Below, in pieces: positions 1-64,000 of a DNA stretch of 64,000 nucleotides. The stretch is taken from positions 661,501 through 725,500 of the forward strand of contig NZ_CP051630.1 of the NCBI RefSeq assembly GCF_012848855.1, given 5' to 3'. The number at the start of each line of letters is the position of its first letter. The stretch's first letter is position 1. Origin of the DNA: Pyruvatibacter mobilis (GTDB lineage: Bacteria; Pseudomonadota; Alphaproteobacteria; CGMCC-115125). The position numbers and the translations under genes are program-made. The notes under the pieces are model-generated. The model ran no database searches, had not been told where the DNA came from, and saw nothing but the letters and a program-made list of their open reading frames with translations.

Positions 1-170
1 CGCGCACCTGGGCAGAGAAGAAAGCATCGCGCCCGGCGCGCTACATCAATGTGTCGGTGTGGCTGCTGCTGGTGGTGGTGCTGGCCACCGCCATCTGGTT
101 CGCGCGCGAGACGGAAGGCGTGGCCGAGGGGCAGGGCTTTGCATCGCCTTCGGATGTGTCCGTGGACTGA
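1..170 (+). CDS. C-terminal end of a membrane protein (partial)
   Basis: This is the last 55 codons of a gene that begins before the window; the reading frame starts at base 3 and ends with TGA at 168-170. The peptide holds one clear hydrophobic segment (VSVWLLLVVVLATAIWF) preceded by basic residues (EKKASRPARY) and followed by a short polar tail ending in SVD. It therefore looks like the final transmembrane helix of an inner-membrane protein. Too little is visible to assign a family or function. Confidence 0.6.
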   Translation, partial: RTWAEKKASRPARYINVSVWLLLVVVLATAIWFARETEGVAEGQGFASPSDVSVD

Positions 171-198
171 CGGATGGGCTGGCTATCCGTTGGGCCCG

Positions 199-1524
199 TT
201 ACCCTTCGGGCTGGGCGAGGGCGCGGGCAAGGAAGCCGCGATTGACGGCGCTCAGGGGCTTCTGGGTCAGCCGCTCATGGGCCAGGGCTTCAGCCTTGCT
301 GCGCAGGCCGCCGCGCAGGCAGGCTTCCATCAGGGTCCAGTCGATGACGTCGCGCTGGGCGTGGCTGCCGCCGAAGGCATTCGCGATGTAGCGGGCGCCG
401 TGCAGGCGGTCGGCTGCGGTGTCGAAATCATCCTTCGCAAAGGCTTCGAACCCTTCGAGCAGGGGCAGGCCGAAGCTGGTCCACCAGCGGTCAACCTCGG
501 TCACTTCCTTGGCGTTGGCGCGGTAATCCGACAGGAGGTCATCGAGATCCGCAAGGCGGCCCGCGCCGATATAGGCCATGGCCGCGTGCATGTCGTTGAA
601 GGGGTAGAGGCAGCCGTCGGCGTGAACCTTCCAGCTGTCGGCCAGCTCTCCCCAGCGGTCGCCGGTATCGATGCCCGCAAGATCAAGCCGCCACAGGAGG
701 GCCGCGGCGTCCACCAGATCGACGGCGAGCTGGGATGGCTCGGCGCGGACATGATCGTCATAAAGGCGCAAGGCCGCGCCGTAGTCTTCGAGATCCATGT
801 GGAACAGGGCCCAGTGCCACCAATTGTGGGTCTGGAAGAAGACGCCGTCGGCGGCCCAATAGGGCTGGCGGGCGACCATCCAGCCGATGCCGTCCTCGGC
901 GCGGCCCTGCATCTCCATCACATGGGCGACGGCGTGGTGGGCCCAGCAGTCGGCGGGCTCCAGCGCCAGGGCCTCGCGGCCCACGGCTTCGGCGGCATCA
1001 TAGTCGCCGGCTTCTTCCAGCCCGAAAGCGTGCATGCCCATCAGGAATGAGCGGCCGTGCATGTCCTCCGGCCACAGGGGCAGGGCGCGGGACAGGCGGT
1101 CGCGCAGGTCACGCGCATTGGCGCGGAAGAAATCGATCAGATGGCCGATCTGGAGCGCCGCCATGTCGTGCGGCCAGGTCATGGAATGGTGGTCGAGGGT
1201 GAGGGCGGCTTTTGTCCAGTTGCCGTCGATCACATGGGCCAGCGCTTCGGCGTGGCTCTGCTCGCGGTCGGTGAGGGGCAGCTTGCGCACTTCCGCCAGG
1301 ATGCCCGCCGCGGCCTTGCAGGCGGCGGGCTCCGTGGCGGTGGCGTAGATATGGCCCTTCAGGAGATGCGCCATGGCGAAGTCCGGCGCGGCGGCAATCG
1401 CTTCGTCGAGCTTGCCCAGCGGGTCGCCCGCATAGCGGTTGAAATCATCCAGCGCGCCGGCGAACAGGTCGGCGGCGTCAGCTGTGGCACCGTTGAGGGG
1501 GTTTCCCTGCTTGTCGGTCGGCAT
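199..1524 (-). CDS. Tetratricopeptide repeat protein, TTC38-like
   Basis: A 441-residue protein without a signal peptide or membrane segment, so probably cytoplasmic. It is a string of helical hairpins of TPR type. Typical stretches include FAMAHLLKGHIYATA near residue 50, the pair EALALEPADCWAHHAVAHV and MEMQGRAEDGIGWM near 190-215, and HNWWHWALFHMDLEDYGAAL near 235-255. The HAVAHV and HNWWHWALFHMDL motifs and the full length match the TTC38 group of TPR proteins found in many Alphaproteobacteria. Members have no established biochemical role and are presumed to be protein-interaction scaffolds. It stands alone: the gene upstream in its direction is the small membrane protein at 1570-1752. 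Confidence 0.8.
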   Translation of the reverse strand: MPTDKQGNPLNGATADAADLFAGALDDFNRYAGDPLGKLDEAIAAAPDFAMAHLLKGHIYATATEPAACKAAAGILAEVRKLPLTDREQSHAEALAHVIDGNWTKAALTLDHHSMTWPHDMAALQIGHLIDFFRANARDLRDRLSRALPLWPEDMHGRSFLMGMHAFGLEEAGDYDAAEAVGREALALEPADCWAHHAVAHVMEMQGRAEDGIGWMVARQPYWAADGVFFQTHNWWHWALFHMDLEDYGAALRLYDDHVRAEPSQLAVDLVDAAALLWRLDLAGIDTGDRWGELADSWKVHADGCLYPFNDMHAAMAYIGAGRLADLDDLLSDYRANAKEVTEVDRWWTSFGLPLLEGFEAFAKDDFDTAADRLHGARYIANAFGGSHAQRDVIDWTLMEACLRGGLRSKAEALAHERLTQKPLSAVNRGFLARALAQPEG

Positions 1525-1569
1525 GGTGCGTCTCCCGTCGCGTGTGTCCCGGAGCCTTTTTTACGGGTG

Positions 1570-1752
1570 TCAGCCCTTGGGGCCGAACAGCAGCCAGGCG
1601 ATGAGGCCGATCAGCGGCAGGAACAGAAGCACGACGATCCAGATGGCCTTGGCCAGCGCGCCTGCGTTGGACTGGGCGACCTTGATGATGGCCCAGAGGA
1701 TGATGATGAGCCAGATGAGGCCGAATAGGCCGCCGACTTCCAAACCGAACAT
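1570..1752 (-). CDS. Small two-helix membrane protein (PLDc_N-like)
   Basis: A 60-residue protein made almost entirely of two transmembrane helices, roughly residues 8-25 (GLFGLIWLIIILWAII) and 36-57 (AIWIVVLLFLPLIGLIAWLLF). The second helix with the FLPLIGLIAWLLFGP pattern resembles the short phospholipase D N-terminal (PLDc_N) membrane domain, which often occurs alone in bacteria with unknown function. I chose the ATG at 1750-1752 because an AGGAAA ribosome binding site lies about nine bases upstream. An in-frame start at 1887 would add a basic, non-conserved extension. Family call is tentative; the membrane topology is clear. Confidence 0.7.
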   Translation of the reverse strand: MFGLEVGGLFGLIWLIIILWAIIKVAQSNAGALAKAIWIVVLLFLPLIGLIAWLLFGPKG

Positions 1753-1894
1753 GTGAAATTTCCTGAAATTGTCCCAGTCGAACGGCAGGACGCGGACCCG
1801 AATATCTTCGCGACATGCCGCGGCGCCTGCCTTGGCGGGCATCCTACTTTTTTTGTGGCTTCGGCGCGACCGCTGAGGCGTCCGCATCCGCCAT

Positions 1895-1928
1895 AAAAAA
1901 GCCCGCGCGGACAGAAGTCCGCACGGGC
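1895..1928 (-). terminator. Rho-independent terminator of the NTF2-like gene
   Basis: In minus-strand direction a 12-bp stem (GCCCGTGCGGAC pairing with GTCCGCGCGGGC, one G-U wobble) with loop TTCT is followed directly by six T residues. It begins 33 bases after the stop codon of the gene at 1962-2405. Confidence 0.88.
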
Positions 1929-1961
1929 TGTGGTGTGTGTTTCCAGACTCTGCTGAGCAGG

Positions 1962-2405
1962 TCAGGCCGCTTCCGGGAGGACGGCGGACAGGCCTTTGAG
2001 CCAGCCCTTCTTCAGGACAACGCGGGCGTTTTCGTCCATCTCGAAGTGGTCAGCACCATCAAAGCGCGGGGCGGAGGGGTCATCGGCCCGGCCATGGATG
2101 AGCACCCAGCTGGCGAAGGCCGTCGTGCCTTCGGCTGCGACGGCCACGGCCTCATAGGTGTGCTCACCGAGCGCGTCGAAGCCCGCCAGAAAGGCTGCAC
2201 GAATGGCATCCTTTCCGTGATATTCGTCGCCGCGCTGGCCGGCACCCTGCACATCGCAATAGGTGGCGTCGTCGGCGAACAGGCTCATGATGGTCTCAAT
2301 GTCCTGGGCGGCGAAAGCTGCCACGAGATCGGCCGCTGTCTGGCGGCAGCGCTCGGTCAGGTCGTGAGCTGTGGGCTTGATGGGGGATGGGGTGGCGAAG
2401 GTCAT
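1962..2405 (-). CDS. SnoaL/NTF2-like family protein
   Basis: A 147-residue single-domain protein of the NTF2-like (SnoaL, ketosteroid isomerase-like) fold. The opening helix (CRQTAADLVAAFAAQDIETIMSLFADDATYCD, residues 20-51) is the family hallmark, followed by YHGKDAIRAAFLAGF and the strands EAVAVAAEGTTAFASWVLIHGR. Members are small cone-shaped enzymes or ligand-binding proteins, and the sequence does not define the substrate. It is divergent from the TetR gene at 2491, with a 36-bp palindrome between them, so it is probably the regulator's target. Ribosome binding site AGGAAA lies just upstream of the ATG. Confidence 0.85.
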   Translation of the reverse strand: MTFATPSPIKPTAHDLTERCRQTAADLVAAFAAQDIETIMSLFADDATYCDVQGAGQRGDEYHGKDAIRAAFLAGFDALGEHTYEAVAVAAEGTTAFASWVLIHGRADDPSAPRFDGADHFEMDENARVVLKKGWLKGLSAVLPEAA

Positions 2406-2436
2406 CTTGTCGTTTCCTCATGATGTGTTTAATAAA

Positions 2437-2472
2437 CCGACTGTAGGTCTGTAATTACAGACTGAGAGTCGG
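2437..2472. promoter_or_regulatory. Nested palindromic operator between the NTF2-like and TetR genes
   Basis: A perfect 16-bp palindrome (GTCTGTAATTACAGAC, 2447-2462) is flanked on each side by a four-base spacer and the outer inverted hexamers CCGACT (2437-2442) and AGTCGG (2467-2472). The 36-bp two-fold symmetric site fills most of the 85-bp divergent intergenic region. Size, symmetry and position are those expected of a TetR-family operator controlling both genes. That the neighbouring TetR protein binds it is inferred. Confidence 0.75.
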
Positions 2473-2490
2473 TATGTCAAGGGTAGGTCC

Positions 2491-3072
2491 GTGGCCACTC
2501 AGGAAGAAAGACGCGCTGCGACGCGCTCAGCTGTTATCGAGGCGGCAACGGCGCTGTTCGGGACCAACGGGTTCGACGACACGAAGATGGATGACATCGT
2601 CGCCAGGGCAGGCGTGGCGAAGGGCGGCATCTATCATCACTTCAAGAACAAGCATGAGATCTTCGAAGCGGTGTTCGAGGCCGTGGCGGCAGAGATCGCT
2701 GCGGAAATGCGGCAGGAGATCGCGCCCGGCCAGCCGCCGCTGGATGTTCTGAAGCAGTCGGCGACGGGGTTCTTCCGGCTGTGCGCTGAACCGCTGAGGC
2801 GGCGCATCTTCCTGCAGGACGGCCCGGCGGTCCTTGGCCACGATACTTGGCACCGGATCGATGCCCACCATTTCGGCGGGCTCGTCACCTCGGCGCTGGG
2901 GGAGGCGATGGAGGCCGGGGCGATCCGGCCGCAGCCGCTGAAATCATTGTCTCGTGTGATGCTTGGTGGTATCCAAGCCGCGGCTCTGGATTGCGCCGCA
3001 CAAGATGACTTCGACGCCGCAGCAAAAGACTATCTATCCGTGTTCGCAGGGATTTTGGACGGTCTGAAATAA
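2491..3072 (+). CDS. TetR/AcrR family transcriptional regulator
   Basis: A 193-residue one-component repressor. The N-terminal DNA-binding domain is clear: [50 protein letters not shown] (residues 13-62), with the helix-turn-helix at [16 protein letters not shown]. The C-terminal ligand and dimer domain (about 75-193) is not assignable to a ligand. I use the GTG start at 2491, with AAGGG at 2479-2483 as ribosome binding site. An ATG at 2474 is in another frame. The palindrome at 2437-2472 lies immediately upstream, so autoregulation and control of the divergent NTF2-like gene are likely. Confidence 0.9.
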
Positions 3073-3119
3073 CGCCGGCGCGGAGCCACCAACCCCACAG
3101 ATTTAGAGTAGGAAGCACA

Positions 3120-4778
3120 TTGGCAGCTTATCAGTACGTTTATGTGATGGATGGCCTGTCCAAGACCTATCCGGGCGGCCGGCAGGTGCTGGACAATGTG
3201 CGGCTGAGCTTTCTGCCGGGTGCCAAGATCGGCGTGGTGGGCCTTAACGGCGCGGGTAAATCCACCCTGCTGCGCATCATGGCGGGCACGGACAAGGAAT
3301 ATCAGGGCGACGCCTGGGCGGCCGAAGGCGCCAAGGTTGGCTATCTGCAGCAGGAGCCGGAGCTCGACGCGTCGAAGACCGCGCGGGAAAACGTGATGGA
3401 AGGGGTGGCAGAGCTCACCGCCAAGCTCGAGCGCTACAACGAGCTTGCCATGAACTATTCCGAGGAGACCGCCGACGAGATGTCGGCCCTTCAGGACGAG
3501 ATCGACGCCAAGAATCTGTGGGACCTGGACAGCCAGGTGGAGATGGCGATGGACGCGCTGCGCTGCCCGGACGGGGACGCGGATGTGACCAAGTTGTCGG
3601 GCGGTGAGCGCCGCCGCGTGGCCCTGTGCCGCCTGCTGCTGGAAAAGCCGGACCTGCTGCTGCTCGACGAACCGACCAACCATCTGGACGCGGAATCCGT
3701 CGCCTGGCTCGAAAACTACCTCAAGGAATATACGGGCACCGTCGTGCTGGTGACCCATGACCGCTATTTCCTCGACAACATCACGGGCTGGATCCTGGAG
3801 ATCGACCGCGGGCGGGGCATTCCCTATGAGGGGAACTATTCGTCGTGGCTCGAACAGAAGCAGAAGCGGCTTGAGCAGGAAGCGCGCGAGGATGTGGCGC
3901 GCCAGCGCACGCTGGCCCGCGAAGTGGAGTGGGTGCGCTCGAGCCCCAAGGCGCGGCAGGCCAAGTCCAAGGCGCGTATCCAGGCCTATGACGAACTGCT
4001 GAACCAGAAGGGCCCGGAAGAAGAGCGCAAGGGCCAGATCACCATTCCCGCCGGTCCGCGGCTGGGCGGCAATGTGATCGAGGCCAACCACCTGACCAAG
4101 GCGTTCGGTGACCGGCTTCTGATCGACGATTTGTCCTTCACCCTGCCGCCGGGCGGCATTGTGGGCGTCATCGGTCCCAACGGCGCGGGCAAGACCACGT
4201 TGTTCCGCATGCTGACGGGGCAGGAGACGCCGGATGACGGCGAGCTGAAGATCGGCGAGACCGTGGTGATGGGCTATGTGGACCAGAGCCGTGACGCGCT
4301 GGACCCGGAAAAGACCGTGTGGGAGGAAGTCTCCGACGGGCTGGACGTGATCCAGCTTGGCGAGCAGCAGATCAACTCACGCGCCTATGTGAGCTCGTTC
4401 AACTTCAAGGGCACCGACCAGCAGCGCAAGGTGGGGCTGCTGTCGGGCGGTGAGCGCAACCGCGTGCATCTGTCGAAGATGCTCAAGTCCGGCGCCAACC
4501 TTCTGCTGCTTGACGAACCGACCAATGACCTCGACGTGGACACGCTGCGCGCGCTTGAAGACGCGCTGGCGAATTTCGCTGGCTGCGCCATCGTTATCAG
4601 CCATGATCGCTGGTTCCTGGATCGTATTGCCACCCACATCCTGGCTTTTGAGGGCGACAGCCACGTGGAATGGTTCGAGGGCAATTACGAGGATTACGAA
4701 GAGGACCGCAAGCGCCGCCTGGGCGAAAAGGCCGCGGTACCGACACGGATCAAATACAAGCGCTTTGCGCGCGCCTAG
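3120..4778 (+). CDS. ettA: Energy-dependent translational throttle protein EttA (ABC-F)
   Basis: A 552-residue soluble twin-ATPase of the ABC-F family, which binds the ribosomal E site and couples translation to the ATP/ADP ratio. Both cassettes are complete: Walker [10 protein letters not shown] (41-49), signature LSGGERRR (159-166) and Walker [13 protein letters not shown] (179-190); then Walker [10 protein letters not shown] (352-360), LSGGERNR (441-448) and [12 protein letters not shown] (461-472). The linker between them (about 245-300, [19 protein letters not shown]) is the basic P-site-tRNA interaction motif of EttA. Start is TTG at 3120, with AGGA at 3110-3113. It stands 47 bases after the TetR gene. 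Confidence 0.96.
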
Positions 4779-4830
4779 AAAGGCAGTTCACCCCGTCCAT
4801 CGATGCAGGTTTGAGTGAGGACCGAAGAGT

Positions 4831-5760
4831 ATGAAAGTCACCCGCGCCGTCCGCAAAATTCTCGACAATTACGAGAGCGACAATCCCGGCACCAAGGCCA
4901 ACCTTGCCCGCATGCTGATGCACGGCAAGCTGGGCGGCACCGGCAAGATGGTGATCCTGCCCGTGGACCAGGGGTTCGAGCACGGCCCTGCGCGGTCGTT
5001 TGCGCCCAACCCCGCAGGCTATGACCCGCACTACCATTTCCAGCTCGCGGTTGATGCGGGGCTCAACGCCTTCGCCACGCCGCTGGGCATGATGGAAGCG
5101 GGCGCTGACAGCTTTGCCGGGCAGATCCCGCTCATCCTCAAGGTCAATTCCGCCAACTCGCTGGATGCTTCGGGCTCCAACAAGGACCAGGCGATTACCG
5201 GCACCGTGCAGGATGCCCTGCGGCTGGGCGCGTCCGCCATCGGGTTCACCATCTATCCGGGCTCGGACGTGGCCTATGACATGATGGAAGAAATCCGCGA
5301 GATGGCCGAAGAGGCCAAGGCGGTGGGGCTTGCGGTTGTCATGTGGTCCTATCCGCGCGGCGGCAATCTTTCCAAGGACGGCGAGACGGCGATGGATGTG
5401 TGTGCCTATGCGGCCCACATGGCGGCGCTGCTGGGTGCGCATATCATCAAGGTGAAGCTGCCGAGCGACTATCTTGAGCAGTCCGAAGCCAAGAAGGTGT
5501 ATGAGGCCGAGGGCATCGACACTTCGACCCAGGCCAAGCGGGTGGAGCATGTGATGCAGTCGAGCTTTAACGGCCGGCGCATCGTGGTGTTCTCGGGCGG
5601 GGCGAAGAAGGCCGAGAACTCGGTTTTCGATGATGCCATCGCCATCCGCGACGGCGGCGGCAACGGCTCGATCATCGGCCGCAACACCTTCCAGCGCCCG
5701 CGCGAGGAGGCGCTCGAGATGCTCGATCGCATCATCCGCATCTACAAGGGCCAGGAATAA
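4831..5760 (+). CDS. fbaB: Class I fructose-bisphosphate aldolase (DhnA/FbaB type)
   Basis: A 309-residue cytoplasmic enzyme that cleaves fructose 1,6-bisphosphate to dihydroxyacetone phosphate and glyceraldehyde 3-phosphate through a Schiff base; it is used in glycolysis and gluconeogenesis. Family landmarks are MVILPVDQGFEHGPARSFA (40-58), the strand LILKVNSANSL (102-112), AIGFTIYPGS (136-145), and GAHIIKVKLP (202-211), whose lysine is the likely Schiff-base residue. The C-terminal phosphate-binding part is IVVFSGG and GSIIGRNTFQRP. Length matches the archaeal-type class I family. It follows ettA by 52 bases and ends at a strong terminator. Confidence 0.95.
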   Translation: MKVTRAVRKILDNYESDNPGTKANLARMLMHGKLGGTGKMVILPVDQGFEHGPARSFAPNPAGYDPHYHFQLAVDAGLNAFATPLGMMEAGADSFAGQIPLILKVNSANSLDASGSNKDQAITGTVQDALRLGASAIGFTIYPGSDVAYDMMEEIREMAEEAKAVGLAVVMWSYPRGGNLSKDGETAMDVCAYAAHMAALLGAHIIKVKLPSDYLEQSEAKKVYEAEGIDTSTQAKRVEHVMQSSFNGRRIVVFSGGAKKAENSVFDDAIAIRDGGGNGSIIGRNTFQRPREEALEMLDRIIRIYKGQE

Positions 5761-5796
5761 GCCCGGGGCCGGACGGCCCGCGATATTCAGCGCATG

Positions 5797-5826
5797 AAAA
5801 AGGCCGGTCCAAGGGGACCGGCCTTT
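5797..5826. terminator. Bidirectional Rho-independent terminator between fbaB and mlaC
   Basis: A perfect 12-bp stem (AAAGGCCGGTCC 5799-5810, GGACCGGCCTTT 5815-5826) encloses the loop AAGG. T-rich sequence follows on plus (GTCGTTTTT) and an A-tract precedes it, giving a T-tract for minus-strand transcripts. It separates two converging operons. Confidence 0.9.
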
Positions 5827-5880
5827 GTCGTTTTTGGCGGTGTCGTCTCCGGTTGCGGTGGCGGGCGGCGCCGAGCCGGC

Positions 5881-6615
5881 TCAGCCTGCCGCTTCAGTCG
5901 TATCCGCAGGTGCTGCTTCGCTGGCGCCGTTGGCGGCTGCCTTGGCACCGGTCTGGGTGCGGAGATGGTCGATAAGGGCGGAGAACTTGCCGCCATTGTT
6001 GCGGATGTGGGAGGTGAAGGTGCCGCGCTGCTCCTGCGCCATCCAGATACCTTCCACATTCACGTCGAACACGTTGAAGCTGCCGTCCTTATTGCGCAGC
6101 AGCCACCAGTTCACCTTCAGAGGCTCGCGGCCATCCTGGAAGACGATCTTGCTGTCGACGATGACCTCGCGGCCCTTCTTGCCCTTTTCATTGGAGCCGG
6201 TGACCACGAATTCCTCGTTGGAATAGCCGGTGAGGCGGCCGAGATAGACCTCGACGATGAAGTCGCCCAGCAGGTCGAAATAGGTGTCCCGCTCTTCCGG
6301 CGTCGGCAGGCGGGCATACTGGCCAAGCGCGAACAGGCCGACGCGGCGGATGTCCATGGCATCCAGCAGGATGGTGCGGAACTTCGCCTCGGTCTCTTCC
6401 TGGCCCAGCGTCTCGTCGCCAAGGATCATGATGGCGTCCTTGCCGAGGCTGGCGACGAAGGCTTCGGCTGCTTCGTCGTCGGCATGGGCCGGGGTGAGGG
6501 GGGCGGTAACCGTCAGCATGCTGAATGCTGCGAACCCTGCGAGGGCTGCCAGCACGGACCGCCGCTTCATCGTTGTCTTGGAAAACAGTCGGGACATAAA
6601 ACCATTGATCGCCAT
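5881..6615 (-). CDS. mlaC: MlaC, periplasmic phospholipid carrier
   Basis: A 244-residue exported protein of the MlaC family (Tgt2/MlaC), the periplasmic shuttle of the Mla system that moves phospholipid between MlaA in the outer membrane and the MlaFEDB complex. Residues 1-45 form an export signal, and RRSVLAALAGFAAF could be a twin-arginine or Sec signal ending at HADD. Mature-domain landmarks are TILLDAMDIRRVGLFALGQYAR, YFDLLGDFIVEVYLGRLTGYSN and VNWWLLRNKDGSFNVFDVNVEGIWMAQ. It lies downstream of mlaA on the same strand, and the mlaFED genes are not in the window. Starts at 6615 or internally at the MKRRS methionine are both possible. Confidence 0.92.
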   Translation of the reverse strand: MAINGFMSRLFSKTTMKRRSVLAALAGFAAFSMLTVTAPLTPAHADDEAAEAFVASLGKDAIMILGDETLGQEETEAKFRTILLDAMDIRRVGLFALGQYARLPTPEERDTYFDLLGDFIVEVYLGRLTGYSNEEFVVTGSNEKGKKGREVIVDSKIVFQDGREPLKVNWWLLRNKDGSFNVFDVNVEGIWMAQEQRGTFTSHIRNNGGKFSALIDHLRTQTGAKAAANGASEAAPADTTEAAG

Positions 6616-6771
6616 GATGCCACTCCCCGGGGCAAATCAAGCCGTGAATCTAGTCAAGTAAACGCAGGTCCGGCATGAATGTTCCATGACAGGCCTGGTC
6701 AGGCATGTGTGTCTTTGGAGCCCGATGAGGGAGTCTCGCCGAGTGCCGTCAGTCCCGCAAGCGGGGCCGGG

Positions 6772-7686
6772 TCAAATGCCTGTGTTCTGACCGGCAGCCG
6801 GGGCTGATTCCGTCTCGATCGCGCCTTCACCCTCGGTGTCGAACTCGTAGTCGATGTCGGAGATGTCCGGCAGCTTGTTCGGGTCGATCTCGCCATTGGC
6901 GATTTCGTTGTTGCGGCTCTGGCGATAGAGGCTGCGCAGGGCGGCGTAGTAATCCACCGAGGTGCGCTCGATCTCGTCCAGCGTGTCCAGGTTGCGGGCG
7001 CGCAGGTCCAGGCCGTTGACAACGAAGCGCGTGGTCGGCACCCAGCTGTCGCGGTTCCAGTAGATGTAGGTGAGCGGGTCGAACGCCTGGTCGACCGCGA
7101 AGCCGGCGAGGTCACGGGGCGGGGCCGGACCAAGCAGCGGCAGGAACAGGTAGGGGCCTTCACCGGTGCCCCACACGGCCAGGGTCTGGCCGAAGTCTTC
7201 GCCGTGGCGCTCGTAGCCCATGCCGGTGGCCGGGTCGAGCAGGCCGCCGACGCCGACGGTGGTGTTGATGCCGAAGCGGGTGATGGTGGTGCCCGCGCGG
7301 TCCCATTCGCCCTGCAGCACGTCATTCACGAGGATGACCGGGGTGCGCAGATTGTCGAGGAAATGGCGGACCGAATCCTTGGCGAAGCCGGGCAGCACCG
7401 TGTCGTAGCCCTGGGCGGCGGGCTTCAGCACGAGGCCGTCGATCAGCTGATCGTTGACTGCGAAGAAATAGCGGTTCAGCGGCTCGACCGGGTCGTTGGC
7501 TTCTTCATAGGCGGCAACGGCTGCCGCGTCGCCCGGGTCGGGCCGCGTGGCGCAGGCGCCGAGTGTGAAGGCGAGGCCTGCGACCAGCGCCAGGGCCATG
7601 CCGCGGGCAAATCCGCCGTGCGTGCCCGTGGCCCGGGTGTCATCGGCCGGGGATGAATGTTCGATATGTGCCGCCATGGTACTCAC
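6772..7686 (-). CDS. mlaA: MlaA (VacJ) outer-membrane lipoprotein
   Basis: A 304-residue lipoprotein that extracts mislocalised phospholipid from the outer leaflet of the outer membrane. The lipobox LGAC puts the lipidated cysteine at residue 45 after the hydrophobic stretch MALALVAGLAFT. The MlaA domain begins with EEANDPVEPLNRYFFAVND and includes VRHFLDNLRTPVILVNDVLQGEW, RFGINTTVGVGGLLDPAT and GEGPYLFLPLLGPAPPRD. The GTG at 7686 is preferred because GGAG lies about nine bases upstream. The C-terminal 30 residues are acidic and variable. It is followed by mlaC 156 bases on, so the two are probably co-transcribed. Confidence 0.93.
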   Translation of the reverse strand: MSTMAAHIEHSSPADDTRATGTHGGFARGMALALVAGLAFTLGACATRPDPGDAAAVAAYEEANDPVEPLNRYFFAVNDQLIDGLVLKPAAQGYDTVLPGFAKDSVRHFLDNLRTPVILVNDVLQGEWDRAGTTITRFGINTTVGVGGLLDPATGMGYERHGEDFGQTLAVWGTGEGPYLFLPLLGPAPPRDLAGFAVDQAFDPLTYIYWNRDSWVPTTRFVVNGLDLRARNLDTLDEIERTSVDYYAALRSLYRQSRNNEIANGEIDPNKLPDISDIDYEFDTEGEGAIETESAPAAGQNTGI

Positions 7687-7780
7687 GCCGCTCCGCCTCC
7701 AGATTGCGCGGTAAATGTAAGCATCCGCACTTACTGCGCAATTCTATCTGTCACCCGATTACGCAAACGTGTACGTCGGC

Positions 7781-7808
7781 GATTTTTGACGGTATCCAGC
7801 CAAAAATC
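7781..7808. repeat. Inverted repeat upstream of mlaA
   Basis: GATTTTTG (7781-7788) and CAAAAATC (7801-7808) are perfect 8-bp inverted arms separated by 12 bases. The repeat sits about 95 bp upstream of the mlaA start, in the 529-bp divergent gap 7687-8215. It could be an operator or a weak hairpin. Apart from this and the operator at 8100-8119 I see nothing else identifiable in that gap. Confidence 0.5.
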
Positions 7809-8099
7809 TCAGCGCCCATGGGGCAGACCTGGACGATCTGCGTGGGGATCCGGGGCGCTTGGGGCCTGTGACCGTATGACGGCCGACGTGACTCGCTATC
7901 GGGGTTAATTCCGGCATTCTAGCTAACACAGGGGCCGGGATGCCGCTATAAACTATAAGGAGATGGGCGCGGGGGAGGCGTGGCTGTGGCGCAAATGCCG
8001 CGATTCCCGTCCGGTCCGATCCGCCGGCTGCCCATGGGGGAGGCGATCAGGCCAAGGTCGTGGCAACAGGGGCGTGACAGACCCTTGTGCGCCCGCATC

Positions 8100-8119
8100 A
8101 TATAAATATATCTTTATAT
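8100..8119. promoter_or_regulatory. Palindromic operator of the ArsR-methyltransferase/metF operon
   Basis: A very AT-rich, near-perfect palindrome (ATATAAATATATCTTTATAT, 18 of 20 positions symmetric) stands out in GC-rich DNA 97 bp upstream of the ArsR-methyltransferase start. ArsR-family regulators bind such short AT-rich dyads, and SahR-type regulators of methionine metabolism use palindromes of this kind. Binding by the adjacent protein is inferred. Confidence 0.65.
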
Positions 8120-8215
8120 AGATCGCGACGTGCGGCATCTTCCGGTGCCGCTGCTGCCCTCGGGTGTTGTCTCATGCCAAGGCGTCCGGCTGCGGTGGGG
8201 AATCGGGAGACAGGA

Positions 8216-9268
8216 ATGGAAACTCTGCTGCAGGTCCTGCGCGCCGCCGGCGAAAGCACGCGCCTGCGCCTGCTGGCCATTCTCAGTGAGAGCGAGCTTT
8301 CGGTGTCCGAGATCACCCATGTGCTGCGGCAGAGCCAGCCGCGGGTGAGCCGGCATCTCAAGCTGCTGTCGGATGCGGGCCTGATCACGCGCTTCCGCGA
8401 AGGCAGCTGGGTGTTCTACAGGCTGGAGACGCGCGGCGCCGTTGGCCAGATGGCGCATACGCTGATGGATTTCCTGCCGCCGGATGACCCGGTGATCATG
8501 CGCGACCGGGAGCGGCTGGCGGATGTGCGGGCCGAGCGCGCCGAGCTGGCGGCGGATTATTTCAAGCGCAATGCGGGCGAATGGGGCCAGGTGCGGGCGC
8601 TTTACGTGTCCGAGCAGGCGGTGGAAGCGGCGGTGCGCACCATGGTGGGCGATACGCCGGTGCCGGTGCTGATCGACCTGGGCACGGGCACCGCGCAGAT
8701 GCTGGAGCTGCTGTCCGGCGTGGCGGAGACCGCCATCGGCTATGACATCAATCACGACATGCTCAACGTGGCGCGGGCCAATCTGGAGGCCAAGGGGCTG
8801 ACCAATTGCCATGTGCGCTATGGCGACATTCTCTCCCTGCCGGAACCGGCGGGGGCGGCGGACATGGTGGTGATCCACCAGGTGCTGCATTACCTGGATG
8901 ATCCGCGCGCGGCGGTGCTGGAGGCGGCCCGGCTGCTGAAGCCCGGCGGGCGGCTGCTGATTGTCGATTTCGCGCCGCATGACATCGAGGATCTGCGCGA
9001 GCGGCACGCGCACCGGCGGCTGGGCTTTCCGCGCGCGGAGATGGCGAATTTCATTTCCGGCGCCGGGCTCGAGATCGCCACCATGCGTGATCTTCCGCCT
9101 GCGGATGGATCACAACAGCTTACCGTGTCGATCTGGCTGGCAGCCAAGGGCGCTGCGGGGGATGCGCTTGCAGCTCCCGGTACTGCGTCCTCCGGCAAGG
9201 CCGGCGCTGCACCCCGCGGCCACGACATGACCGACACCCCCCTTCCGTCCGACAAGGAGACTGCCTGA
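8216..9268 (+). CDS. ArsR-family regulator fused to a SAM-dependent methyltransferase
   Basis: A 350-residue two-domain protein. Residues 1-80 form a winged helix of ArsR type (STRLRLLAILSESELSVSEITHVLRQSQPRVSRHLKLLSDAGLI), without an obvious cysteine metal site. Residues about 145-260 form a class I methyltransferase: motif I LIDLGTGTAQM (153-163), the acidic end of strand 2 at GYDIN, and motif post-I VVIHQVLHYLDDP. The last 40 residues are low-complexity. I use the ATG at 8216 (GGGAGACAGGA upstream); longer in-frame starts lack family similarity. Its stop overlaps the metF start by one base, so it probably senses S-adenosylmethionine or its products to control methionine synthesis. Confidence 0.9.
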   Translation: METLLQVLRAAGESTRLRLLAILSESELSVSEITHVLRQSQPRVSRHLKLLSDAGLITRFREGSWVFYRLETRGAVGQMAHTLMDFLPPDDPVIMRDRERLADVRAERAELAADYFKRNAGEWGQVRALYVSEQAVEAAVRTMVGDTPVPVLIDLGTGTAQMLELLSGVAETAIGYDINHDMLNVARANLEAKGLTNCHVRYGDILSLPEPAGAADMVVIHQVLHYLDDPRAAVLEAARLLKPGGRLLIVDFAPHDIEDLRERHAHRRLGFPRAEMANFISGAGLEIATMRDLPPADGSQQLTVSIWLAAKGAAGDALAAPGTASSGKAGAAPRGHDMTDTPLPSDKETA

Positions 9269-10185
9269 TGGCGCCGACTTCCCCATCCACGCCCGACACT
9301 GCCGCCACCGGCGGGCAGGGCAGCGGCATCGAGGTATCCTTCGAGTTCTTCCCGCCGAAGACGGAGAAGATGGAGCAGACCCTGTGGGCGTCGATTGAAA
9401 AGCTGGCGCCGCTCAATCCGCGCTTTGTGTCGGTGACCTATGGCGCGGGCGGCTCCACCCGAGACCGGACGCATGCGACCGTCAAGCGCATCGTCAATGA
9501 GACCTCGCTGAAGCCTGCGGCCCATCTCACCTGCGTCGAGGCCACCCGCGAGGAAGTGGACGACGTGATCCGCTCCTACTGGGAGGCGGGGGTGCGCCAC
9601 ATCGTGGCCCTGCGCGGTGATCCGCCGTCCGGGATCGGTGCCAAATATGTGCCTCATGAGGGCGGTTACGCCAATGCGGCGGAGCTGGCGGCGGGCATCA
9701 GCAAAATCGCGCCGTTTGAGATTTCCGTCGGCTGCTATCCGGAGAAGCATCCGGAGAGCGCGTCGTTCGAGGCTGATCTCGACCTGCTCAAGGCGAAGAT
9801 CGACGGCGGGGCGTCGCGCGCCATCAGCCAGTTCTTCGTCGAGCCGGACACCTTCCTGCGCTATGTGGACCGGGCGCGCAGCGCGGGCATCGATATCCCC
9901 ATCGTGCCGGGCATCATGCCGGTGGGGAATGTCGCGGGTTTCCTGCGCATGGCGGAGGCGACCGGCACCAGCGTGCCCGCATGGTTCCGCGACCGCTTCG
10001 AGGGGCTGGACGATGACCCGCAGACCCGCGCGCTGATTGCCCTGTCGGTGGCCGCCGACCAGGTGCGCCAGCTGGCCGATCAGGGCATCCGCCAGTTCCA
10101 CATCTACACGCTCAACAAGGCAGAGACGGCCTACGCGCTGGCACATCTGCTGGGCGTGCGGCCCTCCAAGCCGCTCGCGGCCTGA
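9268..10185 (+). CDS. metF: Methylenetetrahydrofolate reductase [NAD(P)H]
   Basis: A 305-residue flavoenzyme of the MetF family that reduces 5,10-methylenetetrahydrofolate to 5-methyltetrahydrofolate, the methyl donor for methionine synthesis. The N-terminal VSFEFFPPKTEKME (23-36) contains the catalytic glutamate E26. VTYGAGGSTRDRT (56-68) and the FAD-binding HIVALRGDPP (111-120, with D118) are intact, as are SQFFVEPDTFLRYVD and PGIMPV. The ATG overlaps the TGA of the ArsR-methyltransferase, so the two are translationally coupled. No methionine synthase gene is in the window. Confidence 0.96.
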   Translation: MAPTSPSTPDTAATGGQGSGIEVSFEFFPPKTEKMEQTLWASIEKLAPLNPRFVSVTYGAGGSTRDRTHATVKRIVNETSLKPAAHLTCVEATREEVDDVIRSYWEAGVRHIVALRGDPPSGIGAKYVPHEGGYANAAELAAGISKIAPFEISVGCYPEKHPESASFEADLDLLKAKIDGGASRAISQFFVEPDTFLRYVDRARSAGIDIPIVPGIMPVGNVAGFLRMAEATGTSVPAWFRDRFEGLDDDPQTRALIALSVAADQVRQLADQGIRQFHIYTLNKAETAYALAHLLGVRPSKPLAA

Positions 10186-10214
10186 GGCACAGAGTCAGCA
10201 CCCGCCAAACAGCA

Positions 10215-10248
10215 CCGGCCGCCGGGACAGGGGGTCCCAGGCGGCCGG
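10215..10248 (+). terminator. GC-rich hairpin after metF
   Basis: CCGGCCGCCGGGAC (10215-10228) pairs with GTCCC-A-GGCGGCCGG (10234-10248), a 14-bp stem with one bulged A and a five-base loop, starting 29 bases after the metF stop. There is no T-tract, so it may act as a 3-prime-end stabiliser or a Rho-assisted terminator. Confidence 0.55.
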
Positions 10249-10287
10249 GCCGGATGGATGCATATCCGTCCTGGATGAAAAGCGGTC

Positions 10288-10332
10288 TTGAAACGGTCTC
10301 GCCTGAAACAGTCTCGCTTGAAACGGTTTCGA
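10288..10332. repeat. Three 15-bp iterons containing GAAACnGTyTC
   Basis: Three adjacent 15-bp units (10288-10302 TTGAAACGGTCTCGC; 10303-10317 CTGAAACAGTCTCGC; 10318-10332 TTGAAACGGTTTCGA). Each holds the dyad GAAAC-N-GTyTC, which is a perfect palindrome in the third unit. A degenerate fourth unit precedes them at 10274-10288. They sit between metF and the small minus-strand ORF. Protein-binding iterons are possible, but function is unknown. Confidence 0.75.
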
Positions 10333-10347
10333 TGTCGGGCCCGTGCC

Positions 10348-10440
10348 CTAGACCACGCCGAGAATCACTGCGCCGATGAACGCGAAACTCGCGCAGGTGA
10401 AAACCCAGATCGCGGCCTGTCTCGAAGCATGTGCAGTCAT
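10348..10440 (-). CDS. Putative 30-residue single-helix membrane peptide
   Basis: A short ORF beginning MTAHASRQ and continuing with one hydrophobic helix (AAIWVFTCASFAFIGAVILGVV) to the stop. Support comes from a strong ribosome binding site (GGGAGG about six bases before the ATG), a short basic N-terminus and a helix of membrane-spanning length. The size and layout recall small respiratory-chain accessory subunits, but no family can be named. Frame-extended versions upstream are not protein-like. The iterons at 10288-10332 lie just past its stop codon. Confidence 0.4.
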   Translation of the reverse strand: MTAHASRQAAIWVFTCASFAFIGAVILGVV

Positions 10441-10639
10441 TGGGGCCTCCCGCATTGCCTCGTTGCCCCTGAAGCGTGCCAGCATGGTTAAGGCTTGGGA
10501 AGCCGGAATCGTCGCTGCGGCGCACCCAAGCCGTGCAAGTGCGAAAGGCTGCTTTCCTGACCGGCAGTTTCCGGCCCTTTCCGGGCGGCGGTTGCATGGG
10601 GGCGGGACAGGCCTGCCTCTGGTTGACACGCTGGCCGGT

Positions 10640-10711
10640 CGGCCGACCGGAAGGTCCATCTGACCCGCCGCCTCCCATAGACCCTCCGGTCAAGCCGGAG
10701 GGAGAGCGGGG
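10640..10711. repeat. Intergenic palindromic element, A-module, degenerate left arm
   Basis: An intact A module (CCCTCCGG-TCAAG-CCGGAGGG, 10682-10702) is preceded by the conserved spacer TCCATCTGAC...CTCCCATAG and a decayed left module ending in CCGGAAGG near 10650. The trailing AGCGG matches the other copies. Together with the next two entries it fills the 10441-10994 gap, where I see no gene. Confidence 0.7.
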
Positions 10712-10760
10712 AGGGGGCGGGTGCTGTACCCGATGACCTGCTTCTTACGCTCTTCCGTCG

Positions 10761-10839
10761 CTCCGGACTTGATCCGGGGCCCACTCGCATCCGCCCCCAC
10801 CCGCAGCAACCGCGAGTGGACCCCGGGTCAAGCCCGGGG
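10761..10839. repeat. Intergenic palindromic element with two B modules
   Basis: A left B module (CTCCGGACTTGATCCGGGG then CCCACTCGC, 10761-10788) faces an inverted right B module (GCGAGTGGA then CCCCGGGTCAAGCCCGGGG, 10812-10839). The whole 79-bp element is itself an imperfect inverted repeat and could fold into one long hairpin. Confidence 0.75.
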
Positions 10840-10866
10840 ATACGGGGATGGGACCTGCACCCCAAA

Positions 10867-10951
10867 TCCGCTCTCCCTCCGGCTTGACCGGAGGGTCCAT
10901 CTGACTCACGAGCTCCCATGGGCCCTCCGGACAGGTCGAAGGGCAAGCGGA
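10867..10951. repeat. Intergenic palindromic element with A and decayed A modules
   Basis: TCCGCT (10867) and AGCGGA (ending 10951) bound an 85-bp element. Its left A module is perfect (CCCTCCGG-CTTGA-CCGGAGGG, 10875-10895), the spacer is TCCATCTGACTCACGAGC-TCCCATGG, and the right module is degraded (CCCTCCGGACAGGTCGAAGGG). Confidence 0.75.
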
Positions 10952-10994
10952 TGGGGGGAGTGCTGCCTGCAGAATTTGATCGGTGCGCTGTCTC

Positions 10995-14636
<3,642 letters not shown>

Positions 14637-14777
14637 GGGGTGGTGATACTCAGTTTTTCGCCACACGGCGATAGGCGGGGTGGGCGGCAGGCGCGCTCAC
14701 ATTGGCTGACATACATGTAGGAACTGCGGCAGCTTTGGCTATGTCCCTTGGCTGCGGCTGCGCTTATAAGGGCTGCC

Positions 14778-15452
14778 ATGAGTCTTTGGGATCGCATCAC
14801 GGGGACGGCACAATCGGTGCTCGAGACCTTGCGCAGCGTCGTGGGCAGCGGCGAGGGCGGGGCCGGTGTTGCCTTCACCATCGCGGTCATCGCCCTGTCG
14901 GCCAAGATGGCCAAGGCGGATGGTGTGGTGACCCCGGACGAAGTGGAGGCCTTCTCGCAGGTCTTCACCGTGGAGCCCGGCGACGAGGACCATGTGGCGC
15001 GGGTGTTCAACATGGCGCGGCAGGATGTGGCCGGTTATGACGCCTATGCCCGCCAGATTGCCCGGATGTTTCAGGACCGGCCCGGCGTGCTGGAAGACCT
15101 GATGGACGGGCTGTTCCACATCGCCCGCGCCGACGGCGTGGTGCATGAGGATGAGCTGGCCTTTCTGCATGATGTCGCCACCATTTTCGGCTTTTCCGAT
15201 TTCGAGTTCGCCCGCATCCGCGCCTCCAATACGGGCGAGGCTGTGGCCGACCCCTATCTCGTGCTCGGCGTCACGCCGGATGCGACCGACCAGGACCTTA
15301 AGATGGCATATCGCCGGGCAGTCGCGGAAAACCACCCGGACCGCCTGATCGCCCGCGGCGTTCCGGAGGAATTCGTGACGCTCGCCACCGAAAAACTCGC
15401 CGCCATCAACACCGCCTGGGAAGCCCTCAAGCAAGAGCGCGGCATCGTCTGA
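14778..15452 (+). CDS. DjlA-like co-chaperone (TerB-like + DnaJ domain)
   Basis: A 224-residue protein with a TerB-like helical domain (about 30-145: AFTIAVIALSAKMAKADGVVTPDEVEAF and a second half LFHIARADGVVHEDELAFL) followed by a C-terminal J domain (158-224: PYLVLGVTPDATDQDLKMAYRRAVAENHPDR). The HPD tripeptide (186-188) required to stimulate DnaK ATPase is intact. Unlike classical DjlA there is no N-terminal transmembrane segment, so this is the soluble alphaproteobacterial form. The start is the ATG at 14778. It is divergent from the 5-oxoprolinase gene. Confidence 0.88.
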   Translation: MSLWDRITGTAQSVLETLRSVVGSGEGGAGVAFTIAVIALSAKMAKADGVVTPDEVEAFSQVFTVEPGDEDHVARVFNMARQDVAGYDAYARQIARMFQDRPGVLEDLMDGLFHIARADGVVHEDELAFLHDVATIFGFSDFEFARIRASNTGEAVADPYLVLGVTPDATDQDLKMAYRRAVAENHPDRLIARGVPEEFVTLATEKLAAINTAWEALKQERGIV

Positions 15453-15484
15453 CGGCGGGCGGGCGGCACGACAAGCCTCTCAAA

Positions 15485-15569
15485 TCCGCTGTCCCTCCGG
15501 CTTGGCCGGAGGACCTATCTGACTCACGGCCTCCCATGGCCCCTCCGGTCAAGCCGGAGGGTGAGCGGA
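15485..15569. repeat. Intergenic palindromic element with two A modules
   Basis: An 85-bp element bounded by TCCGCT and AGCGGA. The left A module is near-perfect (CCCTCCGG-CTTGG-CCGGAGGA, 15493-15513), the spacer contains ATCTGACTCACGGCCTCCCATGG, and the right A module is perfect (15541-15561). It lies 33 bp after the DjlA-like gene and 98 bp before the first EamA gene. Confidence 0.8.
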
Positions 15570-15667
15570 GAGGGGGGTAGGTAGGCTTTTCTGCCCCCGC
15601 GGCATCGCGGCGTTGCGAAACTGTGTGTCGTGTTGCGGGGGGCAGCCGTGCTAGAGCGCTTGGCATC

Positions 15668-16543
15668 ATGACCCCACCGCATCTTGCGCTCATTCTTCTG
15701 GTCTGCCTCGTCTGGGGCTTCAACTTCATCGTCGGCAAGGTGGCGGTGGAGGAGCTGTCGGCGATGATGCTCACCGGCTGGCGCTTCCTGCTGCTGACGG
15801 TAGTGCTGCTGCCGTTCCTCAAGATCGTGCCGGGGCAGATGGTGCGGGTGGTGATCGTGGCGATCACCATGGGGGCTGCGCATTTCGCCTTCATGTTCGC
15901 GGCGCTCGGGATCTCCGACAATATCTCGGTCATCGCCATCGGCGTGCAGCTCAACGTGCCGTTCGCCACGCTTCTGTCGGTCTTTGTGCTGAGCGAATTT
16001 GTCGGCTGGCGGCGGTGGCTGGGGATCGCTGTGTCCTTCGGTGGGGTTGTCGTCATCAGTTTTGATCCGGCGGTGTTCACGGCGCTCGAGGGCATGGGGC
16101 TTGTCATCATCGCGGCGCTGATGGCCGCCATCGGCATGGTCACCATGCGGCAGCTTGCGGGCGTCGGCGTCTTCACACTGCAGGCCTGGGTGGCCATCCT
16201 GTCCTGGCCGCCGATGTTCCTGCTCACGGGACTGTTCCAGCCGGAGCAGTTCGTGGCCTCCTTCGAGGCCAGCTGGTTGACCTGGGGGGCTGTCGCCTAT
16301 ACGGCGTTCGGCGCCAGTCTTGTCGGCCATGTGGGGATGTATTACCTGCTTCAGCGGTATGAGGTGTCGCTGGTCTCTCCGATCACGCTGTTGGCGCCTG
16401 TTCTGGGCGTCGTTTTCGGCGTGACACTCTGGGGGGATGAGTTGACGGCACGGATCATCATCGGCGGGCTGATGACGCTGGCAGGCGTGCTGGTGATTGC
16501 CCTGCGCAAGCCGCCGTCGCCTGACCCCGCGGCGGAGGCGTGA
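15668..16543 (+). CDS. EamA/DMT family transporter (first of a tandem pair)
   Basis: A 291-residue inner-membrane protein with ten predicted transmembrane helices in two EamA repeats. Repeat 1 opens with LALILLVCLVWGFNFIVGKVAVEEL, and repeat 2 ends with YLLQRYEVSLVSPITLLAPVLGVVFGV and the final helix LMTLAGVLVIAL. Members of the drug/metabolite transporter superfamily export amino acids or related metabolites, and the substrate is not visible. It is followed after four bases by a clear paralogue (16548-17426), so the two arose by tandem duplication and are probably co-expressed. The ATG at 15668 is chosen because homology begins there. Confidence 0.9.
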   Translation: MTPPHLALILLVCLVWGFNFIVGKVAVEELSAMMLTGWRFLLLTVVLLPFLKIVPGQMVRVVIVAITMGAAHFAFMFAALGISDNISVIAIGVQLNVPFATLLSVFVLSEFVGWRRWLGIAVSFGGVVVISFDPAVFTALEGMGLVIIAALMAAIGMVTMRQLAGVGVFTLQAWVAILSWPPMFLLTGLFQPEQFVASFEASWLTWGAVAYTAFGASLVGHVGMYYLLQRYEVSLVSPITLLAPVLGVVFGVTLWGDELTARIIIGGLMTLAGVLVIALRKPPSPDPAAEA

Positions 16544-16547
16544 GCAC

Positions 16548-17426
16548 ATGACCACGCCGCATCTGGCCTTCATGGTGCTGATCAATCTGATCTGGGGCTT
16601 CGCGCTGGTCGCGGGCAAGGGATCGCTTGAGCATTTTCCGCCCTTCCTGTTCATGGCGCTGCGCTTCGGCATTGTCGCGCTGGTGCTGCTGCCGGTGCTG
16701 ACCATCCATTGGGGCCGCATGCGCGAGGTGATCCTCATCGCGCTGTGCGCCGGGCCGATCGGGTTCGGGTTCTTCTTCGCGGGGCTTGCGGTCGCGGAAG
16801 CCTCGGTCGTTGCCATCGCCACGCAGATGGGGGTGCCGATCTCCACCATCTTCTCGGTGATGTTCCTGGGCGAACGGGTGCGCTGGCGGCGCTGGCTCGG
16901 CATCACGCTGGCTTTTCTGGGGGTCATGGTCATCAGCTTTGACCCGCGTGTCTTCGGCTATATCGAGGGTCTCATCTTCGTCCTGTGCTCGGCCATTGTC
17001 GGCTCCTTCGGCACCATCCTGCAGCGGCAGATCAAGGGTGTGGGCACGTTCGAGTTGCAGGCCTGGGTCGCCACGGTGGCGTTCCCATGCTCGCTGGCGG
17101 CCACGTTCCTGTTTGAGGCCGGCGATCCTGTGGCGCTGATGGAAAGCGCTGACTGGCTTGAATGGGGCGGGGTGGTCTATGTGGCTTTTGCGTCCAGCCT
17201 CGTGGGCCACGCGGGCATTTACTGGCTGTTACAGCGTTATGAGGTATCCCAGACCGCGCCCTACACACTGCTTGCGCCGCTGTTTACCGTGACATTCGGC
17301 GTCTGGCTGTTGGGCGATATGCTGACCTGGCGCATGGTGCTGGGCGGCGTCATCACGCTGGTGGGCGTCCTCATCATCTCCATGCGGGAGAAGGACTTCA
17401 CCGAAAGGCTGCCGCGCGGCGCCTGA
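16548..17426 (+). CDS. EamA/DMT family transporter (second of a tandem pair)
   Basis: A 292-residue ten-helix transporter paralogous to its upstream neighbour. MTTPHLAFMVLINLIWGF corresponds to MTPPHLALILLVCLVWGF, and YWLLQRYEVSQTAPYTLLAPLF to YYLLQRYEVSLVSPITLLAPVL. The two genes are separated by four bases. A two-gene EamA unit could form a hetero-oligomer or serve two related substrates; both are inferences. The substrate is unknown. The AmpD-like amidase follows after 13 bases, so it may belong to the same transcript. Confidence 0.9.
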   Translation: MTTPHLAFMVLINLIWGFALVAGKGSLEHFPPFLFMALRFGIVALVLLPVLTIHWGRMREVILIALCAGPIGFGFFFAGLAVAEASVVAIATQMGVPISTIFSVMFLGERVRWRRWLGITLAFLGVMVISFDPRVFGYIEGLIFVLCSAIVGSFGTILQRQIKGVGTFELQAWVATVAFPCSLAATFLFEAGDPVALMESADWLEWGGVVYVAFASSLVGHAGIYWLLQRYEVSQTAPYTLLAPLFTVTFGVWLLGDMLTWRMVLGGVITLVGVLIISMREKDFTERLPRGA

Positions 17427-17439
17427 GGAACGACAGACG

Positions 17440-18183
17440 ATGCATATCTCGAGCCGCTGGTCGCCCAATTTCGACAGCCGAGCCGGTCAAGCCGCGCCCG
17501 ACATGGTGGTGGTGCACTACACCGGCATGGAGACCGCCGAGGCCGCCCTCGACCGCCTGGTGGACCCAGAGGCCAAGGTCTCGGCCCATTACCTGATCGA
17601 CGAAGCGGGCAAGTGCTTTGCGCTGGTGCCGGAGTTCCAGCGTGCGTGGCATGCAGGCGTGTCGTCCTGGCAGGGGGAGACCGATATCAACTCGCTCTCT
17701 ATCGGCATCGAGCTTGCCAATAAGGGGCACGAGTTCGGCTACCCGGAGTTTCCCGAGGCGCAGATTGTAACCCTGCTCGAGTTGCTCGGGGATATCTGGC
17801 AGCGCTGGCCGATTGATCCGCGCCGGGTGGTGGGGCATTCCGATGTGGCACCGGGCCGCAAGGCGGATCCGGGCGAGAAATTCCCGTGGAAGCGGCTTGC
17901 GGATAATGGCTTTGCGGTGTGGGTTCGGCCTGCGCCGATCACCCCGGGACCGACGCTGGGGCCCGGCGACAGCGGGCAGGGGGTGTTGGACCTTCAGGCG
18001 GCGCTCGCGCTGGCGGGCTATGGCATCGAGACAGACGGTACGTATGGCGACGTGACCCATGCGGTCGTCACCGCGTTTCAGCGCCGCCACCGGCCGGAGA
18101 GCGTGGACGGCATTGCCGATCTCTCCACTCTCCGGACGCTGGCAAGCTATCTTGCAGCGGTCAAAACACCGCCTACGGAATAA
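17440..18183 (+). CDS. N-acetylmuramoyl-L-alanine amidase (AmpD-like) with peptidoglycan-binding domain
   Basis: A 247-residue Amidase_2 enzyme that removes the peptide from (anhydro)muramic acid. Zinc ligands are recognisable: H26 in VVVHYTG, H133 in VVGHSDVAPGRKADPG and D143. The substrate-binding SIGIELANKG is at 87-96. Residues about 175-240 are a PG_binding_1 domain (GDSGQGVLDLQAALALAGYGIETDGTYGDVTHAVVTAFQRRHRP). There is no signal peptide, so it probably acts in the cytoplasm on recycled muropeptides. Its last 11 bases overlap the end of the convergent oxidoreductase gene. Confidence 0.92.
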   Translation: MHISSRWSPNFDSRAGQAAPDMVVVHYTGMETAEAALDRLVDPEAKVSAHYLIDEAGKCFALVPEFQRAWHAGVSSWQGETDINSLSIGIELANKGHEFGYPEFPEAQIVTLLELLGDIWQRWPIDPRRVVGHSDVAPGRKADPGEKFPWKRLADNGFAVWVRPAPITPGPTLGPGDSGQGVLDLQAALALAGYGIETDGTYGDVTHAVVTAFQRRHRPESVDGIADLSTLRTLASYLAAVKTPPTE

Positions 18184-19135
18184 GCAGCACGCGGCCGAAG
18201 GCCTTGCGGCTTTCGATGTGTTCGTGCGCTTTGGCGGCATCCCTCAGGGCGTATTCGCTGTCGATGATCACCTTGAGGTCGCCGCGATGGACATTCTCAA
18301 TGTGCGACGCCACCAAATTGTGCATGCGGTCGGTGAAGATCTCCGCCCCCTGGAACACGCCGGTAATCGAGCGGTTGCCTTCGCGCAGGGTCGAGAGATC
18401 AAACTTGATGAACTCCCGGCCCGCGTCGCCCACGGTCGAGACACGGCCGCGATAGCCCAGCGCATAGATGGACTGTTGCAGCGTCGGCCCGCCGACCGGG
18501 TCCACCACCACGTCCACGCCGCGGCCGCTGGTCAGCTTCTTGGCTTCCTCAACCAGGTCCTGCTCCACATAATTGATGCCGTGGTCCATGCCCAGATCGG
18601 TCAGCTTGTCGAGCTTGGCCTTGGAGGACGCGGTGGCGATCACCGTGGCGCCTGCCTTCTTGGCAAGCTGGATGGCGGCGATGCCGACGGCGCTGGCGCC
18701 CGCCTGGATCAGCGCGGTCTCGCCTTCCTTGAGGCGGCCGAACTCGAACAGGCAGTCATCCGCCGTGCCGAAGGGGATGGGCACGGCCGCCGCCTGCTTC
18801 ATGTCCATGCCGGCGGGGATCTTCCAGGCTGTCTGCGGCAGGGTCAGCCGCTTTTCAGCATGGCTGCCGTGGAAATTGATGCAGACCACCTCATCGCCCG
18901 GCTTAAACCCCGTCACGTTCCTGCCCACGGCTTCCACCACGCCTGCGGACTGGTAGCCGACAATATGCGGGTTGGCGGCAAGGTCACCGCGCAGCCGGTT
19001 CAGCGTGTCACCGCCTTCAATGGAGATCACCTTGTTGGCGACAAGGATGCCGTCATCAAACAGCTCCGGGTCCGGCACGTCTTCGTATTTGAGGACGGAG
19101 GGGGGACCGTTTTCGTAATAGACTGCAGCTTTCAT
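18173..19135 (-). CDS. Quinone oxidoreductase-like NADP-dependent dehydrogenase (MDR superfamily)
   Basis: A 320-residue cytoplasmic medium-chain dehydrogenase/reductase of the quinone oxidoreductase type. The N-terminal GroES-like domain is MKAAVYYENGPPSVLKYEDVPDP to about 115. The Rossmann nucleotide site is ALIQAGASAVGIAAIQLAKKAGATVIATASS (141-171), followed by VDVVVDPVGG. The cysteine cluster of zinc alcohol dehydrogenases is absent, so it is zinc-independent. The start at 19135 has AGGAAAC upstream. Its stop codon lies inside the end of the amidase gene on the other strand. Confidence 0.9.
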   Translation of the reverse strand: MKAAVYYENGPPSVLKYEDVPDPELFDDGILVANKVISIEGGDTLNRLRGDLAANPHIVGYQSAGVVEAVGRNVTGFKPGDEVVCINFHGSHAEKRLTLPQTAWKIPAGMDMKQAAAVPIPFGTADDCLFEFGRLKEGETALIQAGASAVGIAAIQLAKKAGATVIATASSKAKLDKLTDLGMDHGINYVEQDLVEEAKKLTSGRGVDVVVDPVGGPTLQQSIYALGYRGRVSTVGDAGREFIKFDLSTLREGNRSITGVFQGAEIFTDRMHNLVASHIENVHRGDLKVIIDSEYALRDAAKAHEHIESRKAFGRVLLIP

Positions 19136-19229
19136 CGGTGCGTTTCCTCTTGGATTATTGGTATTGCGAATGGCCTGAACATGGGAAAAGCCGCAGGCTG
19201 CCACAAGGCGAAATAGTTGGGGTGCGCCC

Positions 19230-19260
19230 TTGACCGACGCTGCGGCGCTCTGGCTTATGG
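19230..19260 (+). promoter_or_regulatory. Probable promoter of rnpB
   Basis: TTGACC (19230-19235) and a -10-like GCTTAT (19253-19258) with 17-bp spacing place transcription start a few bases before the first base of the RNase P P1 helix at 19267. Confidence 0.5.
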
Positions 19261-19264
19261 GCAT

Positions 19265-19630
<366 letters not shown>

Positions 19631-19688
19631 TTTGTTTCCCCACTTGTTGATGCGGAGCGACACGCCTCCGCAAACCCTTACTCGCATA

Positions 19689-19757
19689 CCCTCCGGCTTG
19701 ACCGGAGGGCCCATCTGACCCTCGACCTCTCATAGGCCCTCCGGTCAAGCCGGAGGG
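19689..19757. repeat. Intergenic palindromic element with two A modules
   Basis: A perfect CTTGA-type A module (19689-19709) and a perfect TCAAG-type A module (19737-19757) are separated by CCATCTGACCCTCGACCTCTCATAGG. AGCGGA follows at 19760. This is the first of seven repeat elements in the gene-free stretch 19631-21339. Confidence 0.8.
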
Positions 19758-19805
19758 CAAGCGGAGATTGGGGGGCAATGTAGGCCGCGCACATTCCCGC
19801 CCCAT

Positions 19806-19860
19806 CCCCCTCACCCGGTGCTGACGCACCGACCTCTCCCCCAGGGGGGAGAGGTGACTT
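19806..19860. repeat. Intergenic repeat family C, copy 1
   Basis: Starts CCCCTCACCCGGTGCTGACG and ends GGGGGGAGAGGTGACTT. It contains the internal inverted arms CCTCTCCCCC and GGGGGGAGAGG. Closely matched copies lie at 20858-20913 and 54693-54748. Confidence 0.75.
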
Positions 19861-19883
19861 TGCTCACGCCCACACCCGCGTCG

Positions 19884-20018
19884 CCCCGGACTTGATCCGG
19901 GGCCCACTCGCTTTGGCTGTTGAGCACAGGATGCGCGGCACCCTCCGTGCCATCCCCACTTGCGCTGCGGCAAGCGGCCCCGAGAGTAGACCCTCCGGTC
20001 AAGCCGGAGGGATACGGA
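19884..20018. repeat. Composite element B-core-A, copy 1
   Basis: The left B module (CCCCGGACTTGATCCGGGG, from 19884) joins a core that starts CCCACTCGCTTTGGCTGTTG and ends GAGAGTAGA. The right A module (19991-20011) and GATACGG follow. The same core recurs at 20665-20801 and 20939-21067 and, inverted, at 48855-48984. Confidence 0.8.
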
Positions 20019-20043
20019 TGATCTTTCATCCCCCCATTTGTCA

Positions 20044-20125
20044 TTCCGCGACTTGATCGCGGAATCCAGGGCGGACCGCTCAGGCCTTGCCGTGGAACTC
20101 TGGACCCCGCGATCAAGTCGCGGGG
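20044..20125. repeat. Inverted pair of B-variant modules
   Basis: TTCCGCG-ACTTGAT-CGCGGAA (20044-20064) faces CCCCGCG-ATCAAGT-CGCGGGG (20105-20125). Both keep the ACTTGAT/ATCAAGT centre of the B module with different GC arms, which suggests compensatory change. Confidence 0.7.
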
Positions 20126-20640
20126 TGACACGGTGGGGGGAGTGAGGTGGATGGCACGCACCCACACCGAACCCTCCGCACACGGCATGGCCGTCACGGG
20201 CATAGGGGAGAGCAGGACGCGCCCGGCGCTCACGCGGCGCCGGTGGAGGCAACGAACAGATTTGGGTCGCAAGCATCAGGCGCGTCCCGCGCGGATGGCT
20301 GCCAGCGGTGGCCGGACCGGGGCGGGGCAGGCATTACCCTGCGTGTCCAACCCCGCGAACCCTGCTTCCACCCTCCACACTTTGGAACGGGCCTGGACGC
20401 GGTGGGGCCAGCTTTTTCAGGGCGTGACCGGGTTCGGGACACCACCACCCATGTAATGCGCACCCGTTACTTGCGCATCGCGGCCAAACGCGCGCACCCC
20501 ACGTTCCCAAGGGGCCGCCTCTCGCCCAACCTTCCGGGCATCCGCCCTCCCACCCAGGTCCGGCCGGCCCGGCTGCCCGTGTGGCGGGAGGTCATGGGAT
20601 GAGTATGCGGCAGGTGGCAGGGGCCGGGGAAAACTCACCC
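20126..20640. other. Non-repeat orphan block without a recognisable gene
   Basis: About 500 bp between repeat clusters. Open frames exist on both strands but show no family motif, no ribosome binding site and proline/arginine-rich composition typical of chance frames in GC-rich DNA. Notable local features are GGTGGGGCCAGCTTTTTC near 20401 and CCGGGTTCGGGACACCACC near 20430, which could pair (GGTGG with CCACC). A structured RNA or decayed gene is possible, but I cannot identify one. Confidence 0.3.
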
Positions 20641-20664
20641 TCATACCCTCTCAAACTCCCGCAG

Positions 20665-20801
20665 CCCTCCGGCTTGACCGGAGGGCCCACTCGCCTCCGC
20701 TGTTGAGCACAGGGTGCGCGGCTCCTGCCGTGCCGGTTCCGCTCATGCTGCGGCAAGGGGCACCGAGAGTAGACCCTCCGGTCAAGCCGGAGGGATACGG
20801 T
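20665..20801. repeat. Composite element A-core-A, copy 2
   Basis: This has the same core as 19884-20018 (CCCACTCGC...GGCTGTTGAGCACAGG...GAGAGTAGA), but its left module is A (CCCTCCGG-CTTGA-CCGGAGGG, 20665-20685) instead of B. The right A module is at 20774-20794 and is followed by GATACGG. Confidence 0.8.
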
Positions 20802-20857
20802 TGATTTTTGAAATGCCCCTTTGTCATTCCGTCGCTTGATCTCGGATGCCAGAGCAT

Positions 20858-20913
20858 CCCCCTCACCCGGCGCTGACGCACCGACCTCTCCCCCAGAGGG
20901 GAGAGGTGACTTT
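20858..20913. repeat. Intergenic repeat family C, copy 2
   Basis: Starts CCCCCTCACCCGGCGCTGAC and runs through CCTCTCCCCC-AGA-GGGGAGAGG to GTGACTTT. It differs from copy 1 at only a few positions. Confidence 0.75.
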
Positions 20914-20938
20914 GCTCATTCCCTTGCCTTTTCCGTCA

Positions 20939-21067
20939 CCCCGGACTTGATCCGGGGTCCACTCGCATTGGCTGTTGAGTACAGGGCAGGCGGTTCATGC
21001 TGTATCCACGCACGCTGCGGCAAGCAGCCCCGAGAGTAGACCCTCCGGTCAGGCCGGAGGGATACGG
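20939..21067. repeat. Composite element B-core-A, copy 3
   Basis: The left B module (CCCCGGACTTGATCCGGGG, from 20939) is followed by the core CCACTCGCATTGGCTGTTGA...GAGAGTAGA. A slightly diverged A module with centre TCAGG (21041-21061) and GATACGG close the element. The remaining 270 bp to the mraZ promoter is more AT-rich and contains the 12-bp palindromes GCCGTTAACGGC (21181-21192) and TTAACGCGTTAA (21277-21288). Confidence 0.8.
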
Positions 21068-21339
21068 AGGGGGGGAGGCAGGCGCAAACCCCGCACACTC
21101 CCGCCACCTCCGTCTCAAATCACCCGCACATTCCCGCCGCTTCCGCGTCAAATCACATGACAAGTGAATTGATGACTTCTGCCGTTAACGGCGGCGCGGC
21201 CCGTGTCCCGCCCGCTGTTCCCCCTTCGTTCCTTAATCTCTTTACGAAGCGTTAAACTCCCAAGGATAACAATGCCTTAACGCGTTAACTCTTTTCCGGC
21301 CAAGTGCCTGATAACGCTGAGTCAGGCAGGGTCAATTCG

Positions 21340-21368
21340 TTGACGCCCATGTGATCCCATGATATCCC
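21340..21368 (+). promoter_or_regulatory. Probable promoter of the dcw cluster
   Basis: TTGACG (21340-21345), a 17-bp spacer and a weak -10 TATCCC (21363-21368). The MraZ boxes occupy the spacer and the -10 region, so bound MraZ would block RNA polymerase. A GAGTC (GANTC, the CcrM methylation site) lies just upstream at 21319-21323. Promoter position is inferred. Confidence 0.45.
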
Positions 21369-21379
21369 ATGATGTCCCA
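21346..21379. promoter_or_regulatory. MraZ operator: four TGGG boxes with 10-bp period
   Basis: CCCA occurs at 21346, 21356, 21366 and 21376, exactly 10 bp apart (TGGG on the minus strand with six-base gaps). MraZ is known to bind tandem TGGGN repeats separated by five bases in front of its own gene, which is the same period. The array begins 150 bp upstream of the mraZ start. Confidence 0.85.
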
Positions 21380-21495
21380 AATCAGAGCTTGGGGCAGTCC
21401 GTCTTTTGGGGCCCGGCACGGGGGCGTTGGGCGGGCATGGAGAGGGGAATGCCGCCCCCATGAGGCGCGGGCGGCAGGTTCAGGGGACAGTTACG

Positions 21496-21978
21496 GTGGC
21501 GTTGTTCGTTTCGACCTATGCAAACAAGGTCGACAAGAAGGGACGGGTTTCGGTGCCTGCGACGTTTCGCAAGGCGCTGGAGGCTGAGTCCTTCAACGGC
21601 ATCTTCTGCTTTGAATCCCTCAGCAAGCCGTGCCTTCAGGGCGGCGGCCAGAGCTATATCGAGATGCTGCAGGCAGCGATCGAGCAGGAATTCGACCCCC
21701 TCACCGACGACCAGGACGATTTCGCCACCACGCTTCTGTCCGGTTCCACGCCGCTGTCCATCGACGGCGACGGGCGGGTGACCCTCACCCAGGAGCTGAT
21801 CGAGATTGGCGGCTTTTCCGACACCGTGACCTTTGTGGGCATGGGCGGGTTCTTCGAAATCTGGGAGCCCGAGGCCTTCGCCGCGCACCGCGCCCAGGCC
21901 CGTGTGCGCGCGAAGGACAAGCGCGCCCTGCTGCTGCGCCCGCGCAAGCCCGCAGCACCCGCATCAGAGGAGGGCTGA
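21496..21978 (+). CDS. mraZ: Transcriptional regulator MraZ
   Basis: A 160-residue cytoplasmic DNA-binding protein with two AbrB/SpoVT-like halves. The first contains FVSTYANKVDKKGRVSVPATFRKAL near residues 4-28 and the second STPLSIDGDGRVTLTQELIEIGGFSDTVTFVGMGGFFEIWEPEAF near 85-130. MraZ controls the dcw cluster, usually as an autorepressor. The GTG at 21496 fits the MALFxST start of alphaproteobacterial MraZ and has AGGGGACA upstream. The array of TGGG boxes at 21346-21379 is its expected operator. Two bases separate it from rsmH. Confidence 0.95.
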   Translation: MALFVSTYANKVDKKGRVSVPATFRKALEAESFNGIFCFESLSKPCLQGGGQSYIEMLQAAIEQEFDPLTDDQDDFATTLLSGSTPLSIDGDGRVTLTQELIEIGGFSDTVTFVGMGGFFEIWEPEAFAAHRAQARVRAKDKRALLLRPRKPAAPASEEG

Positions 21979-21980
21979 GC

Positions 21981-23063
21981 ATGAGCGACCACACTCCCTC
22001 CCATGACGCAGCGTCTCACGATACGGGTCCCCACATGCCCGTCATGCTGGACGAGGTGCTGGCAGCGCTCGCCCCGCGCGACGGCGGCATCTATGTCGAC
22101 GGCACCTTCGGCAATGGCGGCTACACCAACGGCATTCTGTCGTCGGCGGACACGCGGGTGATCGGCATCGACCGCGACCCGACGGCGATCGCCAACGCAC
22201 AGGACATGGCGGCGGCCCATCAGGGGCGGCTGACGCTTGTCAGCGGCTGCTTCGGCGACATGGCGGTGTTGGTGCCGCCGGTGCTTGGCTCGATGGGTGT
22301 GCCGGCAGCGGACGGCATCGCGCTTGATCTCGGGGTCTCCTCCATGCAGCTCGACCAGGCGGAGCGGGGCTTCTCCTTCCGTCTCGACGGGCCGCTCGAC
22401 ATGCGCATGGATGCAGGCGCGGGCGATACGCCGAGCGCGGCGGACGTGGTCAACACCTATGAGCCGAAGGACCTTGCGCAGATCTTCAAGGTGCTGGGCG
22501 AGGAGCGGCAGGCGCGCCGCGTGGCGCAGGCGATTGTCCGCCGCCGCGAGGATGAGCCCTTCACCCGCACGGCGGACCTTGCTGACGTGGTGGCCCAGGC
22601 CATCGGCGGCAAGCCGCAGCGCATCCACCCGGCCACCCGCGTGTTCCAGGCGCTGCGCATCTATGTGAATGACGAATTGGGTGAGCTGGCCCGCGGCCTC
22701 ATGGCGGCTGAGAAGCTGCTCGTGGAAGGTGGGCGGCTGGCAGTTGTCTCGTTCCACTCGCTCGAAGACCGGGTGGTGAAGCGGTTTCTCGCAGCCCGTT
22801 CGGGCGCGGTTGCCAACCCGTCCCGGCATCTGCCGGAAGCGGTCGCCGGGCCTGAGCCGTCCTTCCGCCTCCTGTCCCGCAAGGCGCAGGAGCCGACCGA
22901 CGCCGAGATCAGCCGTAACCCGCGGGCGCGGTCGGCAAAGCTGCGCGCGGCGGAACGGACATCGGCACCCATGCATGAGGTGGATATGAGCGAGGCGGGC
23001 CTCGCAGCGCTGGGTCTGCCGCGCATGATGGCGGGGCTTGTTGCGGAAGGGGGTGCAGCATGA
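21981..23063 (+). CDS. rsmH: 16S rRNA (cytosine-1402-N4) methyltransferase RsmH
   Basis: A 360-residue SAM-dependent methyltransferase that methylates N4 of C1402 in the ribosomal P site. HMPVMLDEVLAAL (18-30), motif I YVDGTFGNGGYTNGIL (38-53) and IGIDRDPTAI (61-70) are intact, as are DGIALDLGVSSMQLDQAERGFSF and the C-terminal VVSFHSLEDRVVKRFL. The ATG at 21981 follows the mraZ stop by two bases. An unusual His-rich N-terminus (SHDAASHDTGPH) precedes the fold. It overlaps ftsL by four bases (ATGA). Confidence 0.96.
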   Translation: MSDHTPSHDAASHDTGPHMPVMLDEVLAALAPRDGGIYVDGTFGNGGYTNGILSSADTRVIGIDRDPTAIANAQDMAAAHQGRLTLVSGCFGDMAVLVPPVLGSMGVPAADGIALDLGVSSMQLDQAERGFSFRLDGPLDMRMDAGAGDTPSAADVVNTYEPKDLAQIFKVLGEERQARRVAQAIVRRREDEPFTRTADLADVVAQAIGGKPQRIHPATRVFQALRIYVNDELGELARGLMAAEKLLVEGGRLAVVSFHSLEDRVVKRFLAARSGAVANPSRHLPEAVAGPEPSFRLLSRKAQEPTDAEISRNPRARSAKLRAAERTSAPMHEVDMSEAGLAALGLPRMMAGLVAEGGAA

Positions 23064-23425
23064 TGCGTGTGGTCAATTCAGTGGCGATTGTGGTGACCCT
23101 GGCGCTCGCCTTTGCGCTCTATCACATCAAATACGAAACCCAGGCCGAGCAGCATGACATCCGCAAGCTGACGGCCGAGCTTGCCGAAGAGCAGGACGCG
23201 ATCCAGGTACTGCGTGCCGAATGGAGCCTGCTCAACCAGCCGGAGCGGCTTGAAAAGCTTGTGGCGCGGCACACGCAGCTGCAGCCGCTTGCCCCGGCGC
23301 AGATCGTCACCATGGCGGACCTCCCCGCGCGGCCCAAGTCGCTGCCGGGGCTTGAAGCCGATCCCTCCCTCGGCGGCTATGCGGGGCTTGGCGGTCCCGG
23401 CATCGCCGGCCCGGGCATTCAATAG
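23060..23425 (+). CDS. ftsL: Cell division protein FtsL
   Basis: A 121-residue bitopic division protein. A short cytoplasmic start is followed by a transmembrane helix (about 4-22, VVNSVAIVVTLALAFALYHI). A periplasmic leucine-zipper-like coiled coil comes next (about 25-65, ETQAEQHDIRKLTAELAEEQDAIQVLRAEWSLLNQPERLEKL), then a Gly/Pro-rich tail. FtsL with FtsB and FtsQ activates FtsWI at the septum; no ftsB is in the window. Position between rsmH and ftsI is diagnostic, since the sequence itself is poorly conserved. Confidence 0.92.
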   Translation: MMRVVNSVAIVVTLALAFALYHIKYETQAEQHDIRKLTAELAEEQDAIQVLRAEWSLLNQPERLEKLVARHTQLQPLAPAQIVTMADLPARPKSLPGLEADPSLGGYAGLGGPGIAGPGIQ

Positions 23426-23434
23426 GGGGGTGCG

Positions 23435-25300
23435 GTGACGGACAGCAGCGGGCAGCTCACATCGAAGACAGGATGGATCACCATCGATCTGGATGCGCCG
23501 GAGGCATCGGGCGCTGTGGCGAAGGCGTCTGTGCGCTCTGTCGGGCGCTCCGCCGGGCGCTCTGCCGTGCGCGCCGCCGGGCGTGACGATGACGCCCATG
23601 AGGGCTTCGACGTTCTGGAGCTCGAATTCGCCGGTGTCCGTGCCCAGGCTGTTGAAAGCGGCCGCAACCGCATGGCGCTGCTGGCTGCCTGCTTCCTCGC
23701 GGCCTTTGTCATTCTCGGGTTCCGCGTTCTCGAGCTCACCGTCGCAGGCGCACCCGCGCAGCTGGCTGACGGGGCACCCGCCCATGCCGGGCCGAAAGCC
23801 GCGGTCGCTGAGACCGGTCCCGTGCACCGGGCTGCCATCACCGACCGCAATGGCGATGTGCTGGCGACCGATGTCATGGTGCCGTCGCTCTATGTCGATG
23901 CGCGCAAGGTGATCGAACCGGTCGCCACCGCCGACAAGCTACGCAGCGTGCTGCCGGAGCTTGACCGGGACGAGCTCATCGCCCGCTTCACCAATGGCCG
24001 GGCTTTCCAGTGGCTCAAGCGGCAGATCGGGCCGCGCCAGCAGGCAGCCGTTCATGCGCTGGGCCTGCCGGGCATCGGCTTCAAGCGCGAGCCCAAGCGC
24101 GTCTATCCCAAGGGCGGCTCCGCCTCCCACGTGCTGGGCTATGTGGATACGGACAATCTCGGCATTGCCGGGGTCGAGCGCGGGCTTGATGACATGATCC
24201 GGACCGCCAGCTCGGCTGAGAGCGGGCCGGTGATGCTGTCTCTCGACATGCGCGTGCAGCACGCGGTGGAGCAGGAACTGGCGCAGGCGATGGAGACCTT
24301 CTCCGCCAAGGCTGCCGCGGGCATCGTGCTGGATGTGCATACCGGCGAGATCCGCTCGCTGGTCTCGCTGCCGGATTATGACCCCAACCAGCCGATGGAT
24401 GCCGGTGATGCGGCGCGCTTCAACATGGCGACGCGCGGCGTCTACGAGATGGGTTCCACCTTCAAGGTGTTCACCGCGGCGGTGGCGCTTGATTCAGGGG
24501 CCGCTACCCTCGACAGCCGCTATGACGCGCGCGAGCCGCTGCGCGTTGCGGGCTACACCATCAATGACTACCACGCCGAGGAGCGCTGGCTGACGGTGCC
24601 GGAAGTGGTGATGCATTCCTCCAATATCGGCACCGCCAAGATGGTGCTCGATGTGGGGGTGGAGCAGCATCGCGCCTATCTCCACCGGCTCGGGCTTCTG
24701 TCGCGGCCGGAGCTTGAATTGCCTGAAGTCGCCAAGCCGCTTCTGCCGGGGCAGTGGTATGAGGTCGAGGCGATGACCATTTCCTTCGGCCATGGTCTTG
24801 CGGTGTCGCCGTTGCAGATGGCGGCGGCAGGCGCGGCGATCGCCAATGGCGGCTTCCGCGTGTCGCCGACGCTCCTGGCCCTGCGTGACCGCGAGCCGCA
24901 GCGCGAGCGGGTGCTGAAGCCTTCAACCGCCAATGCGGTGGTTGATCTGATGCGCCGGGTGGTCAATGAGGGCACGGGCGGGCAGGCTGACGTGCCGGGC
25001 TATGAAGTGGCCGGCAAGACCGGCACCGCTGAAAAGCCGGGCCGCGGCGGGTATCGCCGCGACCGGCTGTTAACCTCGTTTTTGTCGGTCTTCCCTGCGT
25101 CGGCGCCTGAATATCTGGTGCTGGTGGTGCTGGACGAACCGAAAGCCACCAAACAGACATATGGGTTTGCTACAGCCGGCTGGAATGCGGCGCCGACGAC
25201 CGGCGCTATCATCCGCCGCGTGGCGCCGATCCTCGGCGTCCGTCCCGTGCCGTCGGCACTGCCGGGACCGGCCGTCATGGAAGCAGGATTGGTGAGGTAA
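23435..25300 (+). CDS. ftsI: Septal transpeptidase FtsI (PBP3)
   Basis: A 621-residue class B penicillin-binding protein that cross-links septal peptidoglycan together with FtsW. It has a cytoplasmic tail (1-78), one membrane anchor (79-100), a dimerisation/pedestal domain and a transpeptidase domain from about 265. Catalytic motifs are S341-TFK, S395-S-N and K528-TGT. The start is GTG at 23435, with AGGGGGG upstream. The tail contains an Arg/Ser/Ala/Gly-rich stretch encoded by a 12-bp tandem repeat (23533-23580), which looks recently expanded. Confidence 0.96.
   Translation: MTDSSGQLTSKTGWITIDLDAPEASGAVAKASVRSVGRSAGRSAVRAAGRDDDAHEGFDVLELEFAGVRAQAVESGRNRMALLAACFLAAFVILGFRVLELTVAGAPAQLADGAPAHAGPKAAVAETGPVHRAAITDRNGDVLATDVMVPSLYVDARKVIEPVATADKLRSVLPELDRDELIARFTNGRAFQWLKRQIGPRQQAAVHALGLPGIGFKREPKRVYPKGGSASHVLGYVDTDNLGIAGVERGLDDMIRTASSAESGPVMLSLDMRVQHAVEQELAQAMETFSAKAAAGIVLDVHTGEIRSLVSLPDYDPNQPMDAGDAARFNMATRGVYEMGSTFKVFTAAVALDSGAATLDSRYDAREPLRVAGYTINDYHAEERWLTVPEVVMHSSNIGTAKMVLDVGVEQHRAYLHRLGLLSRPELELPEVAKPLLPGQWYEVEAMTISFGHGLAVSPLQMAAAGAAIANGGFRVSPTLLALRDREPQRERVLKPSTANAVVDLMRRVVNEGTGGQADVPGYEVAGKTGTAEKPGRGGYRRDRLLTSFLSVFPASAPEYLVLVVLDEPKATKQTYGFATAGWNAAPTTGAIIRRVAPILGVRPVPSALPGPAVMEAGLVR
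23533..23580 (+). repeat. Four 12-bp tandem repeats inside ftsI
   Basis: Units GCGCTCTGTCGG, GCGCTCCGCCGG, GCGCTCTGCCGT and GCGCGCCGCCGG follow without gaps. They encode a four-residue Arg-Ser/Ala period in the cytoplasmic tail of FtsI. The period is a multiple of three, so changes in copy number keep the frame. Confidence 0.8.
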
Positions 25301-25304
25301 GCGC

Positions 25305-26771
25305 ATGGATCTGGCACATCTCCTCGGCGCGCGCGTGACCATTCCGCAAGGTGCGGAAGGGCTGGAGATCACCGGCCTTACGGAAGACAGCCGCAAGGTG
25401 CGCGAGGGTTTCCTGTTCGCGGCCCTGCCGGGCACCCAGGCCGATGGCGCGCAGTTCATTCCCGCAGCCTGCGACAAGGGCGCGGCTGCGATCCTGTGCG
25501 CGCCGGGCACCCGTCCGCCTGCGGACCATCCGGATGTGGCGCTGATTACCGACCGCAATCCGCGCCGCCGCTTCGCACTGGCGGCCGCCAATTTCTATCA
25601 TGCTCAGCCGCAGACGGCTGTGGCCGTCACCGGCACCAACGGCAAGACATCGGTCGCGTCCTTCACCCGGCAGTTGTGGGAATTGCTGGGCACGCCCGCG
25701 GCCTCTGTCGGCACGCTGGGGGTGATGACGGCGCGGGAGACGCGCAAGCTCATCCACACGACGCCGGACCCGGTGACGCTGCACGCAGCCCTTGCTGATC
25801 TGGCGGGCGAGGGGGTGCGCGCGGTGGCGCTTGAGGCATCGAGCCACGGCCTCGCCCAGCACCGGCTTGACGGGGTGGAGCTTACGGCCGCCGCCTTTAC
25901 CAACATCACCCGCGACCACATGGATTATCACCCGACATTCGAGGATTACGCCTACGCCAAGATGCGGCTGTTCGGCGAAGTGCTGCCCCCCGGCGGCACG
26001 GCCGTCCTCAATGCTGACGCGCCCCTGTCGCGCGAAATCGCGGCGGTGTGCTGGGCGCGGGCGCAGAAGGTGATTTCGGTGGGCGAGGGCGGGGAAACCC
26101 TCAAGCTCGACGCGCTCACACCATCCGCCCACGGACAGACACTCACCGTGCTGCATGACGGCGCGCGCCACATGATCGACCTGCCGCTGGTGGGCGATTT
26201 CCAGGCGTCCAATGCGCTGGTGGCCGCGGGCCTCGTCATGGCGGCCGGGGCCGATGCGGCAGAGGTGCTGGCAGCGCTGCCGAAGCTTGAAGGGGCTGCC
26301 GGGCGGCTTGAACTGATGGGCACATCGCCCTCAGGCGCTGCGGCCTATGTGGATTATGCCCATACGCCCGACGCTTTGGAGACGGCGCTGCGGGCGCTGC
26401 GGCCGCATACGCAGGGACGCCTCGTCGTGGTGTTCGGCTGCGGCGGCGACCGGGACGCGGGCAAGCGTCCGCAGATGGGCGAGATCGCCGTGCGCCTGGC
26501 TGACGCTGCCATCGTGACCGATGACAATCCGCGCTCGGAAGACCCCGCGGCCATCCGTGCCGAGGTGATGGCCGGGGCCGTGGGCGCTGCGGAGATCGGC
26601 GACCGGGCCGAGGCCATCCGCGCGGGGCTCGAGGGCCTCGGCGCGGGCGACGTGTTGCTGGTGGCCGGCAAGGGCCATGAAACCGGCCAGATTGTGGGGG
26701 ATGAGGTCCGCCCGTTTGATGACCGCGCGCAGGTGGCTGACGCGCTGGCGGAAGCCCGGGAGGGTGCCTGA
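25305..26771 (+). CDS. murE: UDP-MurNAc-tripeptide synthetase MurE
   Basis: A 488-residue cytoplasmic Mur ligase that adds the third stem-peptide residue. The ATP loop is GTNGKTS (110-116). The substrate motif DNPR at 407-410 (within DDNPRSEDP) is specific for meso-diaminopimelate, so the organism has the usual Gram-negative DAP-type stem. HTTPDPVTLH, ASSHGLAQHRL and the carbamylated-lysine region follow the family pattern. The start lies four bases after ftsI and the stop four bases before murF. Confidence 0.97.
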   Translation: MDLAHLLGARVTIPQGAEGLEITGLTEDSRKVREGFLFAALPGTQADGAQFIPAACDKGAAAILCAPGTRPPADHPDVALITDRNPRRRFALAAANFYHAQPQTAVAVTGTNGKTSVASFTRQLWELLGTPAASVGTLGVMTARETRKLIHTTPDPVTLHAALADLAGEGVRAVALEASSHGLAQHRLDGVELTAAAFTNITRDHMDYHPTFEDYAYAKMRLFGEVLPPGGTAVLNADAPLSREIAAVCWARAQKVISVGEGGETLKLDALTPSAHGQTLTVLHDGARHMIDLPLVGDFQASNALVAAGLVMAAGADAAEVLAALPKLEGAAGRLELMGTSPSGAAAYVDYAHTPDALETALRALRPHTQGRLVVVFGCGGDRDAGKRPQMGEIAVRLADAAIVTDDNPRSEDPAAIRAEVMAGAVGAAEIGDRAEAIRAGLEGLGAGDVLLVAGKGHETGQIVGDEVRPFDDRAQVADALAEAREGA

Positions 26772-26775
26772 TCCC

Positions 26776-28227
26776 ATGACCACCACATCCATACCGCTCT
26801 GGACGGCTGAAGACGCCATCGCCGCCATGGAGGCCGAGGCCCGGGGCCACGCCGCCTGGCAGGCCCATGGCGTCTCCATTGATACCCGCACCATCGAGGC
26901 GGGGGACATCTTCTTCGCGCTTGAGGGCGATGCCAGTGACGGCCATGACTATGTGGCCCAGGCGTTCGGCAAGGGCGCGGCCTGCGCTGTGGTTTCGCGC
27001 GCCGTCGAGGGTCTTGCGGATGACGCGCCGCTTCTCATGGTGCCGGATACGTTGAAGGCGCTGGAGAAGCTGGGCATCGCCGCCCGCGCCCGCACCAGCG
27101 CGCGCATCTGTGCTGTTACAGGCTCCGTCGGCAAGACCGGTACCAAGGAAGCGCTGCGCCACATCCTGGAAGAGCAGGGCCGCACCCATGCGTCTGCGGC
27201 CTCCTACAACAACCATATCGGCGTGCCGCTGACCCTGGCGCGGATGCCGGCGGACACGGAATACGGCATCTTTGAAATCGGCATGAACCATGCCGACGAG
27301 ATCACGCCGCTGTCGAAGATGGTGCGTCCGGAAGCGGCGATCATCACCACGGTGGAAGCCGTCCATATCGAGAATTTCCGCTCCGTTGAGGAGATCGCCG
27401 ACGCCAAGGGCGAAATCTTCGAAGGCCTGCAGACAGGCGGGGTGGCGATCCTCAACCGCGACAACCCGCATTTCGAGCGGCTGAAGGCGCGGGCCGGGGC
27501 GTGCGGCGCCGGTCAGGTCATCGGCTTCGGCCGGGACGACATGGCCGATGCCCGCGTGCAGCGGATGAGCCTCAAGCCGGACGCGTCCTATGTCACCGCC
27601 ACCATCTGCGGCATGGACATCACCTACAAGCTGGGCGTGCCCGGCGAACACATCGTGATGAACTCGCTGGCGATCCTCGCTTGCGTGAAGAGCCTGGGCG
27701 CGGATCTCGCGCTGGCGGGCCTTGCGCTGGGCGAGCTCGAGCCGCCCGCCGGGCGCGGCAGCCGTCTTGAAGTGCGCCTGCCGCACGGGCGCTTTCTCAT
27801 CATCGATGAAAGCTACAACGCCAATCCCACCTCCATGCGCGCCACCCTGCAGGCGCTCGGCAATACGCCGCCGGGCCCGCGCGGCCGCCGCATCGCAGTG
27901 GTGGGCGACATGCTGGAACTCGGCACCCAGGCCAAGGCCGCCCATGCGGGTCTCGCGGAGCCGATTGCCGAGAATGACGTTGATCTCGTTTTTGCCTGCG
28001 GGCCGCTGATGGAACATCTGTGGGATGCCCTGCCGACCGACCAGCACGGGGCGTATGCGGACAATTCCGCAGACCTCGCCCCCCGCGTGGCCGACGAGGT
28101 GGAAGCGGGCGACGTCGTGATGATCAAGGGCTCGTTCGGCAGCCGCATGGCCCGGGTGCTGGAGGCGCTGAAGGCGCTCGGCCCGGCCGCGCCGCCGCGC
28201 CGGACGACTGATGAGGAGCTGGTCTGA
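26776..28227 (+). CDS. murF: UDP-MurNAc-pentapeptide synthetase MurF
   Basis: A 483-residue cytoplasmic ligase that attaches D-Ala-D-Ala to the UDP-MurNAc tripeptide. The N-terminal substrate domain has [26 protein letters not shown] (34-59), the ATP loop is GSVGKTGTK (116-124) and [12 protein letters not shown] follows. C-terminal marks are [13 protein letters not shown] and GDMLELG. The ATG at 26776 is chosen because homology begins there and it stands four bases after murE. The last base of the stop codon is the first base of mraY. Confidence 0.97.
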
Positions 28228-29315
28228 TGCTGCATCTTCTTTTTGTCGAGCTGGCGGACCAGTTCACCTTCCTCAACGTGTTCCGCTACATCACCTTCCG
28301 CACCGGCGGCGCCACGATGACGGCGCTGCTGGTCGCGTTTCTGATGGGCCCGGCTTTCATCCGTTGGCTGAAGAAAAAACAGAAGGAAGGCCAGCCGATC
28401 CGCGAGGACGGCCCGCAGAGCCACATCGTCGCCAAGGCCGGCACGCCAACCATGGGCGGCGGGCTGATCCTGCTGTCGATCATTGTTGCCACCCTGCTGT
28501 GGGCGGATCTCACCAATGGCTATGTGTGGGTGGTGCTCGGCGTCACCGCGGGCTTCGGCCTCGTCGGCTTTGCCGATGACTACCGCAAGGTCACACGCTC
28601 CAGCCATGCGGGCGTGCCGGGCCGGGTGCGGCTTGCCATCGAGTTCGTCATCGCCTTCATTGCCGTCTGGGCGGTGATGATGCTGTCGACCGAAGAGCTG
28701 ACCGGCAATGTCGCCGTGCCGTTCTTCAAGGACGTGCTGGTGCAGCTCGGCTTTTTCTACATCGTGTTCGGCGGGCTGGTGATCGTCGGGGCGTCGAACG
28801 CCGTCAACCTGACGGACGGGCTCGACGGCCTCGCCATCGTGCCGGTGATGATCGCTGCCGCCAGCTTCGGCCTCATTGCCTATCTCATCGGCAACGCGGT
28901 GTTCTCGGATTATCTGCAGATCCATTTCGTCCAGGGCACGGGCGAACTGGCCATCATCTGCGGCGCCATCATCGGCGCGGGCCTCGGCTTCCTGTGGTTC
29001 AACGCCCCGCCGGCCATGGTGTTCATGGGTGACACGGGTTCCCTGTCGCTGGGTGGGGCCATCGGCGCCATGGCGGTCGCCACCAAGCACGAACTCGTGC
29101 TGGTGATCATCGGCGGCCTCTTCGTGGTCGAGGCGCTGTCGGTCATCGTGCAGGTGGCGTCGTTCAAGCTTACGGGCAAGCGCGTCTTCAAGATGGCGCC
29201 CATCCACCACCATTTCGAACAGCTTGGTTGGCAGGAGCCGACCATCGTCATCCGCTTTTGGATCGTGGCGATCATCCTCGCCATGATCGGGCTATCCACT
29301 CTCAAGCTACGCTAG
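28227..29315 (+). CDS. mraY: Phospho-MurNAc-pentapeptide translocase MraY
   Basis: A 362-residue, ten-helix inner-membrane enzyme that transfers phospho-MurNAc-pentapeptide to undecaprenyl phosphate to make lipid I. Signature parts are [11 protein letters not shown], the first aspartate pair [43 protein letters not shown] and the cytoplasmic histidine motif [14 protein letters not shown]. All catalytic acidic residues are in place. It overlaps murF by one base. Confidence 0.97.
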
Positions 29316-29331
29316 AAAGGCGTTCCCACCC

Positions 29332-30792
29332 ATGATCCCGGTCCCCGGTTTTGACGGAAAGCGCATAGCCATGTTCGGCCTTGGCCGGACGGGCCTTGGT
29401 GTTGCGCGCGCGCTCGAAGCGGGCGGCGCCACCGTGCTGGGCTGGGATGACGGGGAGGCGCGTCGCGAGGAAGCCGACAAAGCGGGCGTTCATCTGGAAG
29501 ACCTCTACCAGATCGATTGGTCAACGGTCGAAGCGCTGGTGCTGAGCCCCGGCGTGCCGCTGACGCACCCTAAGCCTCACCCCTTGGTGGAGGCGGCCCG
29601 GGCAGCGGGCAAGCCCGTCATCGGTGATATGGAGCTGTTCCAGCGTGCGATTGACGCCACCGACAAGAAGGTGAAGCTGATCGCCATCACCGGCACCAAC
29701 GGCAAGTCCACCACCACGGCGCTGATCGGCCATCTGGTGCGTCACGCCGGGGGCAATGCGCAGGTGGGCGGCAATATCGGCCGCGCGGTGCTTGATCTTG
29801 ATCCGCCGCAGGACGGCACGGTCTATGTCATCGAGGTTTCGTCCTACCAGCTTGATCTCACAACCTCCTTCCGCCCGGATGTCTCCGTGCTGCTCAACAT
29901 CACGCCGGATCATCTGGATCGCCATGGCAGCTTCGAGAATTACGTTGCCGTCAAGGACCGCATCTTCGCCAACCAGACGGGGCGAGGCTATGCGGTGTTC
30001 GGCGTCGACAGCGAGCCCGTTGCCAAGCTGTGCACCGCCCGCTGCGGCGATCAGGCAGCCGCCGGGTCATCCGAGGGCGGGCCAAAGGTCATTCCCGTCT
30101 CGGCGCGCAAGGCGCTGGGCCGCGGGGTCTATGTGCTGGGCGGCAAGATCTATCACTCGCGCTCCTCGCGGGTGGAAGAGGCCGCCGACCTCACGGACAT
30201 TCCCACCCTTCAGGGCGCGCACAATTGGGAGAACGCCGCCGCCGCCTTCGCGGCCGTGCGCGTGCTCGGCTACGACACCGCCAAGATCGCCGAAGGGCTG
30301 ACCCGCTTCCCCGGTCTCGCGCACCGCATGGAGCAGGTGGGCGAGTACCCGGCAGACAAGGGCGGTGTGCGTTTCATCAATGACAGCAAGGCCACCAATG
30401 CGGATGCGGCGGCCCGCGCCCTTGCCACCTATGACCGCATCTTCTGGATCGCAGGCGGTGTACCCAAGGCAGGCGGCATCGAGACGCTGACCGAGTATTT
30501 CCCGAAGATCGAGAAGGCCTATCTCATTGGCCAGGCCGCGCAGGACTTCGCCGCGACCCTTGAGGGCCGCGTGCGCCACACGCTCTCCGGCACGCTGGAA
30601 GAAGCCGTGGCCGCTGCCGCCCATGATGCGGCCGGGCAGGACGGCGCCGTCGTGCTGCTGTCACCGGCCTGTGCGTCGTTTGACCAGTTCCCTGATTTTG
30701 AAAAGCGCGGTGACGCGTTCCGTACCGCTGTGCGGGCGGTGCTCGACGGCAAGCCCGCAGGTGCAAAAGCAGGGGGAGGTGCCGCCGCATGA
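29332..30792 (+). CDS. murD: UDP-MurNAc-L-alanine:D-glutamate ligase MurD
   Basis: A 486-residue cytoplasmic Mur ligase that adds D-glutamate to UDP-MurNAc-L-Ala. It has an N-terminal Rossmann domain (MFGLGRTGLGVARAL, 14-28), the ATP loop GTNGKSTTT (121-129), EVSSYQLDL and NITPDHLDRH in the central domain, and HRMEQVG and FINDSKATNADA in the C-terminal part. The start is 16 bases after mraY. The stop overlaps ftsW by four bases. A short Lys/Gly/Ala tail ends the protein. Confidence 0.97.
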   Translation: MIPVPGFDGKRIAMFGLGRTGLGVARALEAGGATVLGWDDGEARREEADKAGVHLEDLYQIDWSTVEALVLSPGVPLTHPKPHPLVEAARAAGKPVIGDMELFQRAIDATDKKVKLIAITGTNGKSTTTALIGHLVRHAGGNAQVGGNIGRAVLDLDPPQDGTVYVIEVSSYQLDLTTSFRPDVSVLLNITPDHLDRHGSFENYVAVKDRIFANQTGRGYAVFGVDSEPVAKLCTARCGDQAAAGSSEGGPKVIPVSARKALGRGVYVLGGKIYHSRSSRVEEAADLTDIPTLQGAHNWENAAAAFAAVRVLGYDTAKIAEGLTRFPGLAHRMEQVGEYPADKGGVRFINDSKATNADAAARALATYDRIFWIAGGVPKAGGIETLTEYFPKIEKAYLIGQAAQDFAATLEGRVRHTLSGTLEEAVAAAAHDAAGQDGAVVLLSPACASFDQFPDFEKRGDAFRTAVRAVLDGKPAGAKAGGGAAA

Positions 30793-31970
30793 TCCGCCTG
30801 GCGCGCACGGACCGGAGCCCGGTGGGGCAGTGGTGGTGGACGGTGGACCGCTGGACGCTGGCAGCGCTCGTGCTGCTGCTCGGCATGGGCGCGGTCATGT
30901 CCCTTGCCGCGAGCCCGGCTGTCGCCACGCGCATCGGGCTTGAGCCGTTTCACTTCTTCTATCGCCATCTCATCTATCTGGTGCCGGCGCTGGCCATCAT
31001 GTTCGGCGTGTCGCTTCTCAGCCCGCGCGGTGTGCGGCGGCTGGCGTGCCTGATGTTCGCAGGGGCGCTGGTGCTGATGGTGGCGACGCTGTTCGCCGGG
31101 CCCGAGATCAAGGGTGCCACGCGCTGGCTGTTCGTCGGCCCCTTGTCGATCCAGCCGTCGGAATTCGCCAAAGCGGGGTTCGTTGTCGTCTGCGCGTGGA
31201 TGTTTGCCGAGGGCGGCAACAAGGCGTCCGGCATTCCGGGCAATACGATTGCCGCAGGGCTCTGGGTGCTGACGGTGGCGATCCTCGTGCTGCAGCCTGA
31301 TTTTGGTCAGGCGCTGCTGGTCACCGGGGCCTGGGGCGCGCTGTTTTTCCTGGCGGGCATTCCCTGGATCTGGATCACCCTGCTGGCGGGTCTCGCCATG
31401 GCCGGGGCCTATTGCGCCTATGTGCTGATGCCGCATGTGGCCAGCCGCATCGACCGCTTCCTGGATCCGTCCTCCGGTGACACCTACCAGGTGGACACGG
31501 CGCTGGATGCTTTCTCGCGCGGCGGCTTCCTCGGCATGGGGCCGGGCGAGGGCACCATCAAGCGCGTGCTGCCGGATGCGCATACGGACTATATCTACGC
31601 CGTGACGGCGGAAGAGTTCGGCGCGATTGTGTGCCTGCTCGTGCTGGCGGTGTTCGGCTTCGTCGTGCTGCGCGCCTTCGCCCGCGTCATGGGCGAGCAG
31701 GACCGGTTCGTGCAGCTTGCGGCCTGCGGCCTTGCCGTCCTGTTCGGCATCCAGTCGATCATCAATCTGGGCGTCAATCTCAACCTGCTTCCTGCCAAGG
31801 GCATGACGCTGCCATTCATTTCCTATGGCGGCTCGTCGCTGCTGGCGCTGGCCATCTCCATGGGCATGCTGCTGGCACTCACCCGCCGCCGGGTAACGGG
31901 GCAGGCTGCGCTCACCTCGCGCATCATGTCCGGCATGCGCCAGCCTTCTTTCGCCGGAGGCGCCGCATGA
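30789..31970 (+). CDS. ftsW: Septal peptidoglycan polymerase FtsW
   Basis: A 393-residue SEDS-family glycosyltransferase with about ten transmembrane helices that polymerises lipid II at the division site. Landmarks are KGATRWLFVGPLSIQPSEFAK, VLQPDFGQALLV, DTYQVDTALDAFSRGGFLGMGPGEGTIKRVLPDAHTDYIYAVTAEEFG (containing the conserved periplasmic loop with the catalytic aspartate) and LPFISYGGSSL. It overlaps murD and murG by four bases on each side. Confidence 0.96.
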   Translation: MIRLARTDRSPVGQWWWTVDRWTLAALVLLLGMGAVMSLAASPAVATRIGLEPFHFFYRHLIYLVPALAIMFGVSLLSPRGVRRLACLMFAGALVLMVATLFAGPEIKGATRWLFVGPLSIQPSEFAKAGFVVVCAWMFAEGGNKASGIPGNTIAAGLWVLTVAILVLQPDFGQALLVTGAWGALFFLAGIPWIWITLLAGLAMAGAYCAYVLMPHVASRIDRFLDPSSGDTYQVDTALDAFSRGGFLGMGPGEGTIKRVLPDAHTDYIYAVTAEEFGAIVCLLVLAVFGFVVLRAFARVMGEQDRFVQLAACGLAVLFGIQSIINLGVNLNLLPAKGMTLPFISYGGSSLLALAISMGMLLALTRRRVTGQAALTSRIMSGMRQPSFAGGAA

Positions 31971-33076
31971 CCACACGTAAGGGTCCCATCGTCATCGCCG
32001 CGGGCGGCACCGGCGGGCATCTATTCCCCGGCCAGGCGCTGGGGCAGGAACTCACCCGCCGCGGCCACGCCATCGCCGTCATCACTGATGACCGGGTGGC
32101 GGGCGTCCGGCAGCGTTTTCCGGACATTGATGTGTTCTCCGTGCCCTCCGCCACGCCGTCAGGCGGCGGCGTGCTGGGCATGGCCCGGGCTATCGTGCCG
32201 ATCCTGCGCGGCGTGATGATGTCGCGGAAGATCCTGCGCCGGCTTGATGCGCGCGCGGTCATCGGGTTCGGCGGGTATCCGACGCTGCCGCCGCTTTTTG
32301 CCGCCACCATGCTGGGCATCCCGTCAGCGGTGCATGAGCAGAACGCGGTGCTGGGCCGGGTCAACCGGCTGATGGGCCCGCGTGTCACCGCCATCGCCTC
32401 CACCTTCGACACTCCGAAATATCTGTCAGACAAGGACGCCGCCAAGCTGACGCTCACCGGCAATCCGGTGCGCGACCAGATCATTTCCGTGGCTGACACA
32501 CCCTATGCCCCGAGCGGGGAGGGTGCGCCCTTCACGCTGCTTGTCTTTGGCGGCAGCCAGGGGGCTCGCGTGATGAGCGATATCGTGCCTGCCGCCGTCG
32601 CGCGGCTGGCGGCTGACCTGCGCGCACGTCTCAAGGTCGTGCAGCAGGCGCGGCCGGAGGATGTCGACCGGGTGCGCGGGGCCTATCAGACCGCTGACGT
32701 TGACTGCGAGGTCGCGGCCTTCTTCGAGGACATGCATGCGCGGCTCGCGTCAGCGCAGCTTGTCGTGGCGCGCTCCGGGGCGTCCACGGTCACCGAGCTT
32801 GCGGTAATCGGGCGGCCGTCCTTCCTGGTGCCGCTGCCGCATGCGATCGATCAGGACCAGCTTGCCAATGCGCAGGTTTTGAGCGATGCCCATGGGGCGT
32901 GGCTGATGCCGCAGAAGGACTTCACACCGGAGCGGGTGGCCACGCAGCTTTCCAAACTCATGACGGCGCCGGACCAGCTGGTTTCGGCTGCCCAATGCGC
33001 CAAATCTGTTGCCCGCCCGGATGCCGCCCAGCGGCTGGCGGACCTTGTCGAGGCGCTCGCCTCAGGGAGTATGTGA
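31967..33076 (+). CDS. murG: Lipid II synthase MurG (GlcNAc transferase)
   Basis: A 369-residue GT28 glycosyltransferase on the cytoplasmic face of the membrane that adds GlcNAc to lipid I. The N-terminal glycine motif [10 protein letters not shown] (13-22), [39 protein letters not shown] and the UDP-GlcNAc-binding [35 protein letters not shown] are intact. The true start is the ATG at 31967, which overlaps the ftsW stop; upstream in-frame codons belong to ftsW in another frame. Confidence 0.97.
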
Positions 33077-33077
33077 C

Positions 33078-34493
33078 GTGAGCGATCTCGCACGCAATTT
33101 CGGTATCGTCCATTTCGCCGGCATCGGCGGCATCGGCATGAGCGGCATCGCCGAGGTGATGCACAATCTTGGCTATCAGGTGCAGGGCTCGGACCTTGCC
33201 GACAATGCCAACGTCAAGCGCCTGCGCGACCTCGGCATTCATGTGTTCATCGGCCAGCGGGCGGAAAACCTTGAAGGCGCGGCCTGCCTCGTCATCTCCT
33301 CCGCCGTGAAGGACGACAATCCGGAAGTCGTGGCTGCGCGCGAGGCCAAGCTGCCTGTGGTGCGCCGGGCGGACATGCTGGCGGAACTGATGCGCCTCAA
33401 GAGCTGCGTCGCCATTGCCGGCACCCACGGCAAGACGACGACCACCTCGCTCGTGTCCTCGCTGCTGGATGCGGCAGGCTATGACCCGACGGTCATCAAT
33501 GGCGGCATCATCAATGCCCACGGCACCAATGCCTATCTGGGGCAGGGCGAGTGGATGGTGGTGGAAGCGGATGAATCCGACGGCACCTTCATCAAGCTGC
33601 CGGCCACCGTTGCCGTGGTCACCAATATCGACCCGGAGCATCTGGATCATTACGGCGACTTCGACACGCTGCGCGACGCGTTCCGCTCCTTCGTCGAGAA
33701 GGTGCCGTTTTATGGCTTTGCGGTTCTGTGCATCGACCATCCGGAGGTGCAGTCGCTGCTGGGCCGCGTGCGCGACCGGCGGGTCGTCACCTATGGCATG
33801 AGCCCACAGGCAGATGTGCGCGTGGTCGATCTTGATTTCGTCGATGGCCGGTCGGTCTTTTCTGTCGAGCTGTCGGACCGGGTGAAGGGCGAGGGCCGCC
33901 GCATCGAGAATCTCGCGCTGCCGATGCCCGGCAAGCACAATGTGCTCAACTCTGCCGCCGCCATCACCGTGGCGCGGGAGATGGGCGTGCCGGATGACAA
34001 GATCGTCGAGGGCCTGTCGCGCTTCGGCGGCGTCAAGCGCCGCTTCACGCTGACGGGCACCTGGAACGGTGTCGCCATCTATGATGATTACGGCCACCAC
34101 CCGGTCGAGATTTCCGCTGTTCTCGCAGCGGCGCGCTCGGCTGCCAAGGGGCGCATCATCGCCGTCGTTCAGCCGCACCGCTATACGCGCCTGCGGGATC
34201 TGTTCGAGGAATTCTGCACCTGCTTCAACGATGCGGACATGGTCGTCGTCGCCGATGTCTATGCCGCAGGCGAACAGCCCATCGAAGGCTATTCCTCCGC
34301 CACGCTGACCCAGGGGCTGATCGACCACGGCCACAAGAGCGCCATGCAGCTTGGCGGGCCGGAGGATTTGCCGACGCTGGTGGCCGCCGAGGCGAAGGAG
34401 GGCGACATGGTCGTCTTCCTTGGTGCGGGCAACATCACCCAGTGGGCCAATGCGCTGCCGCAGCAGCTTGAGAGCGCCGGGGGGCAGGGCTGA
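33078..34493 (+). CDS. murC: UDP-MurNAc:L-alanine ligase MurC
   Basis: A 471-residue cytoplasmic ligase that adds the first residue of the stem peptide. It shows [17 protein letters not shown] (12-28), the ATP loop [11 protein letters not shown] (115-125), [20 protein letters not shown] and [10 protein letters not shown]. The start is GTG at 33078, one base after the murG stop and in the place where family similarity begins; upstream in-frame codons are shadows of murG. It overlaps murB by one base. Confidence 0.97.
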
Positions 34494-35440
34494 TGGCATC
34501 TGCGTCCCTCATTTCCCGCCTGCCGCAGGTGCGCGGCTCCTACAAGGAGAACGCACCGCTGGCCCCGCTCACCTGGTTCCGCGTCGGCGGCGCCGCAGAC
34601 GTGCTCTACATGCCGGCGGATGCGGATGATCTTGCCGTCTTCCTTGCGGGCTGCCCCGCTGATGTACCGCTGACGGTGGTCGGTGTCGGCTCCAACCTTC
34701 TGGTGCGCGATGGCGGCATCGAGGGCGTGGTGATCCGGCTCGGCTCCGGCTTTACCTTTATTGAACGCGAAGGCGACACGCGCCTGCGCGCCGGTTGCGC
34801 GGTGCCTGACATCGCGCTCGCCAAGGCCGCGCTGGACGCGGGCCTGACAGGCCTTGAATTCTATCGCGGCATTCCCGGCGCGCTTGGGGGTGCATTGCGG
34901 ATGAATGCGGGCGCCTATGGGCGTGAGACAAAGGATGTGCTGGTCGAGGCTGAGGCCGTCACTCGCGCCGGTGAGAAGGTGACGCTGTCGAATGCCGATT
35001 TCGGCTATTCCTACCGCCACTCGGATGTCTCGCCGGACCTTATCTTCACCTCGGCCCTGTTCGAGGTCGCGAAGGGCGACAAAGCCGAGATCGCCGCGCG
35101 GATGGACGAGATCACCTCGTCGCGCGAAGGCAGCCAGCCGATCCGCAGCCGCACCGGCGGTTCCACCTTCAAGAACCCGGGCGGCACCAACCCGGACGGC
35201 CCGAAGGCATGGAAGCTGATCGACGCCGCCGGCGGGCGCGGGCTTAAACGCGGCGGGGCGCAGGTCTCCGAGCAGCACTGCAATTTCCTCATCAACACGG
35301 GCGACGCCACGGCTGCCGACCTTGAAGGTCTGGGCGAGGATGTGCGCGCGCGGGTGAAAGAGGCGAGCGGCATCGAGCTTGAATGGGAAATCAAGCGCAT
35401 CGGCCGCACGGCGGCTGATGCGGAAGGGCAGGCGGCATGA
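34493..35440 (+). CDS. murB: UDP-N-acetylenolpyruvoylglucosamine reductase MurB
   Basis: A 315-residue type II MurB flavoenzyme that completes UDP-MurNAc by NADPH reduction of the enolpyruvyl group. It contains [16 protein letters not shown], the FAD-binding [43 protein letters not shown], the proton-donor serine in [10 protein letters not shown], and [19 protein letters not shown]. The ATG at 34493 shares one base with the murC stop. It overlaps ddl by four bases. Confidence 0.97.
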
Positions 35441-36357
35441 GCCGGGCAGACACACATGTGGCCGTGCTGATGGGAGGCTGGTCAGCGGAGCGCGAGGTCT
35501 CGCTTTCCTCGGGACGCGGCTGTTCGGCAGCTCTGCGCGAGGCGGGCTATCGCGTGACCGACGTGGATGCCGGGCACGACGTGGCGCAGGTGCTGGCCGA
35601 GCTGAAGCCCGATGTCGTGTTCAACGCGCTGCACGGCCCCTGGGGCGAGGATGGCTGCGTGCAGGGCGTGCTGGAAGTGCTGGAATTGCCCTACACCCAT
35701 TCGGGCGTTCTGGCCTCGGCGCTTGCCATCGACAAGCAGCGCGCCAAGCACCTTCTGGCCAACCAGGGCATGCCCGTCGCTGAGGGCAGGGTGATGAGCC
35801 GCACGGAGGCTGCGGGCAGCCATGCCATGGATGTGCCTTACGTCATCAAGCCCCTGGACCAGGGCTCATCGATTGGTGTCTTCATCGTGCGCGAGGGTGA
35901 TAATCGTCCGCCGTCTGAATTGTCCGACCCCAAATGGGATCTGGGCGACGAGGTGATGGTGGAAGCGTTTGTGACGGGCCGCGAATTTACCTGTGCCGTC
36001 ATCGACGACAAGGCGTGGGAGGTGATCGAGATCCGTCCGCGCACGGCGTTTTATGACTATGAGGCCAAATATGCCGATGGCGGCTCGGAGCATCTCTTGC
36101 CCGCGCCCATTGATGACACCTTGAAGGGGCGCATTCAGGAATTGTCATTGCTGGCCCATCGCGGGCTTGGCTGCCGGGGCGTGTCGCGCTCCGACTTTAT
36201 CTTTGACGAGGCGCGCGGCGAGCCCGTGTTCCTTGAGGTCAACACCCAGCCGGGCATGACGCCCACCTCCCTGGTGCCGGAAATTGCGGCCCATGGGGGC
36301 ATGAGCTTCCCCGAGCTGGTGGCGTGGATGGTGGAGGATGCGTCATGCCGGCGGTAA
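35437..36357 (+). CDS. ddl: D-alanine--D-alanine ligase
   Basis: A 306-residue ATP-grasp enzyme that makes the D-Ala-D-Ala dipeptide used by MurF. It shows [17 protein letters not shown] (9-25), [33 protein letters not shown] and [15 protein letters not shown]. The C-terminal metal-binding part is [10 protein letters not shown] and [20 protein letters not shown]. It is the short DdlB type. Its last 13 bases overlap the start of ftsQ, whose ribosome binding site lies inside this gene. Confidence 0.97.
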
Positions 36358-37331
36358 CGAAGACCAATGCCCGCAAGTCTCCCAAGGCACGGGCGAGCGC
36401 AAGCCGCGCCCGGCGCACCCAGCCGACGCCGCGCGAGCGCGGCAGCTTCAAGTCGCCGCGCCAGAAGCAGGCCCGCTTCGGCAAGCGCAACCAGGCGCCT
36501 GAGGGCGGCCTGGCGCGGCTGCGGGCGCTGGTAAGCGGCGGGCGTATCTTCGCAACCCTGGCCGGCGGTCTCGTGGTCGGGGCGCTTGTCTTCGGCCTGT
36601 TCGCAGGCGGCCATGTGGCAGCGCTTGGTGCCGCCATTGTTGCTGAAAGCAAGTCGGCGGTCGCTGCCATCGGCCTCCGGGTGGATGAGGTGACCGTCGA
36701 AGGCCGCAACCGCACCGCGCCGCAGGAAGTGCTGGCGGCCCTCGGTGTCACGCGCGGTCAGTATATTTTCGATCTCGACCTTGCCGCCGCACGCGCGCGG
36801 CTTGAGCGCCTTGAGTGGGTGGAAAGCGCCACCGTCTCGCGGCATCTGCCGGACACGGTGCATGTGCATCTGGTGGAGCGCGAACCCTATGCGGTGTGGC
36901 AGCGCGGCGGCCGCCTGTCGCTGATCGACCGCAACGGTTCGCTGATCACCGACAACGACCTGTCGCGCTTTGCGCATCTGCCGCTTGTGGTGGGCCACGG
37001 GGCGCACCGCAAGGCGGCGATGCTGATGTCCGAACTGATGGACCGTCCGGCGCTCGCAGCGCGGGTGCAGGCGGCGGTGCGTGTGTCAGACCGGCGCTGG
37101 AACCTCAAGCTGCAGAACGGCATCGAAGTGCGTCTGCCGGCGCGTGGCATTTCTGACTCACTTCGCAAACTTGTGCGCATGGACGCAAAAAATGGCGTCC
37201 TTTCGCGAAATATCCGCGCGGTAGACCTGCGCGTACCCGGACGAATCACTATACTCATTGATTCGGAGTCAGCGGCGCAGAGGCGCGCCGCATTCACCGC
37301 GCGATCTGGTAAGGGGGGGCGCGACGCATGA
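36345..37331 (+). CDS. ftsQ: Cell division protein FtsQ
   Basis: A 328-residue bitopic protein linking early and late division proteins. The cytoplasmic tail (about 1-65) is very basic (NARKSPKARASASRARRTQP). A transmembrane helix is at about 72-92 (ATLAGGLVVGALVFGLFAGG). The POTRA domain starts near 110 (VDEVTVEGRNRTAPQEVLAAL), followed by the FtsQ/DivIB domain (ARLERLEWVESATVSRHLPDTVHVHLVEREPYAVWQ). I chose the ATG at 36345 with GGAGG seven bases upstream. It overlaps ftsA by four bases. Confidence 0.94.
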   Translation: MPAVTKTNARKSPKARASASRARRTQPTPRERGSFKSPRQKQARFGKRNQAPEGGLARLRALVSGGRIFATLAGGLVVGALVFGLFAGGHVAALGAAIVAESKSAVAAIGLRVDEVTVEGRNRTAPQEVLAALGVTRGQYIFDLDLAAARARLERLEWVESATVSRHLPDTVHVHLVEREPYAVWQRGGRLSLIDRNGSLITDNDLSRFAHLPLVVGHGAHRKAAMLMSELMDRPALAARVQAAVRVSDRRWNLKLQNGIEVRLPARGISDSLRKLVRMDAKNGVLSRNIRAVDLRVPGRITILIDSESAAQRRAAFTARSGKGGRDA

Positions 37332-38695
37332 ACGTGATTTCGCTGCCCACACAGGCGCGGGATACGGCATCACATGCCGGCAAGGGGCGTGGCCGCGGCG
37401 CGGCGCGCGGCTCCGGCCGCAATGCGGGGCGGGGCGGCATCGTCGCAGCGCTCGACATCGGCAGCTCCAAGATCACCTGTTTCATCGCCCGCGTGGACGC
37501 AGCGCCTGAAGGGGCCGTGGCCGGTCCCGTGCGGGTCATCGGCATCGGCCAGAAGGTGTCGCGCGGCGTGCGTGCCGGCGCGATCATCGACATGGACCTT
37601 GCCGAAGAGGCCATCCGTGCGGCGGTCGATCAGGCCGAGCGCATGGCGGGCATGACGGTCCGCGAAGTGCTGATCACGGCCTCCGCAGGCGGGCCGCGCA
37701 GCCACCGTCTTTCGGTGCGTGTCGCCATCGGCGGCCAGGAAGTTTCCAGCGATGACCTGTCGCGCGTGCTGAAACACGGACAGACCCATTGCGTCACCGA
37801 CGACCAGGCCGTGCTGCACGCCATTCCCGTCGGCTACACCATCGACGGCAGCCCGCGCATCGCGGACCCCATCGGCATGTTCGGCGACCGGCTGGGCGTG
37901 GACATGCATGTGGTCTCCGCGGCCCCCGGTCCGCTGCGTAATCTCCTAGTCTGCGTCGAGCGCTGCCACCTGGTGCCTATCGGTGTCGTGTGCGCGCCTT
38001 ATGCCAGCGGCCTTGCAGCCCTTGTTGAAGACGAGATCGATCTCGGCGTCGTCTGCATCGACATGGGCGGCGGCACCACATCCATTTCGGCTTTTGTCGA
38101 AGGCAGCCTCCTGCATGTGGACGTGCTGCCCATCGGCGGCCAGCACGTGACCAACGACATTGCCCGCGGCCTGTCCACGCCGCTGGCGCATGCGGAACGC
38201 ATGAAGACGCTTTACGGCTCCGCCCTTGCCAGCCCCTCCGATGAGCGCGAGATGATCGACGTGCCGCAGGTGGGCGAGGAGGCAGGGGACGCTGCCAACC
38301 ACATTCCCAAGTCGATGCTGACCGGCATCATCCAGCCGCGCGTGGAAGAGACGCTAGAGCTCGTGCGCGACCGGCTGATGGCATCCGGCATCGGCAGCAT
38401 GGTGGGCCGCCGCGTGGTGTTGACCGGCGGCGCCAGCCAGCTCACCGGCCTGCGCGACATTGCTGCGCGGGTGCTCGACAAGCAGGTGCGGCTCGGCCGT
38501 CCCCTGCGGGTGACGGGACTTGCAGAAGCCACCGGCGGGCCGGCGTTCTCGGCCTGTGCGGGTCTTCTGCTGTATGCGCGCGGACACCAGGCAGAACTGG
38601 CGACGCCGCAGATCCTCGAAGACGATCCGGATATGGCTACCGGAACATCAGGCCGCTTTTCCAAGATCGGGAGGTGGCTGAAGGAGAACTTCTGA
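37328..38695 (+). CDS. ftsA: Cell division protein FtsA
   Basis: A 455-residue actin-like ATPase that anchors FtsZ filaments to the membrane. The fold begins at IVAALDIGSSKITCFIARV (about 38-56). The 1C domain holds EVLITASAGGPRSHRLSVRVAIGG, the second phosphate motif is VCIDMGGGTTSISAF, and VVLTGGASQLTGL is the adenosine motif. The C-terminal amphipathic membrane helix is RFSKIGRWLKENF. The N-terminus carries an extra Gly/Arg-rich stretch of about 35 residues not found in enterobacterial FtsA. It is separated from ftsZ by 180 bp. Confidence 0.95.
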   Translation: MNVISLPTQARDTASHAGKGRGRGAARGSGRNAGRGGIVAALDIGSSKITCFIARVDAAPEGAVAGPVRVIGIGQKVSRGVRAGAIIDMDLAEEAIRAAVDQAERMAGMTVREVLITASAGGPRSHRLSVRVAIGGQEVSSDDLSRVLKHGQTHCVTDDQAVLHAIPVGYTIDGSPRIADPIGMFGDRLGVDMHVVSAAPGPLRNLLVCVERCHLVPIGVVCAPYASGLAALVEDEIDLGVVCIDMGGGTTSISAFVEGSLLHVDVLPIGGQHVTNDIARGLSTPLAHAERMKTLYGSALASPSDEREMIDVPQVGEEAGDAANHIPKSMLTGIIQPRVEETLELVRDRLMASGIGSMVGRRVVLTGGASQLTGLRDIAARVLDKQVRLGRPLRVTGLAEATGGPAFSACAGLLLYARGHQAELATPQILEDDPDMATGTSGRFSKIGRWLKENF

Positions 38696-38698
38696 CAC

Positions 38699-38786
38699 GT
38701 TCAAAAATTCCATCGGCAGGCGGAACATTTGAACATAGACAAGAACAAAGACTACGAATCGCGTAAAAACCGGCACTAGACCGGTT
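38699..38786. promoter_or_regulatory. ftsZ leader with inverted repeat, GANTC site and hairpin
   Basis: The 180-bp AT-richer gap before ftsZ holds GTTCAAA (38699-38705) with its complement TTTGAAC (38728-38734), a GAATC at 38756-38760 (GANTC, the CcrM methylation site) and a hairpin AACCGG (38768-38773) / CCGGTT (38781-38786) with a seven-base loop. It is the only sizeable gap inside the cluster, so a separate ftsZ promoter or mRNA control element probably lies here. Confidence 0.5.
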
Positions 38787-38875
38787 GCGAATAAGTGGAG
38801 CCAGAAAAGGCGACACATCAACAGCGAGGCCGAGCGGAAACAAAGCGCACAAGCGCATCCAATGGAGGCCCTCCA

Positions 38876-40534
38876 ATGACGATTAATCTTTCGGTACCTG
38901 AGCAGACCGAACTGAAACCCCGTATCACCGTGTTCGGCGTCGGTGGCGCCGGCGGCAACGGTGTGAACAACATGATCGAGTCCGGCCTTGAGGGCGTGGA
39001 CTTTGTCGTCGCCAATACCGATGCCCAGGCGCTTGCGCAGTCGCTGGCCGACCGCCGCATCCAGATGGGCACCGCCATTACCCAGGGTCTTGGCGCAGGC
39101 TCCCGCCCGCAGGTGGGCGAAGCTGCGGCCGAGGAAGCGCTGGATGAAATCACCCAGCACCTGACCGGCTGCCACATGGCCTTCATCACCGCCGGCATGG
39201 GCGGCGGCACCGGCACTGGCGGCGCCCCGGTGATCGCCCGCGCGGCCCGCGAAATGGGCATCCTCACCGTCGGCGTGGTCACCAAGCCGTTCCAGTTCGA
39301 AGGCAGCCGCCGTCTGCGCATCGCGGAAGAGGGCATTGAGGAGCTTCAGCGCTACGTCGATACGCTGATCGTGATCCCGAACCAGAACCTGTTCCGCGTC
39401 GCCAACGAAAAGACGACCTTCGCTGACGCCTTCAGCATGGCTGACGAGGTGCTGCATTCCGGCGTCGCCGGCATCACCGACCTGATGGTGCGCCCGGGCC
39501 TGATCAATCTCGACTTTGCCGACGTGCGCACGGTCATGAACGAGATGGGCAAGGCGATGATGGGCACCGGCGAGGCGACGGGCGAGACCCGCGCCATCGA
39601 GGCCGCCGAAGCCGCCATCTCCAACCCGCTGCTGGACGAAGTGTCGATGAAGGGTGCGCGCGGCGTGCTCATCAACATCACCGGCGGCATGGACATGACG
39701 CTGTACGAGGTAGACGAAGCCGCCAACCGCATCCGCGAGGAAGTGGACCCGGACGCCAACATCATCGTCGGCTCCACCTTCGATACGGCGCTGGACGGTT
39801 CCATGCGCGTGTCCGTCGTGGCCACCGGCATCGATTGCGAAGAAGCACAGCAGCCGGTGCCGCAGGCCCCGCGTGCCTCCGAGCCCGTGCGCGGCTTTCG
39901 CCTGAAGGGCCAGTCCGCCGAAGCCGCGCCTGCGGCCTCTGCGTCCGTCTCGGCTCAGCCGGAAACCGCTGTCACCGCCGCGGATACCGCTGCCGCTGCT
40001 CCGGCGTCGGACCCGCTGCCGCCGCTGGGTGACGATATCGACCCGTCCGAATACGAAGCCGAGGTCATCATCCACAAGCCGCAGCAGGCTGCCGCCGAGG
40101 AAGAGACCGTGGCCAGCGAGCCCGTCGCCGAGCCGGAAGCACCGGTTGCCGCCACCCGCGGTGCCGTCGTTTCCCGCGAGCAGGGCGCTGCCTATATCGC
40201 CCCGGAAGCCAAGCGCATGCAGGCCAAGCCGCGCAAGAAGGCCCCGAGCTTCTTCGAGCGCATCACGGGCGGTGCCCGTGCGCGCGACGAGGATGCGGAA
40301 GCTGCCGGTGCCACGCCGCTGCGCCAGCCGGCCCGTCCGGCTGCCCAGGGCCGCGTGGAGCCGCGCATGGGTCAGCGTCCCGTGTCAGGCGGTCAGCGTC
40401 CGGCGCCGGAAGCCCCGCGCCAGGCCATTTCCACCCAGCAGACGGCCGCCGCACCCGCGCGTGACCTGACGCCGGATCCGGTCGAGGAAGAGCAGCTGGA
40501 AATCCCGGCCTTCCTGCGCCGCCAGGCCAACTAG
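38876..40534 (+). CDS. ftsZ: Cell division GTPase FtsZ
   Basis: A 552-residue tubulin-like GTPase that polymerises into the Z ring. The GTPase core (about 13-320) has [21 protein letters not shown], the GTP-phosphate motif GGGTGTGG (109-116) and [22 protein letters not shown]. An unusually long Ala/Pro/Glu-rich linker (about 325-530) follows, then the C-terminal peptide [16 protein letters not shown], which binds FtsA and other partners. The long linker is typical of Alphaproteobacteria. The ATG at 38876 has GGAGG at 38864-38868, and that site lies in the palindrome TGGAGG-C-CCTCCA. Confidence 0.97.
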
Positions 40535-40657
40535 CCGGTTACACCGAACCCGCCCTGTCCGGTTTTGGCCGGGCAGGGGGGTGTCCCCCGGCGCACAGTC
40601 CTGCAAGGTCCGTTGCGGCGGGGCTGGAGGGGTGTTTCCGCGAAGCCCTGAAAAAGG

Positions 40658-40685
40658 AAGCCCTGCCGGAGAACCGGCAGGGCTT
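40658..40685. terminator. Bidirectional terminator between ftsZ and the chemoreceptor gene
   Basis: A perfect 12-bp stem (AAGCCCTGCCGG 40658-40669 with CCGGCAGGGCTT 40674-40685), loop AGAA, and a T-rich tail on plus. AAAAAGG precedes it, giving a T-tract for the convergent gene. It ends the dcw transcript 124 bases after ftsZ. Confidence 0.9.
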
Positions 40686-40735
40686 TTCTCGTTTCGTGTC
40701 CCGGCAGGGACGTCCCGAGGGGGCGGCTGCTCCCG

Positions 40736-42520
40736 TCAGGCCGCAGCGGCCTTCTGGGAAAACTGCTCGCGGATCGAATCCAGCGTGCTGCCGAGCTGGG
40801 TTTCCAGGGAGCCGATCGCCGAGGACACGGCGTCCTTCTCCACTCGCACATCGTTGGCGCGGGCGCGGCTTTCGTTGATCGAGTCGGAGACCTTGTGGAT
40901 CGACTCGGTCACGCTCTGGGTACCGGTGGCCGCCTCGTGGATATTGCGGGAGATTTCCTGGGTGGTCGCACCCTGTTCTTCCACCGCGGAGGCAATGGCA
41001 CCGGCGGCCTGGCTCACTTCGCCGATGGTCCGGGCGATGTTCTCGATCATCTCGACAACACTGCCGGTGGCGTTCTGGATCGATCCGACCTGACCGCCGA
41101 TCTGGTCGGTGGCCTTGGCGGTCTGCGATGCCAGTGACTTCACCTCCGAGGCCACGACGGCGAAGCCCTTGCCGGCTTCCCCGGCGCGTGCGGCCTCGAT
41201 GGTGGCGTTGAGCGCCAGCAGGTTGGTCTGGTCGGCGATGTCGGTGATCATCGCCACCACCTGGCCGATTTCCTGGGCCGCCTCATAGAGGCCGGAAATC
41301 TGCTGCTGGGCGTCGTCGGTCAGCGCCTTGGCCTGGTCCGCCACGTTGGAAGACTGAGCGGATTGCTCGGCCACTTCGCGGATGGCGGCCACCATTTCCT
41401 CGGTCGCCGAGGAGACGGACTGCACATTGACGGTGGCTTCCTCCGCGGCGGCGGCAACCGTCGCGTTCTCGTCCATGACGGTGGAGCTGATCTGGTCCAT
41501 GCCGTCCACGGCGACGGTCATCGTCTCCGCGTTGCGGCGCAGGCCGTTCACCGCTTCCGACAGGCTGGAGCGGATGGTCTCGGTCATGCTGAGCACGGCC
41601 TCGCGGGTCTTCTCTTCCATCTGCATCTCGCGTTCCATCTGCTTCTGGCGCTCGGCCAGTTTTTCACGCTCGATCATCTGCAGGCGGAACTCTTCCATCG
41701 CCTTGGCAAGGACGCCGACTTCATCCCTGGTGCTGGCATCGAATTCCACATTCGTGTCGCCCGAGGCCATGGTCTCCACCTTCTTCAGCATGTCGCCGAG
41801 AGGGCCTGCTGTCAGGCGGGTGATGACGAAGCCGACTGCCATCATCGCCAGGACACCGGCAACGCCGGCCACCATGATAATGCGTTCAGCCTGCTTCTCA
41901 TGGGCGAGGGCCAGGTTGGCGGATGCCTGGGTGAAGCCGTTCAGCTCGTTGATGAGGGCTTCGACCTCGTGCTCAAGCTTTTCTTCCTCGGCGTGGATGA
42001 CCTTGGCGAGGTCGTCTGCCTCATACAGCGCACCGGCCTTGAGGGCAGTGAAAAGTTCACGGGCGTGCTTTTCGAAGCTCTTATGCTCGGCTTCGATCTG
42101 CTTCAGGCTCTTGTAGACCTTTGCGAATTCCGCCTTGGCTTCCGCCGAGTGGGCGGTGTCCGCTGCCGCATTGGCGATCTTTTCCGCTTCGATGATCTCC
42201 TTGTTGATCTTCGGGGAGATTTCTTCGAAGTGGGTGATCGCCTTGGTCAGCGCCTTGGCGTCGGCATGACCGGTATCGGCTGCATAGCCGGCGGCAAGCG
42301 CCTGTTCGACGGCAACGGCCTGTTCGAGCTGATGCACGGTGACCTTGGTCACCATGTTGGTCAGGGGAATGTCCTGCTGGGTGATCGCGGCGATCTCCAC
42401 ACCGATGGTGCGGATCTGCAGATTGGCAAACAGCACAATGCCGCCGAGAACAATGCCCCCCAGGGCGGTGAATGCCGACATCTTCATCAGAAGCGACATG
42501 TTTCGAAAGAACGTAATCAT
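40736..42520 (-). CDS. Methyl-accepting chemotaxis protein
   Basis: A 594-residue chemoreceptor. TM1 is at about 13-33, followed by a helical periplasmic sensor domain (34-213, rich in Glu/Lys/Ala and resembling a four-helix bundle). TM2 is at about 214-234, HAMP at about 236-290, and a cytoplasmic signalling domain extends to 594. The hairpin tip that binds CheA/CheW is DIADQTNLLALNATIEAARAGEAGKGFAVVA (427-457). There is no CheR-tethering pentapeptide at the C-terminus. No other chemotaxis gene is nearby. It is on the opposite strand between ftsZ and lpxC, an uncommon insertion. Confidence 0.94.
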   Translation of the reverse strand: MITFFRNMSLLMKMSAFTALGGIVLGGIVLFANLQIRTIGVEIAAITQQDIPLTNMVTKVTVHQLEQAVAVEQALAAGYAADTGHADAKALTKAITHFEEISPKINKEIIEAEKIANAAADTAHSAEAKAEFAKVYKSLKQIEAEHKSFEKHARELFTALKAGALYEADDLAKVIHAEEEKLEHEVEALINELNGFTQASANLALAHEKQAERIIMVAGVAGVLAMMAVGFVITRLTAGPLGDMLKKVETMASGDTNVEFDASTRDEVGVLAKAMEEFRLQMIEREKLAERQKQMEREMQMEEKTREAVLSMTETIRSSLSEAVNGLRRNAETMTVAVDGMDQISSTVMDENATVAAAAEEATVNVQSVSSATEEMVAAIREVAEQSAQSSNVADQAKALTDDAQQQISGLYEAAQEIGQVVAMITDIADQTNLLALNATIEAARAGEAGKGFAVVASEVKSLASQTAKATDQIGGQVGSIQNATGSVVEMIENIARTIGEVSQAAGAIASAVEEQGATTQEISRNIHEAATGTQSVTESIHKVSDSINESRARANDVRVEKDAVSSAIGSLETQLGSTLDSIREQFSQKAAAA

Positions 42521-42785
42521 GGCAACGACCTCTTGGTCCTGAGACGTGCAGAAGTTTTGCCCGATAAAACCTAAAGTTTAGTTGAATTCGAAATATACCC
42601 GTAATCGTCTCATAGTGATTGGAATCTTAACCGCTGTTTCACAGCTTGGGGATCGTCTCAAAAGGCTTTTAGAAACAATGGCTTGCGGTGTAACACAGCG
42701 AAACACCCTGTGACTTGTTGCTGGACGGCCACATTGGTAGAAAGTTCATGCGCGATTGCACGCATGTGCCGCAATTCCAGCTTTT

Positions 42786-42836
42786 CCGCCGATATTGGGG
42801 TATCGGCGGGCGGCTGACAGCCCCGGGAAGGGGCTG
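42786..42836. other. Two tandem hairpins upstream of lpxC
   Basis: CCGCCGATA (42786-42794) pairs with TATCGGCGG (42801-42809) around a six-base loop. CAGCCCC (42818-42824) pairs with GGGGCTG (42830-42836) around GGGAA. Both lie in the 462-bp gap 42521-42982, about 150 bp before lpxC, without T-tracts. Other parts of the gap hold the AT-rich chemoreceptor upstream region and nothing I recognise. Confidence 0.5.
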
Positions 42837-42982
42837 TTAACCAGCCGGGAACGCAGGCACGCCGGACGCGGCCTTCTTGGGGAAGAGGGGCGATTGTCCG
42901 GCCGGGCAGGGCTCTGCACACACGCAGAGCGCGCATCAACCGGGGGCAGGCGCCTTCCGTCCCGCAACGCGGGGGCGGCGCC

Positions 42983-44014
42983 ATGAAGGGGGACCGAGAC
43001 GTGACTGTTCAGAATGGAAAGGCCCTCAGGGCAAACATGGCCAAGAGTAAACCGCAGCAGACCCTGAAGACCGCCATCAGCTGTACCGGGGTCGGTGTTC
43101 ATACCGGCGCCATGGTCACGATGACCTTCCGTCCCGCCGCTCCCAATACCGGTATCGTTTTCCGCCGCACCGACCTGTCGCCCGCAGAGGGCGGGGGTGC
43201 GGACATTCCCGCCGTCGCCGGCAGCGTGATCGACACGCAGCTCGGCACCACCATCAGCGCCGATGGCGCCTTCAAGGGCAAGGCCACGGTCTCCACCATC
43301 GAACATGTGATGGCAGCGCTGGCGGGTTGCGGCATCGACAATCTCATCATCGACGTGGATGCCGGTGAGGCGCCTGTCATGGACGGCTCGTCCGCGCCCT
43401 TCGTGCGCCTGATCGAGTGTGCCGGCATCGAGCAGCAGGCCGCCCCGCGCCGCTATCTGCGCATTCTGCGCAAGGTGGAAGTGGTGGACGGCCAGAAGGT
43501 GGCGTCGCTTGAGCCGTTCGACGGCCAGTCCTTCTTCTTCTCCATTGATTTCGATACCCCGGTGATCGGCCAGCAGGAGCTGGAAGTCGAGCTGGCGGCG
43601 GGCGCCTTCAAGAGCGACATCGCTGATGCCCGCACCTTCGGTTTCGTGAAGGACGTGGAATTCCTGCGCAGCCTCGGCCTGGCGCGCGGCTCCTCGCTTG
43701 AAAATTCCGTCGCCATCCAGGACGACGCCATCCTCAACGAGGAAGGCCTGCGCCATGACGACGAGTTCGTGCGCCACAAGATGCTGGACGCGATCGGCGA
43801 CCTCTTCGTGCTCGGCGCGCCGGTGATCGGTCGCTATCGCGGTGTCCGCTCGGGCCATGCCTTCAACTATCAGCTCGTGCAGGCACTGCTGGCGGAGCCC
43901 GATGCCTTCGAGATCACCACCGAGGCACCGGCCACGGCGCTGCCGGCGGTGACGGGCGGGGCGGTTTCCGGCGCCTCCGCACCGGTCGGCCAGGCTGTTG
44001 CGGCCCCTGCCTGA
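42983..44014 (+). CDS. lpxC: UDP-3-O-acyl-N-acetylglucosamine deacetylase LpxC
   Basis: A 343-residue zinc enzyme catalysing the committed step of lipid A synthesis in the cytoplasm. Zinc ligands are H108 in STIEHVMAAL, and H265 and D269 in RHKMLDAIGD. The catalytic H292 is in SGHAFNYQLVQALL. LKTAISCTGVGVHTG (28-42) and MDGSSAPFV are family hallmarks. Numbering is from the ATG at 42983. A GTG at 43001 with AAGGGGGA eight bases upstream is an equally plausible start, giving 337 residues. The gene follows the dcw cluster as in many Proteobacteria, but is separated from ftsZ here by the chemoreceptor gene. Confidence 0.96.
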   Translation: MKGDRDVTVQNGKALRANMAKSKPQQTLKTAISCTGVGVHTGAMVTMTFRPAAPNTGIVFRRTDLSPAEGGGADIPAVAGSVIDTQLGTTISADGAFKGKATVSTIEHVMAALAGCGIDNLIIDVDAGEAPVMDGSSAPFVRLIECAGIEQQAAPRRYLRILRKVEVVDGQKVASLEPFDGQSFFFSIDFDTPVIGQQELEVELAAGAFKSDIADARTFGFVKDVEFLRSLGLARGSSLENSVAIQDDAILNEEGLRHDDEFVRHKMLDAIGDLFVLGAPVIGRYRGVRSGHAFNYQLVQALLAEPDAFEITTEAPATALPAVTGGAVSGASAPVGQAVAAPA

Positions 44015-44178
44015 TAAACCCCCCATCCGATTTCCCAATCTCCTGCCTCTGACGGCAGTTTGATGCCCTGCGGTGCGTCCACACGCATTGCCGCGCATGG
44101 GCGGAAGCGGCTATTGTGCGGGTCCTGACGCTGAGGGCGGGATGACTCGTCCGGCGTCATCACAAATCCGGTTCGACC

Positions 44179-45009
44179 ATGCTTCATTTCCAGTTTCCCG
44201 CCGCTCTTGTCCGCAGCGCCGCCCTTGCCGCCGCGCTGGTGCTTGCTGCCTGTTCCGGCGATGACGCGGACGAGCTGGAATATGTCGAGACCCCTGTCGA
44301 GGAGCTCTACAACAACGCCGTCAACGAGCTGGAAGACGGCAATTACCGCGCCGCCGTGCCGCTGTTCGACGAGGTGGAGCGCCAGCATCCCTATTCGGTG
44401 TGGGCCCGCCGGGCGATCCTGATGGGTGCCTTCTGCCAGTATCAGGTCAATGAATATGACAGCGCCATCATCGGCGCCCAGCGCTTCATCGCCCTGCATC
44501 CGGGCAATCCGGATGTGGGCTATGCCTATTACCTGGTGGCCCTGTCCTTCTATGAGCAGATCACCGACGTGGCGCGCGACCAGCGCACCACCGAGCGCGC
44601 GCTGCGGGCGCTTGAAGAAGTGGTGCGCCGCTTCCCGGACAGCGAATATGCGCGTGACGCGCGGCTCAAGGTGGACCTCACCTATGACCACCTGGCCGGC
44701 AAGGAAATGCATATCGGCCGCTGGTATCTCAATCGCGGTCAGTATGTGGCGGCGATCAACCGCTTCCGCACGGTGATCACCCGTTACCAGACAACAACGC
44801 ATACGGCTGAAGCCCTGCATCGCCTGTCCGAGGCCTATATGGCGCTCGGCGTGCAGCATGAGGCGCAGACCGCCGCGGCCGTGCTCGGCTACAATTATCC
44901 GGGCTCGGAGTGGTACGAATATTCCTATGCGCTGCTGGCCAATGACGGCCTGCAGCCCTTCGAAGACGAAGGCTCGTGGATCAGCCGGGCCTGGCAGAGC
45001 GTCTTTTAG
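44179..45009 (+). CDS. bamD: Outer-membrane assembly lipoprotein BamD
   Basis: A 276-residue lipoprotein of the BAM complex that inserts beta-barrel proteins into the outer membrane. The signal peptide ends at lipobox LAAC with C25 lipidated. Five TPR-like helical pairs follow (VEELYNNAVNELEDGNYRAAVPLFDEVERQHPYSVWARRA, ANEYD-type second repeat, QRTTERALRALEEVVRRFPDSEYARDA, then GRWYLNRGQYVAAINRFRTVITRYQTTTHTAEALHRLSEAYMALG). Length and spacing match BamD. It precedes recN by 12 bases, an arrangement seen in many Alphaproteobacteria. Confidence 0.95.
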   Translation: MLHFQFPAALVRSAALAAALVLAACSGDDADELEYVETPVEELYNNAVNELEDGNYRAAVPLFDEVERQHPYSVWARRAILMGAFCQYQVNEYDSAIIGAQRFIALHPGNPDVGYAYYLVALSFYEQITDVARDQRTTERALRALEEVVRRFPDSEYARDARLKVDLTYDHLAGKEMHIGRWYLNRGQYVAAINRFRTVITRYQTTTHTAEALHRLSEAYMALGVQHEAQTAAAVLGYNYPGSEWYEYSYALLANDGLQPFEDEGSWISRAWQSVF

Positions 45010-45021
45010 GCAGTCGCGGGC

Positions 45022-48827
<3,806 letters not shown>

Positions 48828-48854
48828 CGCAATGGCCTGTCCCCCTCACCGTAT

Positions 48855-48984
48855 CCCTCCGGCTTGACCGGAGGGTCTACGCTCATGACCCCTTGTCGAC
48901 GTGCGCGTGGCTGTGGCCATGCACCCGCCGCACGCTCCGTTCCCAACAGCCGAAGCGAGTGGGCCCTCCGGTCAAGCCGGAGGG
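48855..48984. repeat. Composite element A-core-A, inverted copy 4
   Basis: A perfect A module (48855-48875) is followed by the core in reverse orientation (GTCTAC at its start; CAACAGCCGAAGCGAGTGGG before the end). The second A module closes the element at 48964-48984. Read on minus, it has the order and core ends of the copies at 19884, 20665 and 20939, with a diverged middle. Confidence 0.75.
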
Positions 48985-49046
48985 ATGCGGGACGTGGGGG
49001 AAGGGGGTGGCAGGCAGTTTCTTAAGGCACCCGTGCTGCCCCTGGA

Positions 49047-49262
49047 CCCCGGATCAAGTCCGGGGTGACGGAGTGTGGGCTTTTTTCCGCTACCCCTCCC
49101 GCTCTTCCTCCGGCTTGACCGGAGGACCCATGGGAGGATCGGGTGCACTCTGAGCGCGGAGCAGGACACCCAATTCCCCGTATCCCCGGACTTGATCCGG
49201 GGTCCACTCGCGTCTGCTGCGGGCTGGGGGGTGGGCGAGTAGGCCCCGGGTCGAGCCCGGGG
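49047..49262. repeat. Cluster of B, A and B-B palindromic modules
   Basis: CCCCGG-ATCAAGT-CCGGGG (49047-49065, B) is followed by CCTCCGG-CTTGA-CCGGAGG (49107-49125, A). A B-B pair comes next (CCCCGGACTTGATCCGGGG from 49184 with CCACTCGC, and CCCCGGGTCGAGCCCGGGG 49244-49262), matching the layout at 10761-10839. With the previous entry this fills the 480-bp gap between ligA and the aminopeptidase gene; no gene is visible in it. Confidence 0.75.
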
Positions 49263-49282
49263 CTGCGGCGGGATGCTTAGCT

Positions 49283-49310
49283 AGGCAACCCCTCAGAATG
49301 GGTTCTGCCT
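49283..49310 (-). terminator. Hairpin at the aminopeptidase stop codon
   Basis: AGGCAACCC (49283-49291) pairs with GGGTTcTGCCT (49300-49310, one bulged C). The stem overlaps the stop codon of the minus-strand aminopeptidase gene and has no T-tract, so it is a weak terminator candidate. Confidence 0.35.
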
Positions 49311-51156
49311 AAACAGCCTTCGTGGCCTGCTCCAGCCACGCCTGATCCTCCGGCGGCAGCAGGGGCATCAGGGTGTCGCGGACGCGGGCGTGGTAGGCGT
49401 TGAGCCAGGCGCGTTCCTCGGTCGACAGCAGGTCGGGAATGATCAGCATGCGGTCAATCGGCGCCAGGGTCAGCGTCTCGAAGCCCTGCATCGGCCGTTC
49501 GCCGCCGTCGATCTCGTCGGGTTGCGTCACCGCCACCAGGTTCTCGATGCGGATGCCATAGGCGCCGGTCTTGTAGAAACCGGGCTCGTTGGAAACCACC
49601 ATGCCCGGGTCGAGCGGCACGTTATGCGGCAGTTTGGAGATGCGCTGCGGGCCTTCATGGACAGACAGATAGCTGCCGACCCCATGGCCGGTGCCGTGAT
49701 CGAAATCAAGCCCTGCCTGCCACAGGGCATTGCGCGCCAGCACGTCGAGCTGCGAGCCGGACGTGCCCTTGGGGAAGCGCGCCATGGCCAGCGAGATATG
49801 GCCCTTGAGCACGCGGGTGAAGCGGTCGCGCACATCGGCTATGTCCGGCGTGGTGGCCGGTTCGCCGATCGCCACGGTGCGGGTGATGTCCGTGGTGCCA
49901 TCAAGATATTGCGCACCTGAATCCACCAGGTAGATGTCGCCCGGATTGAGCGGCCGGTCGGTGGCTTCGGTGACGCGGTAATGCACGATGGCGCCGTTGG
50001 GCCCTGCGCCTGAGATCGTGTCGAAGGACAGATCCTTGAGCGCGCCGGTGTCGGCGCGGAAGCCTTCCAGTGCGCGAGCGGCCGAGATTTCGGTGACACC
50101 GCCCTTGGGGCCTTCACGGTCGAGCCAGGCCAGAAAGCGCGTCACGGCCGCGCCGTCGCGGATATGGGCTGCGCGCATGCCCGCGAGTTCAGCGTCGTTC
50201 TTGCGCGCCTTGGGCAGCACGCAGGGGTCATCGCCTGCACGGATGACGGCGCCTGCGTCCTTCAGGCGCTCATGGATCCATTCCGCGGCACTGGCAATAT
50301 CCAGCCGCACTTCTTTTTTGGCCGCACCTAGTTCCTCCAGCGCTTCCTTCAGGCGGCCGGGGGCGTGCAGGGTCACCTTGTTGCCGAGATGGGCGCGGGT
50401 TTCGGCTGTGATCTTGCGGTCGTCGATGAACAGATCCGCGTGGCCGTCCTCGTGCAGGATCGCGAATGACAGCGGCAGGGGCGTGTGGCTCACATCACTG
50501 CCGCGGATGTTGAACAGCCAGGCAATCGAATCCGGCTGGGTGAGGATGGCGGCATGCACGTCGTCATGCTCCAGCGTGTCCGACACGCGGGCGAGCTTCG
50601 CCTCGTGGTCTTCGCCCGCATGATCCAGCGGGTGCGGCACAACGGCGCCGAAGGGCTGTTGCGGCTGGTCGTCCCAGATCGCGTCGACAAGATTATCCGT
50701 GCAGGGAACAAGCTCCGCGCCCGCCCGCTCGCAGGCCTTGCGCAGGCGGGCGGCGGCGGCTGCCGTGTGCAGCCATGGGTCGAACCCCAGCCGCGCGCCA
50801 TGCACCAGGTTTTCCTCGATCCAGCGGGTCGCCGGTTCGTCCACCAAATGCTGCGGCTCGAAGATCGCCATGTCCACCTGGTCGCGCACCTGCAGGGTGT
50901 AGCGCCCGTCGATGAAGATCGCGGCCTTGTCCTTCAAGACGATGGCCATGCCCGCTGACCCGCCGAAGCCTGTCAGCCATTTCAGGCGCTCGGCATGCGG
51001 CGGCACATATTCGCCCTGATGCTCATCGGCACGGGGAATGATGAAGCCGTCCAGCCCCCGGCGCGCCATTTCCGCGCGCAGCCTGGCCACGCGCGGGGCG
51101 CCCACGGTGGGGTCCGGATTGTCGGAGAAGATCTGAAAACCGAGTGCTTTGTCCAT
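49309..51156 (-). CDS. Aminopeptidase P family protein (M24B, Xaa-Pro)
   Basis: A 615-residue cytoplasmic metallopeptidase with two N-terminal creatinase-like domains (about 20-320, LRAEMARRGLDGFIIPRADEHQGEYVPPHAERLKWLTGF) and a pita-bread catalytic domain. Metal ligands fit D412 and D423 (YLVDSGAQYLDGTTDITRT), H491 (HGTGHGVG), E524 (VSNEPGFY) and E538 (RIENLV). The three-domain layout and length resemble eukaryotic-type aminopeptidase P1, which removes the residue before proline. It starts 40 bases after prmA on the same strand. Confidence 0.93.
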   Translation of the reverse strand: MDKALGFQIFSDNPDPTVGAPRVARLRAEMARRGLDGFIIPRADEHQGEYVPPHAERLKWLTGFGGSAGMAIVLKDKAAIFIDGRYTLQVRDQVDMAIFEPQHLVDEPATRWIEENLVHGARLGFDPWLHTAAAAARLRKACERAGAELVPCTDNLVDAIWDDQPQQPFGAVVPHPLDHAGEDHEAKLARVSDTLEHDDVHAAILTQPDSIAWLFNIRGSDVSHTPLPLSFAILHEDGHADLFIDDRKITAETRAHLGNKVTLHAPGRLKEALEELGAAKKEVRLDIASAAEWIHERLKDAGAVIRAGDDPCVLPKARKNDAELAGMRAAHIRDGAAVTRFLAWLDREGPKGGVTEISAARALEGFRADTGALKDLSFDTISGAGPNGAIVHYRVTEATDRPLNPGDIYLVDSGAQYLDGTTDITRTVAIGEPATTPDIADVRDRFTRVLKGHISLAMARFPKGTSGSQLDVLARNALWQAGLDFDHGTGHGVGSYLSVHEGPQRISKLPHNVPLDPGMVVSNEPGFYKTGAYGIRIENLVAVTQPDEIDGGERPMQGFETLTLAPIDRMLIIPDLLSTEERAWLNAYHARVRDTLMPLLPPEDQAWLEQATKAV

Positions 51157-51196
51157 GCACCCTATTTAGGCGCAATGGGCGGGATCGCCAAGCCGG

Positions 51197-52081
51197 TCAG
51201 CGTCCCAGCAGCAGGGTCATCCATTCGCCGATGGGGTAGCGCTGAACGACGCAGAAACCCTGGCCGCGATAGGTGGCCTCCACGGCGCGGGACTGGTGGC
51301 GCAGCAGGCCCGACAGGATCACATGGCTGCCGAAGCCCGGCCCGCCGCCGCGGGTGAACCGGCGCATGTCGGGGGCGAGGCTGATCAGCGGGCCCGCCAG
51401 CACATTGGCCATGACGAGGCCGAAGGGGGCCTGCTCACGGATCGCATTGTGCTGGAAGCCCGTGGCCTCCACCGCGTCCACCAGCGGCCCGACACCGTTG
51501 GCGCGGGCGGCGGCGTTGGCGAAGTCCACTGACGGCGCATCAATGTCGCCACCGATCACCGGCAGGCGGGTGGCGCGCGCATAGGCGATGGAGAGAATGC
51601 CGGTGCCGCAGCCGAGATCAAAGACCGGGCCGTCGAACCCGCGCTTCAAGAGGTCATCCAGCGCCAGCAGGCAGCCCGTCGTGGTCGGGTGCTGGCCGGT
51701 GCCAAAGGCTTCGCCCGCCTCGATCAGCAGTGAGTGGGTGCCGCCGGGGGCGGGGGCGTCGTGGCTGCCATGGATGTGGAAGCGGCCGGCGCGCACGGGT
51801 TTCAGATCCGCAAGCCCGCGCTTCACCCAGTCCTCGTTGCGCAGCCGCTCAAGGCTGTAGCCGGGCACGTCGTCCAGCGCTTCGGCCAGCACCGCGTCGA
51901 TCGACTCGCGGCTCGGCTCATCGCCGAACAGCACGGTCAGGGCATAGTCGCCGCCGATTTCCTCGAAGGCTGAGACCGAGAGCACGTCCGGGTGGGTTTC
52001 GGTCAGCCAGTCCGTGGCGCTGTCGGCATCGGCCTGGGGCACGCGGAACACCGCCTGCCAGAGATTGGGGTCGGTGGTCAT
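51197..52081 (-). CDS. prmA: Ribosomal protein L11 methyltransferase PrmA
   Basis: A 294-residue methyltransferase for ribosomal protein L11. The N-terminal substrate-recognition part (1-90) includes WLTETHPDVLSVSAFEE and YSLERLRNEDWVKRGLADLKPV. The SAM site is VFDLGCGTGILSIAYAR, preceded by EAGEAFGTGQHPTTTGCLLALDDL, which is diagnostic of PrmA. LVMANVLAGPLISLAPDM carries the catalytic NxLAxxL motif. The start codon overlaps the stop of the upstream helicase gene (ATGA), so translation is coupled. Confidence 0.94.
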   Translation of the reverse strand: MTTDPNLWQAVFRVPQADADSATDWLTETHPDVLSVSAFEEIGGDYALTVLFGDEPSRESIDAVLAEALDDVPGYSLERLRNEDWVKRGLADLKPVRAGRFHIHGSHDAPAPGGTHSLLIEAGEAFGTGQHPTTTGCLLALDDLLKRGFDGPVFDLGCGTGILSIAYARATRLPVIGGDIDAPSVDFANAAARANGVGPLVDAVEATGFQHNAIREQAPFGLVMANVLAGPLISLAPDMRRFTRGGGPGFGSHVILSGLLRHQSRAVEATYRGQGFCVVQRYPIGEWMTLLLGR

Positions 52082-54411
52082 GTCCGTTCCACGAAACTTG
52101 AGATGACTTTCTTGGTGCCGGCCTTTTCGAACGCCACGGTCAGCTTGGTGCCTTCGATGGATTCGATGCGGCCATAGCCGAATTTCTGATGGAACACGCG
52201 CTCACCCCGCGCAAAGCCCTCCGCGTCCGGGGCGGAGGTGGCGATCAGGGTGGCCTGGGCGTCGATCATCGGCGCGCGGCGCGGCGGCGTTGACGTGCTG
52301 CCCGCATTGGCGCGGGCACGGCGCCAGCCGGGGCTGTCATAGTCGCTGCCGGCAAAGCCGCCTTCATCAAAGCGCGAGGGTCCGTAGGAATAGGTGTCGC
52401 CCTGCTGCTCGACTTCCACATTGGCTTCCGGCAATTCGTCGATGAAGCGCGAGGGCAGGGAGTTCTGCCACAGATTGTGGATGCGGCGGTTGGCGGCGAA
52501 GGAAATCTTGGCGCGCTTCTTGGCGCGGGTGATGCCCACATAGGCAAGGCGGCGCTCTTCTTCCAAACCCGCCAGCCCGCTTTCATCGAGCGCCCGCTGG
52601 TGCGGAAACAGCCCTTCCTCCCAGCCGGGCAGGAACACGGTGTCGAATTCCAGCCCCTTGGCCGCGTGCAGGGTCATCAGGTTGATCTTGTCGTCCGTCT
52701 CCTGATCATCCTTGTCCATCACCAGCGACACATGCTCGAGATAGCCGGCCATGTTCTCGAACTGCTCCATGGAGCGGACAAGCTCCTTGAGGTTGTCGAG
52801 ACGGCCCGGCGCTTCGGCGGTCTTGTCGTTCTGCCACATCTCCGTGTAGCCGGATTCATCGAGGATCTGCTCGGCCAGCTCCGTATGCGGCAGCGCGGGC
52901 AGCAGCTTGCGCCAGCGCTCGACGCTTTCAACAAATGTGGTCAGCGCGCGGCGGGCCTGGGGCTTCAGCTCCTCTGAGTCGATCAGCGCCCGGGCGGCGC
53001 GCCACATGCTGGTGCCCTGCGCGCGGGCGGCCTGGTGCAGGGTCTGCACCGCCACATTGCCCAGCCCGCGCTTGGGCTTGTTGATGATGCGCTCAAACGC
53101 CAGGTCATCATCCGGCTGCGCGACGAGGCGGAAATAGGCGTTGGCGTCGCGGATCTCCATGCGCTCATAGAAGCGGGGGCCGCCGATGACGCGATAGGGC
53201 AGGCCGAGATTGATGAAGCGGTCTTCGAATTCGCGCATCTGGAAAGAGGCGCGCACGAGGATGGCGATCTCGCTCAGGCTGTGGTCCTTGCGCTGGAACT
53301 GCTCGATGTCCTCGCCGATGGCGCGCGCTTCTTCCTCGCCGTCCCACACGCCCTTGACGGTAACCTTCTCGCCCTCATTCATCTGCGTCCACAGGGTCTT
53401 GCCGAGGCGGCCCTGATTGGCGGTGATGAGGCCGGACGCGGCCTGCAAAATATGCGGCGTCGACCGGTAGTTCTGTTCAAGGCGGATGACCTTGGCGCCG
53501 GGGAAATCCGTTTCGAATTTCAGGATGTTGTCCACCTCGGCGCCGCGCCAGCCATAGATCGACTGGTCGTCGTCGCCCACGCAGCAGATGTTCTTGTGTC
53601 CGCGCGCCAGCAGCCGCAGCCACAGATATTGCGCCACATTGGTGTCCTGGTATTCGTCCACCAGGATGTATTTGAAGCGGTTCTGGAAATCCTCCAGCAC
53701 CTCCGGGTGCTCCTGGAAGATGCGCAGGTTTTCCACCAAGAGGTCGCCGAAATCGACCGCGTTCAACGTCTTCAGCCGCTCCTGATAGGCGGCGTAGAGT
53801 TCCGCGCCCTTGCCGTTGGCGAAGGCAAAGCCCTCACCCTTGGGCACCTGGTCAGGGCCAAGCGCCTTGTTCTTCCAGCCGTCGATGAGGCTTGCCAGCT
53901 GGCGGGCGGGCCAGCGCTTTTCATCGATGTCAGCGGCCTGGATCACCTGCTTCATCAGCCGGATCTGGTCATCCGTGTCCAGAATGGTGAAGTCCGAGCG
54001 CAGCCCGGCCAGTTCCGCATGGCGGCGCAATATCTTTGCGCCCAGCGCGTGGAAGGTGCCGAGCCACTGCATGCCCTCCACCGTGCCGCCGATCAGCGCG
54101 CCGATGCGCTGCTTCATCTCGCGGGCGGCCTTGTTGGTGAAGGTCACAGCCAAAACCTGGCTCGGCCAGGCGCGGCGGGTGTTGAGCAGATGCGCGAGCC
54201 GCGTGGTCAGCACCCGCGTCTTGCCTGTGCCGGCGCCCGCCAGCACGAGCACGGGGCCATCAAGCGCCTCCACGGCTTCGCGCTGGGGATCATTCAGATT
54301 TTCAAGGTAAGGCGCAGGCGCAGCCACGCCCGCCGCCGCCCGTTCGGAAATAGAGGGCCCGCGCGCTGCTTCCTCTTCAGGAATGTCGCCAAGGTCGAAT
54401 GGATCGCTCAT
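52078..54411 (-). CDS. uvrD: UvrD/PcrA-type ATP-dependent DNA helicase
   Basis: A 777-residue superfamily 1A helicase acting in nucleotide excision and mismatch repair and in removing proteins from DNA. It has LNDPQREAVEALDGPVLVLAGAGTGKT (39-65, Q motif and Walker A), YILVDEYQDTN (Walker B) and DDQSIYGWRGAEVDNIL. LEQNYRST, LMTLHAAKGLEFDTVFLPGWEEGLFPH and YVGITRAKKR are motifs IV-VI. The C-terminal region ends in a Tudor-like RNA polymerase-binding fold (GERVFHQKFGYGRIESIEGTKLTVAFEKAGTKKVI). I use the ATG at 54411; a 13-residue upstream extension is possible. UvrD and PcrA are not separable by eye. Confidence 0.94.
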   Translation of the reverse strand: MSDPFDLGDIPEEEAARGPSISERAAAGVAAPAPYLENLNDPQREAVEALDGPVLVLAGAGTGKTRVLTTRLAHLLNTRRAWPSQVLAVTFTNKAAREMKQRIGALIGGTVEGMQWLGTFHALGAKILRRHAELAGLRSDFTILDTDDQIRLMKQVIQAADIDEKRWPARQLASLIDGWKNKALGPDQVPKGEGFAFANGKGAELYAAYQERLKTLNAVDFGDLLVENLRIFQEHPEVLEDFQNRFKYILVDEYQDTNVAQYLWLRLLARGHKNICCVGDDDQSIYGWRGAEVDNILKFETDFPGAKVIRLEQNYRSTPHILQAASGLITANQGRLGKTLWTQMNEGEKVTVKGVWDGEEEARAIGEDIEQFQRKDHSLSEIAILVRASFQMREFEDRFINLGLPYRVIGGPRFYERMEIRDANAYFRLVAQPDDDLAFERIINKPKRGLGNVAVQTLHQAARAQGTSMWRAARALIDSEELKPQARRALTTFVESVERWRKLLPALPHTELAEQILDESGYTEMWQNDKTAEAPGRLDNLKELVRSMEQFENMAGYLEHVSLVMDKDDQETDDKINLMTLHAAKGLEFDTVFLPGWEEGLFPHQRALDESGLAGLEEERRLAYVGITRAKKRAKISFAANRRIHNLWQNSLPSRFIDELPEANVEVEQQGDTYSYGPSRFDEGGFAGSDYDSPGWRRARANAGSTSTPPRRAPMIDAQATLIATSAPDAEGFARGERVFHQKFGYGRIESIEGTKLTVAFEKAGTKKVISSFVERT

Positions 54412-54516
54412 CAGAATCGGGAACTTAGCATGAACATGCACGCACGCCATGGGAAAGGCTGCGGGATTTGAGGGTCAATTTGAAGCGGGGCGCGGGGCGT
54501 GCCTCAGAGGCGACCC

Positions 54517-54684
54517 GTGCCCGCCACCTCAGACAGACCCTCCGGTCAAGCCGGAGCGACAGCGGTGGAGGGGGCCGAGCTTTCATCCCCCTCTCCCCTT
54601 GCGGGAGAGGGAGGGGCCCGCTGCGTGAGCGGTGGGAGGGTGAGGGGGTGGGCGGTGTCCAGCACACCAGCCGCACAGGCCCGC
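54517..54684. repeat. 168-bp direct repeat, copy 1 (A module plus family D)
   Basis: Begins GTGCCCGCCACCTCAGACAG, includes an A module with decayed right arm (54538-54556) and family D (CTCTCCCCTTGCGGGAGAG through GTGAGCGGTGGGAGGGTGAG), and ends ACCAGCCGCACAGGCCCGC. The second copy is at 54868-55035. Between the uvrD and ClC genes (54412-55058) I see only repeats. Confidence 0.8.
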
Positions 54685-54692
54685 AAGCGCTG

Positions 54693-54748
54693 TCCCCCTC
54701 ACCCGGTGCTGCGCACCGACCTCTCCCTCCAGGGGAGAGGTGACTTTT
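54693..54748. repeat. Intergenic repeat family C, copy 3
   Basis: Starts CCCCCTCACCCGGTGCTGCG and runs through CCTCTCCCTCCAGGGGAGAGG to GTGACTTT. Same family as 19806-19860 and 20858-20913. Confidence 0.75.
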
Positions 54749-54774
54749 CCTGGGGCCGCATACAAATCCGCTTT

Positions 54775-54795
54775 CCCTCCGGCTTGACCGGAGGG
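54775..54795. repeat. Single A module
   Basis: A perfect CCCTCCGG-CTTGA-CCGGAGGG, preceded by CAAATCCGCTTT and followed by CCCATGGGAGG, as in the A-A elements, but with its partner lost or provided by the A module of the next repeat. Confidence 0.8.
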
Positions 54796-54867
54796 CCCAT
54801 GGGAGGTTGGCGGACGCATGGCGGATGCGACGGTCATATGCCTGACCACCTGCCTCACAGAAGAACA

Positions 54868-55035
54868 GTGCCCGCCGCCTCAGACAGACCCTCCGGTCAA
54901 GCCGGAGGGAAAGCGGTCGAGGGGGGCGGAGCTTTCATTCCCTCTCCCCTTGCGGGAGAGGGAGGGGCCCGCCGCGTGAGCGGTGGGAGGGTGAGGGGGT
55001 GGACGGGGCTCATCACACCAGCCGCACAGACCCGC
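54868..55035. repeat. 168-bp direct repeat, copy 2 (A module plus family D)
   Basis: Begins GTGCCCGCCGCCTCAGACAG. The A module is perfect (54889-54909), family D spans about 54940-55002, and the copy ends ACCAGCCGCACAGACCCGC. It has the same length and order as copy 1, with scattered substitutions. Confidence 0.8.
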
Positions 55036-55058
55036 CACCACGCCACCCGGCAGCAGGC

Positions 55059-56684
55059 TCAGCTGTGCTCCTCCCGCGACGCTTCCACCAGTGCCTCGTT
55101 ATAGGCGCGCAGGGCGTCGGTATGATGGACGGTGCCGACGATTTCCAGCTGTTCAGAGGGCTGCACCACGGGCAGGGTCTCGTGCTGGGATGACTCGAAC
55201 AGCGCCAGGGTCTTCTCCAGGCTGTCGCCGGTGAACAGGCGCTCGTCGTCCTCGTCGAGGGTCTGCAGCGGGGTGTTGGGGTCTTCGGTCACCCGGCGCA
55301 TGAAGTCCTGCACCAGCACCGTCTGCAGGATCTGCCAGCGCGGGCCACCATAGAGGTTGAGGCCGCGGCGCTCCAGCTGCCACTGGAAGAAGCTCTTGCC
55401 CAACAGGCCCTGGGTCAGGGCGGTGGCGATGGAGATCGACACCATCAAGGCGATGGTCATCTCGTAGCCGCCGGTCAGTTCGAACGCGATCAGCAGGGTG
55501 GAAAGCGGTGCGCCCAGCACGGCACCTGCGACGGCCCCCATGCCCACCAGCGCATAGACCGCGTGGGACGAGAAGGCGATGTCCGGCACCGTGTAGCTGA
55601 GGATGAGGCCGAAGGCGCCGCCCGCCATGGCGCCCAGATAGAGCGACGGCGAGAACACCCCGCCGCCGAAGCGGCTGGCGATGGTGAGCGACGCGGCGAT
55701 GATCTTGGCAATGACGAGGGAGACGAGCAGCGTCAGGCCGAATTCCCCCTGCAGGGCCGCATCGGTGGCCGCATAGCCCACCCCCAGCACCTCGGGGAAC
55801 CACAGGCCGATCAGCCCCAGCCCCAGCCCGCCGACAACCGGCCGCAGCCAGAGCGGCATGGTGATGCGGCGGGCGAGGTCATCGGTCTTCATCGCCGTCT
55901 GCATGAAGCCGATGGCGACCAGCGCCGAGATCACCCCCAGCGCGGCAAAGGCGGGAAAGTCCGCAAGGCTGGTGATCATGTAGTCCGGCAGCACGAAGGC
56001 GGGGGACGCTCCCATATGAAAGCGCACGATGAGGGCGCCGATGACGCTGGCAATGACGATGGGGCCGGATGCGCGCAGCGCGTAATGGCCCAGCACCACT
56101 TCCAGGGCGAACAGGGCTCCGGCGATAGGGGCGTTGAAGGAAGCGGCCACAGCCGAGGCTGCGCCCGCCGCCAGCAGGGTGCGCATATGGGTGGGGGTGA
56201 AGCCGAAGCGCTGGGCGAGGAAGGAACCGAGCGCTGCGCCCAGATGCACGGCCGGGCCTTCGCGGCCGGTGCTGGCCCCGCCGCCTAGGGAGATGGCGGA
56301 GATAACCGCGGCGCTGAGGCCACGCCAGATCGGCAGCCGCCCGGCACCGATGGCGCGGGCTTCGATCACATCGGCAATCGCCTCCGGCCGCTGGGTGGGG
56401 TGGATGTAGGTAAGCCACAGGCCGACAACGAGGCCGGCAAGCGTCGGCCCGGCGATGATGATCCAGGCCGGCGTTTCCTGCAGCAGGCGGAACAGGTTCT
56501 CCTCCGCGTCGCCGATCCACAGGAACTGCACACCGCCGATGGCGAGGCGAAAGCCCAGCGCCGCATAGCCCGCGGCGATGCCCACCAGCACCGCCGCCAG
56601 CCACACCCGGGGCACGGGCGACGTGGTGGCGCGCCGCAGAGCTGATTCAAGGGAGGTGCGGCTGTCGGCGAAGCTGAGAGACAT
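55059..56684 (-). CDS. ClC-family chloride channel or transporter with C-terminal CBS region
   Basis: A 541-residue inner-membrane ClC protein, with helices from about 27 to 435 followed by a cytoplasmic CBS region (about 450-530, VQDFMRRVTEDPNTPLQTL and HETLPVVQPSEQLEIVGTVHHTDALRAY). The gating motif GREGP (140-144, gate E142) and GGGVFSPSL (340-348) are intact. By eye, the GSGIP serine region is replaced by QRPEAIADVIEA (98-109). The position of the internal proton glutamate reads ALEVV with valine (V196), and the central tyrosine reads GKSFF. These changes suggest channel-like or altered transport, not the classical 2 chloride:1 proton exchange. Confidence 0.9.
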   Translation of the reverse strand: MSLSFADSRTSLESALRRATTSPVPRVWLAAVLVGIAAGYAALGFRLAIGGVQFLWIGDAEENLFRLLQETPAWIIIAGPTLAGLVVGLWLTYIHPTQRPEAIADVIEARAIGAGRLPIWRGLSAAVISAISLGGGASTGREGPAVHLGAALGSFLAQRFGFTPTHMRTLLAAGAASAVAASFNAPIAGALFALEVVLGHYALRASGPIVIASVIGALIVRFHMGASPAFVLPDYMITSLADFPAFAALGVISALVAIGFMQTAMKTDDLARRITMPLWLRPVVGGLGLGLIGLWFPEVLGVGYAATDAALQGEFGLTLLVSLVIAKIIAASLTIASRFGGGVFSPSLYLGAMAGGAFGLILSYTVPDIAFSSHAVYALVGMGAVAGAVLGAPLSTLLIAFELTGGYEMTIALMVSISIATALTQGLLGKSFFQWQLERRGLNLYGGPRWQILQTVLVQDFMRRVTEDPNTPLQTLDEDDERLFTGDSLEKTLALFESSQHETLPVVQPSEQLEIVGTVHHTDALRAYNEALVEASREEHS

Positions 56685-56848
56685 GGGCGGGCGGGAAACC
56701 AGAGGCGGTTACGGGCAGGGTGAAAGCTTTCGGCAAGGTTACCGGAAAGGATCGGACTTTGGGTAAAATGGCGCAAATCCACCAAAGAAAGCCTTACCGG
56801 GCGCGCCCTACAACACATCTGAGACCTTACATCAGTATCGGAGACAGT

Positions 56849-57220
56849 ATGGGTGATGTGATCGCGTTCGTGCCGCAGGGGCTGGGGGTATCAGCCGGGC
56901 GGCACGATGATCAGGGGGCGATCCCCGGGGCGACGCCGCAGGACGGCAGCATGGGGCTGGGCCCGGATGTTGCGGCCAAGATGGAGCGTGTCGTGAGCGA
57001 GATGGCGGTGCAGCGCGCCGAAGTTGACCGTTTCCAGCGCACCATGGCTGACCTCAAGGGCCAGATGGATGCCCTGTCGGACAATTTTCAGGCCTATGGG
57101 CGTGCGCTCGACGCCATTCCCCACAGGGCGCTCAGGAAGCAGGCAGAGCAGCTGGCGCGGACGATGGACATCGACGCGCCGGGGGCTGCGGCCATCCGGC
57201 GGGACATCAAGCCGCGCTGA
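56849..57220 (+). CDS. Small coiled-coil protein of unknown function
   Basis: A 123-residue protein with no recognised family. After a Gly-rich start (MGDVIAFVPQGLGVSAGRHDDQGAIPGATPQDGSMGLG), residues about 42-85 form a likely coiled coil (DVAAKMERVVSEMAVQRAEVDRFQRTMADLKGQMDALSDNFQAYGRAL). A basic helical tail follows (RALRKQAEQLARTMDIDAPGAAAIRRDIKPR). There is no signal peptide or membrane segment. The ATG at 56849 is favoured by GGAG six to ten bases upstream; an in-frame ATG at 56720 would add a basic extension without support. It is divergent from the ClC gene. Confidence 0.65.
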   Translation: MGDVIAFVPQGLGVSAGRHDDQGAIPGATPQDGSMGLGPDVAAKMERVVSEMAVQRAEVDRFQRTMADLKGQMDALSDNFQAYGRALDAIPHRALRKQAEQLARTMDIDAPGAAAIRRDIKPR

Positions 57221-57250
57221 CCGGGCGGGGAGCGGTGCCGGGCGTTGGGT

Positions 57251-57787
57251 CTATTTGCACTGGCCGATGGAGCCCGGCCCGCACACATAGGTGCCATTGG
57301 TCCAGGTGGCACCTGTCAGGTCGGCGTCGAGAATGTCCGTGTTGCCAAGGCGCGCGCCGGTCAGGTTGGCCCGGCGCAGATTGGCCTTGAAGAAGCGGGT
57401 GCGGCGCAGGTCCGCGCCGGTGAGGTCCGCCCCTTCGAGATTGGCGCGGGTGAAATCCGCTTCCCGCAGGTCGGCGTCATGGAAGCGGGCCCTGGGCGCC
57501 AAAGCGCGCATGAACTTGGCGCGGCGGGCATCCACCTCGTCCAGCACGGCAGCCGACAGATTGGCGCGGATCAGCCGCGTCTCGCGCAGGCGGGCGCCGG
57601 TCAGGTCCACGCCCGGCAGCGGTTTGTCGTCCAGGTAGCAGCGGTGCCAGTCCACCCCCGGCAGGGCCGGGCTCTGGCAGTCGGCGCCGATCTGCTGGGC
57701 CTGGGCGGGCATGAGCGCAAGCGCGGCCAGCCCGGCAAGGACAGGCAGGCTGACAGTGAGGACGGACAGGCTGAAAAACCGGATCAT
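57251..57787 (-). CDS. Exported pentapeptide-repeat protein
   Basis: A 178-residue protein with an N-terminal signal peptide (about 1-30, SLSVLTVSLPVLAGLAALALMPAQA), so probably periplasmic. Residues about 55-165 are pentapeptide repeats of the A(D/N)LxX type (GVDLTGARLRETRLIRANLSAAVL, DADLREADFTRANLEGADLTGADLRRTRFFKANLRRANLTGARLGNTDILDADLTGA). These would form a right-handed quadrilateral beta-helix. Two cysteines near the start (CQSP, HRCY) and two near the end (YVCGP, GQCK) could cap it with disulfides. Function is unknown. Its ATG overlaps the stop of the thioesterase gene by four bases. Confidence 0.88.
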   Translation of the reverse strand: MIRFFSLSVLTVSLPVLAGLAALALMPAQAQQIGADCQSPALPGVDWHRCYLDDKPLPGVDLTGARLRETRLIRANLSAAVLDEVDARRAKFMRALAPRARFHDADLREADFTRANLEGADLTGADLRRTRFFKANLRRANLTGARLGNTDILDADLTGATWTNGTYVCGPGSIGQCK

Positions 57788-58287
57788 GCGGTGGCGTGTG
57801 CTTTCCTGGGGATGCCGATGACGCGGCCGACCTGCGGCGGCACCGGGAGGGCTGCGTGGGATGTCCTGAGCGCTTCAAGCTCGGTCATCAGGCGGTCGGG
57901 GAAGGGGGCCGATCGGCGGGTTTCCATGCTCACATGAATGCCGATCTGCTCCATGGTGGCGGCGAGATAGCCTTTTTCCGCGTGGTACATCTCCATGAAG
58001 AGATGGATGCGCTTGGCATCATAGTCCAGCAACTGGCAGGTCACGCGGATGGGGTCGCCCAGGGCCAGCTCCTGCGCGTAGGTGACGTGGATTTCGGCGG
58101 TGAAGACCGAGGCCTTTTCCGTGGTCACGTAATCCTCGCCGATGCCAAGCTCGAGAAACAGCGCGTCCACTGACTTGTCGAACACGACATTGTAGAAGGC
58201 CATGTTCATGTGGCCGTTATAGTCGATCCAGTCCTCAATCAACTGCATGGGCGGGGCAATGAGCGGGGCGGGGTAGGTGCCTGCCAT
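57784..58287 (-). CDS. Thioesterase family protein (hotdog fold)
   Basis: A 167-residue hotdog-fold acyl-CoA thioesterase. DWIDYNGHMNMAFYNVVFDKSVDALFLELG (about residues 19-48) carries the conserved catalytic-loop aspartate and the NGHMN motif. It is followed by EIHVTYAQELALGDPIRVTCQLLDYDAKRIHLFMEMYHAEKGYLAATMEQ. Members include carnitine- and betaine-derived CoA thioesterases, and the substrate is not visible. The ATG at 58287 has GAGGA upstream; an in-frame start at 58356 would add a non-conserved basic segment. It is translationally coupled to the pentapeptide-repeat gene. Confidence 0.88.
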   Translation of the reverse strand: MAGTYPAPLIAPPMQLIEDWIDYNGHMNMAFYNVVFDKSVDALFLELGIGEDYVTTEKASVFTAEIHVTYAQELALGDPIRVTCQLLDYDAKRIHLFMEMYHAEKGYLAATMEQIGIHVSMETRRSAPFPDRLMTELEALRTSHAALPVPPQVGRVIGIPRKAHATA

Positions 58288-58404
58288 GGGAGCCTTGTCC
58301 TCGAGCTTCTTCTTTATGTCCACAGCGCAAGATGGGATCATAGTGCGCGGCGTCAATCCACCCCCAACGCCTCTGGTGTGCGGGGAACGGACAGAGGGCC
58401 TCCA

Positions 58405-59820
58405 ATGGGCATGAGCAAGAGCAATCTACTGTCAGCGCCCGCTTCCCCTGTGGGGGAGGTGATCGCGGCACTGACACCACATTTCGGTGAGCGCCTGTCC
58501 ACGGCGCCTGCGATGCGCGAACAGCATGGCCATGATGAAAGCTGGCACGAGACCGCGCCGCCCGACGCGGTGGTGTTTCCGCAGTCCACCGAAGAAGTGG
58601 CACGCATCGTGCGGACCTGCGCTGCCCATCGCGTCCCGGTCATTCCGTTCGGTGCGGGCACCTCGCTTGAGGGGCATGTGGCGGCCATCCATGGCGGCAT
58701 CGCCATCGACATGTCGCGCATGACCGCGCTCAAGCGCGTGTCACCCGAAGATCTCGACTGCACGGTGGAAGCGGGCATCACCCGCAAGCAGCTCAATGCC
58801 CAGTTGCGGGATACGGGGCTCTTCATGCCGGTTGACCCGGGCGCGGATGCAAGCATTGGTGGCATGGTGTCCACCCGGGCGAGCGGCACCAACGCCGTGC
58901 GCTACGGCACGATCCGTGAAAACGTCCTTGGGCTGACGGTCGTGCTGGCGGATGGCACGGTGGCGCATACGGGCGGCCGGGCACGCAAGTCAGCCGCCGG
59001 CTATGACCTCACCCATTTGCTCATCGGGGCGGAAGGCACGCTGGGCGTTGTCACCGAGGTCACCTTGCGGCTGCACGGCATCCCGGAGGAGATCGGGGCG
59101 GCCACCTGCTCCTTTGCCGGCGTGGACCAGGCGGTGGCGACCGTCATCGAGACGATCCAGAGCGGCATTCCGGTGGCGCGGATCGAGCTGCTGGATGATG
59201 TGATGGTGCGTGCCTGCAATGCCTATTCGGGCCTGTCGCTGCCCGAGCAGCCGATGCTGTTCCTGGAATTCCACGGCACCGCGGCCGGTGTGGCCGAGCA
59301 GTCGGACCGCGTGGCGGCGCTGGCTGAGGCGAATGGCGGAAGCGGCTTTGCCTGGAGCACCCGGCCGGAAGACCGCAGCCGCCTGTGGGAGGCCCGGCAC
59401 AATGCCTATTACGCCGCGCTGGCGCTCGAGCCGGGCAAGAAGGGCTTCACGACGGATGTCTGCGTGCCGGTCTCGCGGCTGGCCGATGTGATCGCCGCCA
59501 CCCGCGCCGACATTGCCGCCACCTCCCTCACCGCGCCGCTTGTGGGGCATGTGGGGGACGGCAATTTCCACCTCATCCTGCTGGTGGACCCGGAGGACGA
59601 CGCCAACATGGCCGAAGCGATGGCCGCGCATGACCGGCTGGTCACCCGCGCCCTTGATGCGGGCGGCACCTGCACCGGCGAGCACGGCATCGGTCTCGGC
59701 AAGCAGCATTATCTGGCCCGTGAGCACGGAGACGCGCTTGGCGCCATGCGGGCGGTCAAGCAGGCGCTGGACCCGCACGACATCATGAATCCGGGCAAGA
59801 TGCTGCCGCCTGCGGGCTGA
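58405..59820 (+). CDS. FAD-linked oxidase, D-lactate dehydrogenase/GlcD type
   Basis: A 471-residue flavoprotein of the VAO/GlcD family, probably oxidising D-lactate or another 2-hydroxyacid with electrons passing to the respiratory chain. The FAD_binding_4 domain (about 50-230) holds PFGAGTSLEGHVAAIHGGIAIDMSRM, VDPGADASIGGMVSTRASGTNAVRYG and GYDLTHLLIGAEGTLGVVTE. The C-terminal oxidase domain has LVGHVGDGNFHLILLVDP, GGTCTGEHGIGLGKQHYL and DPHDIMNPGKMLP. There is no iron-sulfur domain, matching mitochondrial-type D-lactate dehydrogenase. The start is the ATG at 58405 (AGAGGG upstream) or 58411. Confidence 0.92.
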   Translation: MGMSKSNLLSAPASPVGEVIAALTPHFGERLSTAPAMREQHGHDESWHETAPPDAVVFPQSTEEVARIVRTCAAHRVPVIPFGAGTSLEGHVAAIHGGIAIDMSRMTALKRVSPEDLDCTVEAGITRKQLNAQLRDTGLFMPVDPGADASIGGMVSTRASGTNAVRYGTIRENVLGLTVVLADGTVAHTGGRARKSAAGYDLTHLLIGAEGTLGVVTEVTLRLHGIPEEIGAATCSFAGVDQAVATVIETIQSGIPVARIELLDDVMVRACNAYSGLSLPEQPMLFLEFHGTAAGVAEQSDRVAALAEANGGSGFAWSTRPEDRSRLWEARHNAYYAALALEPGKKGFTTDVCVPVSRLADVIAATRADIAATSLTAPLVGHVGDGNFHLILLVDPEDDANMAEAMAAHDRLVTRALDAGGTCTGEHGIGLGKQHYLAREHGDALGAMRAVKQALDPHDIMNPGKMLPPAG

Positions 59821-59839
59821 GCGGCCTCTGGTTCGGGGG

Positions 59840-60112
59840 TCAATCGTCTTTGGAGGGTGTGCCGGGTGTGTCGCGGCGGGCCCCGTCCACGTGACTGCGC
59901 AGGCGGGTGATTTCCTGCCGGTCCTGCGCCTTCTGAGCCTTGCTGCGGCCGGTCCGCACACGATTTGCCGCAGCTTTCTGCGCTTTTTCGGCGCGTTCTT
60001 CCTGCTTGCGCACATGCCGCGGCTTGGCAGCCTTGCCCGGTTTTGCGGCCCGGGCGCGGCGGGCGTCCGACAGGTTGATGAGTGTCGGGCCGTTACTTTC
60101 CTCTTGGGACAT
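59840..60112 (-). CDS. DUF4169 family protein
   Basis: A 90-residue, very basic and helical protein. It matches the short alphaproteobacterial DUF4169 family by its pattern: a hydrophobic-Asn-Leu opening followed by an Arg/Ala helix (TLINLSDARRARAA), a long charged helix (KQEERAEKAQKAAANRVRTGRSKAQKAQDR) and a final helix (ITRLRSHVDGARRD). Function is unknown. In relatives it is commonly found beside a small ribbon-helix-helix protein, and the end of one lies at 63839-64000 on the same strand, here separated by the AsmA-like gene. The ATG is at 60112. Confidence 0.85.
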   Translation of the reverse strand: MSQEESNGPTLINLSDARRARAAKPGKAAKPRHVRKQEERAEKAQKAAANRVRTGRSKAQKAQDRQEITRLRSHVDGARRDTPGTPSKDD

Positions 60113-60286
60113 GGTGTGTGTTTCCCATATGGCTGCAAGGATTGGCCGAACTGGCGGAAATCTGCCAGAAGATGAGGTTAACCGGCGCTGCATCAACTTA
60201 GCGTAACCTGACGGGCCCATAAGGGTGAACCGCCCTGGTGGCAGCCGTCCGGCACAGTTGCGGATAGACGGAAAGGGAGACGAGGC

Positions 60287-63200
60287 TTGCGGTCGATTTG
60301 GTCCTATGCGGGCTTGGCGCTGGCGCTGCTGGTGGCCGCTGTGCTCATCGTGCCCGGCTTCCTGGACTGGAGCCGTTATGCCGGGCTGATCGAGGCGCAG
60401 GCGGAGGCCGTGACCGGCCGCGACGTCACCATTTCCGGTGATGTGGGCATCGCCCTGCTGCCATCGCCGACGCTGACCCTGGGCCGTATGACCATCGCTA
60501 ACGCGGATAGCGGCTCGCGCGACGCGATGCTGAAGGTCGAAGGCATGCGCGCCGAGCTGTCCGTCGGGTCCCTGTTCCGGGGTGATTTGATCATCAGCCG
60601 TCTGACGATGCATGAGCCCGACCTGCTGCTTGAAGTGACGCCGGACGGGCGCAGCAACTGGCAGTTCCAGCCCGCCTCGTCAGCAGCAGATGCAGGCGAA
60701 GGCGATGTGTCATCGGCCGCAGCCGCTCCGGCAGGGTCCGCGGTCATCGACGCGCTGCCCCCCATCTCGGTTGATGAGATCGAGGTCACAGGCGGGCGCA
60801 TCGGGTTCCGCAATCTTGGTATCGGGTCGGATTTCGAGCTGGCGCAGGTTGAAGCCCTCGTCGCCGCCTCGGGCCTCAGCGGGCCTTACAAGGCACGCGG
60901 CAAGGCTGTGCTGGCAGGGGAGGCCGGCGAGTTCGTGGCGACCCTCGGCGAGGTTGCGCCCGACAAGGCATCGCAGGCCAATCTGTCCGTCAGTTTCAGC
61001 CAGGCCGAGGCCACCTTCTCCGGCATCGTCACCGGGCGTGGCGCGGATGTGCGCTTTGACGGCGCGGTCAAGGCCGGGGCGACGACCGATCTGTCGCCCG
61101 CCCTTGGGGCCATGACGGCAGGCCAGCCGGTGGCGCTTACCGCCGGTGTCATCGCGTCGCCCGCCGGCATCAGCCTGCGCGACATCGAAGCGGGCGCCGG
61201 TGCCGTCAAGCTCACCGGCACGCTTGATGCCCGGGCCGACGCCAGCGTCACCCTCGCAGCAACGGCGGCCATCAACCGCATCGACTTCACGGGCTTCGAG
61301 ACCGCAGGCCTGCCGCTGACGACCGACGCGCTGGTGCGCGCGGCCGAGGACATCATCGCCGGTCTGCCCGCCGGTACCTATTCCCTTGCGGCTGACGAAA
61401 TCCGCCTGCCCAGCGGCAAGCTGCGCGACGTGGCGGTGGAGGGCGAAGCGGGCGGCGAGACCATTTCGCTGTCCTCCCTGTCCGTCACGCTGCCGGGAGA
61501 TGTGGCGGGCTCGGCCACTGGTGCGCTCTCCATGGGCGGGGAGGGGCCTTACTTCTCCGGCGACATGACACTGAAGGGCGGCACGCCGCGCACGCTGATT
61601 GCATGGATGACCGAGGCGGATGTGCCCCAGGTGCTGAGCCGCATGCCGCTCGAAGCGCTTGATCTTGAAAGCGGTGTCTTCCTGACCCCCAAGCGTATCG
61701 GTCTCGACAAGCTGGACCTGTCCATTGATGGCGGTCGCATTTCCGGCCAGGTGGCCTCGAGCTTCGATGCCCGGCCGGATGTGGACATCACGCTGAAAGC
61801 TCAAAAGCTGGCGCTGCCGCTCGAGCATCTGCCGGTAGCCGGTGACATCGTGCCGGGGCAAGCGATCGACCTGGGCTTTGACGGGCGCGTGGCCCTCAAG
61901 GTGGCGGCCCTCGACGTGGATGACGTGCACGTGGAGAATGTTTCCCTGATCGCGGAAGCACGCGGCACCCATGTCACCATCCCGGAAATCCTGTTCCGCA
62001 GCGCGGACGGTGCCAGCGGCACCCTGTCCGGCCAATCCTCCGGCGGGGTCGGTGACTATCAGGCCACGCTGACGGCCCCTGACGCATCGGCGCTGGCGGG
62101 CGTGCTGCCGCTGCCGCAGGCGGCGCTGGAGCGCGTTCAGTCCCTGTCGCTCAGCGCCCGTGCCTCGTGGCCCGCGGAAGCTGTGCCGGACCGGGCGGTG
62201 GTCGGCCCCGAGCAGACCATGGCTCTGTCGGTGCTCGGCCGGGTGGGCGCTGTCCGCGTGGTGACGGAAGCGCTTTATGCCGCCGGGCCGAACGGCAACG
62301 CGGATGCAGCCTATGAGGTTTCGTCCACCCTTGAATCCGATCACTGGCAGGATCTCATCAGCACGGTGACGGCCATTGCCGGTGTCGCGGGTGATGATTT
62401 GCAGGATGCGGCTGCCGCCAAGGCGCAGGAAGCCGGTGAGGCCAAGGGGCCGCACATCATGACCGCCGCCATCGAGGGCGTGCGCGGGGCACCTTCCGTC
62501 GTCGCGGTGGAAGTGGCGACCGACGCGCTGATGGGCAGCGCTGCGGGCACCGTGGATCTGGTGGCAAAGCCCGCCATCTACGCGCTTGATGTCCAGGCAG
62601 GCAGTGATGACCCGGCAGCCGTCGCGGCGGCTGCGGGCTACCGCCTGCGCGATATCGATACGGTCACCTTCATGGGCGGTGTGCGGTTTGACGGGGAAGC
62701 CTACAGCACCACCGGCATGTCGCTGGCGATGACCGGCAGTGACGGGCGTCTCGACATGACCATCGACGCAAGCGTGACGCCCGCTCATCTGATTGAAGGC
62801 GGCGCCGTGCGTCCCCGGGGCACGGTGACGCTGGCCTCGCGGCAGACGGATCTGCCGATGCTGTTCGCGCTGCTGGGCGGGCACCACGTCACCCCGGCGG
62901 CGGAGGGAAATGACAGTGACGCAACGGACGCGCCCCTGGAAACGGAGAGCCGCTGGAGCACAGGCCTGCTGCCCGTCGGCTGGATGACGGCGGCTGATCT
63001 CGACATTACCGTCACCGGCGAAAATGTGGGTGCGGGTGACCTGCGGGCCAGCGAGCTTGACGGCACCATGACCCTCAAGGACGGGGTGCTGACCCTGCCG
63101 CAGATGCGGGCCATCGCCTTTGACGGTGAGGTCCGGTCCTCGGGGTCCGTCACGGCGGGGGATGGTGTCAGCCTCGACATGAGTGTCGCAGGCACGGGGC

Positions 63201-63823
63201 TTGCCGCAGGAGATTTCGTGCGGGCGCTAGGCCTGGGTGAGGCGGGTACCGGCCTTGCCAATGTCGATTTCAAGATCACCGGCAATGGGCTCAGCGCCCT
63301 GGCGCTCGTCTCGTCCATCAAGGGTGAGGGCAGTTTCGAGGTGGTGGATGGCGCGCTTACGGGCGTGGACCTTGCCGCCCTCGGTGACGGGCTTGTGCAG
63401 CTTGATGATGTGGCCGATTTCGCGCCGCTGGCGGATGCCACGCTCAGCTCCGGCGCCACCTCCTTCAAGACGATCAAGGGCAATCTCGCCGTCACGTCCG
63501 GTGTCGTGCGCGCGCCGGATATCGCGCTGGAGCTTACGGCGGGCACGGGCCGGTCAGCGGCCTTCGCCGATATCGGCCGCATGGCGCTCGACGTGGAAGC
63601 CCGTTTGACGCCGCCGCAGCCGGAAGGCGCACCGCCGGTCGAGATCGTGGTGGCGGGGGATTTCACCGCACCGGAGCGGGTGACGAACACGTCGGCCCTT
63701 GAAGCCTTCGCAGGCCGCCGGCTGCTAGAAAAGGAAATCGAGGAGTTGGGCGCAGACCCCGCATCCGTCCGTGTACTGCTGGATCAGCCGTCGGACGGGA
63801 AGGCCGCTGTTTCCACACCCTGA
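60287..63823 (+). CDS. AsmA family protein
   Basis: A 1178-residue envelope protein of the AsmA-like family, bridge-type proteins linked to lipid transport and outer-membrane biogenesis. An N-terminal membrane anchor (about 6-22, YAGLALALLVAAVLIVPGF) is followed by the AsmA domain (WSRYAGLIEAQAEAVTGRDVTISGDVGIALLPSPTLTLGRMTIANA). A long periplasmic run of beta-rich repeats comes next, and the C-terminal AsmA_2 part (about 880-1100) includes DLDITVTGENVGAGDLRASELDGTMTLKDGVLTL and IKGEGSFEVVDGALTGVDLAAL. The start is TTG at 60287, with AGGGAGA upstream; no ATG start fits better. Confidence 0.92.
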   Translation: MRSIWSYAGLALALLVAAVLIVPGFLDWSRYAGLIEAQAEAVTGRDVTISGDVGIALLPSPTLTLGRMTIANADSGSRDAMLKVEGMRAELSVGSLFRGDLIISRLTMHEPDLLLEVTPDGRSNWQFQPASSAADAGEGDVSSAAAAPAGSAVIDALPPISVDEIEVTGGRIGFRNLGIGSDFELAQVEALVAASGLSGPYKARGKAVLAGEAGEFVATLGEVAPDKASQANLSVSFSQAEATFSGIVTGRGADVRFDGAVKAGATTDLSPALGAMTAGQPVALTAGVIASPAGISLRDIEAGAGAVKLTGTLDARADASVTLAATAAINRIDFTGFETAGLPLTTDALVRAAEDIIAGLPAGTYSLAADEIRLPSGKLRDVAVEGEAGGETISLSSLSVTLPGDVAGSATGALSMGGEGPYFSGDMTLKGGTPRTLIAWMTEADVPQVLSRMPLEALDLESGVFLTPKRIGLDKLDLSIDGGRISGQVASSFDARPDVDITLKAQKLALPLEHLPVAGDIVPGQAIDLGFDGRVALKVAALDVDDVHVENVSLIAEARGTHVTIPEILFRSADGASGTLSGQSSGGVGDYQATLTAPDASALAGVLPLPQAALERVQSLSLSARASWPAEAVPDRAVVGPEQTMALSVLGRVGAVRVVTEALYAAGPNGNADAAYEVSSTLESDHWQDLISTVTAIAGVAGDDLQDAAAAKAQEAGEAKGPHIMTAAIEGVRGAPSVVAVEVATDALMGSAAGTVDLVAKPAIYALDVQAGSDDPAAVAAAAGYRLRDIDTVTFMGGVRFDGEAYSTTGMSLAMTGSDGRLDMTIDASVTPAHLIEGGAVRPRGTVTLASRQTDLPMLFALLGGHHVTPAAEGNDSDATDAPLETESRWSTGLLPVGWMTAADLDITVTGENVGAGDLRASELDGTMTLKDGVLTLPQMRAIAFDGEVRSSGSVTAGDGVSLDMSVAGTGLAAGDFVRALGLGEAGTGLANVDFKITGNGLSALALVSSIKGEGSFEVVDGALTGVDLAALGDGLVQLDDVADFAPLADATLSSGATSFKTIKGNLAVTSGVVRAPDIALELTAGTGRSAAFADIGRMALDVEARLTPPQPEGAPPVEIVVAGDFTAPERVTNTSALEAFAGRRLLEKEIEELGADPASVRVLLDQPSDGKAAVSTP

Positions 63824-63838
63824 CGCCTCCGCCTGATC

Positions 63839-64000
63839 TCACTCACCGTCGGTCAAATCCGTGTCGCAGGCGGCGCGGGTCTTGAAGTGGTCGAGGATAT
63901 GCACCCTTACCTCGCTTGAGAGGCCACGCGGGGCATCGTCCCCCACGCGGCCTTCATCAATGCGGCGCACAAGCTCGTTGACGGAGATCTTGCGGGTGCA
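63839..64000 (-). CDS. Ribbon-helix-helix domain protein, C-terminal part (cut by window edge)
   Basis: The last 53 codons of a gene running in from the right edge, stop TGA at 63839-63841. The peptide (RKISVNELVRRIDEGRV, then RGLSSEVRVHILDHFKTRAACD) matches the second half of a ribbon-helix-helix domain of the kind found in small alphaproteobacterial proteins near DUF4169. It converges with the AsmA-like gene, with 15 bases between the stop codons. The N-terminal strand lies outside the window. Confidence 0.75.
   Translation of the reverse strand, partial: CTRKISVNELVRRIDEGRVGDDAPRGLSSEVRVHILDHFKTRAACDTDLTDGE

Follow-up and report, generated by a model that had tools for sequence, protein, structure and literature searches.

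Head-to-head REP dimers of the CGTC type have probably expanded in the genome of Pyruvatibacter mobilis, with dimers of mixed composition (B/A) arising as hybrids through exchange at REP edges. We analysed a window of 64,000 nucleotides (G000:C1:661501-725500) from this 3.33-Mb, single-contig genome and followed its repeats across the whole genome and into three congeners. Judged from their sequence, the copies in the window are intergenic head-to-head dimers that fit the CGTC-REP superfamily. Module mixing within them is real, but hybrid REP pairs have already been described.

REP modules and composite copies

All frequent modules in the genome are palindromes built around a CTTGA loop, and their stems fall into four types, CTCCGG (A), CCCGGA (B), CCGCGA (C) and CCCGGG (D). 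The fuller stems are CCCTCCGG for A, ACCCCGGA for B and ATTCCGCGA for C, with the CTTGA loop throughout. Perfect CTTGA palindromes number 159 in the genome, against 1 for a reversed control pattern; the census combined genome searches with about 205 kb of targeted stretches, and part of the 159 were counted without their context. Sixty-four head-to-head dimers contain 128 of the 200 modules, and there are 10 head-to-tail neighbours. Head-to-head spacings are discrete, at 42-48, 52, 60-62 and 103-110 bp; the core class has the widest of these. Tags differ by module (most commonly CCGTC for B, YGTC for C, and CGYA or CGCT for A), as do tails (YCCACT or CCTACT for B, TCCAG for C, and YCCA or TCTA for A).

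The palindromes are strongly clustered along the genome. Among the 41 listed 5-kb clusters, 20 fall within the 417 kb between 526 and 943 kb (scan p 0.0002), and the interval 0-526 kb has none (p 0.003). Because parS sites are located at 2.925 Mb, the clustering bears no simple relation to the origin.

In the window, the sequence-only reading had described three copies with a common core and a right A module, the left module being B in copies 1 and 3 and A in copy 2. These positions were correct and the arrangement lies far above chance, with 17 A-type palindromes against 0.05 expected and 7 B-type against 0.36. A fourth, inverted A-core-A copy, placed by the same reading at 48855-48984, is indeed present there. 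Core identity among the window copies is 77-86%, and the core of copy 2 is identical to that of a copy at genome position 3016423. Copy 3 has a core of 82 nt, 5 nt shorter, and a single loop change (TCAGG) in its right A module. The left and right ends of the copies are mutual inverted repeats (CCGYAT-palindrome-YCYACTCKC).

Table 1 Positions of REP copies and associated features in the window.
Feature	Position	Strand	Composition or evidence
rnpB, RNase P RNA class A, left neighbour	19268..19630	+	Rfam RF00010, 319 bits
REP array, ~1.4 kb, between rnpB and mraZ	19680..21080		Missing at the locus in G001 and G003
Short A-A head-to-head REP dimer	19689..19757		48-bp spacing class
E element (CCCTCACCC...GGGGAGAGG)	19803..19871	+	Half of ~200-bp repeat s1; repeat clustering
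Copy 1, hybrid dimer	19880..20017	+	B REP, 87-nt core 19904-19990, A REP
C-C REP dimer	20040..20131 (approx.)		Tag TGTC, stem ATTCCGCGA, loop CTTGA, tail CCA
Multicopy 476-bp element (s3), intergenic, separating copy 1 from copy 2	20173..20640	+	Repeat search
Copy 2, homodimer	20659..20800	+	A REP, core 20687-20773, A REP
Copy 3, hybrid dimer	20932..21067	+	B REP, core 20959-21040, A REP
B palindromes of copies 1 and 3	19884-19902, 20939-20957		
A palindromes of copies 1-3	19991-20011, 20665-20685, 20774-20794, 21041-21061		
Inverted A-core-A copy	48849..48990	-	~20 bp past ligA stop; between convergent ligA and M24 peptidase gene

The distance from the end of rnpB to the next conserved block, upstream of mraZ, is 1610 bp here and approximately 159 bp in congeners G001 and G003, whose rnpB-mraZ interval contains no CTTGA palindrome. 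Because this 159-bp interval is palindrome-free in both relatives, the array was either gained in this lineage or lost from both congeners, and gain is the simpler account.

The 476-bp element within the array occurs in seven copies in the genome, with 92-95% identity and long invariant stretches. It has no match in Rfam or Pfam, part of it is retained in congeners at ~73%, and it may be a mobile element or an RNA that has so far gone unrecognised. Elsewhere in the window, a ~200-bp repeat (CCCTCTCCCC...GGGAGAGGG, then CCCTCACCCGGTGCTGCGCACCGACCTCTCCC) is found at ~54558-54775 and 54910-55040. This repeat is present in at least 34 places, mostly beside or between tail-to-tail A palindromes.

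Exchange of modules at REP edges

Matches to the 87-bp core number 35 in this genome; the three congeners have 1, 1 and 4, the G002 assembly among them being 81% complete. The 29 full-length cores carry A/A (19), B/A (9) or B/B (1) ends; D/D occurs on one diverged core copy, and two more left-A copies are cut off inside the core. When core-flanking modules were tabulated genome-wide, all 62 were clear-cut and none was intermediate, each lying 0-2 mismatches from A, B or D. Within this genome the junctions are thus sharp, and the gradual change from A to B that the sequence-only reading had named as its refutation does not appear. In a second core class, spaced at 60 bp, the left module is B and the right one is B, D or A. 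Congener G003 has one B/A copy and one A/B copy, the latter on a weak core match (E 0.008).

The case for exchange draws on individual comparisons of paralogous flanks, the overall breakpoint count being dominated by short repeats and set aside. To the right of the 476-bp-element copies at 2075093 and 3015894, the flanks match at 96.5% for 520 bp, as far as the final base of an A palindrome at its inner edge. Past this shared palindrome the flanks diverge, leading into a 52-class dimer at 2075600 in one case and the core copy at 3016423 in the other. To the left of the 476-bp element, B/A and C/C dimers alternate ahead of a common flank, and layout strings reveal the same spacer types reassorted between different REPs. 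PHI analysis of cores without flanks pointed to recombination in the recent core group (p = 0.01) and gave a non-significant result over all cores (p 0.73); runs that took in the flanks, which were unaligned, were set aside. On the core tree, which is poorly resolved, the B label requires 5-8 changes across bootstrap trees, and B copies form two groups, one of them within A copies; one B clade nevertheless passes the AU test (p-AU 0.083).

Taken as sequence comparisons, these results support exchange with breakpoints at REP edges. Given the poor resolution of the core tree and its compatibility with one B clade, we accept exchange without a count of swaps. The nine B/A copies may reflect few underlying swaps, and copies 1 and 3 need not be independent events. 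The sequence-only reading, which argued for exchange of a whole palindrome at a fixed junction and not simple divergence, thus holds in part. Sharp junctions, flanks that switch spacer at the inner REP edge, and the second core class all favour it. Separate swaps behind copies 1 and 3 are less certain, given an upstream linker common to several B/A copies and the p-AU value. As for divergence, stepwise stem change may still lie behind the origin of A and B themselves.

Exchange could operate as follows. Each end is a complete hairpin in itself, its CTTGA loop being fixed, and REPs would act as short shared joints for recombination or gene conversion between dispersed dimers. What is exchanged would be one end module or all the sequence lying past it, and copying of whole larger units (REP dimer - 476-bp element - REP dimer) would follow. 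In a hybrid dimer, a single long hairpin of the A/A type would no longer be possible. Points against this explanation are the single B clade, the all-core PHI result, the intermediate stems in G003, the tag of A, and the absence of a dissemination enzyme from our searches.

An unlikely alternative is that B/A is an old element type, formed once and copied whole by transposition or segment duplication, with no ongoing module exchange. Four B/A copies with the same upstream linker, several of them within one larger repeated unit, and the unrejected B clade are all consistent with this history. The repeated B changes in bootstrap trees and the split of B copies into two groups count against it, as do the alternation of B, D and A in the second core class and the co-occurrence of B/A with the weakly matched A/B copy in G003.

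We regard as quite improbable that A turned into B, or B into A, in place through stepwise compensatory stem change. The constant loop, the single stem pair that separates D from B, and stems in G003 that are intermediate by single-pair steps (e.g., CCCCGGCTTGACCGGGG and CTCCGACTTGATCGGGG) would suit such a path, but the 62 core-flanking modules here include no intermediate, and the B module alters stem, tag, and loop-adjacent pair jointly.

Folding and mobility

Under DNA folding parameters, A/A dimers form a single long hairpin with 23-29 end-to-end pairs (mean -50.3 kcal/mol). B/A dimers average -36.6 kcal/mol, and seven of nine fold as two hairpins with 0-6 cross pairs. That the core dimer encodes a structured RNA (a small RNA or riboswitch) with terminator hairpins at its ends is a very remote possibility: A/A copies are indeed much more stable than shuffled sequences (z -6.6 and -7.1), but this stability stems from the end palindromes, the core alone being no more stable than shuffles (z -0.14) with no consensus pairs over 33 cores, and the copies match no bacterial Rfam family. 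The RNA structure for which the sequence-only reading had suggested a check is not borne out as a conserved fold of the core. Rfam matches to eukaryotic microRNAs fell below cut-offs and are chance matches on palindromes.

Searches for Y1/RAYT transposases (PF01797) returned none in the genome and three congeners, with positive controls in E. coli and Caulobacter, and this absence rules out RAYT mobilisation by a resident Y1 transposase. Target-site duplications of 2-9 bp at 20 A/A dimers did not exceed those of shuffled pairs, which counts against a MITE of a DDE transposon. No plasmid matches were found.

Relation to known REP systems

CGTC-tagged REPs are found mostly in alpha-Proteobacteria and have an unpaired CGTC (or TGTC, CCTC) tag at one end, 8-9 bp stems, 4-5 base loops, and CCA tails; they form head-to-head dimers, commonly heterodimers, around conserved spacers whose ends are complementary (Di Nocera, De Gregorio and Rocco 2013, PMC3733652). 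They lack a dedicated transposase, and their describers called the mode of spread open; hybrid dimers between REP families were described for the GTAG REPs of S. maltophilia (PMC3733652). The modules here are alike in that A, B, and C all have stems in the 8-9 bp range and the 5-base loop CTTGA, an unpaired tail of CCA consensus is present, head-to-head dimers predominate, no dedicated transposase accompanies them, and the host is alphaproteobacterial. B and C fit the superfamily, and A, the dominant module, fits except for its tag, which is CGYA or CGCT and not CGTC. The copies differ in having a conserved 87-bp core among their spacers and different stem types on the ends of one core, and clusters are frequent here but rare in the published set (PMC3733652).

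REPINs are inverted REP doublets of ~100 bp or longer that fold into hairpins (Bertels and Rainey 2011, PMC3116915). Our copies share with them the two inverted REPs, the spacer, and the hairpin fold, but their outer ends have no GTAG or GTGG tag. Because no Y1 transposase was found in this genome or in congeners, assignment to REPINs is excluded. RIME elements of Rhizobium are intergenic mosaics of palindromes and spacers. The same description applies to BIMEs of enterobacteria (PMC2817692, PMC2573895). The likeness of the copies to BIMEs and RIMEs, as mosaics of palindromes and spacers, is one of description.

CTTGA palindromes occur in 62 of 144 alphaproteobacterial genomes. No other named genome yielded the exact A-core junction; matches to the A palindrome by itself come mainly from Robiginitomaculum MAGs and Hyphobacterium. 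A literature search for the palindrome letters as typed returned no match. Palindrome pairs with unequal stems were seen in G058, G144, and G035, from unrelated alphaproteobacterial families (e.g., CTCCGACTTGATCGGAG and CTCGGGCTTGACCCGAG at 61 bp).

More speculatively, CTTGA-loop REPs might be cut-and-join sites, at which a host activity recognising the loop or hairpin reassorts spacers and end modules and so permits spread without a transposase; we consider this a doubtful extension of exchange at REP edges. The genome is suited to testing recombination against transposition of CGTC REPs because it combines many copies, a locus that is array-free in close relatives, the lack of a Y1 transposase, and paralogous units whose differences all lie past a REP. 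Hybrid ends offer a natural test of whether heterodimers escape long-hairpin cleavage.
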